Below are positions 1 through 64,000 of a stretch of 64,000 nt of DNA, in pieces. The stretch is from Deltaproteobacteria bacterium ADurb.Bin207 (GTDB lineage Bacteria > Myxococcota_A > Polyangia > Polyangiales > Polyangiaceae): NCBI GenBank assembly GCA_002070115.1, contig MWCO01000005.1, forward strand, positions 1 to 64,000. The letters run 5' to 3'. The translations under genes were made by a program, and so were the position numbers. Positions within the stretch are counted from its first letter, which is position 1; each line of letters opens with the position of its first letter. The notes beneath the pieces are model-generated. The model ran no database searches. It was not told where the DNA came from and saw nothing but the letters and a program-made list of their open reading frames with translations.

Positions 1-506
1 GCCATATCGTGAAGTCCCCAGGCATTCGGACGTTTCAAGCCTGCTTCCATGGCCGATTTGGAGGAGAAATTGCCCTGGTACCAGGCGTACTCCCCGATCT
101 TCCCGGCGTCGGGGTCCTCTCCCCAATAAAAGCGTGTTGTGGTACCGGCGCGGTACGCATATTCCCATTCCGCCTCCGAAGGCAGCCGGAAGCCGATTCC
201 GGGGTTGGCTTGATTGAGACGCTCCAGGTACCCTTGGGGGCCGCGAATGTCGTCCAACGAAACATAGTAAGCCGGATACCTGTCCCCCAGTCCGCGCAGT
301 GCTGACGGTTCCACGCCGGGCCACCCGCCCATCACCGCAAGCCATTGGGCTTGGGTGACCTCATATTTCCCCATCCAAAACCCTCGTGTTAGTGTCACAT
401 CATGGCGGGGTTCCTCGCTGATCAGGCCGTACGTATCCTCCGGAGCGCGTCCCATTGAAAACGCGCCGGGGGGAATCCAGCAAAAAGGAACACCGCCGAA
501 TTCGCG
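1..506 (-). CDS. FGE-sulfatase (SUMF1) domain protein, partial; 3' end outside window, 5' end apparently missing
   Basis: Translating the minus strand gives the N-terminal half of a formylglycine-generating-enzyme-type domain: WIPPGAFSMGR, then GFWMGKYEVTQAQW, GFRLPSEAEWEYAYRAGTT and RPNAWGLHDM, in the family's usual order. The gene runs off the window at base 1, so the usual catalytic C-terminal part cannot be judged. Members either oxidise cysteine to formylglycine or serve as FGE-like binding modules; many secreted bacterial ones have unknown targets. The odd point is the start. The frame stays open upstream of the domain but contains no ATG, GTG or TTG until it enters an Arg/Ser-rich shadow of the opposite gene. 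The only Met before the motif core lies inside FSMGR. The 5' end (signal peptide, start) therefore looks lost near base 500. Confidence 0.75.
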
Positions 507-521
507 GGTCTTTCCAAAGAG

Positions 522-1127
522 TTGGATCAGCTTGAAATGGCTACCTTGGGAGCGCTCACGGGGGGAGGAACGGCTACGGCGGGAGTATTGGGAAGCGGGG
601 AAGTTCCTACGGGAGCGCTGGAGGCCGCGGCCGCTTCGGGAGCGGGAATTGGCTCTTCCGGCGGATCAGGCTTGAACATTGGAGGAGGCGGCGGTGGTGC
701 CATTCGACCGGGGGCCACGGGAGGAGGAGGTCTCGCAAGCATTGGGCAAACCGGGGGAGGTGGTCCGGCCACGGCGGGAACGACGACGAAGGTGGAGGGA
801 CCCAAGCCCGTGGTGGGTGCCAGCGCGGCGGTGGCCGGCGGCTCGGTAGGCAACGCACAAGCCGTGGTGGCCAGAATGTCAGCGGGATTCCGTCGCTGCT
901 ATATGCAGGGCTTGAGTTCAAATCCCGAAATGTCCGGCAGGGTCAACGTTTCGGCGAGAATCGGTCCTGGGGGGGAAGTGCAGTCCGTGACGGCAACGCC
1001 AAGCGGCAGCATCTCCGCTGATGTGGCCAATTGCATTGCCGCTAGAGTTCGTTCCGCCCAATTCGATCCTCCTGAAGGCGGAGCGGCCACCATCAACATC
1101 CCCGTCACCTTGGTTCAGCAAAAATAG
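522..1127 (+). CDS. AgmX/PglI C-terminal (TonB-like) domain protein, probably 5'-truncated
   Basis: A Gly/Ala-rich linker (about residues 10-105) is followed by a C-terminal domain with FRRCYMQGLSSNPEMSGRV, IGPGGEVQSV and an internal Cys pair (CY... NCIAARV). This is the pattern of the AgmX/PglI C-terminal domain found in myxobacterial gliding and energy-transduction proteins, which resembles TonB C-termini. The only start available is TTG at 522, without a convincing ribosome binding site. The frame stays open back to a TGA at 456-458, and residues encoded at 501-545 (AGLSKELDQLEMATLGAL) look like genuine protein. The N-terminal part that should precede it (signal or membrane anchor) is missing. 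It may be a fragment created at the same junction that truncates the divergent FGE gene, or a live gene with an unrecognised start. Confidence 0.6.
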   Translation: MDQLEMATLGALTGGGTATAGVLGSGEVPTGALEAAAASGAGIGSSGGSGLNIGGGGGGAIRPGATGGGGLASIGQTGGGGPATAGTTTKVEGPKPVVGASAAVAGGSVGNAQAVVARMSAGFRRCYMQGLSSNPEMSGRVNVSARIGPGGEVQSVTATPSGSISADVANCIAARVRSAQFDPPEGGAATINIPVTLVQQK

Positions 1128-1240
1128 ATTTCTTCGGAGCGATCCGCGCCATCGGCTGAACGGTGCGCCCCGTTGCCGCATCCAACCGTATCGTCGAAAG
1201 GCATACCGCGAGCCTGAAATTCGCTTTTATCGGTCTTGTG

Positions 1241-1269
1241 TTGACACCTGAAACGCTGTTTCTTATAGT
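1241..1269 (+). promoter_or_regulatory. strong sigma-70 promoter of the polysaccharide-export operon
   Basis: A perfect TTGACA (1241-1246), a 17-base spacer and TATAGT (1264-1269) lie 24 bases upstream of the ATG at 1294. Transcription would begin near 1276. The ribosome binding site GGGAGG follows at 1282-1287. This is the best housekeeping-type promoter seen in the window and should drive the next three genes. Confidence 0.75.
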
Positions 1270-1293
1270 CTGTCTCCACCCGGGAGGGCATTG

Positions 1294-1872
1294 ATGCGAC
1301 TGCAGAGATTCTTCAAATTTAGTTGGATATTAGCTCTTGCCGCTGGTGGGGTATTCGGAGCTGCTCAGGCCCAAGAAGCAACGGCACCCGCCCAACCCGC
1401 GAGCCCATCGGTCGAAAGCCCCCGCGAGCCGCAACTCAGCATGGACGAGATGGCGAAGGAAGCCAAAAGTATCCTGCGGGCGATGGATGCGGACTTGGTC
1501 GTGGTCAGCAAAATGCTCGGCAAAGCAAGGGAAGAGCGGGATATCGTCAAGGTGTTGTGCCTTGAAGACAAGCTTTCACAAATGGAAGTGACGCGAAAAA
1601 ATGCGGGGGAGCGTTCTGAATCGTTGCAGGGGGCTGTCCGGGCCCAAGATAAGGAACTTGCGAAACACGCGTTTACTCTTTTGACCGTCCTCAAAGAGCG
1701 TATGGCGCAGTTGTCGGCCGAGGCCAATCAGTGTATTGGCGTGGAAGCGGGATTCGTGGGCGATTCGCAAGTGACGGTGGATGTGGATCCAACCTTGCCG
1801 GAGGATCCTTCCGAGTATCCTTCAAGCCCTATCATAATGATTCCGCCAAGTTGTGTGAGTTGCGTGCTGTAG
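1294..1872 (+). CDS. secreted/periplasmic protein of unknown function, first gene of export operon
   Basis: A 192-residue protein with a clear Sec signal peptide (RLQRFFKFSWILALAAGGVF, cleavage near AQAQ-E). A Pro/Ala stretch is followed by a largely helical segment of about residues 50-150 rich in Lys, Glu and Leu, probably a coiled coil. The tail carries four Pro residues and two close Cys (SCVSCVL). ATG at 1294 is preferred over the TTG at 1291 because GGGAGG at 1282-1287 is spaced 6 bases from it. I do not recognise the family. Position directly behind the promoter, and 52 bases before the outer-membrane barrel gene, suggests a role in the same export apparatus. Confidence 0.75.
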   Translation: MRLQRFFKFSWILALAAGGVFGAAQAQEATAPAQPASPSVESPREPQLSMDEMAKEAKSILRAMDADLVVVSKMLGKAREERDIVKVLCLEDKLSQMEVTRKNAGERSESLQGAVRAQDKELAKHAFTLLTVLKERMAQLSAEANQCIGVEAGFVGDSQVTVDVDPTLPEDPSEYPSSPIIMIPPSCVSCVL

Positions 1873-1924
1873 CTTGGTCCAATCCGTGACAGGTGGTTAG
1901 GGGTAACCCCCGCCGCAGAGGCAA

Positions 1925-3274
1925 ATGATGAGGCCAATACATTGTGCGGCTGTTCTTATCGGTTGTTTATGCTTGACCGTCACCGGTGTGGCTTCTGCCC
2001 AGAACCAACCGTGGTTGGCCGATAAAGGCTACGGTCAGGGAATTGGCTACGAGGTCGGAAACTTCGTTCTCCACCCTGGGATCGCTGGCGAGTTCGGCTA
2101 CGACTCGAATATGTTCAATCGCGCGCCCAACGAGAACGTCGCGGAAGTATGGCGCCTGCGCTTTACGCCTTCGCTTTCGCTGACGAATGAAACTCGGGAG
2201 AAAACGCCACAGAAAGTTCGGGTTCAAGCGGGCGTTTCCGCGGCGTACAACGAATACATCCCGGCCGGTAATACCAGCGATGATGTGTCTGATTTCAGAA
2301 ATGTCGGCGTGAACACGAATGCGGATGTGACGTTCAATCCGGAAGGTCGTTTTGGGGGGCGCCTTTTCGGTGACATCATTCGAACGATCCAACCATCGAA
2401 CTTATCCGATACCTCGTCCGCGTACAACCGAATCAATCTGCGCGGAGGAGGGGAGTTCATTTGGAAACCTGGGGGTGGCATGTTCGATTGGCGGTTGGGC
2501 TATGAATACGGTGCCGTCCTTTTCGAAGAAGACCAATTCGATTCGTTGAACAACGCGACGCATAAGATTTTCACGCGGGGTCGCTGGAAGTTTTTGCCAC
2601 GAACCGCGTTGCTATTCGATGCCAATACTGCGTTCGTTCGCTACCCTCACGTCGATGCGAACAGTTACTTGCTGGGGTCCAATCCGTTGCGAGCGAGAGT
2701 TGGCTTCAACGGGCTCATGACCGATCGGTTAGCTTTGCTTGCGATGGTCGGCTGGGGAGCCAGTTTCCATCGGACCGGGTCGGTTCCTGTGGAAAACTTC
2801 GATAGCGTCATCGGCCAAGCGCAACTTACTTTCTACCCCACGCTTGCGCCCACCGATGGAAGCGGACAAGCAGAAGCCGCTTATACCCTATCGTCGGTGG
2901 CCTTGGGATATGTGCGAGACTTCGAAAACAGCTACTTTGGAAGCTTTTATGGACGCGATCGCGGCTATCTTCGAGCATCTGCTTTCATTGTTCAACGCGT
3001 AGTCATCGAAGGGGAAGGAGGCCTTTCCCGAGTTGGTTTCCCCAACTTATACTTCGCCGATGGCACACAGCGTTCGGGGGCTTTTCATGAAACACGCTAC
3101 GATGCTTCCTTCCATACCGAATATCGCGTTTTGCCAACCGTCGGCATCAATGCAACCGTAACCTATGACAAAAACGATAGCGTTTCGCTGCTGACGGCCG
3201 CGGGATCAACGATCGAAGACGATCTCAGTAATGATCGTTTGCAAGTGTTTGTGGGTGCTCGGTGGTTCATGTAG
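1925..3274 (+). CDS. outer-membrane beta-barrel, Wzp-like polysaccharide secretion porin
   Basis: A 449-residue protein with signal peptide (HCAAVLIGCLCLTVTGVASA) and a long body of alternating amphipathic strands with Gly/Asn turns, ending in the aromatic residue pattern VGARWFM typical of outer-membrane barrels. Motifs such as LHPGIAGEFGYDSNMF at the mature N-terminus match the barrel proteins that accompany exopolysaccharide clusters. In Myxococcus, polysaccharide export pairs a short OPX (Wza-like) lipoprotein lacking its own membrane-spanning helices with a separate barrel of this sort. Here the OPX gene overlaps this gene's 3' end by 13 bases, supporting that model. The sugar exported is unknown, and no glycosyltransferase or Wzx/Wzy gene is in the window. 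Confidence 0.75.
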   Translation: MMRPIHCAAVLIGCLCLTVTGVASAQNQPWLADKGYGQGIGYEVGNFVLHPGIAGEFGYDSNMFNRAPNENVAEVWRLRFTPSLSLTNETREKTPQKVRVQAGVSAAYNEYIPAGNTSDDVSDFRNVGVNTNADVTFNPEGRFGGRLFGDIIRTIQPSNLSDTSSAYNRINLRGGGEFIWKPGGGMFDWRLGYEYGAVLFEEDQFDSLNNATHKIFTRGRWKFLPRTALLFDANTAFVRYPHVDANSYLLGSNPLRARVGFNGLMTDRLALLAMVGWGASFHRTGSVPVENFDSVIGQAQLTFYPTLAPTDGSGQAEAAYTLSSVALGYVRDFENSYFGSFYGRDRGYLRASAFIVQRVVIEGEGGLSRVGFPNLYFADGTQRSGAFHETRYDASFHTEYRVLPTVGINATVTYDKNDSVSLLTAAGSTIEDDLSNDRLQVFVGARWFM

Positions 3275-3876
3275 CCGAAATCAATTCTGCACGAAGGCTC
3301 GTGTCGTTTGGATTGTGCGCGCTTTTCGTCAGTTCATGCGCCGCGCCCATGACCAATCGAGTCAATCTCCCGCCTCCCGTGGAAAGCACAACCATAGGAC
3401 CGGGGGATACCTTCGAGCTATTCATCGTCGGGGAAGACAAAATCCCCACCGCCTATACTGTCTCTCCCGACGGTACGGTGGACTTCCCTTATATTCATCG
3501 TCAACGGGTGGTAGGTCTCGAGCCTCAGCAGGTTGTCGATCTGGTTCGAGAACAACTCCAAGCGCAGGGCATTCTTTCCGATCCATCGGTGATGGTGAAC
3601 ATGAAAGAATACCGTTCGAAGTTCGTGAACATCCTTGGTCAGGTCAAGTCTCCGGGAACCTTCCCCTTGGTTCCCGGTTTCACGTTGGTCCAGGCGATTT
3701 CGAAAGCGGGCGGTCCGAGTCCCATCGCGGATTCCGACAATGTTCGTCTCACACGAACGACCAACGGAGAGCGTCGGACGCTGCGGGTTTCGTTGCGTTC
3801 CATCACGGAGGGGAGAAGTCCGGATATACCGCTTCAATCGGGTGATGTGATTACGATCGCGGAGCGCGTGTTTTAG
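3262..3876 (+). CDS. polysaccharide export (OPX, Wza-like) lipoprotein
   Basis: A 204-residue lipoprotein: GTG start at 3262, a hydrophobic signal ending in the lipobox VSSC, then the polysaccharide biosynthesis/export (PES) domain ([32 protein letters not shown]) and a SLBB domain ([32 protein letters not shown]). It ends shortly after the SLBB region, so it lacks the C-terminal amphipathic helix with which full-length Wza crosses the outer membrane. It should dock on the barrel encoded just upstream. Its start overlaps that gene by 13 bases, implying translational coupling. The 3' end overlaps the convergent mutase gene by 4 bases. Confidence 0.87.
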
Positions 3877-5549
3877 ATCGTCAGCACTTCGGTGAATTCG
3901 CCCCATACGCCACGAAGGGCATCGCTGATTTCCCCAACCGTGGCGCCTACTTTCACCGCTTCCAGAATGGGGGGCACCAAGTTGTCGCTTCCTCGTGCGA
4001 CCGTATCGATGCGTTGAAGCGACGCGGCCCATTGGGTTTCGTCGCGTCGCGCTCGAAACGCTCGAAGTCGTTGGGCTTGTGCTTGTTCTTCTTTGGGATC
4101 GACTTTGAGGATGGGAACCGCTTCCGTATCGCTGATGAAATCGTTTTGGCCTACGATGATCCTTCGTTTCTGTTCGATATCGAGTTGGTATTGATAGGCG
4201 GAGCTTTGGATTTCTCGCTGGATATACCCTTGTTCGATGGCCGCGACCGCTCCTCCCAGCTCGTCGATTCGTTCAATATATGCTTTGGCTTCTCTTTCTA
4301 TCGTATGTGTGAGCGATTCCACGGCGTAACTTCCGGCCAGGGCATCGACGAAATCGGCAACGCCAGTTTCATGAGCGATGATCTGCTGTGTTCGCAAGGC
4401 GATGGTGGCACTCTGTTGGGTGGGCAGGCCAAGGGCTTCATCGAAGCTATTGGTGTGCAGGGATTGGCAACCTCCAAGCACAGCGGCGAGAGCTTGAATC
4501 GCCACGCGCACGGCATTGTTGTGCGGTTGTTGTGCGGTCAGGGTTGCCCCCGCTGTTTGACAATGAAATCGCAGCGCGCGGGCACGCGGGGAGGTAGCCC
4601 CGAATCGTTCCTTCATATACGTGGACCATAAACGTCGGGCTGCACGGAATTTTGCGATTTCCTCCAAGAAATTATTGTGCCCATTGAAGAAAAAGCTGAG
4701 TTGTTCTCCGAAGGCATTGACATCGAGCCCAGCGGAAACAGCGGTTTTCACATATTCTAGTCCGTTTGCGAGAGTGAAAGCGATCTCCTGAGCGGCATCG
4801 CAACCTGCTTCTCGCATGTGGTAACCACTGATCGAAATCGTATTCCATTTGGGTACTTCGGCCCCACAAAACGCAAAAATATCCGAAATCAATCGCAGCG
4901 ATGGTCGAGGAGGATATACGTACGTCCCGCGCGCGATGTACTCTTTGAGGATATCGTTCTGGATCGTGCCTCGGAGGACATTTCTTGCGATGCCTTTCTC
5001 CTCGGCGACAGCGATATAAAGGCAGAGCAGCACGGCAGCGGTGGAGTTGATGGTCATCGATGTGGAGACGCGGTCTTGGGGGACGCCATCGAGCAACACG
5101 CGCATGTCTTCGATGGAGTCGATGGCGACGCCGACGCGTCCGACCTCTCCAGCAGCACGAGGGGAGTCCGAATCGATGCCCATTTGGGTAGGCAGATCGA
5201 AAGCCACGCTGAGTCCGGTTTGTCCTTGTGCGAGCAGATATCGATACCGTTCGTTGGATTCCTTGGCGGTCCCGAATCCAGCGTATTGTCGCATGGTCCA
5301 ATAACGACCCCGGTACATATTGGGTTGAACGCCTCGGGTATAAGGAGGCTCACCGGGCATTCCCAGATCTCGCAAAGGATCGAAACCGATGGCTTCCAAA
5401 TCATCGGGGCCGAATAGATCGGGTGGGTCATAAGAGCGAGCGAGAAGGCCTGGTTCCGGTCGAGGGCGAGCCTTGGCTTTGGCTTTGGCCAAAGGACCTT
5501 CTTCCCAGGATTTGAGAGCGTTTTCGTACTGCTTTGCGCTTTCCTTCAT
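3873..5549 (-). CDS. methylmalonyl-CoA mutase, large/catalytic subunit type (no B12 domain)
   Basis: A 558-residue acyl-CoA mutase barrel. The conserved blocks [34 protein letters not shown] and a C-terminal [13 protein letters not shown] are all present. Residue numbering matches the Propionibacterium enzyme: Tyr89, Arg207 and His244 are all in place. These distinguish methylmalonyl-CoA mutase from isobutyryl-CoA mutase (Phe and Gln at the first two). The cobalamin-binding DxHxxG domain is absent, so a separate B12 subunit must be encoded elsewhere. The enzyme interconverts methylmalonyl-CoA and succinyl-CoA. ATG at 5549 begins a Lys/Glu-rich lead of about 30 residues. The upstream gene ends 3 bases before, forming an operon with the MshEN and FtsB-like genes, which is an odd metabolic pairing. 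Confidence 0.9.
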
Positions 5550-5552
5550 ACC

Positions 5553-6773
5553 TCACCTGTCTTTCCATTTTTCCGAACGAAGAACACGAAGCAACGCGGA
5601 AGAGGTGGCATGAGCCACTTGTTCCGCCGTTCGTGTTGCCATGAGCGAGTCGAACAATTCCATCGCAACGATGAGCATGGCGGCGCGTCCCAAGATCCGA
5701 ACCGCAACGATCGCAATCTCCGATCCTGCTGGAGGAGCGATATCGGCAAGCCATTGATGAGCCGCATCGGTCGGGACCGTTCCGAAATACCATCCATGCA
5801 GGGCGGCATGAGACAACACCGTATCTCGATGGCGATCGACTCGAATGGTTTTTAAAGCATCGACCGAAGCAAACGATGGTGTGCAAGCCCAACCTGAAAA
5901 AACGTCATTTCGCACCGCGAAAATTCCCACGCGATGCGCCACGGCCTCCATCGCACGAAGCGCGGCTCGAACCACCTGATCTCTCGTGGCTGCCTGTTGT
6001 AATTCCTCAAGGACGGCCTCGATTTGCGCCACCGACTCTTCGAGCTGGAAAGGCGCTGATACACCCTCGATCGTCGGCAGCGCCGCCGACGGAGGAATGG
6101 CGATATGAAATGATTCGACGGTGGGGGGATCGATCCTATTGTCTTGCCAATCGGAGGTTTGGAGACGAGTTGCGGGAAGCGAGCCCGGGCTCAATACGAT
6201 GGGCTCTGGCGGATTGTATATGTCTTTCGTCCGCGGCTGGTTGCCCATTTTCGGAGCACGGCTTCTTCGAACCAGAGGAATTGGGATATCCGAAGCGGAA
6301 GGACGTTCCCGATTTTTTCGTAACGCCTTGATTTGCTCCAAGGCGTTTTCCACCACCAACAAGGGCGAATACACGATGCGAATGGGCGCTTGCAGATGGT
6401 GTGCAAACTCTTGCCGGATGTGATCACCAAAGGGATCCGGGGTAGCGACATCGATGGTTCCCGTCATGGGATCTCGTCGAACGGGAACCGCGAGCAAGCC
6501 TTCGCACAATCCCTCAGGGAGTTGATAAAACACATCCATGGCTGGCATGATGTGATGCAAGGTTGGGGCGTTGGAACGACGGCATTCGCGGTCGATGGCC
6601 TCGAGGCTGACGCCACTGTCGCGAAACGCGCGAACGAGCGAAACGGAATGCTTGACATGCATCGCGAGCGCGGCATGAGCCTGTTGTTCGGTCATGCCGT
6701 GGGAAGCGAGCAGTCGGCGTGCAAGCTCATAGGGCACGGGGTTGACGATAGTCTTGCCTGCGGCGCCTGTCAC
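5553..6773 (-). CDS. MshEN (GspE/PilB N-terminal) domain protein without ATPase, GAF-like C-terminus
   Basis: 406 residues. About residues 60-155 resemble the N-terminal MshEN domain of type II secretion/type IV pilus ATPases (PTLHHIMPAMDVFYQLPEGL, LLAVPVRRDPMTGTIDVATP). In ATPases this domain can bind cyclic-di-GMP or the membrane platform. No Walker A/B ATPase domain follows. Residues 156-230 are a Pro/Arg-rich linker, and about 235-400 form an alpha/beta segment that looks GAF-like (QIEAVLEELQQAATRDQVVR, HRVGIFAVRND). The family is common in myxobacteria with unknown role. Its start overlaps the stop of the FtsB-like gene by 4 bases, and the mutase gene follows 3 bases after its stop, so the three are translationally linked. 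Confidence 0.7.
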   Translation of the reverse strand: MTGAAGKTIVNPVPYELARRLLASHGMTEQQAHAALAMHVKHSVSLVRAFRDSGVSLEAIDRECRRSNAPTLHHIMPAMDVFYQLPEGLCEGLLAVPVRRDPMTGTIDVATPDPFGDHIRQEFAHHLQAPIRIVYSPLLVVENALEQIKALRKNRERPSASDIPIPLVRRSRAPKMGNQPRTKDIYNPPEPIVLSPGSLPATRLQTSDWQDNRIDPPTVESFHIAIPPSAALPTIEGVSAPFQLEESVAQIEAVLEELQQAATRDQVVRAALRAMEAVAHRVGIFAVRNDVFSGWACTPSFASVDALKTIRVDRHRDTVLSHAALHGWYFGTVPTDAAHQWLADIAPPAGSEIAIVAVRILGRAAMLIVAMELFDSLMATRTAEQVAHATSSALLRVLRSEKWKDR

Positions 6774-7069
6774 GGTCGAGACGGGAACAGAAAAACCTCT
6801 TCGGTATTTCGTACCAAGTCGAGACCATCGCGGGCGATTCGTTCTACGGCCCTGGGATCTCGTTTCAGCATCTCGACTTCCACGCGTAATTGACGGATTT
6901 TTTCCGATAACTCCGCGTTCTCCGCTTCAACTCGCGCTTTTTCAGCTTGCAGAGCACGTAATCGCGGGAGCCCTTCTTGAGAGAGCATGAGAGCGGGAGC
7001 ACCGACGGCAGCGACGCTTAGGATAAGGATGGGCAGGCCACGTTCGAGAAACTGCGACAGGTTAACCAC
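6770..7069 (-). CDS. ftsB: FtsB/DivIC-like septum formation initiator
   Basis: 99 residues with one N-terminal membrane segment (GLPILILSVAAVGAPALML), a following coiled coil (RALQAEKARVEAENAELSEK) and the short C-terminal block RDPRAVERIARDGLDLVR. These match the FtsB/DivIC family that links FtsL and FtsQ in the divisome. The start is GTG at 7067-7069; an in-frame TAG lies directly upstream, so no longer form is possible. The ribosome binding site is weak. It is the first gene of a minus-strand set and overlaps the next gene by 4 bases. Confidence 0.8.
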   Translation of the reverse strand: MVNLSQFLERGLPILILSVAAVGAPALMLSQEGLPRLRALQAEKARVEAENAELSEKIRQLRVEVEMLKRDPRAVERIARDGLDLVRNTEEVFLFPSRP

Positions 7070-7253
7070 CGGCTAACCATGCCATGAAACGGCGGACAGA
7101 GCCAAGGAAGCGGTTCAAGCTCCAAAACGTCTGATCTTGCTTTTTTTCGCGCAAGAGGCGTTCAAACCGCCCCGATTTCCGATAGGATTCGCCACCCTGG
7201 TTGCGCTTCCCTACCCGACGCGCGTGGCGGATAACCATGCGAAGAGCAGGACA

Positions 7254-10200
7254 ATGGATAAGGATACTCTGCGCAGTGAACTCGAGCGTTTGTTTGACCT
7301 CGAAGAGTTGATGGATGTATCGCGAGACGTTCTCGGCATATCTCCCGACGAGGTTGGTCATACTGCCTCCAAAGCTTTGTTCGCAAAAGCCTTGGTAGAC
7401 CGTTGTGTCGTGACCGAGCGAGTGGAAGCGCTTTTGGATTCGTTGATCACGCTCCGGCCTACCGTTGACAGGAAAGCCTTACAGAAAGTCTCTTCCAGTC
7501 TCGTGGCCGAGCACGAACTTCCGGCCGGTTCTTCGTTCGGTCCTTTCGTGGTTCGTCGAAAGGTCGGTTCAGGTCCCTCGGGGTCGGTATATCTCGTGAA
7601 ACGTGACGACCGGGAACTGACTCTCAAAGTGTTGCATCCCTTGATGGGGCGAGATCGCGGTTCTTTTGCGAGGTTCGCGGCGGCCACCCGTTTGTTCTCT
7701 CGCGTTTCCCATGAGGGTTTGCCGACGGCGATGACGTTGGGCAATGACGAGGGGCTCGATTTCGTTGCTTACGACTATATCGACGGCCAAAGTCTTGCGT
7801 CTCGGACGGCGAGAAGCGGGCCGATGCACATCAACGAAGCGCGTTCTTTGCTTCAGAAGTTGCTCGACGTGCTTGTGGCGCTTCACGACCAACGGTTGGT
7901 GCATGGGAACATCAAGCTTTCCAACATTCTGGTAGCGCGAGGCTCCGAACCGGGTAAGCAGAAACTCGTATTGCTCGATCCCGCGTTCGATCGTTTACGG
8001 CTGCTTCGCTCCTCGTCGTCGAGTGATGATGTGTGTGTCGTATTGTCTCATGCCCGATCGGTATCGCCCGAGCAGCTACGGGGAGTTGGCGCGGACGAAA
8101 GGTCCGACGTTTATTCTTTCGGCGCGGTCATGTACGAAATCCTGACGGGTAAGCCCTTATTCTCTGCTGGTTCCGCCCTCGAATATGCGATTGCCACCTG
8201 GACGCAGGATCCAGAACCGCCGATCCAGGCAGCCCCGCGCGGTTGGGTAGCCAAGGAGGTTTCTGATTTCATTATGAGCCTGTTGGCTCGTGAACCAAGT
8301 CTTCGCCCCAAAGACGCGCGGGCGGTACTCGAGCGTTTCGAGATGTTGGGCAGAGTCGCGACGCAGGATGATTCTACCAACAAGATATCGGACGAAGAGC
8401 TTAGCGAACGCATTGATGCCCTGGTCATTTCTCCTGATGACGAAGCGGCGATTGCAGCCCTTGACGAGGCAGCGGAACGTGGCGGGGATGTCGCCAAAAT
8501 CGCACAAGCCTTGGTCATGGCAGCGGATCAAATCGAGACAACCGATAGTGACGGAGTTGAGCTTCGAAAGAGTCTGCTGTTCCGCTCGGCGCGCTTGTAC
8601 GAATCCAAGCTCAAGGATTTGCCGGAGGCGGAAAAGCTCTATGTATGGATCAGCGAATTGGATCCCGCCGACGAAATCGCCGACGCAGCGCTCGAGGAGG
8701 TTCGTCGCCAACTTGGCAAGACCGAGGAAGTGGTGGAGATGCTATTAGCTCGGATCGAGCGTGCGGCCGACTCCGAGGAGAAGGCGACGGCCATGGCGGA
8801 GATCGGCCGATTGTACGCTTCTGAACTCGAAGACGCTTCGCAGGCGGTCGTGGCCTATGCCCAAGCTTTCGTCGAATCGCCCAAACACGTTGAATTCGCG
8901 GATGCGATCGAAAGAATCGCGGGCTCGGATGTCAACGTACTCGGCGAGGCGATGGCGATCCTAGCGGAGAGCACCCAAACCGATATCCCTATAGAAAACA
9001 AGAACTTACTATTCCTTCGTCTCGGCCATTGGTATGGAAAGCGGCTCGGTCGGTATGACGCGGCCCTTCCTTGTTACCAGGCCGTCATCGCCACCGATCC
9101 AGTCAACGATGGCGCGCTCGAGGGAATGGCGGCCTTGTTCAAGGCCAATCAGCAATACATGGAACTGGGCCAAGTGTTGATGCGTCGTGCGGAAGCCGCA
9201 AGCACCCCTGCCCGCTCGCGCGAGTTTCGCCTCGATGCGGCGGAGTTGCTCGAAACCCGTCTTGGAGAACCAGCGAAAGCCAAGGAATTGTATGAGCAAG
9301 TCCTTGCCGAAGATCCTTCTCACGACAGAGCCACCGAAGCTTTGCTTGGCATTTACGAAAAGGAAGACAACGCCGCCAGCTTGGTAAAAATCCTCACGAA
9401 CAAAGCGGAGCGTCTCAGCGGATCACAAGCTGCCGACATTTGGGTTCGTGCTGGTGATGTCTACGAAACCAAACTCAAGGACATGACCAATGCCATTCGT
9501 TGTTTCGAAAGTGCCGTACAACAGGACGAAACGAACCAACGGGCGCTCGACGCGCTGGACCGACTCCACACCCAAAGCCGTCATTTCAAGGAATTGCTTG
9601 CCACCATCGAGCGAAAAATCAACATCGCAACCACGCCGCGACAGAAAATCGTTCATCTCGAGCGAATCAGCAAACTGCATGCAGAAGAGTTCCTCGACCA
9701 CGTGGCCGCGGCACAATCCTTGGAGAAGATTCTAGAAATCGATCCCGCCCACAGTGCCACTCTCGAAGCCTTGGCGCATCACTATCGCGCGCTTGACCGC
9801 TGGAGCGATGTAGCGAACGTGTATGAGAGGGACTTGAATCTACAGACGGACAAAGCCAAGCGACTCGATGTGTTGCTGATGCTTGCGCGTGTGGTGGCCG
9901 AACGTCTGAGCGATCCTGCGCGAGCGATGAAGGTATACGAACAAGCGTTGGAGATCGAGCCTGGTCATGCGGGGGCGCTCGAAGCCCTTGCGGCGCTTCG
10001 TCAACAGTCTGGCGATTCCCAAGCAGCGTTGCAAGCGATCGAAGCGCTTGCGGAAAAGGCTTCGAGTCCCAATGAAAAAGCAGAGCAATACATTCGCGCG
10101 GCCAAGCTTTTGCAGGAGCGCGACGACGTCGAAGGGGCGATGGAGCGGTATCGGCTTGCCTTGGACGCCAACCCTCGAGCGTTCGCCGCGTCTGCGGCAC

Positions 10201-12575
10201 TGCGTGCGTTGTATCTCGATCGTGGCGAGGTCACATCCGCCATCGAACTCATTGCCAAAGAGCGTGAGTATACGGAAGCTCCCAACATAAAAGCCAAGCT
10301 TTGTGCGGAAGCAGCCAAGCTGGCGCGCAATCGTCTCAAGGACGCGACCCGCGCCGAGCTTTCGGCCAAAGAGGCCCTTGAATACGATGAAAACCAAGTG
10401 GATGCATCGACCATCCTCGGAGACCTCGCCTTCGAAAACGACCGTCCGGTCGAGGCGCTTCATTACTATGGCGCAGTGATTCCGAAACTCGAGCAGCTTC
10501 CCAAACAATGGGCGATCTCGACACTGCGTCGATTCATCACCAGTCTTGCTCGAACGCAACAATCGGACAAAGCTCTCGCAGCCTGTGAGCAATTGTTGGA
10601 ATTCGCGCCCGACGATTTGGAAGCCTCCATCATTGCGGGGCGAATTCTGTTCGAGCACGGTGATGCCAAACGTGCCTTCCAAGTCCACCAGGACATCCTT
10701 GACCGATTCGGAGACAAACTCGTTGGCAATGATAAGTCCGGGGTGCTGTATCGTTACGGCGAGTCCGCTCGAAAAGCTGGCGATGCGATCATTGCCATCA
10801 AATCCCTAACGGAATCGGCCGACATGGATCCGACGGCAGCGGAGCCGTTGGCCGCTCTTGCCAAAGTCCACGAATCCAAAGGGGAATGGGAAGATGTCAT
10901 CCGAATCAAGAGCCGTCGTCTCGACGTGGCGGAAGGAGATGAACGAGTTCAACTGCTCGTGGACATCGGTGAGATTTGTTCGAGCAAGCTCGATGATAAA
11001 ACGCGAGCTGCGAAAAGCTTCATGGCCGCGCTGGAGGAGCGTCCCGATGACCGCAAACTGCTCACGCGGTTGATGCAGCTATATTCCGAAAACAAAGACT
11101 GGACCAAGCTTGTCGAGGTCGTGCTCAAGCTCGCCGACTTCGTGGAAGATCCAAAGCAAAAAGCAAAGTACGTCCATACGGCCGCCATGGTAACGGGCCA
11201 GCAGATCGGAGATGTGGACAAGGCGCTCGAACTGCTGGACACCGTCCGGCAATTGGACCCGGACCTTGAATCCTCCATCACCGAAGCTATAAAACTACGC
11301 GAAAAGAAAGGGGATTTCGAGGGAATCGAAAAACTTCTCAACCTTCGGCTCGAGCGTGCGACGGAAAAGGATGATCGGGATACGGTATTGGCGACCTTCG
11401 ACGCTCTTGGAGCGTTGTACAAGGACAAGCTTGGCTGGATGACCGAGGCCATCGATGCGTTCGAAGCCGCTCAGATGCTCGATCCTGACAATACCGAGAG
11501 AAACTCGGCGCTCGCTGAGATGTATGCCTCCAATCCCACCGATTACCTTGACAAGGCTGTGTCATCACAACATGCCCTGCTTTCCAACAATCCCAACAAC
11601 CCCGCGCCCTATAAGCTTCTTCGTCGTTTGTATACGGAGGCCAAACGAGCCGACGGCGCGTGGTGTTTGTGCCAGGCCCTTGCGGTTTTGAATCTTGCCG
11701 AACCCGATGAGGATAGGTTTTATCGCCGCATGCGGTCCGAAACGGCCGCGCCCGCTCAAGATCGCGTAAGTCCCGAAAGCTGGGCCAAGCATCTCGTACA
11801 CCCTGATGCGGACCCTGTTTTGACGTCGCTGCTAGCGGTCATCGAACCCGCGGTGCTGGCTACCCGCGCGGATACGCTGGAGAACTTGGGCTATGACCCG
11901 CGCTACGCGATTGATCTATCGCTTCATCCTTACCCGATGTCGCAGACGATATATTACGCGGCCGGTGTTCTGGGCATGGACCCGCCGCCAACTTTCCAAA
12001 ACATCAATGATGAGGGAGGCATCTCGTTCTTACATGCCCAGATCCCATCGATTGTGTTGGGAAGAGCTGCTTTCGAGGTCGAAGTACCCAATCAGGCTGC
12101 CGCATTCATCGTCGGTCGCCACTTATCCTATTACCGGCCCGGGATGTACATTCGTCATCTCATTCCGACGGGAACGGGATTGAAGGCCTGGGTGTTTGCC
12201 GCCATCAAGATGAATTCGCCCCAATTCCCCATTTCGGCGGATTTGGAAGGGCCGATTGCGGAAAACCTCAACGCGTTGAACGTCCATCTTACAGGCGCCA
12301 GTCGTGAACGGTTGGCGAGTCTCGTATCCAAGCTTCTTCAATCCAGTGGAGCCATGAACCTCAAAAAATGGGTCGCTGCGGTAGATCTCACGGCGGACCG
12401 CGCTGGACTGCTGGTGGCCCACGACCTGGAAATCGCCGCGGAGATGATCAAAGCCTCTGACGAGTCCATTTCCCCCGTGACCCATAAAGACCGTCTGCGC
12501 GAACTTGTTCTATACTCCATTAGCGAGCCGTATTTGGCGCTTCGGCAACAATTGGGCATCGCAATCGATAGCTAA
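7254..12575 (+). CDS. giant pseudokinase-TPR protein (1773 aa)
   Basis: ATG at 7254 is preferred, since the extra 39 codons upstream are Pro/Arg-rich and read through the spacer. Residues 1-80 are a helical domain reminiscent of effector-associated/death-like adaptor domains (ELERLFDLEELMDVSRDVLG). About residues 95-380 have a protein-kinase fold: Gly loop GSGPSGSVYLVK, beta3 Lys in LTLKVL, SPEQLRG and RSDVYSFGAVMYEILTG. Catalytic motifs are lost: HRD is HGN (about 217-219), so the catalytic Asp is Asn, and DFG is DPA (about 242-244). Phosphotransfer is unlikely. From about 400 to 1600, TPR-like helix pairs follow one another (A-x-x-x-Y-E-Q-x-L-x-x-D-P pattern), then a 200-residue alpha/beta tail. 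It is probably a cytoplasmic scaffold in Ser/Thr-kinase signalling. Confidence 0.85.
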   Translation: MDKDTLRSELERLFDLEELMDVSRDVLGISPDEVGHTASKALFAKALVDRCVVTERVEALLDSLITLRPTVDRKALQKVSSSLVAEHELPAGSSFGPFVVRRKVGSGPSGSVYLVKRDDRELTLKVLHPLMGRDRGSFARFAAATRLFSRVSHEGLPTAMTLGNDEGLDFVAYDYIDGQSLASRTARSGPMHINEARSLLQKLLDVLVALHDQRLVHGNIKLSNILVARGSEPGKQKLVLLDPAFDRLRLLRSSSSSDDVCVVLSHARSVSPEQLRGVGADERSDVYSFGAVMYEILTGKPLFSAGSALEYAIATWTQDPEPPIQAAPRGWVAKEVSDFIMSLLAREPSLRPKDARAVLERFEMLGRVATQDDSTNKISDEELSERIDALVISPDDEAAIAALDEAAERGGDVAKIAQALVMAADQIETTDSDGVELRKSLLFRSARLYESKLKDLPEAEKLYVWISELDPADEIADAALEEVRRQLGKTEEVVEMLLARIERAADSEEKATAMAEIGRLYASELEDASQAVVAYAQAFVESPKHVEFADAIERIAGSDVNVLGEAMAILAESTQTDIPIENKNLLFLRLGHWYGKRLGRYDAALPCYQAVIATDPVNDGALEGMAALFKANQQYMELGQVLMRRAEAASTPARSREFRLDAAELLETRLGEPAKAKELYEQVLAEDPSHDRATEALLGIYEKEDNAASLVKILTNKAERLSGSQAADIWVRAGDVYETKLKDMTNAIRCFESAVQQDETNQRALDALDRLHTQSRHFKELLATIERKINIATTPRQKIVHLERISKLHAEEFLDHVAAAQSLEKILEIDPAHSATLEALAHHYRALDRWSDVANVYERDLNLQTDKAKRLDVLLMLARVVAERLSDPARAMKVYEQALEIEPGHAGALEALAALRQQSGDSQAALQAIEALAEKASSPNEKAEQYIRAAKLLQERDDVEGAMERYRLALDANPRAFAASAALRALYLDRGEVTSAIELIAKEREYTEAPNIKAKLCAEAAKLARNRLKDATRAELSAKEALEYDENQVDASTILGDLAFENDRPVEALHYYGAVIPKLEQLPKQWAISTLRRFITSLARTQQSDKALAACEQLLEFAPDDLEASIIAGRILFEHGDAKRAFQVHQDILDRFGDKLVGNDKSGVLYRYGESARKAGDAIIAIKSLTESADMDPTAAEPLAALAKVHESKGEWEDVIRIKSRRLDVAEGDERVQLLVDIGEICSSKLDDKTRAAKSFMAALEERPDDRKLLTRLMQLYSENKDWTKLVEVVLKLADFVEDPKQKAKYVHTAAMVTGQQIGDVDKALELLDTVRQLDPDLESSITEAIKLREKKGDFEGIEKLLNLRLERATEKDDRDTVLATFDALGALYKDKLGWMTEAIDAFEAAQMLDPDNTERNSALAEMYASNPTDYLDKAVSSQHALLSNNPNNPAPYKLLRRLYTEAKRADGAWCLCQALAVLNLAEPDEDRFYRRMRSETAAPAQDRVSPESWAKHLVHPDADPVLTSLLAVIEPAVLATRADTLENLGYDPRYAIDLSLHPYPMSQTIYYAAGVLGMDPPPTFQNINDEGGISFLHAQIPSIVLGRAAFEVEVPNQAAAFIVGRHLSYYRPGMYIRHLIPTGTGLKAWVFAAIKMNSPQFPISADLEGPIAENLNALNVHLTGASRERLASLVSKLLQSSGAMNLKKWVAAVDLTADRAGLLVAHDLEIAAEMIKASDESISPVTHKDRLRELVLYSISEPYLALRQQLGIAIDS

Positions 12576-12647
12576 CGGCCCCTGTACGGCAACCATTGTT
12601 TTGACCACAGTTGACCGCAAAGCGCGTCCACGCAATAGGTAAGCTTC

Positions 12648-13553
12648 ATGGCTAACCAGGGTTGGGCACCTGAAGATCTGGACGATTTCGGCGATGAGCC
12701 TCCGCAATGGCTTCGCATTGGTGTGGCGATGTCGTCCTCGTCCGAATCGATTGGCGGTTCACCCACGGGGCCGACACCATCGCAGCTCGACGCGTTATGT
12801 CGCGCGTTGGCACCGCGCATTGGCATTGCGGTTACGGCTCAGGCATTTTCCGACTATCGAGCGCTGTTATCCGCCATCAATCGAGGGGATGCGGACTTGG
12901 CTTGGCTGCCACCGTTGGTGGCTTTGCGCTCGGCCAGCGCGGGTCGTACCTTGCCGATTGTCCTCCCCATTCGGGGAGGAGCCGCCTGGTATGCCTCGGC
13001 TCTATTTGCGCAACCCAATATCACCGTATCGTCGATTCGCGATCTTCGTTCCGTTCGCGTCGCTTGGGTCGATCCCCAAAGCACGGCTGGATTTCTTGTG
13101 ATTCGAGCTTGGATGCGCGCACAACAAATCGACTTCAATCTCGCCTTTTCGCAGCAAACCTTCTTTGGCTCCCATGCGGCTGTCGTACAAGCTGTCCTTC
13201 GTGGTCACGCCGACGTTGGGGCCACGTACGCCCATCTCGATCACAGTCTGAAAAACATTCGTTCCGCAGCCTGGGGGTCAGCACCGGTTCAGGTCATTGC
13301 GATGGCGGGACCGATCCCAAACGATGTTCTTTCGGCAAGTATTCGACTTCCTGTTTCCACGATTCGTTCGATACGAGATGCGCTCATCCATCAGGACGAC
13401 GCTCTGCGAGCGGCAACTTCCGCTTTGCTCAACGCGGAAGGCTTTATCGCCGCGGAAACGGAGCATATGTCACCGCTGATGAAAGTCCTCAAGCACATGG
13501 ATGACACTGGGCGCCGCTTGACCTCCATCATCCCTCCTCCGCAAAAACCTTGA
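12648..13553 (+). CDS. PhnD-like phosphate/phosphonate-type binding protein without signal peptide
   Basis: 301 residues of the periplasmic-binding-protein fold of the PhnD family (PF12974): WLRIGVAMS, NRGDADLAWLPPLVALRSAS, VRVAWVDPQSTAGFLVIRAW and VVQAVLRGHADVGATYAHLD. Family members normally bind phosphite, phosphonate or related oxyanions outside the cell for an ABC transporter. This one has an acidic soluble N-terminus (NQGWAPEDLDDFGDEPPQ) with no signal peptide, and no permease or ATPase gene is adjacent. It is probably a cytoplasmic sensor or binding module. ATG at 12648 has AGGTAA seven bases upstream. It lies 72 bases after the pseudokinase gene and overlaps the longest reading of the next gene by 4 bases. 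Confidence 0.75.
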   Translation: MANQGWAPEDLDDFGDEPPQWLRIGVAMSSSSESIGGSPTGPTPSQLDALCRALAPRIGIAVTAQAFSDYRALLSAINRGDADLAWLPPLVALRSASAGRTLPIVLPIRGGAAWYASALFAQPNITVSSIRDLRSVRVAWVDPQSTAGFLVIRAWMRAQQIDFNLAFSQQTFFGSHAAVVQAVLRGHADVGATYAHLDHSLKNIRSAAWGSAPVQVIAMAGPIPNDVLSASIRLPVSTIRSIRDALIHQDDALRAATSALLNAEGFIAAETEHMSPLMKVLKHMDDTGRRLTSIIPPPQKP

Positions 13554-13635
13554 TCCAAAATCCGCTTGCTGCGGGATCGTCGTCACGAACGTTGCGGCAC
13601 TTCAACGCATCGAGTAATAAGGAGTTTTCTCACTT

Positions 13636-13662
13636 ATGTGTCCATTCTCTAACTCGTGGTGA
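13636..13662 (+). CDS. 8-codon leader ORF ahead of the nucleoside-kinase-like gene
   Basis: ATG at 13636 encodes MCPFSNSW and a TGA at 13660-13662. It is preceded by AAGGAG (13619-13624), the better ribosome binding site of the area although 11 bases away. The stop codon lies inside GGTGAGG (13658-13664), the probable ribosome binding site of the GTG start at 13670. Ribosomes finishing the leader would sit on the initiation region of the downstream gene, so coupling or attenuation is possible. This is inferred from sequence only. Confidence 0.35.
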   Translation: MCPFSNSW

Positions 13663-13669
13663 GGTTTCC

Positions 13670-15421
13670 GTGCCCGACGATCGCTTTTCCGACTTCGAGT
13701 ACCCCGTGACTCCTCCTTCCTCCCTATCGTTTGCGCGAAGCCATCTCGCGACAGGAAACCAGGGCCTTGTGCCCGTTCGAATCCACGAAGCCAAGGTGGA
13801 GGTTCCGTATGGGACACCCGTTGGAGCCGTTCTCAAAGACCTTCCCATGGATCGAGGGCTCACCGTGCTCGCTGCCATTGTGCATCATCGATGTGTGGAT
13901 CTTACACATCCGATTTGCGCACCGACGGACATACGCCCCATCACGTATGCACATCGCGAAGGCGTTCTGGTTTATCGTCGATCGGTGTCCTTGCTATTGC
14001 TGGAAGCGGCTCGACAGGTTTTTCCTGGAGTTCGCGTAGCCATCGGCCAAGCGCTGGGAAACGGCTACTTCTATCGTCTCCATCTCAACGAAACGTTTAC
14101 CAAAGAACATGCACGCCTTCTTGAAAACAGAATGCGCGAAATGGTTGCTCGGGACATCCCCCTCGCGACCGAAACCGTAAGCATCGCGGAAGCGCGCGAA
14201 CAATTCGAGACCCTCGGCTTGAAGGACAAGCTTCGCCTGTTGAAAACGCATTGGGAACCATTTGTCACACTCGTACGATGTGGAAATTTTTGTGATATTC
14301 ACCGGTATCCTGTGGTCCCGAGCGCCAGGCACCTCACCTCATTCCAAGTCGAGCATTATCCGCCTGGACTTGTCCTTCGCTTTCCGCCTCGAGGCCATCT
14401 ATCGGCGATGGAACCATTCCACGACACCCCCAAACTCTTTCAAGTCTACCAAGAAACAAGGGAATGGAACCGCATTGTTGGTGTCGAAGATGTGGGGCAA
14501 CTGAATGACTTGATCATTCGGGGGGAAGCCGCCGATATGATTCGTGTTTCCGAGGGGTTACACGAGAAAAAAATCGCCGAGATCGCGGATCGAATCAGCA
14601 GCGCGGACCACCCAGTCCGACTCGTTCTCATCGCGGGCCCGTCTGCTTCAGGAAAGACCACCTTCGCCAAACGGTTGAGTCTTCAACTGCGGGTCAATGG
14701 CATCCGTCCCGTCGCCCTCTCGATGGACAACTTCTATGTGAACCGCGAGGACACACCCCGAGGAGAGGATGGAGAATATGACTTCGAAGCCATCGAAGCC
14801 ATCGATCTTGCGTTGTTCAACGAAGTCCTCTCCAAGTTGCTCGCGGGCGAACGGGTGCTGACACCGAAATTCGACTTTCCGAGCGGCCTGCGCGTGGCCC
14901 GTGAACGATGGTCTCCCATGCAACTCGAACCCGGCCAGGTTCTCATGGTCGAGGGAATTCATGGGTTGAACGATCGACTCACGGAAGCGATTCCCCACGC
15001 CAGCAAATTCAAGGTCTACGTGAGTGCGTTGACGCAGTTGTGTATCGATGATCACAACCGGATATTCACCTCGGACAGTCGTTTTTTGCGCAGAATCGTA
15101 CGCGATCGCATGTTCCGCGGATATCCAGCGTCGATGACGATCGAGAGCTGGCCCCGGGTGCGACGTGGGGAGCTTCGGAACATCTTTCCTTTCCAGGAGC
15201 AAGCGAATGTGATGTTCAACTCGGCTCTTGTCTATGAGCAAGCGGTGCTTCGATTGTTTGCGGAACGATTCCTCATGGAAGTCCCACAAGATCATCCGAG
15301 CTTCAGCGCTGCCTACCGACTTCTCAAATTCGTTCAGAACTTCGCCCCTATCTTCGAAACTTCCGTTCCGCAAATCTCCCTATTGCGAGAATTCATTGGA
15401 GGAAGCGGGTTCAAGTACTGA
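13670..15421 (+). CDS. TGS/ThrRS-like plus uridine-kinase-like nucleoside kinase
   Basis: 583 residues from GTG 13670, chosen because GGTGAGG sits 5 bases upstream; the frame is open further back but without a good start. The N-terminal part (about 35-225) has a TGS-like domain and a threonyl-tRNA-synthetase-type second additional domain (IGQALGNGYFYRL). The C-terminal part is a PRK/uridine-kinase P-loop domain: Walker A GPSASGKTTFAKRL (about residues 322-335), MDNFYVNREDTPRGEDGEYD, and RRIVRDRMFRGYPASMTI. This architecture is known for bacterial nucleoside kinases such as the Thermotoga uridine-kinase-like enzymes. The expected reaction is ATP-dependent phosphorylation of a nucleoside; the substrate cannot be told from sequence. 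It is the last gene before a convergent metallophosphoesterase. Confidence 0.85.
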   Translation: MPDDRFSDFEYPVTPPSSLSFARSHLATGNQGLVPVRIHEAKVEVPYGTPVGAVLKDLPMDRGLTVLAAIVHHRCVDLTHPICAPTDIRPITYAHREGVLVYRRSVSLLLLEAARQVFPGVRVAIGQALGNGYFYRLHLNETFTKEHARLLENRMREMVARDIPLATETVSIAEAREQFETLGLKDKLRLLKTHWEPFVTLVRCGNFCDIHRYPVVPSARHLTSFQVEHYPPGLVLRFPPRGHLSAMEPFHDTPKLFQVYQETREWNRIVGVEDVGQLNDLIIRGEAADMIRVSEGLHEKKIAEIADRISSADHPVRLVLIAGPSASGKTTFAKRLSLQLRVNGIRPVALSMDNFYVNREDTPRGEDGEYDFEAIEAIDLALFNEVLSKLLAGERVLTPKFDFPSGLRVARERWSPMQLEPGQVLMVEGIHGLNDRLTEAIPHASKFKVYVSALTQLCIDDHNRIFTSDSRFLRRIVRDRMFRGYPASMTIESWPRVRRGELRNIFPFQEQANVMFNSALVYEQAVLRLFAERFLMEVPQDHPSFSAAYRLLKFVQNFAPIFETSVPQISLLREFIGGSGFKY

Positions 15422-15472
15422 ATCCTGCCTTTGGCTTTCGAAGCCCTCAATCCCGACATCTACTTATCGAAG

Positions 15473-16582
15473 CTACGGAATTGGACATTCCTTCACCTGG
15501 TGAAGCCCGTGGCGATCCACTTCAATCTGCCAATAATACGGTCGCGCGCCAGAGCGACAGCCGATCGTCGAGGAAGGGGAACTGAGAAACAGAGGAGCCA
15601 TGGCAGGATGAAAGCGGTATCCGACGTGCCGATGGCCGTTCATCACCAACCGAAAGCCAAGTTCCTTGAGTTGCGCGTATACCTCTTTTGCATTTCGAAG
15701 GCGCATACCCGGTTGGAGCGGGGCGATACCAAGCCCTTTAGCAGGAAAATTGAGTATGTGGTGGTGAAGACAAGCGATCCGAATTCCTTTTCCCGATGCA
15801 TCGAGTTGCCGCGCCATCTCATGAAGATCGCCCATGGGCACGAGTCCCGAAGCGCTACCGAGGACTCGAGCGCGATGGCAACTATCCAAACAGACGAGCA
15901 GCACGCCGCGTTCGAGCACGCGAACATGGCTCCCCGAAGGCGGAAGTCCAAGGCTCGAGGAAAACGTAGCCCAAAGCATCCGCTTGGCCGCTTCCGTTTT
16001 TCGATATTTTTTCGCCACCCACAGGGGCGGCGACGGATAGACATCGTGATTGCCCGGTACGATGGAAACGCGGCCAGTTGAGAAAAACGGTTCGAACCCC
16101 TCGAGAACCAACTCAAAGCCCTCCGCGTCATCCGTAACGTCTCCCGTCACCACCAAATGGTCGGGCTTAGCTCTTCGAATCGCATGAGCAACCGCACAAA
16201 ACCGCAAGTTGATATTGTCCGGGTCGAGGGAAAGAAGCCTCTCGAGCTGTCGCGTCGAAGGAAATTTTTGGGCTAACGCCTGGGGCGTCGTACGCTCCCG
16301 CGCTTCCAAAAACGTGAGAAGCATATCGATGCTTTCCGTTTTCGACCGGTATCCCCGGCCCACTTTCATCACGCGATGAACCACACCAATATCGTCAACC
16401 AACCGCAGGCGATGATGGATATGAAGACGCTTGGGGGGACGCGTTTGAATACGCCAATCACCCACCCTGCGTATCGTCTCCCAGCCCGATTCGCCATTCG
16501 CCCGCCAAGCCGCGTCTTGCAGTTGCGTCAATCGAGAACCGTGGCGACTGATGTGAAAATCGGAAAGATGAGCAATGATCAT
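15473..16582 (-). CDS. calcineurin-type metallophosphoesterase
   Basis: 369 residues with all metal-binding motifs of the calcineurin-like fold: SDFH (residues 7-10), VTGDVTDD, PGNHD, CLHHH and NGHRH near the C-terminus. The enzyme should hydrolyse a phosphodiester or phosphomonoester with two metal ions; the natural substrate is unknown. The spacing between the first motif and GD is unusually long. About 130 residues are inserted there, including an Arg-rich stretch and a helical segment, so the protein is longer than simple family members. No signal peptide is seen. It lies 81 bases downstream of the caspase-like lipoprotein gene on the same strand and could be cotranscribed. Confidence 0.85.
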   Translation of the reverse strand: MIIAHLSDFHISRHGSRLTQLQDAAWRANGESGWETIRRVGDWRIQTRPPKRLHIHHRLRLVDDIGVVHRVMKVGRGYRSKTESIDMLLTFLEARERTTPQALAQKFPSTRQLERLLSLDPDNINLRFCAVAHAIRRAKPDHLVVTGDVTDDAEGFELVLEGFEPFFSTGRVSIVPGNHDVYPSPPLWVAKKYRKTEAAKRMLWATFSSSLGLPPSGSHVRVLERGVLLVCLDSCHRARVLGSASGLVPMGDLHEMARQLDASGKGIRIACLHHHILNFPAKGLGIAPLQPGMRLRNAKEVYAQLKELGFRLVMNGHRHVGYRFHPAMAPLFLSSPSSTIGCRSGARPYYWQIEVDRHGLHQVKECPIP

Positions 16583-16663
16583 GATGGATCGAGATGCACA
16601 GAATCGCAGCTCGACATGACAACCGCAAGGATGGGCCGAAAAGCTCGGGAAGCCAACTGCTTA

Positions 16664-18817
16664 TCAGAACGGAGAACCGTCGGTGCGTAGACCAGCGGAG
16701 TGTTTGCGCGAGGGATGAAGAATCCAAGGGGCACTCACGTCGCCGTCGGTCGACCGGACGAGAGAAACGCCACCACCGCCCTCGCTTCCGTATTTCATCT
16801 CATCGGCAACTTCGCCCGATTTATCCGTCAAAGTCACGCGGTCGCCGGAGTTATTGAGGCCGAGCTGATTGGAGGAGACGAACACGGATGCACCATCGAA
16901 GCTAGAAAACGCGCTTTCGATCCCTCCTCCGAATACGACGACGGCTTTTCCCGGTTCGACGATGGTTCCTGGTGGGAAAGCAAATCGGGTCATAAACGAA
17001 TCGGCCACCCTCCAGCCTGTCAAATCGACTGCTTTGTTCGTTACGTTGACGATCTCGACGAATTCATCTTCCACAGGATGCGAGATACCGTCACCGTTGG
17101 CATCTCCGCCATCGGCCTTGGGAGAAGCGAAAACCTCGTTGAGAATGGCAGCAGGCCCCGAAGGCTCTGGGGGAGGTGCCGTGCAAGTCAAGTTGGTCGG
17201 CGCGCAGCGCTTCGACGACATCACCGACCCAGAAGCTGCTGGCATACACTGATATCCTTCCGGACACCCATCATCGTCGGTGCAATCGAAGGTGCAGAAT
17301 TTCTCGTTGGTGTTCAAACGAGAGCACGAATTGCCCACACCACCGCAATCGGAATTGGAGGAACACGGGCTGCACAGGTTCCCGACAGCGGCAAACGGAT
17401 GACGATGCGGGTTGTCGTCGATTCCGTGAATCCCGTACATCGTCGAAAACCAATAGGAATTGTCATCCATATCGCGAAGGTACGTCAACACGGTAGCGGG
17501 TTCATGTTCTCCGGCCGAATTGGTTCCCACCAACGCTTTGATGCTGTCCTTCACCGCCGCGGCGGTCGAAGCATTGGAAAAACTCGTCGTCGTCACGATA
17601 TCGATATTCTTGGCGTCAGGCTTGTTCGGATTCATTCGGAATGATTGCCCAAGGGAATAGGTGTCGCATCCTTCCGCGATCACGACTTGATACTTGTCCG
17701 CAGGCATATCCAAGCCGGGGATCTCCGAGTCATCCAAATCGCCTTCGTCGGTCTTTTTCCAATTCGCCAGAGCAAAACCATAAAACGGACCGGAGTGACC
17801 GGAAAACACGATGACGTCTTTGTCCCGGAACGAGGCTTTCATATCTGCCTCGAGTTGCCTTCCGCCCGCATTCGTATCCGGATCCGTATCGGTACCCACT
17901 TTGCCCCAGTACAGGGAGATCTCCACCTGCACGTCTTTACCATTCGCCCGAATCGTTTTGGTCAAAGGCCCAGAATCCCGACGATAATCATCGTAGGAAG
18001 CGACCGGTGACTTGTACTTCTGCGAACTGACAAGCCAGTTGTACACCTCACGGGAATGCACCAGGTGGTAGTCGTTGTGGTAATCCCACCCGAAATGGAT
18101 AGCCATGGTGACCTTGCCGTCTTCCATCAGTCGTTCGGTATCGAACCATGCATCGATGGAGCGCGGCTCCGGCCAAACAGCCATCGTCACCGTATCGAGC
18201 CGACTCGGATCCACCTTGGAAGGGTCAAAGCTTGCCCAGGGGGACCTTCGATACCACTCGGCATTCGTTTCGAGCCTGGCCATGTCGGCATTGGAAATCT
18301 TGCCAATGGTCAAATCGAAATATCTCCGACCATCCGCCCCCATCGTGGTGGGCAACTTGCTGAGCAAGTCGAGCTTTCCTCCAAACTCCTGACGAAACTT
18401 GAATTGGTACGTCGTAGCATCCAACGCCTCAATTCCAAGCTCCTCATACGCACCATTTTTGGTCAGTCCCTTGAACCCACCGTATTGCGCGTTGTCATCG
18501 TCATTGCTCTTGTCCACAATGTACGCGTTGAGGAACCATCCAATCACAATCTGCTTGAGCGGAATGAGTTCGTAGACGCGCGCAAGTTTCCTTTCCTCCG
18601 ATGCATTCGCCAAATTGCTTTCGATCGTGACCGTGCTGATCCCCTCGACCATGTACTCTTGAGCGGTCGCCGATAAGAAATTGTCCTCCTTGCCAGGCGG
18701 CACGATCTGTGTGTCTTCCTCGGGCACAGGGCTCTGCTCTTCATCGGTGTTGGAGGAGCATCCAACGGCAAATCCCATCACGATCCCTAGAGTTACAAGC
18801 CAGCGGCTGGAACGCAT
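16664..18817 (-). CDS. large lipoprotein with candidate caspase-like His/Cys dyad and C-terminal lamin-tail domain
   Basis: 717 residues from ATG 18817, supported by GGAGG five bases upstream. A signal ends in a Cys (GFAVGCSSN), giving a lipoprotein. The central region has VIVFSGHSGPFYGF, and about 50 residues later YQVVIAEGCDTYSLGQSF. Hydrophobic strands ending in a Gly-flanked His and then a Cys are what clan CD (caspase/gingipain/clostripain) peptidases show. After it comes a Cys-rich stretch (NLCSPCSSNSDCGGVGNSC). The last 140 residues are a lamin-tail domain (AAILNEVFASP, EFVEIVNVTNKAVDLTGWRV). No known family covers the whole. Peptidase activity is a hypothesis from two motifs; it could instead be an inactive surface protein. 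Confidence 0.65.
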   Translation of the reverse strand: MRSSRWLVTLGIVMGFAVGCSSNTDEEQSPVPEEDTQIVPPGKEDNFLSATAQEYMVEGISTVTIESNLANASEERKLARVYELIPLKQIVIGWFLNAYIVDKSNDDDNAQYGGFKGLTKNGAYEELGIEALDATTYQFKFRQEFGGKLDLLSKLPTTMGADGRRYFDLTIGKISNADMARLETNAEWYRRSPWASFDPSKVDPSRLDTVTMAVWPEPRSIDAWFDTERLMEDGKVTMAIHFGWDYHNDYHLVHSREVYNWLVSSQKYKSPVASYDDYRRDSGPLTKTIRANGKDVQVEISLYWGKVGTDTDPDTNAGGRQLEADMKASFRDKDVIVFSGHSGPFYGFALANWKKTDEGDLDDSEIPGLDMPADKYQVVIAEGCDTYSLGQSFRMNPNKPDAKNIDIVTTTSFSNASTAAAVKDSIKALVGTNSAGEHEPATVLTYLRDMDDNSYWFSTMYGIHGIDDNPHRHPFAAVGNLCSPCSSNSDCGGVGNSCSRLNTNEKFCTFDCTDDDGCPEGYQCMPAASGSVMSSKRCAPTNLTCTAPPPEPSGPAAILNEVFASPKADGGDANGDGISHPVEDEFVEIVNVTNKAVDLTGWRVADSFMTRFAFPPGTIVEPGKAVVVFGGGIESAFSSFDGASVFVSSNQLGLNNSGDRVTLTDKSGEVADEMKYGSEGGGGVSLVRSTDGDVSAPWILHPSRKHSAGLRTDGSPF

Positions 18818-18846
18818 CACTACCTCCACTTAAGTTGTCCCACATC

Positions 18847-18874
18847 CGACTACCACAGATCGGAAGCGTGTCAA
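18847..18874 (-). promoter_or_regulatory. possible sigma-70 promoter of the caspase-like lipoprotein gene
   Basis: On the minus strand a perfect TTGACA (plus 18869-18874) is followed after 16 bases by a poor -10, TAGTCG (18847-18852). It lies about 30 bases upstream of the ATG at 18817 and its GGAGG. The -35 is strong, while the -10 match is weak, so an activator might be needed. Confidence 0.3.
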
Positions 18875-18991
18875 TGCAAAGGAAACGGATTTTTTTGATG
18901 CCACAATTTCTCGGGATATGCATCACCGAAAAGCCCAAAATACCTACGAACGATTCCCCTGCACACCCCCCAAGCGTCGTAATCTTCATGA

Positions 18992-20971
18992 ATGAACCGC
19001 GAACGAACGGCCCGTTGGTTCGTCCTCCTTATCGCTTTGCTCCTCGTTGTTCCCAGCCGAGCCCTTGCCCAAGGCGCCTGTGAAAAACACCATCAACCCT
19101 GGCTCCAACGGTGCCAAACGCAAACCGGGGTGCCCATGTCCGTGCTTCGATGCCCCCCAGGTCGCGTCATCGTGATGGTGGGCGAGGGCGAATACGCGAC
19201 GGCCGTGGATATTGCCCCAGCCTCGAGCCAATCGTTTCGAAAAGCAGGCGAGCTTGGCGCCTCCCCCATCGGGCAGTATGCCGATTGGTCTGCGGAACCG
19301 GAAGCGCGAAGACATGCTTTCGATGCGCTGACATCCTGTTTGGAACAAGCACCCACCCTCGATCGGGTCCCTGCCCTCTCCACGCAGAAAAAAGCGCGAT
19401 GGCCGTGGCTGCTGCTGGCCGCAGGGGCGGTTTTTTCCTTTCGTTTGCTGTTGGGGCGAAAACGCGGACCTGGGCGGATGCGGCTCCGCCGTCAACCATG
19501 GCGCGCTTGCGTTCGCGATGCCTGTGTCGGCCGCGGGCCGAGTGCATGGCTTGCCTTTGGTCTTCTGACATTCGTCACCTGGAGCCTGCGCACGTTGTGG
19601 ATGCCTCCACGTTTTTTCCACCAAAATGGTCAAGGTCCGCTTTGGATCGAAATGGCCCTGACTGGAGGCGAATCTGCCTATGGCCCTGGATTTGCTGAAG
19701 TATTTGGCTGGCTGACCCACCTGTCCCCAACCGCTCCCGACAAAATGGTGTTCCTCGCCATGAATGCCGTCTGTGCCTTCATCCCCCTGTTGGTGTGGGT
19801 TGTCGCCCGTTGTTCCGGCGGGGACGTGCGCTCATGCTGGGTGCTGGCCGCCTGCACGAGCCTGCATCCGCTGCTTGCTCGTCTCGCTCGGGGAGAGTCG
19901 TACCTTGCCGTGCAGCAAGCCCTGTTGTTCGCGGCCGCGGCGGTCTTGGCCTGGGCCGGCCGCAAACGACGTTCCCCCGCTGCATTCCTGTTGGCGGTGA
20001 TGAGCAGCGGCCTTCTTTTATCTCAAGCTGTCCGTATTCATCCCACGAGTTGGGTGCCCACAATGGTCGTTCCTTTCGTTCTGCTCATTCAACCTTTGCC
20101 CATCATTAAACGAATCAAACGAACGGCCGTGGCCTTCACCGCCATCGCTGCCGTGCTCCTTTGCACATCGTTTTCCACGTTGTGGGACGTATACTCGGGC
20201 CCCCTTGGACAACAATGGCCGGCGCAAACCATGCTAACGACACCACGGCTTGCCCTCGGGAATGGAGCGCTCGTTGCAGCGTTGGTCGTCATCATCCTTG
20301 TCGGACGCTTGCGGATTCATTCCTTGTTGGTCGCGGGCACCGCTGGCGTGTCGATCCTGCTGCTAGCCTCCGCGGATCTACTTGTGCGTGACGTCCCCTG
20401 GATTGCGGATGCTTATCGACTTCAGATACTCCCGGTATTCGCCGCTGTTGGCGTGGCCTCCTGTCGTATCCTCATTTCTCCTACCATGCGCGCCAGCCGT
20501 ATTCTCAACCCACTATTGTTGCTCCTGATCGCCGGGGCTTTCACCGCGGGTCGATGGAAATCATACAGGACAATCCCTACGGACGCGCTGGAGCAGTCCT
20601 GGGCGATGCAATGGCGGCAAACACTGCCCGCGGGAGCGACGGTGGCATATCTCAAACGCGCTGAGAACCGAGTCTTCATGCTTCCGCTATTTCCCGATGG
20701 ACCGGTGAATATCGAGGGATACGACTCGAGGCAAATGGCCTTGGCTTCGCCTCTTCAGCCCGGAATGTTTTACTATCGGAGTTCCTTATGCTCCACCGCG
20801 GAAGGGGCCCCCGCTTGCGCCGCGTTAGAGCGCGATGTACTTCTCGAAACGATCGAGGAAAACGAATTTCCTGCCATCGCAAGCCAGCCTTGGGCTCCCT
20901 TCCACCAAAGCTCCCTTCGAGCCAGCCTTCATCGTGTCCGAAAGGCAGGTCGGTCCCCCACGGGTTCATAA
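18992..20971 (+). CDS. polytopic membrane protein, possibly GT-C glycosyltransferase-like
   Basis: 659 residues. A signal-like N-terminus (WFVLLIALLLVVPSRALA) precedes a soluble segment of about 115 residues with four Cys. There follow about ten hydrophobic helices between residues 130 and 530, and a C-terminal extracytoplasmic domain of about 130 residues. The short motif near the first loop (MPPRFFHQNGQGPLWIEMAL) and the alternation of long helices recall GT-C/ArnT-type glycosyltransferases, but I cannot point to a catalytic Asp pair. ATG at 18992 has no visible ribosome binding site. It is divergent from the caspase-like gene and convergent with the UvrD-type gene. Function is unknown beyond membrane location. 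Confidence 0.65.
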   Translation: MNRERTARWFVLLIALLLVVPSRALAQGACEKHHQPWLQRCQTQTGVPMSVLRCPPGRVIVMVGEGEYATAVDIAPASSQSFRKAGELGASPIGQYADWSAEPEARRHAFDALTSCLEQAPTLDRVPALSTQKKARWPWLLLAAGAVFSFRLLLGRKRGPGRMRLRRQPWRACVRDACVGRGPSAWLAFGLLTFVTWSLRTLWMPPRFFHQNGQGPLWIEMALTGGESAYGPGFAEVFGWLTHLSPTAPDKMVFLAMNAVCAFIPLLVWVVARCSGGDVRSCWVLAACTSLHPLLARLARGESYLAVQQALLFAAAAVLAWAGRKRRSPAAFLLAVMSSGLLLSQAVRIHPTSWVPTMVVPFVLLIQPLPIIKRIKRTAVAFTAIAAVLLCTSFSTLWDVYSGPLGQQWPAQTMLTTPRLALGNGALVAALVVIILVGRLRIHSLLVAGTAGVSILLLASADLLVRDVPWIADAYRLQILPVFAAVGVASCRILISPTMRASRILNPLLLLLIAGAFTAGRWKSYRTIPTDALEQSWAMQWRQTLPAGATVAYLKRAENRVFMLPLFPDGPVNIEGYDSRQMALASPLQPGMFYYRSSLCSTAEGAPACAALERDVLLETIEENEFPAIASQPWAPFHQSSLRASLHRVRKAGRSPTGS

Positions 20972-21023
20972 CTAACGAATAATATTACATTTGTTCCGGT
21001 ATCGAGTTCCGTGGCCTGGGATT

Positions 21024-23099
21024 TCAAAACACATCCGTCAGTTCTTCCTCCGAAAAAGACACCGGCACCACCGCAAGCATCTCCGCCACATCGACAAGGC
21101 CACGCTCCTTGGCCTCTTCGAGCCATCGGCTCAACGTTCCCGGACACACGATATCGAGCCTGTCCTTCGCTCGCGATACGACCGTATAGATATTTCGTTT
21201 CCCTTGCTCCGTATCCGGATAGCTCTCATCCGTAGCATCGAGCACAATCACCGCATCAAACTCCAATCCTTTGACTTGACGCATGTTGGTGACCGTCACG
21301 CCCGGTCGAAACGCAAACGAGTCGTTGTGCCCGATGCGCACATCCACTCCATCCTTGGACAGCCGGGCGCCGAGGTCTTGCGATAGGCTTTGCACGCTGG
21401 CTCGGTGTCGCGCGACGACACAAACGTGTGCCAACGGATGATCTCGGAGCACTGCGCGGATTCTCTCTTCCGCACATTCGCGTTGCCTCTCCTCGCCTTC
21501 GGTGAACGTAAGGGTTGGCAAGGTGCCAAAACGTCCGTGATTGCTGGTTTCTCCAAGGATACTGTCAGCCACGCGCATGATACTGCCCGTCGAACGATGG
21601 GCCACTTCGAGCCTGGACACCCTTGCTCCCGCGATGCCAAGCTCGGCAATCAACGCGTCCCACCCGATGAAGTCTGCTTCCGGCACGATCTTTTGATTGA
21701 GGTCACCCGCAATCGTCACCCCCATTCTCGACCGCACGGCGTCCAATAGCACCTTGAGTTCGACGGCTCCGAAGTCCTGAACCTCATCGATGACGAGATG
21801 GTCGTATCGTTCCACGGTATCCAAGTCATGAGCGCTCGGAAGCCCACCGTTTTTGATTTGAATGAGGCGAAGCAGGATCGCGAGATCTTCGAAACCAATA
21901 TAGGGCCCGGGTCGTCGAGGCGAAGCGTCGCGATGTTGAAGTGTTTTTTGATAGGTAGCCAGCGCTTGAAGGTCTTGCGATGACTCCTCGGGCAAGCATT
22001 TTTGCAACAGTCGCATATCCGTGAGGATGGCCATCAACTCCTCTTTGTATTTGCGCACCCGTTCCACGGCGCCATCAAAGATGAGTGCCACTTGTTCGAG
22101 ACGTTGCCGTTCAAACCCCGACGCCACATCGCGCGCCTGCCTTGCCGCGCGCCGAATTTCCACGAGCGCACGAACGACCGGCTCGTTGGACACGTCGAAA
22201 CGTTCCGCCCAGGCTTCTCCTTTGTACGGAGCAAGCTTGGTACGAAGCCATTCAGCGATTCGAAGGCGCTGCTCACGAACGAATACCTCGACCGCATGCA
22301 GAATACCGAGACGTTTCTTCATCCGCACCGCTTGCTCTTTGCCTGGATAGGGCGAGGAATCGATTTTGATATCCCCTTTGTAGGCGTCAGAAACGCGATG
22401 AAGCGCCCACCCGTGAAACGTGTCGAGCACTGCCTGCTGAAGCCCCAACGACGGCAAGATATCGCGTACGAACAAGCTCAAGGCCTTGTTGAACATCACA
22501 ATGAGAACCCGCGAAGGATCCACCGCAACTTTTCCCTCCATCACCGGATTGGCCATCCACGCTACTCGATACAACGCCACGGAGGTTTTTCCGGAACCCG
22601 CGCGCCCCTGAAGGATGATCGGTGAATCGGAATGCTGAGCGATCACACGATACTGCTCTCGCGACAACAACGCGAGAATGTCCGGTAATCCCGTTTGCGC
22701 ATCGATCTTTCGAGCTGTATCGACGCGAAGCTCAAACCCTTCATGGCCACGAACCACAACCGCTTCGCGCTCCACATCCGAGTAATGCAACACATGAAGC
22801 GCTCGTTGTTGCGTCTCCAAACGCCCTTGAATCTCGACCACCCCTTTGATTTGGTTCAGCCCTTCCCGATCCACCTCGAAATCATCCCCTGGCTCGCATT
22901 CCATCAAGGCCCGAGCAATAGGATGCGTCACCGGAACGATATGATGCTCGACCGTCCGAAACCTTCCAATCCGATACTCCCGTAGTCGATCGCCACTTCG
23001 AAGCGTCACATAACCAAACCACGGATTGTCGTTGTCCAGCAGGGAACAAGACGTTCGAAACTCGTCATCGAGCCGACTCGCGAGCGCAACGGGATCCAT
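21024..23099 (-). CDS. UvrD/HelD-type ATPase with N-terminal GreA/GreB-like domain
   Basis: 691 residues. The P-loop GRAGSGKT (165-172), Walker B region HLVIDEVQDFG, AGDLNQKI, the motif V-like MRQVKGLEFDAVIV and motif VI-like TVVSRAKDRL define a superfamily 1 UvrD/Rep-type ATPase similar to HelD. HelD proteins remove stalled RNA polymerase. Residues about 27-90 (VTLRSGDRLREYRIG, then PVTHPIARALMECEPGDDFEV) align by eye with the C-terminal FKBP-like domain of GreA/GreB, which docks on RNA polymerase. The combination suggests an RNA-polymerase-associated remodeller. ATG at 23099 has TAGGAG upstream. It is convergent with the membrane protein gene and transcribed alone or after the Cys-repeat gene 80 bases upstream. 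Confidence 0.85.
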   Translation of the reverse strand: MDPVALASRLDDEFRTSCSLLDNDNPWFGYVTLRSGDRLREYRIGRFRTVEHHIVPVTHPIARALMECEPGDDFEVDREGLNQIKGVVEIQGRLETQQRALHVLHYSDVEREAVVVRGHEGFELRVDTARKIDAQTGLPDILALLSREQYRVIAQHSDSPIILQGRAGSGKTSVALYRVAWMANPVMEGKVAVDPSRVLIVMFNKALSLFVRDILPSLGLQQAVLDTFHGWALHRVSDAYKGDIKIDSSPYPGKEQAVRMKKRLGILHAVEVFVREQRLRIAEWLRTKLAPYKGEAWAERFDVSNEPVVRALVEIRRAARQARDVASGFERQRLEQVALIFDGAVERVRKYKEELMAILTDMRLLQKCLPEESSQDLQALATYQKTLQHRDASPRRPGPYIGFEDLAILLRLIQIKNGGLPSAHDLDTVERYDHLVIDEVQDFGAVELKVLLDAVRSRMGVTIAGDLNQKIVPEADFIGWDALIAELGIAGARVSRLEVAHRSTGSIMRVADSILGETSNHGRFGTLPTLTFTEGEERQRECAEERIRAVLRDHPLAHVCVVARHRASVQSLSQDLGARLSKDGVDVRIGHNDSFAFRPGVTVTNMRQVKGLEFDAVIVLDATDESYPDTEQGKRNIYTVVSRAKDRLDIVCPGTLSRWLEEAKERGLVDVAEMLAVVPVSFSEEELTDVF

Positions 23100-23179
23100 T
23101 GTCGACGACTCCTAGGTGTGAAGTTGTTTTCGATTCCACCCAGAATACACCAATTGCGTGCCGTTCGGCCTCTCGAGAC

Positions 23180-24256
23180 TCATCGATCCGAACCAGGCTT
23201 GGTGACACAAGCCTCACCATCGGTGGAAAGATAACATTGACTGTCGGACTTGCAGTTCTCCGACGCTTTGCACCCCTGTTCCGACGCTCGACACTGGCCG
23301 GCCTCGAGCTTGCAACGACCAAGCTTGATACACCACACGGAGCTTCGACAATCCGCTTCCGAAGCCGCTACACACCGTCCATCGCGCTGTACGCAACGCC
23401 CCTTGACCTTGCAATCCTCAGAATCCGCGCAATTCAGCCCAATACAACCCCCATCGCGAACCTGACAACGGCCCTCGGTCTTGCATACTTCGGACTGCGT
23501 GCAATGCTCGTCGCGACTTGCAATGCACCGATCTTTCTTTTCCGACAAGCTGCAAAGTCCATCGCGACGACACGCCACCGATTGCTGACAGCCTTGCTCG
23601 GTATACGTCGAACACCAGCCTTTCTCATCAACACCGCATTTGCCAACTTGCAAACAGCAAGCGGCTTTCGACGGATCGCACACACATACTCCGTCCCGTG
23701 CCACACACCGGTCCGTGCTTTTGCACAACGATGCGCAATCCGCATCGCCAGCAACGATGCACTTGCCCTGGCGCGATGAGCATTCACCGTATTCGATGCA
23801 GTTCTGCGATTTGGCGCAATCCGCATCTTTTGCCGCCACGCATGTATGAAACGATGCGGAGCACAGCCCCGCCTGCTCGCAAGCTGTTTCGCGCGCACAT
23901 TGCGCATCGGATTTTGCGACGAGAAAATAGGCGACGACGATCAAAACCGGGAGGGCAGATCCAATGGCCAGAACAAAACCATAGCGTTTCAGGATATGCG
24001 GTTTGTTTTGCGCCGAAGCCGTTGAGTCGGTCTTTTGGGGAGGTGGAGTAGGCGCAGGATGTGGCATCGAACTTGGAGCCGTGGAAGGCGGGGGTCCCCA
24101 AGGGGCATGACACGCCGAGCAGGTGGTAGCGCCGGGAAATACCGGCTCACCGCAGGATCGACACGGAACGGGTTTGAGCAAAGGTGCCCCGCAATGAGGG
24201 CAAACCGCTACTTTTTCAGATACTTTTCCGTGACAGGAAGGACAGGAAGTAAGCAC
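23180..24256 (-). CDS. membrane-anchored zinc-ribbon protein with Cys-rich tandem repeats
   Basis: About 358 residues. The N-terminus has two zinc ribbons (CPSCHGK...CPHCGAP and CRSCGEP...CSACHAP), a Pro/Ser linker, one membrane segment (FVLAIGSALPVLIVVAYFLV) and then an outer region of at least seven Cys-rich repeats of 24-29 residues. The repeat pattern is C-x5-C-x4-G-x-C-x5-G-x-C, for example DCAKSQNCIEYGECSSRQGK. The ribbons would be cytoplasmic and the repeats extracytoplasmic, probably disulfide-bonded. The start is GTG at 24256 or GTG at 24271; both lack a good ribosome binding site. No function is known to me. It follows the TPR-zincin gene by 60 bases on the same strand. Confidence 0.75.
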   Translation of the reverse strand: MLTSCPSCHGKVSEKVAVCPHCGAPLLKPVPCRSCGEPVFPGATTCSACHAPWGPPPSTAPSSMPHPAPTPPPQKTDSTASAQNKPHILKRYGFVLAIGSALPVLIVVAYFLVAKSDAQCARETACEQAGLCSASFHTCVAAKDADCAKSQNCIEYGECSSRQGKCIVAGDADCASLCKSTDRCVARDGVCVCDPSKAACCLQVGKCGVDEKGWCSTYTEQGCQQSVACRRDGLCSLSEKKDRCIASRDEHCTQSEVCKTEGRCQVRDGGCIGLNCADSEDCKVKGRCVQRDGRCVAASEADCRSSVWCIKLGRCKLEAGQCRASEQGCKASENCKSDSQCYLSTDGEACVTKPGSDR

Positions 24257-24316
24257 CCATCCACTGTACACGATCCATGGTCATGGGTTCGAACCTTCCG
24301 CGATGGGTGGCAAGCT

Positions 24317-25354
24317 TCAAGCCAGACCCAATCTTTCGATTTCCTCCTCCTCGAGACCAAAAAAGTGCGCTGTTTCGTGAAGCAACGTGACTCGAATCTC
24401 CTCGATGAGTTCTTTTCGAGAACCACACATCGACTCCAAATTTCTCTGGTACAGCTTGATCACATTCGGTTCCTCGGGCCCCGCGTCGAGATGGCTTTGT
24501 TCATCCCGTGAAGCGCCGCAAAATACGCCAAGAACACGTGGATCGAGACCGTCTTCCACGTCCAAAGCCGACGGCATATCTTCCACGATGATGGGAACGT
24601 CCTGAAGCAACACCCGTGCTTTTTCAGGAATCTCCATCAAGGCTTTTTCCGCGTATTCATCGAATTGCCCGGGTGTCAAATGCCAATCCGGAAGTGGACT
24701 TTTCTGGTCGAGTTCCAGGGTGCGCAACCAATGCTCGCGCATCTTATCCAGATGCTCGCGTTCCAAACACACCCACCCCATCCCATAATGCGCATCCGCA
24801 TAATCCGGATCGATGCGAAGAGCCGCGGATAACGCTCCTTCCGCGGTATCCCAGTCTTCGAGCGCTATGGCCATTCCGCCAACCCGCTCCAACAACGCTG
24901 GATCACCAACTTCGATCCCCTTGGTCGCCAGCAACGACTGACGCGCTTCGTCTTCACGACCAAGCGCCGTCAAAGCTTGTGCTTTGAAAAGGATTAACTC
25001 GAACTGCGCTTCCGGCACGTCCGCCAACGGCAAGGCCCGTTCACACACCTCTACACAGCCTTGCGCATCGCCAAGCCCATCGAGATACACCTCCGCCGCG
25101 TTTATCAACGCCACATAATGCGTCGGATTGGAACCCATCGCATCCTCGAACCGTTCAATCGCTTCCGCATACTCCCCTCGCTCGCTCGCAATACAGCCTG
25201 CCAGCGTAAGCACCTGCGCGTCACTGCCCGCCCGACTCGCTGCACGAGAATACATCTCCTGGGCTCCCCGCACATCCCCTTTCTCCAGCAATTCATAGGA
25301 TTGATCGATCCATTCCTCGACCTCCTGCACCCTATCGTTACCATCCAACGTCAT
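24317..25354 (-). CDS. TPR protein with C-terminal zincin (PF06262-like) metallopeptidase domain
   Basis: 345 residues from ATG 25354, chosen because GGCGAGG lies upstream; the frame is open further but the added residues look non-coding. Residues 1-200 carry TPR-like helix pairs (YADAHYGMGWVCLEREHLDK). The C-terminal 130 residues match the small zincin family PF06262 (DUF1025): ARVLLQDVPIIVEDMPS, then a conserved acidic region, and the active-site HETAH in RVTLLHETAHFFGLEEEE. His, Glu and His of HExxH are present, so a zinc peptidase activity is plausible. No signal peptide is seen, implying a cytoplasmic protein. The TPRs may select the substrate. Confidence 0.82.
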   Translation of the reverse strand: MTLDGNDRVQEVEEWIDQSYELLEKGDVRGAQEMYSRAASRAGSDAQVLTLAGCIASERGEYAEAIERFEDAMGSNPTHYVALINAAEVYLDGLGDAQGCVEVCERALPLADVPEAQFELILFKAQALTALGREDEARQSLLATKGIEVGDPALLERVGGMAIALEDWDTAEGALSAALRIDPDYADAHYGMGWVCLEREHLDKMREHWLRTLELDQKSPLPDWHLTPGQFDEYAEKALMEIPEKARVLLQDVPIIVEDMPSALDVEDGLDPRVLGVFCGASRDEQSHLDAGPEEPNVIKLYQRNLESMCGSRKELIEEIRVTLLHETAHFFGLEEEEIERLGLA

Positions 25355-25490
25355 GCTTACCTCGCCTTTCTCCGACACTGCTACGCGCTGGTCGGAACAA
25401 GGGCAAGGCAAATACGAACGAACCGGATGAGCTGCGAGGCCACCCGTAATAGTGCTGGCGAATGTCGAAAACAACGTGTAGGGACGTCCC

Positions 25491-26549
25491 ATGCAGCGCC
25501 AAGAAATCTCCATTGTTTTCCATTGGTTATGGTCTTCTTATCCTTCCCTTCGTGCCAATCACGACGGTCTCATCAACCAGACATTCATCGTTCATGAGAG
25601 CGATACCCCCGTGGCCGTGCTTCAACGGCTCAATACCGCCATCTTCATTCCCCAGGTGAATGAAGATATTGAGGCCATCACGACGGCTATCCACCGTGCG
25701 GGTCTGCCCACGCCCCGTCTGCTTCGAACCCTTCAAGGTGCGCTGTGGCATCAAGACGAGCAAGGGTCGGTATGGCGCTGCATGACCTATGAAGGAAATC
25801 GTACGGTTCACCGGCTGAGTCGGCCGCTGGATGCATGGCAAGCGGGAGGACTGGTGGCTCGATTTCATGCGGCCGTCCACGGCGTGGCGTGGGAGTTTCG
25901 AAGCGTACGCCCCGCCGTGCATGACACCCAAGCCCATATGAATCGACTCGAACAGGCCATCGCACGCCACCGAACGCACCGATTGTTCGATGATGTGGCT
26001 CCTTTGGCGGAAGAGATTCGAAAGCAATGGGAGACTTGGCATGGAACGGATGATCTTCCTCGACGCATCATCCACGGTGATTTGAAAGTCTCCAATGTTC
26101 GGTTCGTGGATGATAGCGCTCACTGCCTGATTGATTTGGACACCATGGGCTGGGGAACCTTCGACATGGAAATGGGCGATGCCATGCGTTCTTGGTGCAA
26201 CCCCACGTCCGAGGACTCCATGGAAAGCCGATTCGATATTGCGATGTTCGAATCCGCCATGAGCGGCTACGCGGACGCTTGCAGAAAGCTACATACCGAC
26301 CAGACGCCGACCAGGGCGGAATGGGAATCCGTGGTTGCTGGGGTGGAACGTGTAACCCTCGAGCTGGCATCGCGGTTTGCACGGGATGCGTTGGAAGAAG
26401 CCTATTTTGGCTTCAACCCACGATATGGCGGAAGAGGTGAGCACAACCTGTTGCGCGCGCGGGGGCAATTTCATCTGGCGCAGAGGGTTCGCGAGCAAGC
26501 AGCCGAGGCGGAGCGCATCCTGCATAACCTCCAAACACGCCTGACCTGA
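25491..26549 (+). CDS. APH-fold kinase, N-acetylhexosamine-1-kinase-like
   Basis: 352 residues of the aminoglycoside-phosphotransferase/choline-kinase fold. The Brenner motif IIHGDLKVSNVRF and the metal-binding ...CLIDLDTMGWG are intact. The N-terminus, GLINQTFIVHESDTP followed by VAVLQRLNTAIF, resembles NahK-type enzymes (N-acetylhexosamine 1-kinases), which phosphorylate the anomeric position of GlcNAc/GalNAc. The exact sugar is an inference. ATG 25491 follows a weak TAGGGA. It is convergent with the PP2C gene, whose stop lies 5 bases away, and divergent from the TPR-zincin gene. Confidence 0.8.
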   Translation: MQRQEISIVFHWLWSSYPSLRANHDGLINQTFIVHESDTPVAVLQRLNTAIFIPQVNEDIEAITTAIHRAGLPTPRLLRTLQGALWHQDEQGSVWRCMTYEGNRTVHRLSRPLDAWQAGGLVARFHAAVHGVAWEFRSVRPAVHDTQAHMNRLEQAIARHRTHRLFDDVAPLAEEIRKQWETWHGTDDLPRRIIHGDLKVSNVRFVDDSAHCLIDLDTMGWGTFDMEMGDAMRSWCNPTSEDSMESRFDIAMFESAMSGYADACRKLHTDQTPTRAEWESVVAGVERVTLELASRFARDALEEAYFGFNPRYGGRGEHNLLRARGQFHLAQRVREQAAEAERILHNLQTRLT

Positions 26550-26554
26550 CGCTG

Positions 26555-27520
26555 TCATCCTCCCGGCAAAAACGGCAGCCCACACTCCACACAAAACGAA
26601 GTCCCCTCGATGTGCTCGTGTCCACAATGCGAACACACCCATTTGTCCTTTTCCGCATCGAATCGCAGCGGCGCGCGATCGGGGCCCACCACCCCCACAG
26701 CCGCATTGGGCAGGGTATCTTCTCGTTCGTCGATTCGCACGATCACGACGGAAATATTGTCTTTTCCCCCAGCTTGATTGGCTCGTTCAATCAGTTCCAA
26801 ACACGCTATCTCAGGGTCGTCGATCTCATCGACGACTTCGAGCATCGTCGAAGACGAAATCATGCCGCTCAGGCCGTCGGAACAGAGAAGATAAGCATCT
26901 CCTGGCAACGTCATCTCAGAACGTATTTCCGGCTCGACGTTCTCTTTGGTCCCCAGCGCACGAGTAATGATGTTTTTGGGAATGCCCGCCATCACATCTT
27001 CCGCGATTCCTGGTTGAGACCATCGAACGTCATTGAGAAAGGAATGATCTTGCGTGATTTGCTCGATGTCCCCCACCCCGATCCGATAACACCGACTATC
27101 GCCCACGTGGGCCACGTGAATCATCCCGTCCGATGATAACACCACAGCCACGATGGTTGTTCCCATGCCCTTTCGATCTGGGTTTTCCTGCGCCGCCCGA
27201 ACGACCTGTTCATTGGCATGCCGTATGGCCAACACCAAGCGCACCGCATCCGGCACCAAGTCGGGATACTCGGGAAGAGTAAGCTCACTGTCTGGGCTAT
27301 CACGAGTGGCTTCAAAAAAATGTTCCACGGAATTCGCCGCCAACGCACTCGCCACATCTCCCGCGGAATGGCCCCCCATCCCGTCGGCAACCAAAAATAG
27401 TCCTAGATCCGGCCTGGATAGTACTGTGTCTTCGTTGTGCTTGCGCTTACGCCCAACGTCCGTAACGGCAGCACCATGGAACCTCACCTCCGAGGATTTC
27501 TTTCGAGAATCATCTGTCAT
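26555..27520 (-). CDS. PP2C-family Ser/Thr protein phosphatase with C-terminal zinc ribbon
   Basis: 321 residues. PPM/PP2C motifs are complete: TDVGRKRKHNEDTVL, LVADGMGGHSAGDVAS, GMGTTIVAVV, VAHVGDSRCYR, QDHSFLN, LLCSDGLSGM and GGKDNISVVIV. The metal-binding Asp residues are all present, so it should dephosphorylate phospho-Ser/Thr. The last 35 residues form a zinc ribbon (VCSHCGHEH ... FCVECGLPF), an uncommon addition that could anchor the enzyme to a partner. The gene is divergent from an FHA-domain sigma-54 activator, with a 175-base spacer. FHA domains read phospho-Thr, so the two probably act on the same signal. Confidence 0.92.
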   Translation of the reverse strand: MTDDSRKKSSEVRFHGAAVTDVGRKRKHNEDTVLSRPDLGLFLVADGMGGHSAGDVASALAANSVEHFFEATRDSPDSELTLPEYPDLVPDAVRLVLAIRHANEQVVRAAQENPDRKGMGTTIVAVVLSSDGMIHVAHVGDSRCYRIGVGDIEQITQDHSFLNDVRWSQPGIAEDVMAGIPKNIITRALGTKENVEPEIRSEMTLPGDAYLLCSDGLSGMISSSTMLEVVDEIDDPEIACLELIERANQAGGKDNISVVIVRIDEREDTLPNAAVGVVGPDRAPLRFDAEKDKWVCSHCGHEHIEGTSFCVECGLPFLPGG

Positions 27521-27619
27521 GAGCGCGTCGATATCAACCGCAAGTCAATAACGCCTCGAAAGGCGGTTTGTCCAGATGTAGGTGGCAATATAGCAAGGGC
27601 CCCCCGTCGAGGATAGGTC

Positions 27620-27647
27620 TTGAAACCACGCGATCGACGCCCATAAT
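27620..27647 (+). promoter_or_regulatory. candidate sigma-70 promoter of the FHA-sigma-54-activator gene
   Basis: TTGAAA (27620-27625), a 16-base spacer and CATAAT (27642-27647) lie 48 bases upstream of the ATG at 27696. Both elements match 5 of 6 consensus bases. Confidence 0.45.
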
Positions 27648-27695
27648 CACAAGGCTAGCCAAACGACTGAATCGATCCGTGATACGGTTGTCCCG

Positions 27696-29063
27696 ATGCG
27701 AAAAGTTCAGCCTTCCACCGTGACTATCACCCGACCGCGTTCCGATTCCATGCACGTGGAAACCGCAACGTTTCGCCTCACCGTGGTGAGCGGGCCAAAC
27801 CAAGGACAAGGATTCGAATTGGATGGCTTGGCCCCATCCCGCGTTCTAGCCGGCACGAGCCCAGCCTGTGAGATTCGATTGTCCGACCCTTTGATTTCCC
27901 GACGACATTGCGCGATCGAGCAAACCGGACGACGGCTCCGAATCGCTGATCTTGGTTCCACCAATGGCACGTTCGTCAACGGCGTGGAAATCGTCGAGGC
28001 ATGGCTCGATGGTGGAGAAAACCTGCTCGTGGGCGGCACGACGTTTCATGTTCAGAAAGACCCCACCGCCAAAACAGCCTTGTTGCCCGCACGAACCATG
28101 TTCGGCAGCGTGGTGGGAGCCAGCGAAGAGATGCGAAAACTCTATCCGCTGTGCGAGCGACTTGCGGCATCGAGCGTCCCCGTGATCATCGAAGGAGAAA
28201 CGGGAACAGGCAAAGAAGTGCTGGCGGAGTCATTGCATGCCGAAGGACCGCGAGCCAACGGTCCCTACGTGGTTTTCGATTGCACCGCCACCCCACCGGA
28301 TCTCATGGAATCCGCTATATTTGGCCATGAAAAGGGGGCGTTTACCGGTGCCACGGACACAAGAGCCGGCGTATTCGAGCAGGCGGATGGGGGAACGCTG
28401 CTGTTGGACGAAATTGGCGATCTTCACATCAACCTGCAACCCAAGTTGCTTCGCGTCATTCAAAGCATGGAGGTGCAGCGCGTAGGGGGAGCCCGACGAC
28501 GAAAAGTCGATGTTCGCGTCTTGGCCGCAACACGCCGTGACTTGGATAGAGAGGTTCAAGCCGGCCGATTTCGCGATGATTTATACTATCGACTGGCCGT
28601 GGCTCGCATCGAGCTTCCTCCCCTGCGACGACGTCGAGGTGATATTTCCCTTCTCGCCAAGTACTTTTGGTCCGAAAACGAAAACGCTCTTCCCATCCCC
28701 ACGGAATTGCTGCAACGGCTCGAAGACTACGAATGGCCGGGAAACGTTCGAGAACTCAGAAATGTCGTCTTGAGACACCAAGCCCTCGGTGACCTGGCTC
28801 GATTCGAACGCCCTCTGATCGCCGACAGTCCCGATGCACTCATGGCTTTTTCTGATCCCGTGGGTGAGATCATCCATCGGCTTCTTCCTCTTGCAGAAGC
28901 AAGACAAGAGGTCATCCAACTGTTTGAACAGCGCTATCTCGAGCATATACTCGCGGTAAACGATGGAAATGTCACGCGCGCGGCGGCCGCTGCCGGTGTG
29001 GCTCGACGTTATTTTCACTTACTTCGCGCCAAATATGCCGCGAAAAACACGCCCCACGAGTGA
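27696..29063 (+). CDS. FHA-domain sigma-54-dependent transcriptional activator
   Basis: 455 residues in three parts. About 25-125: FHA domain ([39 protein letters not shown]). About 135-370: AAA+ sigma-54 interaction domain with Walker [10 protein letters not shown], the sigma-54 contact loop [18 protein letters not shown] and [20 protein letters not shown]. About 405-450: a Fis-type helix-turn-helix ([20 protein letters not shown]). FHA-type activators, frequent in myxobacteria, respond to Ser/Thr phosphorylation. The divergent PP2C phosphatase fits this. Two sigma-54-type promoters in the window (30275-30290 and 62021-62036) are candidate targets. A candidate promoter lies at 27620-27647. 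Confidence 0.93.
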
Positions 29064-29067
29064 TGCC

Positions 29068-30162
29068 TCATGAGCAATGATAAACACGGTAGATGATGCC
29101 ATCCTCCGTACGCTCAGCATAAACCACACCGCCCTCATCCAAGACCACCGCGTCCCGAAATGTCTCGTCTGGCAGTGTATTCGCTGGCATCCATGCGCCG
29201 CCCACCGGCGCGCCTTGCGTGGGCTCCAGACAGACCAGTTGAACACGAACATCTCCAGGAGAAAGCTCCGGATTGCCAATGACTGCCGCTACGTAAATCG
29301 TCCCATGCTTGTCGGAATCAAGGAGCACCAAGTACATCACCGCTTCTTCAAGACGCAGTTCCCGCGTGAATAGATGGTCTCGCGTGGCCCGCTGAATCGC
29401 CGATACGAAAATCCTCCCCGCCTCCGGGTCTATGATTCCCGCCGATAATAGCAACGAACCATCACGCGAAGGCCTCCCAGGTAGCTCCTCCGGCTCCTGC
29501 GCGGGCGCCCCATCTTTTGTCCCCACCTTCACAAGAGCACCGTGCTCGCGCTCCACATATACGTCGTCCCCATCCACGAAAACACCCGTGATGCCTCCAG
29601 GCTCGTCAATCGACGTTCCCTCGAGCGGAATCTGCCCCACCACGTTTCCGTTGGGATCGAGCACCGTCACGTTCTTATCCTTGAGCCGGTCGAGAACTAG
29701 CGTCGTTCCATCACTCGCCACCGTGACGTCCTGGGGGTACAGAGCATCGAGCCGAGTATCAAACGTCCGTCTTCCGTTTTTGTCGTAGCGAGCAAGGCGA
29801 CCATTGACTTGGTCGAGCACGGTGAGGGTCCCGTTGGGCCCAATAGCAAGGCTCATCGGTCCTTCTGGATTGGCTTCCTCGGGAACATCTCGACCGATTT
29901 GATCTTTCCCCCCTCCCCACAAAGCCGATGCAATCACCCCGGCCGAGGGCGCAGAGGCATCCTCACGCACCATCGTCGGCGGAGCCACAGAAAGCACTGG
30001 TTCAGGGTTCGACGGCCTATCGACCGTACGCTCCACCGGCTCGGCGGGCCGTCTTGTCGACGTCGTTTTCGGTGGTGACTCCCGAGGCCATAACCACCAT
30101 GCCGCAATGGCAAGAGCAAGGAGCGACAATACCGCGATGAGCCTAGTTCTATTGGCTTGCAT
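29068..30162 (-). CDS. membrane-anchored protein with NHL/SMP-30-like beta-propeller
   Basis: 364 residues from ATG 30162, where a signal anchor begins (RLIAVLSLLALAIAAWWLW). Upstream codons in frame are Arg/Ser-rich and look non-coding. After a Pro/Thr linker, repeated strands of propeller type follow: PMSLAIGPNGTLTVLDQVNG, YPQDVTVASDGTTLVLD and ITGVFVDGDDVYVE. Such NHL or SMP-30-like propellers bind ligands or proteins; no catalytic residues are evident. The last residue before the stop is preceded by Cys (YHCS). It is convergent with the sigma-54 activator gene, 4 bases away, and divergent from the SH3b-NlpC/P60 gene. The weak ribosome binding site leaves some doubt about the start. Confidence 0.7.
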   Translation of the reverse strand: MQANRTRLIAVLSLLALAIAAWWLWPRESPPKTTSTRRPAEPVERTVDRPSNPEPVLSVAPPTMVREDASAPSAGVIASALWGGGKDQIGRDVPEEANPEGPMSLAIGPNGTLTVLDQVNGRLARYDKNGRRTFDTRLDALYPQDVTVASDGTTLVLDRLKDKNVTVLDPNGNVVGQIPLEGTSIDEPGGITGVFVDGDDVYVEREHGALVKVGTKDGAPAQEPEELPGRPSRDGSLLLSAGIIDPEAGRIFVSAIQRATRDHLFTRELRLEEAVMYLVLLDSDKHGTIYVAAVIGNPELSPGDVRVQLVCLEPTQGAPVGGAWMPANTLPDETFRDAVVLDEGGVVYAERTEDGIIYRVYHCS

Positions 30163-30274
30163 GATCTTTCGGTGACCTACGCCGGAAGAATATCGCCGAC
30201 GACGATTGGAGGACAGAAGCAAAGGACTGAAGCAAGACCTTGACCAGTGCGGTTCATGGAGGTTGGCGATTTCG

Positions 30275-30290
30275 TGGCACATAAATCGCA
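30275..30290 (+). promoter_or_regulatory. sigma-54-type promoter of the SH3b-NlpC/P60 lipoprotein gene
   Basis: TGGCAC (30275-30280), five bases, TCGCA (30286-30290). The invariant GG and GC are correctly placed for -24/-12 recognition; consensus is TGGCAC-N5-TTGCW, so there is one mismatch. It lies 36 bases upstream of the ATG at 30327. The same pattern occurs at 62021-62036. Confidence 0.6.
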
Positions 30291-30326
30291 TGACAATTCC
30301 TTGAAATCCAATCGGAGGAGCTGCTC

Positions 30327-31451
30327 ATGTGGTACAAAGTCGCTGGAAGTAAGTCGTTCTGGGTTACGCTCGCTGCAATGAGCGCGGCGCTCTTGATCAT
30401 CGTGGGAGCTTGCAGTCCAGCCGCTCCCACTGACTCCTCCAACCTCGAAAGCGTCGACGAAACCGTCGCATCGAGCGAAGAAGGGCTGTCCGGTTCCTTG
30501 CCCACCGGCAGCATTCTCAAGACCACCGCGAACCTGAACTTCCGCACGGGACCATCGACCGGAAACAAGGTCATTCGCGTGCTTGCCGCGGGAACCAAGG
30601 TCACAGCGGTTGCTTCGACGGCCTCCAACGGGTTTTATAAAGTGAGCCATAACGGCACCACGGGTTGGGCCCACGGTGGCTACATGACCATCGTATCCAC
30701 TCCATCCGGCAGTTCTGGCGTGTCGGGCTCGATGGCCGTAGGAACGGCATTGGAAACGGTAGCCGATCTCAACCTGCGCTCTGGTCCTTCCACATCCAAC
30801 AAAATATTGAAGGTGATGTACACGGGCTCGAAGGTGACGACAGTCGCCAAAGACCCGCAAAACGGATTTTATAAAGTAGACCATGCGGGAACCGTCGGGT
30901 GGGCCCACGGCGGTTATCTGCGAAAAGCAGGATCTGGTTCTTCGGGCGGGTCTTCGGGCGGGTCTTCGGGCTCCTCCAAAGTCGACGGTGCCATCAGCCG
31001 AGCCAAAGCTGGTGTCGGCTTCTCTTACTGGTGGGGACACGCGCGATGGCTCCCCGGTGGCCCCAGCTCATCGACCAAAGGTTCCTGCTCCGGCTCATGC
31101 CCAAGCTGCAAACACTCCGGTAACTACGGCGCGGACTGCTCCGGCTACGTGGGCAAAATTTGGCAAGTACCGAGCAATAACAACGACTTGACCCACGACT
31201 GGCATCCGTACTCGACCTCCACATTCGTCGGTTCCTCCAGCCTGTGGACCACGGTGTCTCGAAGCAACGTGAAAAAGGCCGACGCCATGGTGTACAACTC
31301 CGGGGGGTCTGGACATATCTTCCTGTACGAATCGGGAGATGGCTGGGGCTCGATGTGGGCTTACGAATGCAAAGGCTGCTCGGCAGGATGCGTCCGCAAC
31401 CTCCGAACCGCGGGAAGCGCCTACAAAGCCATTCGCCGAAGCGGCTACTAA
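30327..31451 (+). CDS. lipoprotein with two SH3b domains and NlpC/P60-like cysteine hydrolase domain
   Basis: 374 residues with a lipoprotein signal (AALLIIVGACSP). Two bacterial SH3 domains follow (about 60-115 and 135-190: NLNFRTGPSTGNKVIRVL and DLNLRSGPSTSNKILKVM, each ending WAHGGY). After a Gly/Ser linker built from a 12-base repeat, a C-terminal NlpC/P60-like domain carries GADCSGYVGKIW, whose Cys is the likely nucleophile, and GSGHIFLYE with the His. Such enzymes cut peptide cross-links or amides in peptidoglycan, and the SH3b domains bind wall peptides. The domain has extra Cys pairs not usual for the family. ATG 30327 has GGAGGAG eight bases upstream. A sigma-54-type promoter precedes it. 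Confidence 0.85.
   Translation: MWYKVAGSKSFWVTLAAMSAALLIIVGACSPAAPTDSSNLESVDETVASSEEGLSGSLPTGSILKTTANLNFRTGPSTGNKVIRVLAAGTKVTAVASTASNGFYKVSHNGTTGWAHGGYMTIVSTPSGSSGVSGSMAVGTALETVADLNLRSGPSTSNKILKVMYTGSKVTTVAKDPQNGFYKVDHAGTVGWAHGGYLRKAGSGSSGGSSGGSSGSSKVDGAISRAKAGVGFSYWWGHARWLPGGPSSSTKGSCSGSCPSCKHSGNYGADCSGYVGKIWQVPSNNNDLTHDWHPYSTSTFVGSSSLWTTVSRSNVKKADAMVYNSGGSGHIFLYESGDGWGSMWAYECKGCSAGCVRNLRTAGSAYKAIRRSGY
30938..30973 (+). repeat. 12-base tandem repeat encoding a Gly/Ser linker
   Basis: Three copies of a TTCGGGCGGGTC-type 12-mer encode the GGSSGGSSG linker between the SH3b and NlpC/P60-like domains. Copy number could vary between strains. Confidence 0.7.
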
Positions 31452-31788
31452 TCTCCCCTTTCGTGAGTCCCCGCCGAGTTTTCCCTACACTTACCGACTT
31501 TACCACTGTGATATCCCATCGCTCATACGTGATCCCCGAGATCCAGGACTGCGTTTCCACTACCACGCTCAAGCCCACTTTTTCTCACCTGCTCACCTAC
31601 ACTGGGGCTATCGAGACCACATAATCCCTGAGCTTGTTTGCATCCCAACTGTGATCTCCGGGATCAAGATGATCGCGAGCATTTTTCGCGACCAGCCCCG
31701 CCTTTTGCGCAAGCTGAGGCAACGACGATTCCCACCCTCATCAATGCAAGGTTGCACACACCGTGTGCCTCCACCATCGTGACGGCCC
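31452..31788. other. 337-base spacer upstream of mntP; no gene seen
   Basis: No convincing coding frame and no yybP-ykoY riboswitch signature was found. The spacer has two near-identical imperfect palindromes, GATCCCCGAGATC (31531-31543) and GATCTCCGGGATC (31653-31665), and a short TCGCGA/TCGCGA hairpin near 31672-31690. They might be operator sites for mntP, or chance. Confidence 0.4.
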
Positions 31789-32355
31789 GTGACTTTCCTC
31801 GAACTATGTTTGCTCGCCATCGCATTATCCGTCGACGCGTTTTCCGTCGGCGCGGTGGTGGGACTACGGCATCGAAGTCGGCGACAGGTATTCCGCATTG
31901 CTTTTCATTTCGGGCTATTTCAGGCGCTATTTCCATGGTTGAGCGCGCTGGCGAGCCGCCTATTCCTCGACTTCATCGATCCTTGGGACCATTGGATCGT
32001 ATTTACTGTCCTCGGGATCGTCGGCCTTCGCATGGTGTGGGAAGCGCTTCGAGGGGAAGAACACCGGCGTGAAGCGATCGACCTGACGCGAGGATTCAAA
32101 CTGATAGGGTTGTCGACCGCGGTGAGTATCGATGCAGCAGCCGCTGGCTTGGTCATCACCACGTCCAACACGCCTCTGCTGCCGTCCGTGGCTTTGATCG
32201 GTACAGTGACGATGCTTGCCACGACTCTTGCCATGCTTGGCGCTCGACGACTTTCTTCTTCTTTGGGCAAACGCGCGGAAGTCATGGGAGGAATCGTGTT
32301 GATGCTGCTCGGCACGCGGGTGTTGCTCTCTGGTCTGGGAATCATCGCTCCCTGA
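31789..32355 (+). CDS. mntP: MntP-type manganese efflux pump
   Basis: 188 residues, six predicted membrane helices in two related halves. Each half carries the conserved Asp region of MntP: ALSVDAFSVGAVVGLRH in helix 1 and AVSIDAAAAGLVITTSN in helix 4. The family exports Mn(II) across the inner membrane and protects against manganese overload. Start is GTG at 31789 with no clear ribosome binding site; since the first helix begins immediately afterwards, a start much further downstream is excluded. It is followed 37 bases later by a lipoprotein gene. Confidence 0.85.
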   Translation: MTFLELCLLAIALSVDAFSVGAVVGLRHRSRRQVFRIAFHFGLFQALFPWLSALASRLFLDFIDPWDHWIVFTVLGIVGLRMVWEALRGEEHRREAIDLTRGFKLIGLSTAVSIDAAAAGLVITTSNTPLLPSVALIGTVTMLATTLAMLGARRLSSSLGKRAEVMGGIVLMLLGTRVLLSGLGIIAP

Positions 32356-32392
32356 ACGTACACTGGCGTCCATCATCGTAGGGAAGGCGATC

Positions 32393-33100
32393 ATGGGAAC
32401 GACGACAGGATTTGGGTTTCGATTGGTTTTGGCATTTGCGACCCTTGGGATGGTGGTGGGGTGCGAATCACCAAAACCTTCTCCTTCTCTCGAAGGGCAA
32501 GCGAGTGTCGACAAGACAGAACCTGAGCCGCCGTTTGCGCTTCCCGCTGCTCGTGAAGTGCCGCTTCAGCGTGTAGGCGAATGGGTGGATCGCGCGAGGG
32601 CCAAACTGCCTGCCAACGAGGTTTCGAAAATCGATGCATGGTTGCGTGAGGCCGTGCGTATGCCTGTGGAAGTGCGAGGGGAGTCCAGAAAAACACTGTC
32701 CGACACGACACCTCTGACGTGTGGCTACCAAGAGAAAATGTCATGCGATTTCAGCGGGACGCTCTCCGAAAAGGCGAAGCATTTCGTAGCCTCGACTCTT
32801 CTGTGCATGGACAAGGATGACGCCATCCTTCAGCGATCGGATTGGAAGATCGAACCGAATACACCGCGTGGCAAGGTGGTCAAACTGCCGGTCGACGATG
32901 GGCTATTGCGGCAATGCTGGGAAAAGGGAGGGGTGTCATTGCGGTTGGAAGTCGTGGGAATGCCATGCGTCGTGCCGTTCCCTCGTCAGGTGCGCTGCGC
33001 TGGCGAATACAACACGTGTTTGCATCGCTGCAAAGGCGAGGAACCATGCGAACAGACATGCGATGGGAATCGCCGAAGTTGCCTCGCTGTATGTAAATAA
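32393..33100 (+). CDS. Cys-rich lipoprotein of unknown function
   Basis: 235 residues. The signal ends in a lipobox-like GMVVGCES. The mature part is acidic and Pro-rich for 40 residues, then mixed alpha/beta (VGEWVDRARAKLPANEVSKI). The C-terminal 40 residues hold eight Cys (CAGEYNTCLHRCKGEEPCEQ and following), likely disulfide-bonded. ATG 32393 has GGGAAGG upstream. No family recognised. It is convergent with the SH3b gene at 33108. Confidence 0.75.
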   Translation: MGTTTGFGFRLVLAFATLGMVVGCESPKPSPSLEGQASVDKTEPEPPFALPAAREVPLQRVGEWVDRARAKLPANEVSKIDAWLREAVRMPVEVRGESRKTLSDTTPLTCGYQEKMSCDFSGTLSEKAKHFVASTLLCMDKDDAILQRSDWKIEPNTPRGKVVKLPVDDGLLRQCWEKGGVSLRLEVVGMPCVVPFPRQVRCAGEYNTCLHRCKGEEPCEQTCDGNRRSCLAVCK

Positions 33101-33107
33101 TTGTATT

Positions 33108-33593
33108 TCAAGGCTCAATTCCCCATACGACGTCCTGACTCAGCCAACCGGATAATCCCTGCGCGGACTCGACCAGAACCCATCCTTCACGAATCTGTTT
33201 GACTGCGAACGACTCGCTCCATTTGGCGTCGAAAACGGCTGACGCATCGGCTTGTGGTCCATCACGCGCCACTGTTTTCTCAACGATGACGACAATACCT
33301 TTTTGTGGTCCCAGCAGACGTTCTGCAATCCATGCGACTTCCCCTTCGAAGTCCTTGACCTTGGCCCATCCGCTTTTTCGCGCGAGAATGCGAACGGGAT
33401 AATAACGGTCCGCGGTAAACAGGACATCGGCACCATCCGATGGTGCTTCTCGAAAATTCGCGGTTTTGACTCGAACGCTTTTCGTTTCCGCCGATGCGTA
33501 GGCGGACAGAAAGAGAGTCTGCACAACGACAAATAGGATCGCGATCCATCGAATCGAGGCGTTGGAAGCGGACAAGAAACGAACGTTGAGCAT
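33108..33593 (-). CDS. secreted protein with two SH3b-like domains
   Basis: 161 residues from ATG 33593, with GGGAG six bases upstream; the longer frame is Arg-rich. A signal peptide (WIAILFVVVQTLFLSAYASA) is followed by an SH3b domain (SVRVKTANFREAPSDGADVL, YPVRILARKSGWAKVKDFEG) and a second SH3-like segment (AVFDAKWSESFAVKQIREGW, LSGWLSQDVVWGIEP). Two SH3b units without a catalytic domain suggest a periplasmic wall- or ligand-binding protein. The domain resembles those in the SH3b-NlpC/P60 lipoprotein at 30327 in type only. SlyD lies upstream on the same strand, 173 bases away. Confidence 0.8.
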   Translation of the reverse strand: MLNVRFLSASNASIRWIAILFVVVQTLFLSAYASAETKSVRVKTANFREAPSDGADVLFTADRYYPVRILARKSGWAKVKDFEGEVAWIAERLLGPQKGIVVIVEKTVARDGPQADASAVFDAKWSESFAVKQIREGWVLVESAQGLSGWLSQDVVWGIEP

Positions 33594-33766
33594 CCTTATC
33601 TCCCGCGAAAATCGCAGCAGCATGAGTTGGATCGAAGTCCATCGACGATATCCACGGAAGCTATCACGCAACGCGGATTCGAAGCCAGCACGCGAGGTTA
33701 TGATAAGAAAACGGCGACAGGCTCGTTTCGGAGATCAAGGTAGATGGCAGCCGTGCGTTACGGACT

Positions 33767-34270
33767 TCAATGGCAAGAGCCACCGCAGCCAGCACATGCC
33801 GAAGGGCTACAACTCATGGTCGAAGCGAAGATTTCCTCATCCGTTGCTTCACGAGATTCCACGATGGTGACATCGAAATGCAGACGTTGCCCCGCGAGCG
33901 GATGATTGAGGTCCACGGTCACGGTGTCTTCTTGAATGGATTTGACTTTGAGGCTCAACGGACCATGCGGGCCGCTGGCACTCAAGTGCATGCCAGGTTC
34001 CAATTGCAGATCGTCGGGGAAGCTATCACGGGGCAATTCGCGGAACAGCTCCTCACGAATCGGGCCGTAACCATCTTCCGGCTCGACTGTGATCTGCGCG
34101 TTCTGCCCGGCACTCATTCCTTCGAGTTTTTGCTCGAGGCCAGGAATCATCTGGCCTCTGCCGAAAATGAACGACAAGGGTTGGTCGGCCGCGGACTCGT
34201 CAAGCACCTCACCCGAATCCGAGGTCAATCGATAGGCAATGGACACGAAACAGTCGTCTTGGATATTCAT
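33767..34270 (-). CDS. slyD: SlyD-like FKBP-type peptidyl-prolyl isomerase
   Basis: 167 residues from ATG 34270. The FKBP core (VSIAYRLTSDSGEVLDES, PLSFIFGRGQMIPGLEQKLE) and the inserted chaperone flap (EDGYGPIREELFRELPRDSF ... NHPLAGQRLHFDVTIV) are in SlyD order. The tail SCSPSACAGCGGSCH is Cys/His-rich and should bind nickel or another metal, as in SlyD. It folds proline-limited proteins and may help metalloenzyme maturation. AGGA nine bases upstream of the ATG supports this start over an upstream, non-conserved extension. Confidence 0.92.
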   Translation of the reverse strand: MNIQDDCFVSIAYRLTSDSGEVLDESAADQPLSFIFGRGQMIPGLEQKLEGMSAGQNAQITVEPEDGYGPIREELFRELPRDSFPDDLQLEPGMHLSASGPHGPLSLKVKSIQEDTVTVDLNHPLAGQRLHFDVTIVESREATDEEIFASTMSCSPSACAGCGGSCH

Positions 34271-34438
34271 GCGATGATTCCTACGAAGCAATGGGGCGAC
34301 TTTGGCATTCGCGCTTGGCATGAGCAAGGGACAGATGGAAGAATTCGTTCCGTGGGTGTTTGCACCGGACTTCGGAGCGCTCGTATCGCTCACCGGCCCG
34401 TGGGGTGTTATGGGGTTGGCGGGTGAATATCCAGTGAT

Positions 34439-36562
34439 TTACGAAGAAGCGGGAGATGGGGGTGGCAGCGGGATAGGTTGGGGAGAGGGTTCCGGCCCAC
34501 CGAGGAGCACGGCAATGAGCACGGCGACGACAAGGAATCCTCCCAGGGCCGCCGCCGCATACACGAGGATAGGGGAACCACGCAGCCCCCGTGCCCATTG
34601 GTTTTCGTCAAACCCAGGTTCGGCGATGACATAAGGGTTGCTGGTCGGCGATATTGCTGGTGAAAACTCGTATCCCGTGGGGATTCGTTGTTGAGAAATG
34701 GGAGGAACGGGGCCCATGCTTTGGGAAGCGACACTCGGAGCAGGACCAGGCACAGGGGCTCCAAGGATCGCTCCTGAAGCGGGGACATTGAGTTCGGAAG
34801 GCATCCGGGCAGGAGCAGGGATTCCGTCTTGCCGGGCGACAATGACTCCCGACGGGGTGAATCCACTGGGAGACGGAACGGGGACAACACCGGAAGGGGT
34901 CACGCTGGGCGCGACCGGATGGTGGGGCTGTTGTGGTTGCTGAGGTTGCTGTGGTGCGGGGCGGTTTGCGGCCGATGGCGCTGGTCTACCTTGAGCAAAA
35001 AGCCGGTCCTGTTTGAGCGCCACTGCGGGCTCACGCACGATCGTGGCCACCTCATCATCTTCGTCGTCATCCACCAAATCATTGGAGGCGAGGCTGGGCT
35101 CGGAAGCGCGTAGCCGCGACGGCGACGGGCGGTTTTGGGCCGTGCTGTCGACGGATTTGGTATCGAACGCGCGCTGCTGAGCCAACGAAGGACTTTTTCC
35201 TTTGATGGTTATGGAGTCGGTTTGGCCTCCGGGGGATGGTTTGGGAACGACGGGTCGTTGTGCGGTTTTGGGCCGAGGCACGTCGTGAGTTGCGGGTTTG
35301 TCCTTGTTGTACCGGATGGCCTCTTGCCGCATGATGGCGGCGCGAAAAGGTTCTACGACTGTCTCGTCCGCATCGTCATCGTCATCGTCATCGTCATCGG
35401 TTTGGCCGGGAATTGGAGGCGGCGGGACGGCTCCCACTTGTTGTCGCGCGGCGTCGACCGACAGTCCAGCAGCGCGGAAAGCAGGACGGAAGTTTTCAAA
35501 AGAAAGCGTTTTGGTAACGTCCGCTGCCCACTTGAGTTGCGCTTCCCGCTGCTGAATTCGGTCGCCAAAAAGTTCTCCGATATACGCACTTACTTCTTCG
35601 GGACCGATGAATTGGGAGGATTGCAACAAGTATTGCTGCAACGCGCGCGACAGATCTCGGGCCGTCTGAAACCGGTCCTCACGGTTCTTGCGAAGAGCCG
35701 TCATCACGATGGACTCGAGTTGCACGGGATAGTCGTACGTGAGCGAAGAAGGCGGAGGAACGACACAATCCTGAACCCGCTCGACCGTTTCCAAATCCGT
35801 ATCCATCCGAAACAGACGTCGCCCGGTGGTAAGCTCCCATAACACCACCCCCAGCGCGAAGATATCGGCCCTTCGGTCGATATCTTTGCCCCGGATCTGC
35901 TCGGGAGCCATGTAGGCAATCTTGCCTTTCAGGGTGCCAGCTTGGGTCGAAGACAAGCGTCCAGCCACCTTGGCAATCCCAAAGTCCACGACTTTCACGA
36001 CCCCCGCATAGGTGATGAATAGATTGTGCGGGGTGACATCGCGATGGACCAAGTTGAGGGGCCTGCCATCTTTTCCGCGCAGTTCGTGAGCGGCGTGAAG
36101 CCCTTCGGCCGCGTCCGCAATGATACGGGCAGCCAGAGGCCCACTGAGAACATCCCCCGTTTCCATGACGTGCCGCAACACTTCTCGAAGAGGCTCGCCG
36201 TGTAGGTATTCCATGGCGATCCAATACGTGTTTTCAAAGCTGCCTAGGTCGAAGACCTGAGCCACGTTCGGATGCGAAATACTCGCGGCAATTCGCGCTT
36301 CGTCGAGAAACATCTTGATGATTTGTTCATTCTCGACCAGGTGCGGATGAATGCGTTTGATCGCCACCCACTTCTGAAAGCCCCCCGCGCCATCCATTCG
36401 CGCCAAATGAACGGTAGCCATGCCCCCAACGCCGATATCATCGACGACACGATAGCGCCCGATGAAGTATGTCCCAGGGTGTGAGGGCTCTGACACAACG
36501 CGGCTGCGCCCTTCCATACCTGGCGGACTAGGCGGTGGCTTCGGGGACACGGTACGGCTCAT
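34439..36562 (-). CDS. PknB-type Ser/Thr protein kinase with C-terminal membrane anchor
   Basis: 707 residues. The kinase domain (about 37-310) is complete: Gly loop IGVGGMATVHLAR, Lys69 in VAIKRI, Glu88, HRDVTPHN (Asp175), DFG (193-195), MAPEQ, and RRADIFALGVVLWEL. The Thr in HRDVTPHN, in place of the usual Lys, is common in myxobacterial kinases. A long disordered region follows with a run of nine Asp residues and many Pro/Gln/Ser. One membrane helix (ILVYAAAALGGFLVVAVLIA) near 665-690 puts a short Pro-rich tail outside. It should phosphorylate cytoplasmic targets; the FHA activator in this window is an obvious but unproven candidate. Upstream is an AT-rich spacer shared with a small membrane protein gene. 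Confidence 0.93.
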   Translation of the reverse strand: MSRTVSPKPPPSPPGMEGRSRVVSEPSHPGTYFIGRYRVVDDIGVGGMATVHLARMDGAGGFQKWVAIKRIHPHLVENEQIIKMFLDEARIAASISHPNVAQVFDLGSFENTYWIAMEYLHGEPLREVLRHVMETGDVLSGPLAARIIADAAEGLHAAHELRGKDGRPLNLVHRDVTPHNLFITYAGVVKVVDFGIAKVAGRLSSTQAGTLKGKIAYMAPEQIRGKDIDRRADIFALGVVLWELTTGRRLFRMDTDLETVERVQDCVVPPPSSLTYDYPVQLESIVMTALRKNREDRFQTARDLSRALQQYLLQSSQFIGPEEVSAYIGELFGDRIQQREAQLKWAADVTKTLSFENFRPAFRAAGLSVDAARQQVGAVPPPPIPGQTDDDDDDDDDADETVVEPFRAAIMRQEAIRYNKDKPATHDVPRPKTAQRPVVPKPSPGGQTDSITIKGKSPSLAQQRAFDTKSVDSTAQNRPSPSRLRASEPSLASNDLVDDDEDDEVATIVREPAVALKQDRLFAQGRPAPSAANRPAPQQPQQPQQPHHPVAPSVTPSGVVPVPSPSGFTPSGVIVARQDGIPAPARMPSELNVPASGAILGAPVPGPAPSVASQSMGPVPPISQQRIPTGYEFSPAISPTSNPYVIAEPGFDENQWARGLRGSPILVYAAAALGGFLVVAVLIAVLLGGPEPSPQPIPLPPPSPASS
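35371..35398 (+). repeat. CATCGT hexamer microsatellite inside the kinase gene
   Basis: About 4.7 copies of CATCGT on the plus strand. On the coding (minus) strand they encode the Asp run in the kinase's disordered linker, in frame. Copy number could vary without shifting the frame. Confidence 0.8.
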
Positions 36563-36689
36563 GGAAACGAGGTCGACAAACGGCCGTTCATGACAATAAC
36601 ACAGCCAGAGCCACTGAACGGTCGGAAAGTCGCGGGCAGGCCATGCTCAGGCCTATTGCCAATCATGCCGCACGCTCCACGAGAAAGCC

Positions 36690-36800
36690 AACTTACCGAT
36701 CCCGCATGCCAATTTATCTATTTTTCAATTAATTACATACAACAATTTTATTTAATTATATGTAATACATGACATATTTGCATTTACCTTCGTATTGCTC
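36690..36800. promoter_or_regulatory. very AT-rich spacer with inverted repeat between kinase and small membrane protein genes
   Basis: This stretch is far richer in A/T than its surroundings. It contains a perfect 8-base inverted repeat, ATTACATA (36732-36739) and TATGTAAT (36759-36766), 19 bases apart. A perfect TATAAT lies on the minus strand at 36755-36760, facing the kinase gene, though no good -35 is in place. It probably serves as a promoter or operator region for the divergent genes. Confidence 0.45.
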
Positions 36801-36829
36801 TACGAACATGCCGTTGCTAACCATCGCCA

Positions 36830-37300
36830 ATGCCATTTCTCAGCCGCAAGCAAGAATGTGACAGGATCCTAGGGCAAATCGGCGAGGGCCGAATGCAACC
36901 CATCATGGAAATGCTGGATCGTCACTTCAATGTGCTTCATAACCGCGCGCAAGTCATGCTGGGGCTATGCGGGGTCGTCATTACGACAACCGGGTTTTCC
37001 GGGCGAATCATCGCAGGCACCAACACCCTTGCCCAATGGCTCATCGTCAGTAGCGTCGCGCTCGTGTTGCTCGCTGCCGCCGTCGTCGTCTGGGGCGTGC
37101 TGCACTTGCGTTGGTTGACGCAACAACCTGGTGACAGTGTCCAAGTCTGGCTGATGGAAGCGTTGACCTATCGGGACCACAAAACACAAGCCTACCGTAT
37201 CGGTATTTCGCTGCTGCTCGTCGGGTTGGCACTCTACGTCGCAGCCATCGCCATCATGCTTCTCCATCCCGATCGAAACGCCGTCCCCCTCAATCGTTGA
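36830..37300 (+). CDS. small membrane protein, three helices, function unknown
   Basis: 156 residues: a charged amphipathic N-terminus (QECDRILGQIGEGRMQPIME) and three hydrophobic helices (VMLGLCGVVITTTGFSGRII, QWLIVSSVALVLLAAAVVVW and GISLLLVGLALYVAAIAIML). The soluble lead plus close helices resembles, loosely, membrane effectors of the 2TM/4TM (SLATT/Pycsar-like) type. No nucleotide cyclase or partner gene is adjacent, so no defence role is claimed. ATG 36830 lacks a clear ribosome binding site. It is divergent from the kinase gene across the AT-rich spacer and convergent with the lipoprotein gene at 37358. Confidence 0.65.
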   Translation: MPFLSRKQECDRILGQIGEGRMQPIMEMLDRHFNVLHNRAQVMLGLCGVVITTTGFSGRIIAGTNTLAQWLIVSSVALVLLAAAVVVWGVLHLRWLTQQPGDSVQVWLMEALTYRDHKTQAYRIGISLLLVGLALYVAAIAIMLLHPDRNAVPLNR

Positions 37301-37357
37301 CCGTATTGGCACGAGTCCCAGTACTTCGACCCACCGCCGGCCGGCAACGATTTTGCC

Positions 37358-38950
37358 TCAATGCTGTATGCCGAGCAGACGAAGGGAGTGGGCAACGGGA
37401 CGAAAATGCATTTCACAAACGCGCGGCGCTCGCTTTCCGTCGACTTCAACCTGCAGACGCAGCACGATCCTATCGTTCGTTTCAGCGACCTTTCGTGGGA
37501 TTTGAATTTCGAACGATTCCGTAGCGGGTTCGAATCGTGGAATCCGACTTTGTACGACCCCGCTATCATCGACAATTTCCCCGTGATACTGGACGGACGT
37601 CGGCGGGATCAATCCACGGCTGATGGCCTCGTCACGCAGTGTCACTTTCCTTGCTTCGATATGAACCATCTCGGCAGGCGTGACTTGTGAATACCAGAAT
37701 TTCACGACCGCATGACGACGTTGCAACAGCACGTCGATCAATTTTTTTTCCGCGCTCGGGTCATGAATCCGGGCATGCCGGACTGCTTGAACAATGGTTT
37801 TCGTAGGAATCGACGCGATGCGTTTGGCAGCCCAATAGCCGTCGGCAGCCCGCACATGGGTCATGGGTGCATAAGGCGGTGAAGTCGTGAAATCCGCGGG
37901 GTCGACGTTTTCGTCGAAGTCCCCAATCGCTAGCCATCTCGTTTGCGTCACGGGGCGCAAAGAACCGGGCCACAATCCCAAAGTGAGGAAGTTGAAGCCC
38001 GGACCTCCCCCCAAATCAGTTCTAAGTCCCTGTTTTTTATCTGATTTAACTACACTCGCCGCCCCAAGGGCATCCTCCATCCCCACGACATAATGACGAA
38101 GATGACCATACCCCGGGCTTCCGACATAGACGTCTCGCGTCTTGCTTGGATTGATGGAGCTGATACCAAGCCAAGCACCCAGCACTTTCAAAGCGCGCAT
38201 GGTTCGACGATTTCTGTGCGGAACCACGTCGTTGGGATCGTCATCTCGAGCATCGAACGGATCCGTCACCCCCACATCGATGCCCACGGGCCATCGTGTG
38301 GCGCTCATACGAACGATACTGTCAGCGTTCGCGGGGGCCGGAGGAATCAACGCGCGCAACGACGAGTGCAGCGTTCGATCCTCGGTCGGCCATCTGAAAT
38401 CCTGTTCCGAAAGGAAAACGATATGCACTTCCGGTGACAACAAGCCGACAGCGCGAATCAATCGGCTGGCGATCGCGGCGGCAGAGGTTCGCATTTCAGG
38501 ACGTTCGGAATCGTCACGGCGAAGTTCGTAGCGATAGTTGCGGGCATCCAAGACGCACAGCCCATCGCTGCGAATCCGAGGAGAATCATGCAACACCGTG
38601 AGGGGAAGCATCGGCGGTCCATCTTGCAGGATCGGCGGATCGAGCAGCGCAAGTTCCGCCCCTTCCGGTTGATACCAACTCGATCGTGGGACCTCGTCCA
38701 CCGCGTTGATATCTCCCGCGTCGTCGGGACGGTTGGGATTGAGCGCATCGAAAAGCGATCTTCGCAAAAAGGCATCCGATAGGTACCAATCCCAATTCAA
38801 TTCGATGCGTCTTGGCAGGTCGATAGGGGCATCATCGGCGATGTCGGTAACGATGGGGCGATCGGCAAACCGCGCGGGCCGGTGTACGCATGACGTCGCC
38901 GAAAGGCAGCCAAGGACAATCACGGCGATGGCAAGCCATCGCGAGGGCAT
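37358..38950 (-). CDS. large lipoprotein of unknown function, downstream of an outer-membrane barrel gene
   Basis: 530 residues from ATG 38950, with GGGGA upstream. The signal peptide (WLAIAVIVLGCLSATSCVHR) ends at a lipoprotein-type Cys. The mature protein has VPRSSWYQPEGAELALLDPP, a central region with KVLGAWLGISSINPSKTRDV and GYGHLRHYVVGMEDALGAAS, and an Arg/Lys-rich C-terminal third. The DxxxxN and GxxH-type positions are not those of a family I can name with confidence. It lies 192 bases after the barrel gene on the same strand; together they could form an outer-membrane complex. Confidence 0.75.
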   Translation of the reverse strand: MPSRWLAIAVIVLGCLSATSCVHRPARFADRPIVTDIADDAPIDLPRRIELNWDWYLSDAFLRRSLFDALNPNRPDDAGDINAVDEVPRSSWYQPEGAELALLDPPILQDGPPMLPLTVLHDSPRIRSDGLCVLDARNYRYELRRDDSERPEMRTSAAAIASRLIRAVGLLSPEVHIVFLSEQDFRWPTEDRTLHSSLRALIPPAPANADSIVRMSATRWPVGIDVGVTDPFDARDDDPNDVVPHRNRRTMRALKVLGAWLGISSINPSKTRDVYVGSPGYGHLRHYVVGMEDALGAASVVKSDKKQGLRTDLGGGPGFNFLTLGLWPGSLRPVTQTRWLAIGDFDENVDPADFTTSPPYAPMTHVRAADGYWAAKRIASIPTKTIVQAVRHARIHDPSAEKKLIDVLLQRRHAVVKFWYSQVTPAEMVHIEARKVTLRDEAISRGLIPPTSVQYHGEIVDDSGVVQSRIPRFEPATESFEIQIPRKVAETNDRIVLRLQVEVDGKRAPRVCEMHFRPVAHSLRLLGIQH

Positions 38951-39142
38951 GACATCCCCAGGCAATCTGGAGCCCGGACACAATGGATCGTGACCATCAA
39001 CCACGAGACTTTTCGATCTTAGCCTTGGGTCCTTGCGAAAAGGAACGTCTTGCCATTTCATGATGCTTCGACAGGGAGACGAACGGAGGGATCGAGCAGG
39101 TTTCGATTTCATATAATATCAATAAAACCATATAGTTATGAA

Positions 39143-40498
39143 TTAGCGGTGTTGACGGTCGCCGAAGCCGGAGGGGGCCACTCCAAGGGATAGAAAAAGC
39201 CGCATATCTCCCTGGCTGAAAGAAGCCGCGACACGACCGATTTGGGTGCTGGCGCTATGCAGATCGAAACCAAGGCCCCACGCATAACGAGCGTGTTCGA
39301 GAGCAAGCGATGAGACCTCCGGGGCCACATTGGTGGCATCGCCGAAAACACGAGCCGCGATATATTGGATGAGCGTCCATCGATAATCGACGGAAGCCAC
39401 CATCACAACGCGATCGCGTCGGCCATCGAATCCTCGAAAGTCGGCTGCGCTAAGGTAGTCGAAAAACGGTAACGGGGCATCCCCCAGGGGTGTGATGGAA
39501 TCGATGGTGATTCTGGGGGAGATGACATTGGTGACCCGATAAAGAGGAAGGAAGGCGGCCCAACGCACACCGGACGCCACGGCGCTGGCGCCTTGTGACC
39601 GTATGCCGTTGTACACGCCACCATAGGCTTCCATCATGGCACCGGTGGTTGGAGCGCCTCGATTCTCGCGAGAGTCGAACCGTAACGCCGCCTCCGTGTA
39701 GACGGTTCGCGTAATCCTGTTGGCACCAGGGATGGAAGATGGCTCGAATACCCTGGACAGTTGGTCACTGCCGGCGTCTGGCGCATCATCCACATGACGC
39801 GACTTAAGCCCGTTGGACAGCACGAGTACCCAATCGGGGGCCAAGCGCACGCCAACTCCGGCAATCATACGTTGACGACGCTCGCGATACAATCCATTTC
39901 GGGATAATTGCAACGGTCGGAATTGGTTACGAGGGTCCTGCTCTGGAGAAGGGCCGAGCCCCATGAATACCAAGTCGGTGCGTCGGTCCTGAAGCCATTC
40001 GATGGAAAGGGACAACGGGATACGACAGCCCGAAGTCATCCGAATCCGAGACTCCACGACCGTCGAATCCGGTCCTCCGTATCCGGCCCGCAGGGTGGAT
40101 GCGAAGTTATCGATGCTTGCGATCATGCGGGCGCCGATGTTCGGCGTGAACCCAGTTTCCACAAAAGCCGTTGGAAACACACCAATTTCATGGTTCTCGC
40201 TGTAAAACGTGTCTTTCAGCCGAGGGACCACTTGCTCGTCTTCGATCAGCCCGCTCGCTGCACCAGTCGTGATGAACAGAAGATCCAGCACGTTGCGTGG
40301 CAAGTACAGGGCCACATCCGCCACCGTTCGCCCGGACTCGTCGCTTTCGAACGTTTCTCGCTCACGCCCCGTCGCGCTCTTCGGGGTACCCACCACGGGA
40401 ACCCGTGCTTCATGCTCCTGCTCGGCGCTGGCCCGCATCGAAATGCATAGTATCCATATTAGGATAGAACAGGAAGACCGGAAGCGACGAAGGGCCAT
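39143..40498 (-). CDS. outer-membrane beta-barrel protein, BamA/D15-related
   Basis: 451 residues with signal peptide (CSILIWILCISMRASA). The last 200 residues show barrel strands with the D15/BamA-type pattern: ALRFDSRENRGAPTTGAMME, then DYLSAADFRGFDGRRDRVVM and final strands ending SLGVAPSGFGD. The LRGF-like FRGF element in loop 6 of BamA/TamA barrels is present. No POTRA domains are apparent, so it is a stripped-down Omp85-type barrel or one of the bacterial surface-antigen relatives. ATG 40498 has no clear ribosome binding site. It may act with the lipoprotein encoded downstream. Confidence 0.75.
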   Translation of the reverse strand: MALRRFRSSCSILIWILCISMRASAEQEHEARVPVVGTPKSATGRERETFESDESGRTVADVALYLPRNVLDLLFITTGAASGLIEDEQVVPRLKDTFYSENHEIGVFPTAFVETGFTPNIGARMIASIDNFASTLRAGYGGPDSTVVESRIRMTSGCRIPLSLSIEWLQDRRTDLVFMGLGPSPEQDPRNQFRPLQLSRNGLYRERRQRMIAGVGVRLAPDWVLVLSNGLKSRHVDDAPDAGSDQLSRVFEPSSIPGANRITRTVYTEAALRFDSRENRGAPTTGAMMEAYGGVYNGIRSQGASAVASGVRWAAFLPLYRVTNVISPRITIDSITPLGDAPLPFFDYLSAADFRGFDGRRDRVVMVASVDYRWTLIQYIAARVFGDATNVAPEVSSLALEHARYAWGLGFDLHSASTQIGRVAASFSQGDMRLFLSLGVAPSGFGDRQHR

Positions 40499-40852
40499 AA
40501 GCTGCGCACGATGGGAACCAGCAAAGATAGACGCCAGAAGAATCCTTCAAGAAAAGCTGCACCGTGACAACAGCCAATGCAGCTTGTCTCCACAAACCGT
40601 CAATGTCCTGATGAATATGCTTGATTTCATCCCGTACGACCCGGATTCACCTTCACGCTAGGAAATGAGCCCACCCAAAACCCGAGGCACAGCAGGGTCA
40701 ATCTTGACGTATCCGGGGTTTACTCCCTAGGTATCTGCCACGGCGACCCGTTTCCAGAGCCCTGGTCGACCATCGTTACGCTTTTGATGACGGAGCGGGG
40801 CGGACCCTTTCGGTGCTCCCCGCCCTCACGGCTCGCTCCTATCGACCTTCCC
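40499..40852. other. 354-base spacer between barrel and urea-transporter genes; no gene seen
   Basis: No coding frame is convincing. A TTGACG at 40704-40709 is a possible -35, but no acceptable -10 follows at normal spacing. It must hold promoters for both divergent genes. Confidence 0.4.
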
Positions 40853-41818
40853 ATGAAGACATCCACAGCGGTCTTTCAATACCTGAACGCCACCTGCCGG
40901 GGTTCTGGACAAGTCGTTTTCATGAACAACCCCATCACAGGGTTGCTCAATGTCGCCGCCTTGCTCTGGGCTGCCTATTTTGGTGGAACCACGATCTTCG
41001 TGGCCCTGGGAGCCATCCTTGGCACTTTCGTATCCACCATCACCGCCTATCCCTTGCACGCGGATCGCGAATCCATTCGTTCAGGTCTTTATGGATTCAA
41101 CGGGATGCTCGTCGGAGCAGCCTTGCCCACGTTTCTCGACAACACTCCGTCGATGTGGGCTCTTTTGCTGCTTGCCACCATCACCGTCACCTTCGTCACC
41201 ATCGCTCTCGAACGCCTGCTGAGCACATGGAAAATACCGGGTTTGACATTCCCTTTCGTGCTTACCAGTTGGATCGTTCTTCTTGCCACCTATCGGTTTA
41301 CGGCCGCCGCCCCAGCAGGGTTGCCCAAGGCACAATTGATAGCTCCGGCAGTGGCCGTCGATCATGTCTGGACCCTTGGGGATTTTCTGCACGCTTCGTT
41401 GACGAGTGTGTCTCAAGTATTTTTCGTCAACAATCCTGTTTCAGGAGCGATTTTTTTGTTCGCTCTTGCGGTGCATTCTCGTTGGTGTGCGCTGCTTGCC
41501 GCCTCAGGCGCTGCACTTGCCGTCGTCACCGCTTGGCTCCTTGGCGCCGACCCAACCCTCATCCTCCATGGTCTGTGGGGCTATTCCGCGGCACTCACCG
41601 CACCGGCCATCGGATGTATTTTTTTGAAACCCAGCGCGCGATCACTAGCCTTGAGCGCACTCGCCGTAGGCTTTACCGTACTCGTTCAAGCAGCTACCGC
41701 CAGCGTTTCGGAAACGGTAGGTCTACCAGCCCTGACGTTTCCTTTCGTCTTGACGACATGGATCTTTCTCTTGGCGAAACCTGGTGTCGAATCTGAATCG
41801 GCCGAGCCAAACGCTTGA
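40853..41818 (+). CDS. urea transporter (UT family)
   Basis: 321 residues from ATG 40853; an ATG at 40787 is also in frame, and neither has a good ribosome binding site. The two-fold repeated UT fold is clear: NNPITGLLNVAALLWA and NNPVSGAIFLFALAV, the pore segments GLYGFNGMLVGAALP and GLWGYSAALTAPAIG, and the paired LTFPFVLTSWIVLLA / LTFPFVLTTWIFLLA. The family forms passive urea channels in the inner membrane, usually beside urease genes. None is present here, so it may serve urea release or be under separate control. The FGGY kinase gene follows on the same strand. Confidence 0.9.
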   Translation: MKTSTAVFQYLNATCRGSGQVVFMNNPITGLLNVAALLWAAYFGGTTIFVALGAILGTFVSTITAYPLHADRESIRSGLYGFNGMLVGAALPTFLDNTPSMWALLLLATITVTFVTIALERLLSTWKIPGLTFPFVLTSWIVLLATYRFTAAAPAGLPKAQLIAPAVAVDHVWTLGDFLHASLTSVSQVFFVNNPVSGAIFLFALAVHSRWCALLAASGAALAVVTAWLLGADPTLILHGLWGYSAALTAPAIGCIFLKPSARSLALSALAVGFTVLVQAATASVSETVGLPALTFPFVLTTWIFLLAKPGVESESAEPNA

Positions 41819-41916
41819 GCCCTTGTCGACCTGCAGGATGCGGACGATACCGCCAATGATTATCGTCGCACACGGATGCGGTTGACCTTCTCGCTGGTTC
41901 ATTCGATGCTTGCGTC

Positions 41917-43422
41917 GTGTCGAACGAACCGGTGTTCGTGGGCCTTGATTGCTCGACCCATGGTGCCAAAGCGATCGCGTGGTCCCTGCAAGGAGAGCCC
42001 AAAGCCCAAGCATCGTCTTCTTTTCCTTTGCACAATCCTCACGCGGGTTTTTGGGAACAAGACCCACGCGATTGGCTCGAGGCGTCTCAGCGGGTATTGT
42101 CCCAAATAGCTCGCGAGCTTGGGCCACGAGTGGCTGCGATTGCCATCACCCATCAACGGGAAACCATTGTCGGTGTCGACGATGCGGGAAGTCCCGTTCG
42201 CCCTGGCATCGTTTGGATGGATGAGCGTTCCCGCGACGATGTCCAACACCTTCGGCAGGTTGTGGGCGCTGATTCCTTTCATGCCATAACCGGCAAGCCT
42301 CTATCTCTCACTCCTTCCATCTCGAAAATTCTCTGGGTGCGAAGGTCGGAACCCGATTTTTTTCAAAGAATTGAACGCTGGCTCGACGTTCATGCTTGGC
42401 TCGTTCGACACTTCACGGGACAGGACGTGACGGCCGTAGGTTCCGCGGATCCGATGGGACTCATCGATATTTCTCTCGGGCAGTGGGACGATGGCCTGTT
42501 GGCGGTCGCCGGACTCGACCAGCGATCGGTGCCCCGATTGGTTCCTTCGGGCCATATCGTGGGAAAGTTGACGAACCAACAGGCTTCCGTGATGGGATTT
42601 CCCTTTCCCATTCCCATCGTGGCGACTGCGGGGGACGGACAAGTAGCAGCGCTTGGGGCTGGTATCCGGGACTTGCGCACGGCGTATATGAATCTGGGTA
42701 CGGCCATCGTTGCGGGCGTGGTGTCACGAACGGCTTGGAAGGACCTTGCGTTTCGCACGATGGTCGGGGCGGAGTCAGGGACATATTTGTTGGAAAGCGA
42801 CTTGAAGGGCGGAACGTTCTGTATCGATTGGCTGAGCCACAAGCTGTTGAACGGGCGTGTTGGTGTTCCACAGCTCGAACAAAATGCAGCATCGATTCGC
42901 CCCGGTTCCGAAGGGCTGATGTGGGTGCCCTACCTCGCGACAGCTATGAATCCCTATTGGGATGATAATGCGAGCGGGCTTGTCGTGGGACTGCGCGGCG
43001 ACCACGGACCAGCCCATATCTTTCGGGCCATTCTCGAAGGAATCGCCTTCGAACAACGTCTTCAACTCGAGGGGATCGAACGGGTTTCCCACGAGCGGAT
43101 AGAGATAGTTCGCGTCCTTGGCGGCGGCGCACAAAGCGATTTATGGTGTCAAATTCTGGCAGATGTACTGAATCGACCGGTCGTACGAACGAAACAACCA
43201 GAGACAACATCGTTGGGAGCGGCCATGCTTGCGGCTATCACCCTTTCCGCTCTTCCCTCGCTTTCGGAAGCCATCCACGAAATGAGCAAAGAGGACAAGG
43301 CCTTCGAGCCCGGAACCAGCAAAGATCTTTACGCACGGTTGTACTCCGAGGTCTATTCGCACCTCTACCCTTCCGTTCGAACGTCGATGTCCAACCTGAC
43401 GAAGATCCTTCGTAACCCTTGA
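41917..43422 (+). CDS. FGGY-family carbohydrate kinase, xylulokinase-like
   Basis: 501 residues. The ASKHA nucleotide-binding folds are evident: FVGLDCSTHGAKAIAWSLQG, AIAITHQRETIVGVDDAG, GIVWMDERS, DGQVAALGAGI and RVLGGGAQSDLWCQILADVL. The catalytic-base Asp is in GDGQVAAL. The DCSTHGAKA start resembles D-xylulose kinases more than glycerol kinases. The actual sugar is not certain. Start is GTG at 41917, with weak ribosome binding site; residues SNEPVFVGLD begin the fold so little can be missing. Not obviously linked to the upstream transporter, 98 bases away. Confidence 0.88.
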   Translation: MSNEPVFVGLDCSTHGAKAIAWSLQGEPKAQASSSFPLHNPHAGFWEQDPRDWLEASQRVLSQIARELGPRVAAIAITHQRETIVGVDDAGSPVRPGIVWMDERSRDDVQHLRQVVGADSFHAITGKPLSLTPSISKILWVRRSEPDFFQRIERWLDVHAWLVRHFTGQDVTAVGSADPMGLIDISLGQWDDGLLAVAGLDQRSVPRLVPSGHIVGKLTNQQASVMGFPFPIPIVATAGDGQVAALGAGIRDLRTAYMNLGTAIVAGVVSRTAWKDLAFRTMVGAESGTYLLESDLKGGTFCIDWLSHKLLNGRVGVPQLEQNAASIRPGSEGLMWVPYLATAMNPYWDDNASGLVVGLRGDHGPAHIFRAILEGIAFEQRLQLEGIERVSHERIEIVRVLGGGAQSDLWCQILADVLNRPVVRTKQPETTSLGAAMLAAITLSALPSLSEAIHEMSKEDKAFEPGTSKDLYARLYSEVYSHLYPSVRTSMSNLTKILRNP

Positions 43423-43490
43423 TCCGTCGTCCCCATCGCCTTCTTGTTCGCCCTACGGAAGACACATAGTCTCGTGCTACCCTAGTCGAC

Positions 43491-45785
43491 ATGAGACAGC
43501 GGCTATTTCGTCGTTATCGGTGGCTCAAAGGGATCGCTGTCGTTCTCACCATCCTTTTCGTTGGTTGTGACGATGAGGCTGATGGAGCGAAAGACACCGG
43601 ATCTGGGTTGGGAGGATCGGCAGGCAGTGGTGGGTCGGGAGGAGGTCATGGTGGAACAGGTTCGGCGGGGACCGTACCCACGGAGCCGGTAACGCTCGAC
43701 CCCTCGGATTTTACCTACCAGCTCGAAGAAAGCAGGGAGGACCTTGTGCTGTGGACGACTCCGGCCACCCACAAGCTTCGAACGATCGATCGTCCTGCTC
43801 CCACGATCCGGTCGGGGCTGCATTTGAGCGCGGCTCGTCGGGAATTCGAACCCGTTCAACTCATCGTGGGCCCAGCCAGCGGCACGGTATCGGCGCATGT
43901 CGAGCCGTTTTCAACTCTTGGTTCTGGACAACGGGTACAGCTTTCGGTCGTTCGTTACGAAAACGGTTGGGGCGAGTACCTCGATCCGGTCACCGGTGCC
44001 ATGCCGCTGTCCGAAGGGTACGGCCTTGGCCTCTGGCTTACCGTATATGTGCCCGACGATGCTTCCGCGGGCGACCACACGACTACGCTCACGCTGACAC
44101 CAAATCATGGCTCGCCGATCGTGGTACCGATTACGCTCCATGTATTTGATTTTGCCATTCCGGAAACGATTCACTTTGCGAGCCAGCTCAATGTCAACAT
44201 CAGCGCGTTGATTCCCGAAGGCGGCAAGGAACAAGTCGTCAAAGATATGCTGTTCGAGCATCGATTGACGCCAAAAAGCGTGACGTGGCCGAGCGGTTTC
44301 AACTGGAACATCACATGGGATTCATCTGCCTCACCCAACCGCTGCGAGATTTTTTTTGATGAGCCGGACGAGGGAGAGGCGTATTCCATCCAGCATCTTG
44401 CTAGAAAATACATTCATGGACAGGGATGGAATGGGATTGGATTTCCCAATGCCATGATCTTTCAATTCGTGGACAACGCCACACCTCGTCCCGACACATT
44501 CTGCGGCATTGCTCGTGGCGATCATCTTGGAACCGTGGCGTACAACAACGAGTGGTCTCAGTTTCTCTCCGCTCTCGACACCTATCTCGTCAGTCACGGA
44601 TACGAACAAAAAGCCTATTATTACGTGCAAAATGAACCGCAAAACGACGCGGACCATGCTCTTGCCAACCATCTATGCCGTTTGACGAAAGCGGCGGCGC
44701 CTCATTTGCGCATTGCGGTGAGTGACGAACCCAAACCCGAGATCGCCGAACACCCCAACGGTCCCTGCGGATACGATATTTGGATCGCGCACATACGAGA
44801 ATACAAAGAATCCTACGCGTGGAAGCGGCAACGCGAGTACGGAGAAAAGGTATGGTTCTACAGTTTGGACCACGATCCCGATCCATATTTCAATCCAACG
44901 CGAGTCGATGTTCAGGGTATGCATCAGCGGATCATTCCGTGGGCGGCGTGGGTTCATCGGATCACCGGCTGGGCGTATTATGATGGTGGGAGGTTTTTCG
45001 ACGGCTCTCGGCCTACGATTCGCGCCGAACTATTGCGAGAAGGGTTCGAGGATTACGAGTACTTATTTCTTGCCAATGGCGGCAATCACCCCAGGGTAGA
45101 TGAAACGAGCAGCGTCGATGCCACGGTCAAAAGTGTGGCTTCGAGCATGTCGAGTTGGAACGACGATGCTGACGCGTTGATGGTGCTGCGTCATGAACTC
45201 GGGCGCTATCTCGAGGGATCGCGCGATACGCTCCCCGTGCTTGAAGCACAAGGAAAAGCGCATCCACGAGCTTCGTACTATCTCAACTTCCAGGATCCGG
45301 CGGGCCCACCCACTGCCGAGCCATTGGTGGTGGATGGAAAAACTTATCGGAAGGTCGGTTGGAGTCCTTGGGACGACGAGCAAGCGTTCGGCTGGTTTGG
45401 AGAGAACATCGGCAATAGCGAAATCCTCCGGTCGGGCTATGACGATGTAGCGGGCTTCAACGAAGTCGAACGAAGCTATATTTACGATGACTACGGGCGA
45501 AACAACCGCTTCGAATTCGGTCTGGAAAACGGTGTCTACGAAATCACGATAGGGGTAGGTCGTGCGCGGCGAGGTTATCCGCACGATCCGCATACGGCGA
45601 TCATCGAGGGGACACGAGTCATCGACGATGAAGTCACGACGGAGGAGGCTCCGATGATCATTCGCAAGCAGAAGGTGACGTTGATGGATGGCAAGCTGAC
45701 GCTGGAAGTGGGAGGCAAGTCACCGAGCACCAATGATTGGGCTTATACTTTCCTTTCTTTTTTGTGGATCGAGCCCACGCAGTGA
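43491..45785 (+). CDS. lipoprotein with DUF4091-type glycoside-hydrolase-like domain
   Basis: 764 residues. A lipoprotein signal (IAVVLTILFVGCDDEA) and Gly/Ser-rich linker lead to a beta-sandwich (AARREFEPVQLIVGPASG) and a TIM-barrel-like region with NEPQNDADHA and ITGWAYYDGGRFFDGSRPTI, then REGFEDYEYLFLANGG, the hallmark of DUF4091. Members are predicted glycoside hydrolases with NEP/Glu-type catalytic residues; substrate is unknown. The C-terminal 150 residues (YRKVGWSPWDDEQAFGWFGE ... TYTFLSFLWIEPTQ-like tail) look like a malectin-type carbohydrate-binding module. It is surface-exposed if the outer-membrane lipoprotein reading is right. Confidence 0.82.
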   Translation: MRQRLFRRYRWLKGIAVVLTILFVGCDDEADGAKDTGSGLGGSAGSGGSGGGHGGTGSAGTVPTEPVTLDPSDFTYQLEESREDLVLWTTPATHKLRTIDRPAPTIRSGLHLSAARREFEPVQLIVGPASGTVSAHVEPFSTLGSGQRVQLSVVRYENGWGEYLDPVTGAMPLSEGYGLGLWLTVYVPDDASAGDHTTTLTLTPNHGSPIVVPITLHVFDFAIPETIHFASQLNVNISALIPEGGKEQVVKDMLFEHRLTPKSVTWPSGFNWNITWDSSASPNRCEIFFDEPDEGEAYSIQHLARKYIHGQGWNGIGFPNAMIFQFVDNATPRPDTFCGIARGDHLGTVAYNNEWSQFLSALDTYLVSHGYEQKAYYYVQNEPQNDADHALANHLCRLTKAAAPHLRIAVSDEPKPEIAEHPNGPCGYDIWIAHIREYKESYAWKRQREYGEKVWFYSLDHDPDPYFNPTRVDVQGMHQRIIPWAAWVHRITGWAYYDGGRFFDGSRPTIRAELLREGFEDYEYLFLANGGNHPRVDETSSVDATVKSVASSMSSWNDDADALMVLRHELGRYLEGSRDTLPVLEAQGKAHPRASYYLNFQDPAGPPTAEPLVVDGKTYRKVGWSPWDDEQAFGWFGENIGNSEILRSGYDDVAGFNEVERSYIYDDYGRNNRFEFGLENGVYEITIGVGRARRGYPHDPHTAIIEGTRVIDDEVTTEEAPMIIRKQKVTLMDGKLTLEVGGKSPSTNDWAYTFLSFLWIEPTQ

Positions 45786-45891
45786 TCCTCGCTTTCGTTC
45801 ACCATGTCCGAAGCCAGTGGATGCCAACAATGGCTGGTGATAGGTTCGTTTTCCTTCGAAAATGGATCGTGCGAACGTGAAGGAGGGTGTG

Positions 45892-46530
45892 GTGGAACCA
45901 GCGGAAACAAAACCATCCATTCGGCACTTCTCGCTCATTCGGGACTTCACGGTCGCGGACTTCATCACCTTGGCGAATGCGTCATCGGGTATGGGCTCGG
46001 TTCTTGCCGTGATGCAGCACCTCGTCACGGGGGAATCGAAATACTTGTGGGTCGCCTTTGCGCTTCTGCCTTTCGCGTTGGTATTTGATTATCTCGACGG
46101 TCGGATTGCACGATGGCGTTGCATGTCTTCCCTATTGGGAACTCAACTCGATTCTCTTTCTGATTTGATCTCCTTTGGCGTAGCGCCCGCGTCGTTGGCA
46201 TTTGCCGTGGGCATGCGTGGCGGGTGGGATGCGCTCGTATTGCTGTATTTTGTTGCGTGCGGCGTGGGTCGTCTGGCGAGATATAACGCCACCTGTGCCG
46301 ACCTATCCGACGAGACGGGTAAGGTGCGGTATTTCGAAGGGACGCCGATTCCGACGAGTCTACTTCTCGTCGCGGTGCTCTCTGTGCTCACCGCATACGG
46401 ATATACATTGGATCGTTTACCGCTGGGCGTGTGGACCTTGGGTCCGATGCAGCTTCATCCCTTGGTCTTGATGTATGCGGTGAGTGGATCGGCCATGATC
46501 AGCAAGACGCTTCGTGTTCCGAAGATTTGA
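45892..46530 (+). CDS. pssA: CDP-diacylglycerol-serine O-phosphatidyltransferase
   Basis: 212 residues from GTG 45892, chosen because AAGGAGG lies just upstream; ATG 45862 in frame is the alternative, without a ribosome binding site. The CDP-alcohol phosphotransferase signature D-G-x2-A-R-x8-G-x3-D-x3-D is complete: DGRIARW...LLGTQLDSLSD. Eight hydrophobic segments fit an integral membrane enzyme. It makes phosphatidylserine, the precursor of phosphatidylethanolamine. The type II (membrane) form fits a phosphatidylserine synthase. The gene's end overlaps that of rlmN by 32 bases on the opposite strand. Confidence 0.9.
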   Translation: MEPAETKPSIRHFSLIRDFTVADFITLANASSGMGSVLAVMQHLVTGESKYLWVAFALLPFALVFDYLDGRIARWRCMSSLLGTQLDSLSDLISFGVAPASLAFAVGMRGGWDALVLLYFVACGVGRLARYNATCADLSDETGKVRYFEGTPIPTSLLLVAVLSVLTAYGYTLDRLPLGVWTLGPMQLHPLVLMYAVSGSAMISKTLRVPKI

Positions 46531-47614
46531 CATGGGTTGGGTCCATGACGCTTTCCAGCCCTAATTGGCCGCAGGCTGCCCCGACATCCGCACCTCCGGA
46601 ATAACGGCGAACCACGGGAATGCCGTGGGAAGCGAGACGTTCTCGAAACCGTTCGGCTTGCTCGGGTTCACTAGGAACAAATGGGTCGGAAGGTCCTATG
46701 GGGTTATAGGCGATCAAGCTTATTCGTGGCGCCATCCCTGCTTGCTGAACGTACGCGTCGACGAGCGCAAGGAAAGCGTCCGCATCGCTTTCATGATCAT
46801 TGATTTCCCGCAACAAGGTGTAGGAAAGCATGGTCGCGATACGTGTTGTTTTTGCGTGTTGCGCAACGATTGCAAGCACATTGTGCAGTGGATTGGCGAC
46901 TTCCACGGGCATCAGAGCACGGCGTTTGATCGGATCGGCATGTCCGATGGAAATGCCGATTCTTGTTCGCGGCAATGCTTGCAACAATACGGGCAAAGGT
47001 TTGATCAATCCTGCGGAGCTTACGGTGATCGCTCGCCCATCGATCGCCTGAAGGCTTGGATCGGTCATGACACGAATGGCTTGAACGACTGCACTAACGT
47101 TGGCGAGGGGCTCGCCCATGCCTTGGAAGACGACCCCGTGGACTCGTCCATCGGTGGGAAGGTCATCGCGAACTTGACGAACTTGATCGACGATTTCCCA
47201 GGCGGCAAGATTTCTGCCCGTGCCGAGTCTGGCGGTGGCGCAAAAGGCGCAACCGAGAGCACAGCCAGTTTGCGACGATACACAAACGACGAAACGGCCT
47301 GGTTTCTCGAGGGGAATACGAACCGCCTCCACCAGCAGGCCATCTAGCGTTCGAAATCCATATTTGATGAACGGATCAAGCGCACTTGGACGTCGTGTCA
47401 CCCGCTCGAGCTGGTGCATGGGAACGGCATCGCGGACGCGTTGGAACGAATCCCGTCGAATCCCCGCGGGAGCATGGGGGGGCAACGAGCCCGTGCGATG
47501 AACGATAGACAGCAAACGCCGGGCCTCGGACATCTCGAGGCTTGGAAAACGCGTAATTAAATCCTCGGGCAACACCGACAGCAAAGAAGGTTCCGACACG
47601 ACGTCGGCAACCAT
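46499..47614 (-). CDS. rlmN: RlmN-family radical SAM methyltransferase (23S rRNA / tRNA A-C2)
   Basis: 371 residues from ATG 47614. The radical SAM cluster motif CALGCAFC (Cys 118, 122, 125) and the C-terminal methyl-carrying Cys in VGAACGQL, together with GMGEPLANV and ISIGHADPIKRRALMPV, mark the RlmN/Cfr family. RlmN methylates C2 of A2503 in 23S rRNA and of A37 in some tRNAs. Cfr, the C8 resistance enzyme, cannot be fully excluded, but the overall length and context (housekeeping genes) favour RlmN. It is divergent from tatB across a spacer that holds a perfect 14-base palindrome. Confidence 0.9.
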   Translation of the reverse strand: MVADVVSEPSLLSVLPEDLITRFPSLEMSEARRLLSIVHRTGSLPPHAPAGIRRDSFQRVRDAVPMHQLERVTRRPSALDPFIKYGFRTLDGLLVEAVRIPLEKPGRFVVCVSSQTGCALGCAFCATARLGTGRNLAAWEIVDQVRQVRDDLPTDGRVHGVVFQGMGEPLANVSAVVQAIRVMTDPSLQAIDGRAITVSSAGLIKPLPVLLQALPRTRIGISIGHADPIKRRALMPVEVANPLHNVLAIVAQHAKTTRIATMLSYTLLREINDHESDADAFLALVDAYVQQAGMAPRISLIAYNPIGPSDPFVPSEPEQAERFRERLASHGIPVVRRYSGGADVGAACGQLGLESVMDPTHVKSSEHEASC

Positions 47615-47730
47615 AGCGCAATCGGCGCAATGGGCGGAGCGGATCCTTGGGTCCAAGGCGCCGTTGATTTCAGGTGCCTGGACAGCAGCTCTTGGCTGAT
47701 TGCCAAATCATCTTTGCGACTAGGGCCATC

Positions 47731-47744
47731 GCAAGCTAGCTTGC
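47731..47744. promoter_or_regulatory. perfect 14-base palindrome upstream of tatB
   Basis: GCAAGCTAGCTTGC is a perfect self-complementary 14-mer lying 5 bases before the probable GTG start of tatB, in the spacer divergent with rlmN. Its placement suits an operator or a hairpin masking the tatB start, but it could be chance. Confidence 0.35.
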
Positions 47745-47749
47745 CACCG

Positions 47750-48301
47750 GTGCTCGGTCTGTCGTTCACAGAAATCGTGGTGGTTCTTCTGGTTGCCGTC
47801 GTGGTCATTGGTCCACGCCAGCTCCCAGTCATGCTTAGAACGGCAGGGCGTTGGATCGCGAAGTTGCGACGGATGGCTTTCGACATGCGTACGCAAAGCG
47901 GGATCGACGATATTTTGCGCAAGGAGGGGCTCGACAAGGACCTTCGTCAGCTACAAGCGTTGATGCGTAGGGGCAACGTGCTCGATGCGTTAGCCATCGA
48001 TGTGGATGCGGAGATTGCGCGAGAAAAACCTTCAAAAACGGATTCTGAAAGGTTGCCGTTGCGCGAGCCCGACGACCTGGACATGCGGGATCGGGAGTAT
48101 CCCGTGGCAGGGGTGGACGCTTATGGCCTCGGAATGGATGATTTGGATCCGTACCGAATGCTCGACGAAAAACGTGGTTTGGATGAAGCGGAACCCGCGG
48201 GGCCACAGAGTTTGGATAGCTCGAAGGATTCATCGCACGATTCGTTTTCGGATGACAACATCGACGTGAAACGAGCGGACTCGGATCAGGCGAAAGCATG
48301 A
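47750..48301 (+). CDS. tatB: Tat translocase subunit TatB
   Basis: 183 residues from GTG 47750 (TTG 47741 possible). The N-terminal helix LSFTEIVVVLLVAVVVIGPRQLP with its conserved Glu and the GP hinge, followed by an amphipathic helix (VMLRTAGRWIAKLRRMAFDM) and a long acidic tail, is TatA/B-like. The 100-residue tail and its position before tatC favour TatB. It forms the twin-arginine signal-receptor complex with TatC. tatC overlaps its stop by 4 bases. No tatA is adjacent; it must be elsewhere. Confidence 0.88.
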   Translation: MLGLSFTEIVVVLLVAVVVIGPRQLPVMLRTAGRWIAKLRRMAFDMRTQSGIDDILRKEGLDKDLRQLQALMRRGNVLDALAIDVDAEIAREKPSKTDSERLPLREPDDLDMRDREYPVAGVDAYGLGMDDLDPYRMLDEKRGLDEAEPAGPQSLDSSKDSSHDSFSDDNIDVKRADSDQAKA

Positions 48302-49068
48302 CGGAAAATAGTGGCGAGAAAACGATGACCTTTTGGGAGCACCTGGACGAACTCCGTGTGCGTGTCCGTCGTGCTCTCATCGCCTTTATTTTGACTTCGG
48401 TCGCGGCATGGTACGCCCGCGAATACGTGCTGGCGGTGTTGGTTTATCCTTTTCAAAAGGCGTGGCTCCAACAGAACTTACCGGGCTCTCCGCAGCTTCA
48501 TTTCGCAGCACCAAGCGATGCATTCGTAGCTTATGTCAAGCAATCGATGATTGCAGGGGCGGTATTCGCGGCGCCCTTCATTTTTTGGCAGTTGTGGGCA
48601 TTCATTGCACCGGGCCTTTATGCGAAAGAAAAGAAAACGGCGCTGCTATTCGTGGTTTTTTCCACGCTATTGTTTGCGATGGGTGGCGTATTCGGTTGGA
48701 CCGTGGCGTTTCCTACCGCGTTCGGTTATCTGCTGAGTCTTTCTGGTTCGGTGGGCGCCGATAGCGTCGCGATCACACCCACCGTGATGATGACCGATTA
48801 CTTGGACTTCGTGGGTCGATTGCTATTGGCGTTCGGAATCATCTTTGAAATACCACTCGTATCCCTGTTTTTATCGATGTCCGGCATCATCAATTACAAA
48901 CAAATGTGGAAGTTCGGGCGCTGGTTCGTATTGATTGCCTTCACGCTCGGAGCCGTACTCACGCCTCCCGATGTCACGAGCCAGCTCGTCATGGCGATTC
49001 CCATGTGCTTGTTGTACCTGGTGTCGATTGGACTCGCCTATGTGTTCGGTCGAAAGCCCGCCGCTTGA
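48298..49068 (+). CDS. tatC: Tat translocase subunit TatC
   Basis: 256 residues, six helices. TatC blocks are present: FWEHLDELRVRVRRAL, APSDAFVAYVKQSMIAG, FWQLWAFIAPGLYAKEKK and GWTVAFPTAFGYLL, with the conserved Glu after FEIPLVS and TPPDVTSQLVMAIPMCLLYL. It recognises twin-arginine signal peptides and exports folded proteins with TatB. Start overlaps tatB by ATGA. Confidence 0.95.
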   Translation: MTENSGEKTMTFWEHLDELRVRVRRALIAFILTSVAAWYAREYVLAVLVYPFQKAWLQQNLPGSPQLHFAAPSDAFVAYVKQSMIAGAVFAAPFIFWQLWAFIAPGLYAKEKKTALLFVVFSTLLFAMGGVFGWTVAFPTAFGYLLSLSGSVGADSVAITPTVMMTDYLDFVGRLLLAFGIIFEIPLVSLFLSMSGIINYKQMWKFGRWFVLIAFTLGAVLTPPDVTSQLVMAIPMCLLYLVSIGLAYVFGRKPAA

Positions 49069-49218
49069 TGTGTCCAGCCGTCGGCTCGCCATGTCAGACA
49101 CCCCGTGCCTACCGCTCGTGTCTGTCAAGTCGTTATTGCAAGAATTTGCATAAAGCACGTTTCTGAGGTCGTTGGCCACCAGCATGGCGAAGACTCTGGT
49201 ATCGTGGTGAGAATACGC

Positions 49219-50427
49219 ATGTCTATTCGCGCCACAGGGGAGTTGCTGAACCACGCATTGGTCGACCGCCTGACAGCGGACATGGCTTCGGCCGTGCGAC
49301 GACGACCCGCCCATGAGGTGCGTCTCGCGGGCGTCCTTCGAGCGCTAACGCAATACAGCACAGCGCTTCGTGGCGCGGTCGCAGCGGGAATGGAAACGCT
49401 CGTTCGTCGCGGCTCCTACGATCGAAGCCTTTATATGGCAGGTATTCGCGCTTTGGGAGAGATCGACGACGAACGCGCGGGTACTTTGCTCAGCAAAGCA
49501 CTCTTATCGTCAGAAGAGGCGGGTGGCATGGCGACGCTTTGCGCGGCAAGCTTTTCACGCCATCCACTGGCGGCCGACCCCCTTGCCAAAGTGGCCACGA
49601 GCCGTCATCCCCATCTTGCATTTCTAGCAGAAGTGGCCCGCGCTGCCCGAGGCGAATGCGATGGAACGCACATGACGGCCATCGCTCCGAAGATCAAAGA
49701 AAGCCATCGAATAACCATGTGCGAACGGGTTTTCGTTCCGCTTTCGCGATTCGACCGTTTGCCCGCGACGGTTGCCCCTGCCCTCGCGATACTACGCGAT
49801 GCCGAACGGCATCTTGGCCGTTGGTTGGTTCTTGCACAAATTGCCACTCGCTGTTCCGATCCCGCGCCATTGGCGGAAGCTCGGGACCGAAGCAAGGCCG
49901 GTCCTTCCAGTGCGAGAGCCGCTTGGTCCTTCGTGGCGTGGGCATTGTCGGGAGAGACCGAACCTCCCACGGCGCGCCCCACGGCCGAACTCATTGCCAG
50001 ACTCAGTGACCGTCCCACCGCGGATCGAGACTCCGCTTTTCTGTTCCGCCTCGCGGCCGTACGGGCCCCCACCTGCCGCAGTATGCTTGAAAACACTGCG
50101 AAATCCGCACCCTTAGAAGAGGAAGGGGCCATTCGCGCCGCGTGCTTTCTTGTCAAAGACTATGACCGCAAGGATTTGCGCGACGCTCTCATCGTCACTG
50201 CCAAAACCGCAAAACGCGAAGATCTTCGCGGGTTGGCCATGGCGGCCCTTTGGGATGCCGGGGACAAATCTACATCGTTCGCTCTTGCGAAACCCGTCTC
50301 TCGTTCACGCTCTCTCCCCACCGCGGCCTGGGCCGGACTCATCCAAGCCGCTCACGAGCATCAGTGGGATCACCAACTCATGGACGAACCCACCTTTCGT
50401 CGATTGCAATGGGGATGGTTAGAATAG
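49219..50427 (+). CDS. HEAT-like repeat protein, function unknown
   Basis: 402 residues from ATG 49219, where GGTGAGA lies upstream; upstream codons in frame look non-coding. The protein is almost wholly helical with repeated HEAT/armadillo-like units (VLRALTQYSTALRGAVAAGM, YMAGIRALGEIDDERAGTLL, and later EDLRGLAMAALWDAGDKSTS). Such solenoids bind other proteins. No signal peptide or catalytic motif is seen. The next gene, a secreted protease, starts within its last codons, so they are cotranscribed. Confidence 0.75.
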   Translation: MSIRATGELLNHALVDRLTADMASAVRRRPAHEVRLAGVLRALTQYSTALRGAVAAGMETLVRRGSYDRSLYMAGIRALGEIDDERAGTLLSKALLSSEEAGGMATLCAASFSRHPLAADPLAKVATSRHPHLAFLAEVARAARGECDGTHMTAIAPKIKESHRITMCERVFVPLSRFDRLPATVAPALAILRDAERHLGRWLVLAQIATRCSDPAPLAEARDRSKAGPSSARAAWSFVAWALSGETEPPTARPTAELIARLSDRPTADRDSAFLFRLAAVRAPTCRSMLENTAKSAPLEEEGAIRAACFLVKDYDRKDLRDALIVTAKTAKREDLRGLAMAALWDAGDKSTSFALAKPVSRSRSLPTAAWAGLIQAAHEHQWDHQLMDEPTFRRLQWGWLE

Positions 50428-52217
50428 CTCTTACAACCTCGTTGGCCGCCTTATCTCTTGGCATCGCCGCTGCTCCCGCTTTGGCCGACCAACCGCAATC
50501 TGTCGTAGTCATCGTCGACGACGATGACGATGACGGCAACTTTGAGCCAGATCTCCTGCAAAACAAGGCTATTCCTCCCCCAGACCTGGTCGAATTGCCC
50601 AACCTATCCGCCTTCAGCGGCAAACCAATTCCATCAACCGATGCCGTTCGTTTCGTTCATCAGGGAAAGCCGTTGGCGGTAGGTACCCCTTTACCTTCCC
50701 GTGATGTGAGGTTGCAGGCTCTTGTTCCCGGTCAGCACGTGGTCACGTTTGCCTCCCATCCGCTACACGTTCGAGCCATTCGAATCATGGCTCTCGATGG
50801 TGCTTCGAAACCCGTAAGTTTCACCTCCTCCCATGCCTCGTTTCAAAGGACGCCTCCGGATCGCATCGACGACGTAACGCGTCCCCATGGGGATCCTGAT
50901 GCCTTGCGTTTTGTGCTGGTAGGGATGAAACGAGATCTGCCTGAGCATGTGAGGATTGATTCACGAGCGCAAGACGGCACGCTCGTGGACACGCTTCAAC
51001 GAGCAAAGCTCGTAGATGTTCCCTGTCCACCGGGCACAGCGCGGGAGTTGCATTGCCGAAGTACATGGCCGGTGCGGGTAGTATCTGATCCCATGGACCA
51101 ATCACATCCGTTGGTTGTGGATCGTTCGGTCCGGGCGGTTCTTGGAGGAGGTCTTGTCGTTCGGGTGGGGGATCTCGCGCAGCAGATTCGCGTGGGAGGG
51201 CCCCGTTCCACTCGTTATGGTCCCATCCAACGGCTCAAAGGAAACCTTCGCATCACCGTTCCGCGCACCTGGCCCGGGGGCGTACCCGTGTTGGATTCGG
51301 ACTCGGCGGCCGCCATGGACATGGCGCGGGAGCAATTTGCGGGTGCCAGTGCAATCTGGGCGCAGTGTGGCGTTACCTTCGGGGAGCCGGGGCCGGACAC
51401 GATCCGATTGCTCGACCCGCCTCCTCCTTTTCTACTCGCGATCGGCTGTGGGCTCGGACTTCCCGCTTCGGGCGGAGTCGTGCGTTTTTCGATCGAGGAC
51501 CAATCGCTGCAAGTGCCTGTGCCAGCAGGATTTTCCCCCGAACAAGCGGCGCGGCGCATCGCCCGTGAAATCGAAGCCATGGGCTTTCGCGTCACTCGCT
51601 CTTCCAATGCCAGAATTGGCCCCGGTGCTTTGCCAGAAGTCGATCTTATGGTTTTCCGACAGGATGGCACGCCGGCCCATCTCGCGAGTGTGCAAGGGGA
51701 GCCTTTGACGACGGACCCAACGCTGGCCGTTTGTGTGGGGCGCGTGGACTTTGCCCAGGGGCTTCGCCACTTTCTCGACCTGGATTCCATGACGGGTACG
51801 GTGGAGGAACGAACCTTATTGAAGTGGTTCGATGACCGGGATCCGCGAACGCTCGACGCGGTCTTCATCCCGGCTTTCGGCAGGGGGGGAGGTCGAATCG
51901 GCGAATCGTTCATCGGCACGGACCGTTCCACGCTGCGCAACATGGTGTTGGTGGACCGGGTCGGACTGAGTGCCTCGAACGCCTCTCACACGCTCGCACA
52001 CGAACTAGGCCATGTTTTGTTAGACGTTCCCGGCCATCCCGACGATTACGGGTTGGACACGCCGACGTTGTTGATGGACTCGGATGCGGCCAATGCTTCT
52101 TCTTTTGGCCCACGGCGATTGAGAATCGAAGATTGCGAGCGTATGTGGCAGCAATCGGGCCCCCGAGCACCGGTGGCTCTGTTGCGTCCTTGGCCTTTTC
52201 AACCGCTTTCCAAATAA
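50409..52217 (+). CDS. secreted metzincin-like metalloprotease
   Basis: 602 residues from ATG 50409 (a second ATG is at 50415), overlapping the HEAT gene by 19 bases. A signal peptide (LTTSLAALSLGIAAAPALAD) precedes a short Asp run (VDDDDDDGN) and a long beta-rich middle part. Near the C-terminus HTLAHELGHVLLDVPGHPDD gives HExxH, and LLMDSDA supplies a Met-turn as in metzincins. The third His comes seven residues after HELGH rather than the usual five, so zinc geometry may differ. Earlier, an AREQFAGASAIWAQCGVTF segment recalls the helix in pregnancy-associated-type metzincins. Substrate unknown. Confidence 0.78.
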   Translation: MGMVRIALTTSLAALSLGIAAAPALADQPQSVVVIVDDDDDDGNFEPDLLQNKAIPPPDLVELPNLSAFSGKPIPSTDAVRFVHQGKPLAVGTPLPSRDVRLQALVPGQHVVTFASHPLHVRAIRIMALDGASKPVSFTSSHASFQRTPPDRIDDVTRPHGDPDALRFVLVGMKRDLPEHVRIDSRAQDGTLVDTLQRAKLVDVPCPPGTARELHCRSTWPVRVVSDPMDQSHPLVVDRSVRAVLGGGLVVRVGDLAQQIRVGGPRSTRYGPIQRLKGNLRITVPRTWPGGVPVLDSDSAAAMDMAREQFAGASAIWAQCGVTFGEPGPDTIRLLDPPPPFLLAIGCGLGLPASGGVVRFSIEDQSLQVPVPAGFSPEQAARRIAREIEAMGFRVTRSSNARIGPGALPEVDLMVFRQDGTPAHLASVQGEPLTTDPTLAVCVGRVDFAQGLRHFLDLDSMTGTVEERTLLKWFDDRDPRTLDAVFIPAFGRGGGRIGESFIGTDRSTLRNMVLVDRVGLSASNASHTLAHELGHVLLDVPGHPDDYGLDTPTLLMDSDAANASSFGPRRLRIEDCERMWQQSGPRAPVALLRPWPFQPLSK

Positions 52218-52335
52218 GCGAATGTAGTCAAATAGCAGCCGATTCCAGACACACGCTCTTGCCAATCTCCCAAGGATTTTGCGGGAAAGGCCACACGTTC
52301 ATCGCCGCTGCGGGGTGAGCCTGGTGGAGCTTCGT

Positions 52336-52344
52336 TGCTATGAT
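52336..52344 (+). promoter_or_regulatory. candidate extended -10 promoter of the ASH-domain gene pair
   Basis: TGCTATGAT is an extended -10 (TGn-TATGAT, one mismatch) 48 bases upstream of the ATG at 52393. No good -35 is visible at 17 bases, which is usual for extended -10 promoters. Confidence 0.35.
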
Positions 52345-52392
52345 TCGAATCGTTGGTTGCCTAGGGCCGGTGTTCCCCGCTACACTTGCAAT

Positions 52393-53910
52393 ATGTGTCC
52401 ATCGATCCGTGTTGGTGTTGCGAGCCTGTTGACCGCATTCGTCGTGACTGTCGGATCCGTGGCTCATGCGAAAGATGGCGGGCCTGCGTGGCCCGAGGCC
52501 GGCACGGATTCCGGTCCATCCACCATCACTCCTGGAGCCATTCTCGCCTATTATTGCGGCGATGCGGACATGCAATGCATGATGGCTCCCATCGAGTTCG
52601 AGCATGTCCATGACTTGGCACCGTGGCTTCCGGACTGGGATACAGGGTGGGTTCCCAAGAACTTCGAACAGCTTCAGGTTCGTTTCACGCTGAAAATCCC
52701 AGCCGATACGGAAGTCAAGATGGGCGGAAAGTTCCGCGCTACGTGGCCTTCGCCCATCACCATGGCCACGCCAGGAGACCGTTTCAACGGCTTTTTGAAG
52801 ATTGATTATGGCCTTATCGTGAAAGCCGAGGGCAAGATCGACGTGTCGGTTTTGGGCCAACACATCACGTGGCAAGACCCCTTACCGTATGTGCCTGAGG
52901 TCGATTTTCACTTGCTCGGTCAGAATCAATTCGATTCCTGGGCATTCAAACCAGACACGGTCACCGCGAGCGCGTTCACCAAACAGATTCGACTCTTTAG
53001 AATCAACGTATTGTACCTCGCCAAAATTCCGAAAGAGATTGCCGAAGGCGGCGTGGAACTCGACGTGCGAGGAGAGCTTCAGGCCACGTATTTCACAGAA
53101 AAAATGGTGATTGATCCCACGGTAGCCCCCATCACCACGGCAGGAGGTGAGACGCTCCATAACTTCGTGGGTGGTCCTTACGTTGAAGTGGATGTCCATC
53201 CCGAAGGACGGATCGACTACGATGGCATCATCCATCTCATCCCAGCCTTTTACATCGAGGTATTGGGCAAGGATTTCAAGATTCCGTTTTACGATTACCC
53301 ATTGAATATCACGGACTTGCTCAATCTGAATTTGGCGAGCAAGATCGTTTTCAAAAAGGTCCGGATCCATGTACCGCTTCCCGACATTCCTGCCTTCGAA
53401 CAGCCTGCGATCATGGACTTTGGTAAGGTCCCCGTGGGTTCCGGAGAAAAGCTTGCCATCGTGATTCCGAATTACGGAGAAGCCAAAGCACGAGCCGTCG
53501 GCGAGGTGGAAGCATCCAAAGCCAATATATTCAAGATGCTGTCGTCCGCGACGATGATCAACCCCGGGCAGAGCGGGGAGATGGTCGTCCGGTTCACGCC
53601 CAAAAAGATTGGGAAATATGAAGCCAAGCTTACGGTGCGCTCGAATGATCCGGACCTGCCGGAGCAGACTGTGATGCTCAAAGGGCAAGCGCTCGACCCG
53701 AATGACCCTGACTTGCCCGAGAAAGATGCCGGTAAGGATACTAAGATTCCGGAGGCTTCCGGTTCGTCTGAGGATGTACAAGACGATGGTGGCTGCGGAT
53801 GTCGGCTCGCGCCCCACCAAACGTCGACGTCGTGGTTGGGTTTGCTTGGATTGACCGTGCTTGGTGTTGCCAGAAGGCGAAGCCGAGTTCAGAAAATGCA
53901 AAGGGTTTAG
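52393..53910 (+). CDS. surface protein with ASH-type domain and MYXO-CTERM-like tail (first of two paralogues)
   Basis: 505 residues. A signal peptide (GVASLLTAFVVTVGSVAHAK) leads to a beta-rich region with DTGWVPKNFEQLQVRFTLKI, repeated transitions and a C-terminal ASH/HYDIN-type Ig domain (DFGKVPVGSGEKLAIVIPNY ... KIGKYEAKLTVRSNDPDLPE). The protein ends with DGGCGCR, a short linker, a hydrophobic helix (SWLGLLGLTVLGVA) and RRRSR. A Gly-Cys motif, helix and Arg cluster is the layout of MYXO-CTERM sorting tails, cleaved and possibly lipidated by a rhombosortase/archaeosortase-like system. The next gene is a paralogue with the same layout. Confidence 0.82.
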   Translation: MCPSIRVGVASLLTAFVVTVGSVAHAKDGGPAWPEAGTDSGPSTITPGAILAYYCGDADMQCMMAPIEFEHVHDLAPWLPDWDTGWVPKNFEQLQVRFTLKIPADTEVKMGGKFRATWPSPITMATPGDRFNGFLKIDYGLIVKAEGKIDVSVLGQHITWQDPLPYVPEVDFHLLGQNQFDSWAFKPDTVTASAFTKQIRLFRINVLYLAKIPKEIAEGGVELDVRGELQATYFTEKMVIDPTVAPITTAGGETLHNFVGGPYVEVDVHPEGRIDYDGIIHLIPAFYIEVLGKDFKIPFYDYPLNITDLLNLNLASKIVFKKVRIHVPLPDIPAFEQPAIMDFGKVPVGSGEKLAIVIPNYGEAKARAVGEVEASKANIFKMLSSATMINPGQSGEMVVRFTPKKIGKYEAKLTVRSNDPDLPEQTVMLKGQALDPNDPDLPEKDAGKDTKIPEASGSSEDVQDDGGCGCRLAPHQTSTSWLGLLGLTVLGVARRRSRVQKMQRV

Positions 53911-53925
53911 GAGGCAAAGTTTTTC

Positions 53926-55512
53926 ATGCGCTATTCTTATCGGATGCCGAGGGCCTCACGCACTGCACTGCTTCTTTGGATTACGACCACGTCTGTGCTT
54001 GCCGCCTCCTGGTCTTTTGCACAAGACGGCGGAGCGGGAGCCGGCGGAGCGGGGGGCTCCGGCGGTGGAACGAGCTTACCCTGTGATCCAAACACCCTTT
54101 GGTGCTCGAACGGTGCCATGGCACAAATCGTCGAGTCTTCCGACCGACTTCAAGGGGATATCGACACCGGCTGGATACCGGCTTGCAAACCCGCCACCTC
54201 TACCGGGCATTGCAAAGACGAAAAAATCCAATTCCGTGCCCAGCTTGCCTTCGACAAAATCAAAACTGGCGGGCCCATTTACACCATCGACATGAAGAAG
54301 GGGACGAAAGTCGATGCTCGATGGCCGGACACCGATTGGATCGACCTGACGTTACCATCAGGGGGAGCAACCGACGGCACGTTCAAAGTAGCGCATACCC
54401 TGACGCCCGAAATCGCACTGTATATCGATACACCCGTATATACCGGCGAGATCAAGATGGATGCCTCCGTGCTCATCAACTATCTGCCAAACGCCCAATT
54501 CAACTACACAGCGTTGAACTCAACCAAGTTCCGGCCATGGGCCTTCGACTTGGTAACGCTCAACGTCAAAGGAAGCGATCTCAATAACTCGAAGCTCTTT
54601 GGCATTACCTTTGGGCAAATCACCGATATTCTCGGCGTCAACGGTATCGATGATTACGTCGATGGTTCGTTCAGTTTCAATGCCACTACGGACACGGACT
54701 TCAAATACCAAACCACGCAAGTCAACATCAGCGGAGCTACCGGCCCGATCACCTACGCCGACGGAAAAACGCAGGTCATGAGTCCCGATGGGGACTACCT
54801 CGAGGTGCAAGGCAACACACAAGGCGTCTTGCGATACTCGGGCACCATCGAATTTCTGCCCGTGATCAACATCAATTCGATTGGTGGTGTTGGCGTGAGC
54901 CTGAACTTCCCGATCAGTGTCGGAATGAAGTATAAATTCGGCTCCGGCGCCATCCCCGTCTCCTTCCCCAACGAACTCGTTCATATCCCCCTGCCGAACG
55001 TTTTCGTTCCCTCGACCCCCAGAAACTTCGGAACCGTATCGACGGGGTCCAAATCCGAGACCCAGAAGGTGACCATCGAAAACTCCGGCGAATTAGGAGC
55101 TTTGCTCGAGTTTTCCAGCAGCAGTTCCCAATTCAAAATCGTCGGCGCCAACGCCATGGAACTGGCCCCCGATGGGGATAGCTACGATCTCGAAATCCGT
55201 TTTCAACCCACCAAGTCCGGCAAACAAACCGGAAAAATCATCGTAAAAAGCAACGATCCGGATACACCAACCCAAGAGTTCAACGTCACTGGCTATGGTG
55301 AAGGCGCGGATTTGCCCGATCCGGATCCAGATCCAGAGGAAGGCACCGGAGGCAAAGGCGGCGGCTCCTCCTCCTCAGGCTCCGTATACGACAATTCTTC
55401 GGACGACGGCGGATGCGGATGTCGCGTCCCGTCGCAAGCACAAGGCTCCGCCGCGGCCTCCTTGGCGCTCCTTGGTCTTGTCGCCATTGGCCTTCGGAGG
55501 CGTCGACGATAA
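53926..55512 (+). CDS. surface protein, second ASH/MYXO-CTERM-like paralogue
   Basis: 528 residues. Signal peptide, then a Gly/Ala-rich lead with DTGWIPACKPATSTGHCKDE, matching the DTGWVP position of the upstream paralogue, a shared mid-region (ILGVNGIDDYVDGSFSFNAT) and the ASH domain (NFGTVSTGSKSETQKVTIEN, KIIVKSNDPDTPTQEFNVTG). A Gly/Ser-rich linker is followed by DDGGCGCR, a hydrophobic helix and RRRRR. GGAGG sits 12 bases upstream of ATG 53926, and the gap from the previous gene is 15 bases, so the pair is an operon. Relation is by layout and short motifs; most of the sequence has diverged. Confidence 0.85.
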   Translation: MRYSYRMPRASRTALLLWITTTSVLAASWSFAQDGGAGAGGAGGSGGGTSLPCDPNTLWCSNGAMAQIVESSDRLQGDIDTGWIPACKPATSTGHCKDEKIQFRAQLAFDKIKTGGPIYTIDMKKGTKVDARWPDTDWIDLTLPSGGATDGTFKVAHTLTPEIALYIDTPVYTGEIKMDASVLINYLPNAQFNYTALNSTKFRPWAFDLVTLNVKGSDLNNSKLFGITFGQITDILGVNGIDDYVDGSFSFNATTDTDFKYQTTQVNISGATGPITYADGKTQVMSPDGDYLEVQGNTQGVLRYSGTIEFLPVININSIGGVGVSLNFPISVGMKYKFGSGAIPVSFPNELVHIPLPNVFVPSTPRNFGTVSTGSKSETQKVTIENSGELGALLEFSSSSSQFKIVGANAMELAPDGDSYDLEIRFQPTKSGKQTGKIIVKSNDPDTPTQEFNVTGYGEGADLPDPDPDPEEGTGGKGGGSSSSGSVYDNSSDDGGCGCRVPSQAQGSAAASLALLGLVAIGLRRRRR

Positions 55513-55635
55513 CCCTTCGCGGCCTTTCTCCGCAGATGCGAACGCCACGATTCCTTGATAAGGTTTCGCGGGCACGGGTTCTGCCGTACTGTTTCATCCC
55601 ATCATGATCGCTTTCAACCCAATACCAGCATTGGC

Positions 55636-56244
55636 ATGGGAGGATGCTTGACTATCAAGGATACGAAAAAACACGGCGCGTCTCACGACAACCCCACGGA
55701 ACACAGCCCCCGACGAAACGCTCGACCGGTGCTGCGCGTCTCTCATGGCACGAAACAATCCGATGCTCGTCCGGCTCCACCACGAGTTGGCGTTGCCAGG
55801 ACTTCGACACCACCAGGTCCACAAGACGAACCTTTTCGGCCTCCCCGTCGTAAACGAGCCACCGCCGAACGCCATTCCTCGGATACCGTTCACACAGCCC
55901 TTGCCATTGCTCGTGCCGCGCTGGAGAAAAAAGCCCTCAATCTCGAAATCATCGATCTCGTTGGAAAAGCCGATTACGCCGATTACCTCGTTCTCATGTC
56001 CGCCAACTCCGATCGGCATGTGCGCGCCATCGCCGAAGAAATCGTGAACGAACTGCGAAAACAAAAAAAACGACCGCTATCCGTAGAAGGATTGAATGTG
56101 GGGACCTGGGTTCTTCTCGATTTCGGTGATGTGGTCGTTCACGTATTTCAAAGCGCAACCCGCGCACTATACGACATCGACGGCCTTTGGCTCGATGCCG
56201 CTCGCGTCCCTGTTTCCGCGGAGCCAACCGCGGAACAATCCTGA
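55636..56244 (+). CDS. rsfS: ribosomal silencing factor RsfS with long N-terminal extension
   Basis: 202 residues from ATG 55636 (TTG 55648 is an alternative behind GGGAGG). The C-terminal 115 residues are RsfS: DTVHTALAIARAALEKKALN, VGKADYADYLVLMSANSDRH, VEGLNVGTWVLLDFGDVVVH and ALYDIDGLWLDAARV. It binds uL14 and blocks 50S-30S joining during starvation. The first 80 residues are a Pro/Arg-rich, poorly ordered extension not found in typical RsfS. rlmH follows 12 bases later, a common pairing. Confidence 0.88.
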   Translation: MGGCLTIKDTKKHGASHDNPTEHSPRRNARPVLRVSHGTKQSDARPAPPRVGVARTSTPPGPQDEPFRPPRRKRATAERHSSDTVHTALAIARAALEKKALNLEIIDLVGKADYADYLVLMSANSDRHVRAIAEEIVNELRKQKKRPLSVEGLNVGTWVLLDFGDVVVHVFQSATRALYDIDGLWLDAARVPVSAEPTAEQS

Positions 56245-56256
56245 TCCGGATAGATC

Positions 56257-56694
56257 GTGCGATTGCTCATCATCGCGGCTGGAAAAATCAAAGAACGCGG
56301 ACTTCGCGACCTCATTGATGATTACCTCGATCGAGTCGGACGCCACGTTCGATGTCAAGAAGTAGAACTGCGCGACACCAAAGACATGGAATCCTCCTTC
56401 CGATCGTCGATTCCTCCGGATGCGTTCACCATCGCCTTGGAAGTCGATGGCGAAGCGCTCACCAGTGAGCAGTTGTCTCGTCTGATGGTCAAGCGCGGAA
56501 GCGAAAACAAAGGAATCGTGGCGTTCTTGATCGGTGGAGCCGATGGGCTTCCCCCTCGCTTGTCCCAACAGGCCCATATGCGTTTGAGCCTGTCGAAGAT
56601 GACGCTTGCCCACCGCGTGGCTCGGGTCGTGCTTGCAGAACAGCTTTATCGAGCGGTATCCATCTGGAAAGGCGAACCCTACCACCGCCCATGA
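56257..56694 (+). CDS. rlmH: RlmH, 23S rRNA pseudouridine1915 N3-methyltransferase
   Basis: 145 residues, GTG start at 56257. The SPOUT fold and RlmH motifs are present: RLLIIAAGKIKERGL, FTIALEVDGEALTSEQLS, VAFLIGGADGLPPRLSQQAH and VARVVLAEQLYRAVSI with the C-terminal YHR (here YHRP). It methylates pseudouridine 1915 in 23S rRNA. Family length is about 155. Its stop overlaps an ATG of the next frame. Confidence 0.92.
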   Translation: MRLLIIAAGKIKERGLRDLIDDYLDRVGRHVRCQEVELRDTKDMESSFRSSIPPDAFTIALEVDGEALTSEQLSRLMVKRGSENKGIVAFLIGGADGLPPRLSQQAHMRLSLSKMTLAHRVARVVLAEQLYRAVSIWKGEPYHRP

Positions 56695-56726
56695 CCCCCC
56701 ACGAATCATCATCGACGAGGAATCTC

Positions 56727-58160
56727 ATGACAACCCCAGGGCCTGATGAATCCGAAACCCGAGAAGCGTTGGCGGCGGCAGCCCAATGGGTCGCCACCTA
56801 CCTTCAAGAATCCCATCGCTATCCCGTCCTTTCCACGATTCGTCCCGGGCAGATCGCTCAGAGCCTCGCGCAACATCCACCAGAGCATGGCGAGCGACTC
56901 GAAAAGCTGCTGCGCGATGTCGATACGCTCATCATGCCCGGCATCACGCATTGGAATCATCCAGGATTCTTCGCCTACTTCGGCATCACCGGTTCCGCAC
57001 CTGGCGTGATGGGAGAATTCATTGCCGCAGCGCTCAACGTCAATGCCATGTTGTGGCGAACCTCACCCGCTGCCACGGAACTCGAACAACGCACCCTTCG
57101 TTGGGTCGCGCAAATGATGGGCCTCCCTGACACCTTTTTTGGCGAGATCCTCGACACGGCTTCCAGCTCCACGTTCTGCGCTCTTGCCGCCGCACGCGAG
57201 GCCGCGGGACTCGATATTCGTAACCGCGGGATGGCCGGCCGTTCCGACCTGCCTCCCCTGGCGATCTACACCTCCTCCGAAGCCCATAGCTCCGTCGACA
57301 AAGCCGCCATTGCCCTCGGTTTTGGCCGGGATTTCACCCGGCGTATCGAAGTGGATGACGCCTATCGTATGCGGCCGGACCGTCTATCCCAGGCCATCGA
57401 ATCCGACCTGGCCAAGGGTATCCGTCCGATTGCCGTGGTGGCCACGACAGGCACGACATCCACGACAAGCGTGGACCCCGTCCGAGCCATCGCAGATATC
57501 TGTCAACAACACGACCTTTGGCTACACGTCGATGCCGCTTATGGCGGAAGCGCCGCCATCGTCCCCGAATTGCGCTGGGTCCTCGAGGGTTGCGAGCGCG
57601 CCGACTCGCTGGTGACCAATCCGCATAAGTGGATGCTCACGCCCATCGATTGCAGTCTGTTGTACACACGCCACCCCGATGCCTTGAAACGGGCCTTTTC
57701 GCTGGTCGCTGATTATCTTGCCACCGACGACGGAGATGTCACCAACCTGATGGACTATGGTCTGGCATTGGGACGTCGTTTTCGATCGCTGAAGCTCTGG
57801 TTCGTCATTCGGGCTTATGGTCGATCGGGAATCGCCCACATCATCGAGCGTCACGTGGCGTTGGCGAATGAACTCGCAACGCAAATCGACGATACTCCCG
57901 GCTGGGAACGACTGGCCCCTACCCCACTTTCTACCGTGTGTTTTCGCCATGTTCCCCCATCGCTGAAAGACGCGGACGCGCACAACCAGGCGATCGTGAA
58001 CAAGGTCAATGCCTCGGGGGAGGTGTTCGTATCCTCGACCAAACTGCGAGGTTCTTTCGCCATTCGACTGGCCATCGGCAACGCCTCCACGCGGCGCCAA
58101 CACGTGCAGCGAGCTTGGGAATTGCTACAAAAGGCCGCGGCCGAAACGTCCTCTCCATGA
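56727..58160 (+). CDS. PLP-dependent group II decarboxylase, aromatic-L-amino-acid type
   Basis: 477 residues from ATG 56727, with GAGGAA seven bases upstream; an earlier ATG at 56691 overlaps rlmH. Group II decarboxylase motifs are clear: FFAYFGITGSAPGVMGEFIA, the PLP Lys in TNPHKWML, HVDAAYGGSA and TSSEAHSSVDKAA. Substrate-pocket residues resemble aromatic-L-amino-acid decarboxylases (DOPA, tryptophan or tyrosine). No partner gene indicates which amine is made. Shares direction with rsfS-rlmH and may be cotranscribed. Confidence 0.9.
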   Translation: MTTPGPDESETREALAAAAQWVATYLQESHRYPVLSTIRPGQIAQSLAQHPPEHGERLEKLLRDVDTLIMPGITHWNHPGFFAYFGITGSAPGVMGEFIAAALNVNAMLWRTSPAATELEQRTLRWVAQMMGLPDTFFGEILDTASSSTFCALAAAREAAGLDIRNRGMAGRSDLPPLAIYTSSEAHSSVDKAAIALGFGRDFTRRIEVDDAYRMRPDRLSQAIESDLAKGIRPIAVVATTGTTSTTSVDPVRAIADICQQHDLWLHVDAAYGGSAAIVPELRWVLEGCERADSLVTNPHKWMLTPIDCSLLYTRHPDALKRAFSLVADYLATDDGDVTNLMDYGLALGRRFRSLKLWFVIRAYGRSGIAHIIERHVALANELATQIDDTPGWERLAPTPLSTVCFRHVPPSLKDADAHNQAIVNKVNASGEVFVSSTKLRGSFAIRLAIGNASTRRQHVQRAWELLQKAAAETSSP

Positions 58161-58211
58161 CCGCGACCATTACATAACCTGTTGTTTTTATTATTCTATT
58201 CCCTCGGGTTA

Positions 58212-58817
58212 TCACAGGTTGCGATACACCACGATACGAACCACCGAAGCGCGACCTTGATGATAGCGCCCCTCGCGCAACTCCACTTCCTGTTGTTCCA
58301 ATCGTTCGATGCGACCCATCGCGAAGTCTTGTCGCAAATCGTCGATCCGCACCAGCATGGTAGGGTCCTTGGGTCCCCCCGAAGAAAAGCGGAGTTGATC
58401 GCTTGAAAAGTATTCAGCGATGAACACACCGTGGGGACGTAGCGCGCGCAGCGCCGCGTGATGCATCCGGATTCGTTCTTTCGGGGGCAAGTGAACGAAG
58501 ATGGCGATGACACCATCGTATCGGTTTTCTTCGGGCTCGAACGTTGTCAGGTCCGCGAGGATGGGTTCGACACGCACGCCTTGAGCCCGTGCCAATTCTC
58601 GGGTGCGCTGCAGACCAGCGCTCGCATAATCGAGTGCGCTGACGTTCATTCCTCGTTTGGCGAGAAACACGGCATTGCGCCCCTCCCCTTCCCCCAGACA
58701 CAGCACGTCGGCCGCGGGAACGAAACGGTTTACCTCGGAAACGAGAAAGTCATTCGGTTCGGTCCCATACGCGGGCTCATTTTCAGCGTATCGCTTGTTC
58801 CAGAAATCGACGCTCAT
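58212..58817 (-). CDS. TehB-like SAM-dependent methyltransferase
   Basis: 201 residues from ATG 58817 (SVDFWNKRYAENEPAYGTEP). Class I motifs: VLCLGEGEGRNAVFLAKRG (motif I), VSALDYASAGL, and YDGVIAIFVHLPPKERI. The order and length match TehB-type methyltransferases, some of which act on tellurite or other small acceptors; many are annotated so without evidence. The ribosome binding site AAAGGAG is 12 bases from the ATG, rather far. The N-terminal extension in the longer frame is Arg/Ser-rich and is likely non-coding. Confidence 0.85.
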   Translation of the reverse strand: MSVDFWNKRYAENEPAYGTEPNDFLVSEVNRFVPAADVLCLGEGEGRNAVFLAKRGMNVSALDYASAGLQRTRELARAQGVRVEPILADLTTFEPEENRYDGVIAIFVHLPPKERIRMHHAALRALRPHGVFIAEYFSSDQLRFSSGGPKDPTMLVRIDDLRQDFAMGRIERLEQQEVELREGRYHQGRASVVRIVVYRNL

Positions 58818-58927
58818 CGATGGTCGGCGCTCCTTTGGCCCTCCGATGCCGAACGGATGCTCGAGGTTGCCAACCAGCGGCCTCTCCAACACAGACGATG
58901 ATCGATAGACAAAGGTGCGACGAGCGT

Positions 58928-59623
58928 TCAACGACGCCATCCCGCGGGCGCTCCGAGGGCGGAAACGATACGAATGGCGCTCGAGCGAGACATCGCCCCT
59001 GGGTTCAACCCTGGTTTTCCTTCCGGAACCGGCTCTTTTCGTTTTTCGAAATACGCCTGCCATACCTGATGCGGATAGCTCGAACCGGGTTTTCGAAACG
59101 TCATCGGTTGAAGCTCGAACACGGCTTGCCCCGCGTTGGCTTCCACGAAGATGTCGTACAGCAGTTCGGAGCAATAATACGCCCCATTGTTCATCATAAA
59201 TGCTTCATCGTAGGGCATACCAAGACGCTTTCGCGCAGCTTGGATGGCGGGGGAAATCAAATGACGAAGGGGAGGACGAAGGCGGCCCACCAACACCTTG
59301 GGTTGCCCTTGCGCATCATGACTCCTGGACAGCAATTGCTGCACGGGGACTTCCACGACCCCTTGTGCATAAGCCTCGATCACCCATACATCACCGTCTT
59401 GCACGCGCGAGACGATGGCCACGTGGGATAGCGATGCTCCGTGAGCGCCCTGCGTGACGGCTTCGATGGCATCGCAAAGGGGGCCGCAATCGAGGTCTTG
59501 AAACAAGATATCACCCACTTCGAAGTGAAACGGCTCCGAAGGGGAAACAGGGCGACAGGCAGGCATCATCATCAGGCTCGAGGCAAAGACGATCTCAAAC
59601 GCCAACGATAAAGCGCGAGACAT
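58928..59623 (-). CDS. YiiX/YebB-like NlpC/P60-superfamily lipoprotein
   Basis: 231 residues from ATG 59623. A lipoprotein signal (SLAFEIVFASSLMMMPACRP) is followed by the permuted papain-like fold of the YiiX family: FEVGDILFQ, SLSHVAIVSRVQDGDVWVIE and GAYYCSELLYDIF with the Cys nucleophile. YiiX-type proteins cut amide or lipid bonds in the envelope. It lies 81 bases downstream of the cytochrome-like gene on the same strand. Confidence 0.82.
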   Translation of the reverse strand: MSRALSLAFEIVFASSLMMMPACRPVSPSEPFHFEVGDILFQDLDCGPLCDAIEAVTQGAHGASLSHVAIVSRVQDGDVWVIEAYAQGVVEVPVQQLLSRSHDAQGQPKVLVGRLRPPLRHLISPAIQAARKRLGMPYDEAFMMNNGAYYCSELLYDIFVEANAGQAVFELQPMTFRKPGSSYPHQVWQAYFEKRKEPVPEGKPGLNPGAMSRSSAIRIVSALGAPAGWRR

Positions 59624-59704
59624 CCACTGCCGTTTCGACGACCCATTCCCGATCGCGGGCTGAAAGCAGCTTCGAGCGCCCGTCTTCGTTACCCACGGCA
59701 CGGT

Positions 59705-60010
59705 TCATCGCTCCCGCGATTTCGAGTCGGCGGCCAAATAGTCGAGCATCTCGGCCCACTCGGCCTCGGAGAGTTTGACGCGCGAACGATGGCGCTTCAG
59801 TTCGGCTTCGAGCTCGTCGCGAGGCATCGAACCGGGCTCGATGCGCGTATGACACGATCCGCATTTGGACTTGTGGATGGCGGCGATTTTGGCGAATCGT
59901 TCCGGTTTCTCGGCATCGGTTTTCGGTGGAGTCGAGGTTCCGCACCCAAGCGCTGGCAATCCCAGCCCAAGCAAAAACGGCATGCACAAGACGGTCATGA
60001 CCTTGTTCAT
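59705..60010 (-). CDS. small c-type-cytochrome-like lipoprotein
   Basis: 101 residues from ATG 60010. The lipoprotein signal ends at GLGLPALGCG. A single CGSCH (CXXCH haem site) follows, and a Met (PGSMPRDELEAELKRHRSRV) lies at a plausible distance for an axial ligand. One helix (SEAEWAEMLDYLA) closes the fold. It is shorter than typical monohaem cytochromes, so it may be a diheme-cytochrome-derived fragment or small electron carrier. Its start overlaps the stop of the upstream barrel-like gene by 4 bases, so the two are coupled. Confidence 0.75.
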   Translation of the reverse strand: MNKVMTVLCMPFLLGLGLPALGCGTSTPPKTDAEKPERFAKIAAIHKSKCGSCHTRIEPGSMPRDELEAELKRHRSRVKLSEAEWAEMLDYLAADSKSRER

Positions 60011-60876
60011 AGCTGCAACCCTACGACACTGCGTATCCACACGTGACCATACTTATCATCGGGCTGCACCGCACGCTTCATCCCATCGAGTCGCGCGTAG
60101 GCCGCCGTGGACCACCACAATTTTCCCCAGATGAAGGCGAAGGCGGGCCCGACGAAATGGTGCGGATCGGCGTTGAAGCCGTCTTTGCCGAGCTTGGCAT
60201 GCATCCAATACTCCGCTCCCAATCGAAACACGGGAGTCAACGCATAGCTCGCTCCGAACGTCGGGTTCAGGATGGGATAGACTCGTTCTGAATAGCGCTC
60301 TATCTCCTGTTCGAACCATAGATTCGTGATGAGCTGGAGTTGGCCGATATCCTTTTCGAGAATAATTTTTTGCTCGAACTCCAACTCATGCCGTAGTTCA
60401 GCGACTTCGAGGTAAAAAGCGACGTCCACCGGCCAATCCCCAGCTTCCGCCAGACGGAAGCGCACCCGCTGCTTGGTGCCATCCAGACCGAGCGCTCCCC
60501 CAGGTTTTTGCGAGTATTGAAGGTAAAACGCGAACTCGAACCGGTCGCTCAGACCGTATTCAAATTCCGTCTGAAGCTTGTATCTCGGTTCCCATTGCTT
60601 TTTGCCATCGCTGTCCAACATGCGAATCGGAGTCGCATCCACGTATTGTTCGATCTCCAATTCGTCCTCCGATAGCGTTGCGTACGGATACGTAAACGGC
60701 AGCGGTCTCGGATTGGCCCGCGCGTCAGGCACCAGCACCAGCGACAAGGTCACGCCCCCCACAACCGCAAAAACTCGTCGAATATGCAGGATGGAGCGGG
60801 GTTCGAAGCATGAACTTTTCCTGACTTCTCCCCATAACCGCAGCAATTCAAAAGGCTTTCGTTCGTATTTTCCCAT
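60007..60876 (-). CDS. secreted, probably outer-membrane barrel-like protein of unknown function
   Basis: 289 residues from ATG 60876, with GGAGA upstream; ATG 60891 is an alternative. A rather late signal segment (RRVFAVVGGVTLSLVLVPDA) precedes a region of about 20 amphipathic strands (YKLQTEFEYGLSDRFEFAFY, DVAFYLEVAELRHELEFEQK, ITNLWFEQEIERYSERVYPI) with an aromatic end (HVWIRSVVGLQL). This is the layout of an outer-membrane barrel. The family is not one I can name. It is the first of a coupled pair with the cytochrome-like lipoprotein, suggesting a redox- or metal-related envelope unit. Confidence 0.7.
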   Translation of the reverse strand: MGKYERKPFELLRLWGEVRKSSCFEPRSILHIRRVFAVVGGVTLSLVLVPDARANPRPLPFTYPYATLSEDELEIEQYVDATPIRMLDSDGKKQWEPRYKLQTEFEYGLSDRFEFAFYLQYSQKPGGALGLDGTKQRVRFRLAEAGDWPVDVAFYLEVAELRHELEFEQKIILEKDIGQLQLITNLWFEQEIERYSERVYPILNPTFGASYALTPVFRLGAEYWMHAKLGKDGFNADPHHFVGPAFAFIWGKLWWSTAAYARLDGMKRAVQPDDKYGHVWIRSVVGLQL

Positions 60877-61203
60877 GTCTGTTTTCTCCATGCCGACGAC
60901 CCATCCCCATGCATGGCGATACGCCGAACGCCTACCAAAGCTGTGAACAGCCCAGTTTGCGCAAGACCGCTTCACAACGGCTTGTCGCGCCTCTGGTGCC
61001 GAAAGGTGCGACGTCAACCTCTCGAGGCAGGGAGAAAAATCACCCGAGCGGAATCGTCGAATTGCCTTTGATACTCCAGCTTCGTGACAGTCCGCGAAAT
61101 CGTTCTTCTTGACCTCGACAAGGAATCACAATCGAAGCCGCAGTCACTGACGTCTCTGTAATATTTTATTAATAATCCTGGTTTCCGAATAAATCCGAGC
61201 GTT
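60877..61203. other. 327-base spacer, AT-rich near 61150-61190; no gene seen
   Basis: No convincing coding frame. The stretch TAATATTTTATTA around 61157-61173 is AT-rich and partly self-complementary; it may be the promoter of the barrel-like gene or the end of the HAD gene's transcript. No T-run terminator is clear. Confidence 0.35.
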
Positions 61204-61812
61204 TCACCGCACAAGACGAAATGCCATCTGGGCCCGACGCGCCGCTTCCCCGTCCGCATCATCCCTATCCCCTACGACTAAACACGCTGCCGGGGCGATA
61301 CCGAGTCGTCGCGATGCCTCGAGATAACCCGCCGGAGATGGTTTCAACGCACCGGGCCCTGCGGGTTCGCCATTCGCAATCACGACATCGAACAATGCCT
61401 CCGCCTCGAGCGCACGAAGCTTGGCTGTGGCTGGATAATCACTCACCAGAGCCGTCTTTCCCCCTGCCGCTCGAAAAGCGGCAATTTCCGCCATCAAATG
61501 CTCTCGGCGAAAGCGACGAACCCATCGACAAGGGATCTCGACCATCCACGAATAAGCAAGCTTGCCCACACGCTCCTTGGATTCTCCAAGAATGGCGGCC
61601 GTTCGCGCCACCTGTTCCTCCCAGGCCGAGATATCCTCGCTTTCGAATCCTTCTTCACGAAGGCGCTCATGCTGTTTTCGAAACGTATGGACCAACCGCA
61701 GCGAACCGGGATGAAATGCCAAATAGGCGGCCATCACGAGCTTGAGCCCCCGCGGATCGTACAAGGTGCCGTCGAGATCGACCAACCAGGCCTGGAAAGA
61801 GGCATATTCCAT
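61204..61812 (-). CDS. HAD-superfamily hydrolase
   Basis: 202 residues with the HAD motifs: motif I VDLDGTLYD, motif II ALVSDY, motif III Lys in LKPSPAGY and motif IV GDRDDADGEAAR. A small helical cap lies between. It should be a phosphatase on a small metabolite; substrate is unknown. ATG 61812 is the only good start. It diverges from the polysaccharide deacetylase gene, 256 bases away. Confidence 0.88.
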   Translation of the reverse strand: MEYASFQAWLVDLDGTLYDPRGLKLVMAAYLAFHPGSLRLVHTFRKQHERLREEGFESEDISAWEEQVARTAAILGESKERVGKLAYSWMVEIPCRWVRRFRREHLMAEIAAFRAAGGKTALVSDYPATAKLRALEAEALFDVVIANGEPAGPGALKPSPAGYLEASRRLGIAPAACLVVGDRDDADGEAARRAQMAFRLVR

Positions 61813-62020
61813 GACACCCGTTCGCTAGCAGATTGTCTTGGCGGACACCTGGAAATAAAACGGCCCTTGTCCCGTCGCCGAACGATACCCACTGGGCACG
61901 ATCCATTCCCGCTCCAGCGGGATCGATCCGTTCTCAGTCGCTGGCGCCTTCGGCAAGGATTTCGAAAAGGACAACCTTCACCGAAGGAAATATAGGCTCA
62001 TGTAGGACAATGTCAGAAAT

Positions 62021-62036
62021 TGGCACAGGGTTCGCA
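62021..62036 (+). promoter_or_regulatory. sigma-54-type promoter of the polysaccharide deacetylase lipoprotein gene
   Basis: TGGCAC (62021-62026), five bases, TCGCA (62032-62036), with GG and GC in the correct -24/-12 register and one mismatch to TGGCAC-N5-TTGCW. It is 33 bases upstream of the ATG at 62069. Upstream, two short inverted repeats of CCTT/AAGG type (61947-61958 and 61975-61987) could be enhancer sites. The same promoter pattern lies before the SH3b-NlpC/P60 gene. Confidence 0.6.
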
Positions 62037-62068
62037 GGGAGCGCTCGCACCTCTCGGAGAAAAACAAT

Positions 62069-63268
62069 ATGCGATCTACCCTGTGGTTCCCCCTGTGTGC
62101 AGCATTTGGAATGGCTTGTATGACCATCGGTTGTTCATCGGCATTCGACGACGAGGAGTCCCCGGAGGCCACCCAAGACGAAATTGAGGCGTGGAACAGC
62201 GCTTATGAGGAAAACGCTTCGGGCAAAGCCGATAGTGCTGGGTGCTCGGGAGTCATCGTGCCTGACCGCAATGGTTTCAACAAACGCATCGCTCTTACGT
62301 TCGACGATGGGCCTTCCTTGGCGAACACGCAGACTGTGGCGGAGATTTTGGAAGCTCACGGTACGGTGGGAACGTTTTTCGTCAATGGTAAGAACATCAA
62401 AACGCAAGAGCATAAAGCCTTGCTCAAGCGCTTGAAGGCCAAGGGGCATATCATCGCCAATCATACGCATACGCATGTCAACATGGCTCAGGCTTCTGCG
62501 GCGACGGTGACCTCGGAGATCGAGCGCACGCACAGCCTATTGAAAGAATTGGATCTCAAGCCTCGGTTTTTCCGGTTTCCGTATGGGGCCTCGACGTGTG
62601 CCACGGCGGATAAGGTCCGGTCGTATGGCTACGCCGTTACAGGGTGGCATATCGATTCGGCGGATTGGTGTTTTGCGAGTTCCACGGGCGGGGTAGGCAC
62701 CTGTTCACCGAGCACCTTCAAGCATGTTCCCAATGAATTTCGCTCTGATATCGCGGGGTTCGTATTGTCCCAGGCCCAGGCCAAGGGGGGAGGCGTGTTG
62801 CTATTCCACGACATCCACACCTATACGGTCAGCAAGCTCGACACCATCCTTTCGCGCCTGGAGCAGAACGGCTTCAAGTTCGTCCCGCTGAGCGACACAT
62901 CGACGTTTCCTTTGCTCAACGGCTCGGCACCCAAACCGTCGGCATGGGTCGGCACGCCCTGCACGGATGACTCCCAATGCAACTTCACGGCATCGGGGTC
63001 GAGCGGCTTCTGCTGGACTTACGACGATTCCAACCTCGGATTCTGCTCGCTCGAATGCAACGGTTATTGTCCGGACAAATCCGGTACCGCACCCACGTTT
63101 TGCACAAGCGTCGATGGCGGCCAGACGGGGCAGTGCGTGTCGAAGGCAAGTGAAGCCAACCACCAATGCAGCGATCTACCCGGTACCGATCCTGTTTCGG
63201 CACAGCGTTTCGTGGGAACGAGCACGGCATCGGCCGCGACCGCCCTGGTCTGCCTGCCTTCGCCCTAA
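62069..63268 (+). CDS. polysaccharide deacetylase (NodB-type) lipoprotein
   Basis: 399 residues. A lipoprotein signal (GMACMTIGCSSA) is followed by a NodB domain: TFDDGPSLANTQ (metal-binding/catalytic Asp pair), HTHTHVNM (two metal-binding His), RFPYGAST and the C-terminal LLFHDIHTYT. The fold removes acetyl groups from GlcNAc in peptidoglycan, chitin-like or exopolysaccharide chains. After the domain, a Cys-rich tail of about 110 residues (CTDDSQCNF, CNGYCPDKSG) looks like a small disulfide-linked module. CGGAGAA lies 9 bases upstream of the ATG, and a sigma-54-type promoter precedes it. Confidence 0.9.
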   Translation: MRSTLWFPLCAAFGMACMTIGCSSAFDDEESPEATQDEIEAWNSAYEENASGKADSAGCSGVIVPDRNGFNKRIALTFDDGPSLANTQTVAEILEAHGTVGTFFVNGKNIKTQEHKALLKRLKAKGHIIANHTHTHVNMAQASAATVTSEIERTHSLLKELDLKPRFFRFPYGASTCATADKVRSYGYAVTGWHIDSADWCFASSTGGVGTCSPSTFKHVPNEFRSDIAGFVLSQAQAKGGGVLLFHDIHTYTVSKLDTILSRLEQNGFKFVPLSDTSTFPLLNGSAPKPSAWVGTPCTDDSQCNFTASGSSGFCWTYDDSNLGFCSLECNGYCPDKSGTAPTFCTSVDGGQTGQCVSKASEANHQCSDLPGTDPVSAQRFVGTSTASAATALVCLPSP

Positions 63269-63464
63269 TCGATAGTCACCATCCTGGCCTCATCGAGCCC
63301 CGCTCGCTTTGTCGGGGAAGTCCGGGGCGGCTCCGCCACCGAAGTGGCAATTCACGATTCCCATCTATGTTCCAAGCCTTCCAACACGGGCAGCTTTCCA
63401 TGGTCTTGGCTTGCGAAAGCCCCCTGCTTGTCCTACAGACCTGCTCCAACGACCGAAGGAGACC

Positions 63465-64000
63465 ATGATGAAGGGCAGATTGGCTGAAAAAATAACGGAT
63501 CTGACTCTGGAGTTGACGAGCGTTCGAAGCATCGTCGGAACCGCGGGAGAAGTCGATATCGCCAACCGGGTCCACCAAATCTTTCGAAAAATGAAGTATT
63601 TCCAACAGCATCCGGAAAATCTCCATTTCGTTCCCGTCCCCCATGATCCCCTCGGAAGAAAAAGCGTCCTGGCTATCGTCAAAGGGGAAAAACGCCAAAA
63701 CAAAAAAGCGATCGTTCTCATCGGCCATATCGATACGGTGGGGACGTCGGATTACGGCCTGCTCGAGCCGTACGCGACGAAACCTCTTGAGTTGGCGGAG
63801 AAATTCAAAGAAGCATCGCTAACCGACGAGGTGAGAACGGATCTGGAGTCCGGAAATTATCTCTTTGGCCGAGGGATATTCGACATGAAGTGCGGGGTAT
63901 CCACGCTCATGGCTATCATCGAATCGGTGACCGAAGATATCCAGGGGTTCGAAGGCAATCTCGTATTTGCGGCGGTATGCGACGAAGAAGGCAATTCCTC
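63465..64000 (+). CDS. M20-family peptidase, RocB-like, 5' part only
   Basis: Runs off the window; 178 residues are visible. ATG at 63465 or 63468, with AAGGAG at 63456-63461. The M20 metallopeptidase motifs are present: VLIGHIDTVGTSDYG (metal-binding His/Asp), FGRGIFDMKCGVSTLMAI and VFAAVCDEEGNSS. The order is that of RocB-type (arginine-utilisation-related) M20 proteins, whose substrate is uncertain. A 199-base spacer separates it from the deacetylase gene. It uses more AAA and ATA codons than its neighbours. Confidence 0.8.
   Translation, partial: MMKGRLAEKITDLTLELTSVRSIVGTAGEVDIANRVHQIFRKMKYFQQHPENLHFVPVPHDPLGRKSVLAIVKGEKRQNKKAIVLIGHIDTVGTSDYGLLEPYATKPLELAEKFKEASLTDEVRTDLESGNYLFGRGIFDMKCGVSTLMAIIESVTEDIQGFEGNLVFAAVCDEEGNS

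Follow-up and report, generated by a model that had tools for sequence, protein, structure and literature searches.

A HelD-family ATPase without the secondary-channel arm in Myxococcota

The DNA analysed here (the window) comprises 64,000 nucleotides, positions 1 to 64,000 of contig MWCO01000005.1 of Deltaproteobacteria bacterium ADurb.Bin207 (GCA_002070115.1), and carries on its minus strand a complete gene for an ATPase related to HelD, a motor protein that removes stalled RNA polymerase (RNAP) from DNA (Table 1). The frame of 691 codons opens with an ATG at 23,099 and ends at 21,024; the initial annotation had located it correctly and had given no strand. It had also described a complete SF1 ATPase behind an N-terminal domain, and this is borne out by a motif scan in which motifs Q, I, II, III, IV, V and VI are all intact, with Q at residues 147-149, Walker A (GRAGSGKT) at 165-172, motif II (DEVQD) at 438-442 and motif III (GDLNQ) at 465-469, followed by AHRST (500-504), VKGLEFD (609-615) and SRAKDRL (642-648). 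Pfam reported above cut-off only UvrD-type and generic P-loop domains (UvrD-helicase, E = 1.9e-12, in the first half of domain 1A). Domain 2A forms 163 continuous residues lacking the 2B subdomain of UvrD and PcrA, and superposes on the C-terminal domain of Bacillus subtilis HelD (6vsx) with a VIA-align Z of 25.5 and an rmsd of 1.8 over 159/159 residues.

Table 1. Features of the armless HelD-family gene in the window, and phosphoesterase genes beside its relatives
Feature	Position	Strand	Basis or remark
Armless HelD-family ATPase gene, whole, 691 aa	21024..23099	-	ORF; full-length orthologs 41-49% identical
AGGAG Shine-Dalgarno-like site, 9 nt 5' of ATG	23109..23113	-	Read from sequence
TAG in frame, five codons 5' of ATG	23112..23114	-	Sequence; open frame 695 aa vs protein 691 aa
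Single N-terminal helix, residues 3-21, at position of HelD coiled-coil arm	23037..23093	-	AlphaFold2 model, pLDDT about 90-97
Gre-C-like HelD NG domain, residues 25-130	22710..23027	-	Model pLDDT 93; VIA-align; hhalign
Decayed DWRxP (Trp-cage) block IVPVTHPIARALM, residues 54-66, resembling Gre SPIARxL	22902..22940	-	Ortholog/HelD alignment
SF1 domain 1A, first half, residues 138-226, Q motif and Walker A	22422..22688	-	Pfam; motif scan
Helical insert in 1A equivalent to the clamp arm (Bumper, CO), residues 227-430	21810..22421	-	hhalign; length
SF1 domain 1A, second half, residues 431-497, motifs II and III	21609..21809	-	Motif scan; PDB HelD alignment
SF1 domain 2A, residues 498-660, continuous, without 2B insertion, motifs IV-VI	21120..21608	-	VIA-align
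Calcineurin-like phosphoesterase genes	L159 8643-9572; L157 13130-14170; L161 1686-2741		Adjoin armless HelD

The HelD-like character proposed initially was upheld by sequence, profile and structural searches alike. The best NCBIfam model was HelD_BACSU (E = 1.9e-36), although the score against the curated HelD equivalog was 125 of the 419 bits required; the same NCBIfam HelD models were matched by 11/11 proteins of set A2, classical class III HelDs among them. B. subtilis HelD (6wvk_H) was the closest solved relative by sequence (E = 6.2e-30; 1.4e-50 for the clade profile) and also led the Foldseek search (E = 6.6e-26, against 1.6e-17 for the best UvrD) with the full-length AlphaFold2 model, which was built from 31 aligned sequences and has a mean pLDDT of 87.6 overall and 93.1 for residues 1-137. 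VIA-align ranked DNA-bound UvrD (Z up to 35.1) above HelD (up to 28.4) for the motor, an order that may reflect merely the closure state of 1A and 2A and that we did not take as membership, because the HelD structures are in an open, RNAP-bound state and the Foldseek E-values rank the opposite way. The insert in 1A is helical in the model (pLDDT 82-98), and the clade profile of this clamp arm matched those of other HelDs (hhalign 99.7%, E = 6.7e-27); comparison with Bacillaceae HelDs gave no match (0.6%), so clamp-arm homology is demonstrated only to class III, Nitrospinaceae and L065-group HelDs. In a quick, unrooted tree built without UvrD-type proteins, the window protein and its closest relatives formed one clade (SH-aLRT 100) within HelD, set between the class I proteins of Bacillaceae and those of class III, with arm-bearing Nitrospinaceae HelDs as sister.

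What sets this clade apart, and what the initial annotation overlooked as the truly unusual feature, is the missing coiled coil. Only 25-29 residues precede the NG domain in all nine clade members with a readable N-terminus (25 in the window protein), compared with 57-147, as called, in 78 arm-bearing relatives. A longer, hidden N-terminus carrying a coiled coil is ruled out in the window protein and in L008, L034, L036 and L047 by in-frame stops that lie a short way before the start; these stops, together with the short N-terminus, show that the antiparallel coiled coil that classical HelD carries as its secondary-channel arm, in an N-terminal domain of 50-150 aa, is absent. We consider HelD ancestry and arm loss, taken jointly, nearly certain. 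The protein has the HelD motor with its continuous 2A, the clamp arm, the NG domain and a position nested among HelDs in the tree; it lacks the secondary-channel arm and the absolutely conserved DWR motif. With these two defining features gone and the other, structural ones present, it is a variant of the HelD kind rather than a plain member, and it is not a Gre fusion. The literature covered by our search contained no description of an armless HelD. A phylum-level relative, L166 (G438:C245), has a helical N-terminus of roughly half length (about 65 residues before the NG domain) and GWRHAL replacing DWRxP, and is possibly a transitional form between arm-bearing and armless proteins.

The initial annotation had instead singled out a resemblance to the GreA/GreB C-terminal domain in VTLRSGDRLREYRIG (residues 31-45) and THPIARALMECEPGDDFEV (residues 58-76). 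An HMM search gave a weak match below the cut-off: Pfam GreA_GreB scored residues 1-137 at 14.8 bits (E = 0.028) against a cut-off of 26.9, and the whole protein at E = 0.22. A model of Gre C-domains built on 30 Gre proteins from the order to which the window organism belongs gave 14.2 bits for the N-terminus, reached by 0/20,000 shuffles (maximum 10.7), yet a HelD NG model scored higher at 19.7 bits. In hhalign, the clade NG profile matched HelD NG at 98.9% and Gre C at 45.8%, the latter falling to 14.4% without the window protein (other HelDs, 3.7%), and none of ten relatives gave even a weak Gre_C match. The Gre signal is real, but it spans only about 26 residues and is confined to the window protein. 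Structurally, VIA-align of the NG domain placed eleven HelD entries first (Z 8.6-10.8), followed by Gre and Gfh1 at Z 4.5-5.5 over 58-76 residues (GreA/Gfh1, 4.6-5.5; GreB, 4.7), with unrelated phage portal proteins (Z up to 5.1) interspersed in that range. The top Foldseek rows for this domain were Gre/GreB (E about 0.04-0.11, probability 0.92-1.00), and Gre/GreB chains were the only confident solved matches (2pn0/2p4v; E about 0.04, probability 0.98-1.00). A Gre fold match is therefore supported by the model, although it is weaker than the HelD match, and the Gre-like fold of the HelD NG domain is already known: Pei et al. found the HelD N-terminal region remarkably Gre-like (PMC7749165), and Kouba et al. 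described the coiled coil plus NG domain (PMC7749160). By model, profile and tree, with HelD first and Gre second, this is an ordinary HelD NG domain, the base of the lost arm. The resemblance thus holds for the fold but does not set the protein apart by a Gre_C domain; most of the special Gre claim falls, since the region matches classical HelD N-termini, an outcome the initial annotation itself had named as counting against it.

The SPIARxLxG-type block on which that claim leaned is likewise not a feature of the group. Aligned with IVPVTHPIARALM of the window protein, the orthologs read IVDWQHPMAAAYY, VLDWRHPLAEAYY, IIEWKHPLAAAYY and IVDWRAPIAQPYY, with DWRHP, DWRAP, DWQHP or EWKHP where the window protein has PVTHP; DW is retained in most orthologs and replaced by PV in PVT of the window protein, and DWR is altered in L035 and L166. 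Among arm-bearing HelDs an automatic scan found DWR in 76/78, one of the others being DWK and L108 proving to be DWR on inspection. The inserted residue of the class III-type DWRX[A/S]P is absent, the clade spacing being DWRHP/DWRAP. Because the ortholog block is the HelD DWRxP, the Gre look is a HelD motif decayed in the window lineage, on a fold common to Gre and HelD.

Armless proteins were found in one gammaproteobacterial MAG and, within Myxococcota, in about ten genomes; full-length members occur in 8 or 9 of the 289 genomes sampled in the class and in another 2 families of the phylum, and they are separated from other HelDs by a clear score gap (at least 525 bits against at most 224). 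The exception to the phylum, L047 (PCTP01000158.1), comes from a low-GC MAG labelled Gammaproteobacteria and is basal in the clade, which suggests transfer between phyla; both its base composition and the presence of a DUF1415 neighbour are consistent with surroundings that are not myxobacterial. Classical HelD is also encoded in 10/11 carrier genomes, including that of the window (G000:C6:13328-15553), the exception being 83% complete; armless HelD is hence an added paralog, not a replacement. An alignment-based search recovered relatives where single-protein back-translated searches of genome and viral contigs gave none, and plasmid and phage collections yielded only remote UvrD/HelD-like matches. 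Two of the remote ATPases, L167 and L168, lie on Deinococcus plasmids, and one of them aligns from residue 25 of the window protein. One MAG ortholog (L046, 392-2413, on the contig of L006) has an in-frame TAG after residue 429 with the rest intact, either a sequencing error or a pseudogene.

Judged from sequence conservation, constraint in the armless clade has shifted onto the clamp arm and away from the NG domain. At a matched overall identity of about 0.45, NG and clamp arm are conserved at 0.287 and 0.438 in this clade, and at 0.456 and 0.304 in arm-bearing HelDs. The ratio of clamp-arm to NG identity is 1.43 in the armless clade (1.38 without the window protein), on about ten sequences that are mostly from MAGs, versus 0.55-0.87 in eight arm-bearing groups. 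Random sets of seven arm-bearing proteins of similar diversity never exceeded 0.76 (3000 sets, 0/3000 reaching 1.43); as the sets are phylogenetically non-independent, this contrast is strong but does not amount to a formal probability. Clamp-arm length is likewise fixed, at 204-206 residues in every armless member and 137-313 elsewhere, and identity in this arm is about 44% across distant families, while of all folded domains in the clade NG is the least conserved. At positions invariant in the clade, the window protein is conserved to about the same extent as its relatives, indicating that it is not a decaying copy.

Neighbourhood comparison found only family-restricted neighbours, with no transcription-linked neighbour or operon partner conserved across the clade. 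In the window, a Cys-repeat zinc-ribbon protein (23180-24271, minus strand) lies directly upstream of the HelD gene on the same strand, with an 80-bp gap, and beyond it, also on the minus strand, are a protein that joins TPR repeats to a zincin-like metallopeptidase domain (PF06262; 24317-25513) and a PP2C phosphatase whose C-terminus carries a zinc ribbon (26555-27520). A calcineurin-like phosphoesterase (IGDxHG type, PrpE/Pnkp-like) adjoins armless HelD in three genomes of one family (Table 1), and a different metallophosphoesterase does so in L162. In one genome only, an armless HelD with a broken N-terminal frame sits inside a type I-G CRISPR-Cas locus (L160, G154:C182, 590-10716) in the order cas3g, csx17/cas8g1, csb1, csb2, HelD, then cas2 and cas4-cas1 on the opposite strand. 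An anti-phage role was considered and rejected, as PADLOC gave only generic UvrD-type matches and did likewise for the classical HelD of the window's genome.

Among known systems, class III HelD (Deltaproteobacteria/Myxococcota, e.g., M. xanthus; PMC8655204) shares with the window protein its phylum, NG domain, clamp arm, continuous 2A and SF1 motor, but the two are about 27-28% identical, and the window protein has neither the coiled-coil arm, the extra residue of DWRX[A/S]P nor DWR itself. Class I HelD (B. subtilis, 6wvk/6zca; PMC7749165, PMC7749167), the best PDB match by sequence and Foldseek, has the same domain order, and its DWRxP spacing recurs in the orthologs L008, L036 and L037 (DWRAP); it differs in its 'Pike' coiled coil (residues 4-96), which the window protein lacks, and in its clamp arm of 247 as against about 204 residues. 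Class II HelD, or HelR (M. smegmatis, 6yxu; PMC7749160), is similar in the NG domain (Z up to 10.8) and motor, but again the coiled coil is missing from the window protein, in which a PCh-loop was not identified. The Gre C-terminal domain of GreA, GreB and Gfh1 (PF01272) shares the fold of residues 28-92 and an equivalently placed PIA(R) block, whereas the window protein scores below the Pfam cut-off, has neither the Gre coiled coil nor its acidic DXX(E/D) tip, and is nested in HelD by tree and profile. UvrD and PcrA share the SF1A motor core; the window protein differs in lacking 2B, in a clamp-arm insert that replaces 1B and in the extra NG domain. The initial proposal of a design distinct from classical HelD is thus right as to distinctness, which comes from arm loss and the shift of constraint and not from a Gre domain.

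HelD inserts two of its parts into RNAP, the coiled-coil arm and the clamp arm (PMC7749165, PMC7749160). Our preferred reading, to which we give a probability of roughly 0.5 and in which RNAP binding is itself inferred, is that this HelD-derived motor remodels RNAP in an ATP-driven manner through the main channel only, with no invasion of the active site. The main channel would be the chief side from which armless HelD engages RNAP or a transcription complex; as the 1A/2A motor binds and hydrolyses ATP, it would move the clamp arm, which would pry the beta' clamp open or displace downstream DNA. With no secondary-channel arm, it would neither dismantle the active site nor push out the RNA 3' end, and its substrate would be DNA-trapped or post-termination polymerase rather than paused elongation complexes, complementing classical HelD. 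The NG domain would persist as a structural support that may also dock weakly at the beta' rim. In B. subtilis HelD, W137 of DWR anchors the N-terminal arm to 1A and contributes to coupling clamp-arm movement to ATP hydrolysis (PMC7749167); once there is no arm to hold, the Trp could be lost, as it is in the window protein, and its loss fits the main-channel reading. More tentatively, and at somewhat less than even odds, the clade may constitute a fourth structural class of HelD that works through the main channel only, its clamp arm and ATPase opening RNAP or evicting DNA beside classical HelD.

Removal of the N-terminal domain abolishes rifampicin protection by B. subtilis HelD (PMC12802891), so an armless protein might lose its RNAP function altogether. 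As the main alternative, we think it rather unlikely that RNAP recycling has been abandoned for a nucleic-acid translocase or helicase of the helicase IV or UvrD kind, with the clamp-arm insert as its DNA-binding domain, although the polymerase-anchoring coiled coil is lost, the NG domain is relaxed, every SF1 motif is intact and the fit of the motor to DNA-bound UvrD is good (Z 33-35). The 2A domain, lacking the 2B of UvrD/PcrA, matches HelD 2A over its whole length, the insert has its homologs in HelD clamp arms and classical HelD is stated to be without helicase activity (PMC8655204), while the generic UvrD-like PADLOC matches that might favour a translocase are common to the classical HelD of the same genome. 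Less probable still is Gre-style docking on RNAP by the NG domain, with the PIARAL block selected for it. The fold match to Gre/GreB and the weak, non-random Gre_C signal speak for such docking, as does P60, invariant in 31 aligned HelDs, which aligns with GreA P125 and GreB P123 in the block of GreA S121P, a change with which RNAP binding was lost in vivo and in pull-down competition (PMC7527559). However, alignment by eye puts Pro56 at the S121 position, the very change that impairs GreA binding, Gre-like letters occur in the window protein only, the NG domain is the least conserved folded domain, and arm loss together with the shift of constraint to the clamp arm makes docking less likely as the main function. 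A relaxed, partly degenerate paralog of little function, as the loss of DWR here (and its alteration in L035 and L166), the patchy distribution and the TAG of L046 might suggest, is very improbable given the intact 691-aa frame, the full set of ATPase motifs and a clamp arm held at 204-206 residues and about 44% identity across distant families.

HelD has been described as two-pronged, with the secondary-channel arm and the main-channel clamp arm acting together (PMC7749165, PMC7749167). On the main-channel reading, a natural clade without one prong and with tighter constraint on the other would mean that the two activities of HelD have been separated by evolution, and armless HelDs would offer a natural test of which arm recycles the polymerase, and of whether clearing nucleic acids requires invasion of the active site.
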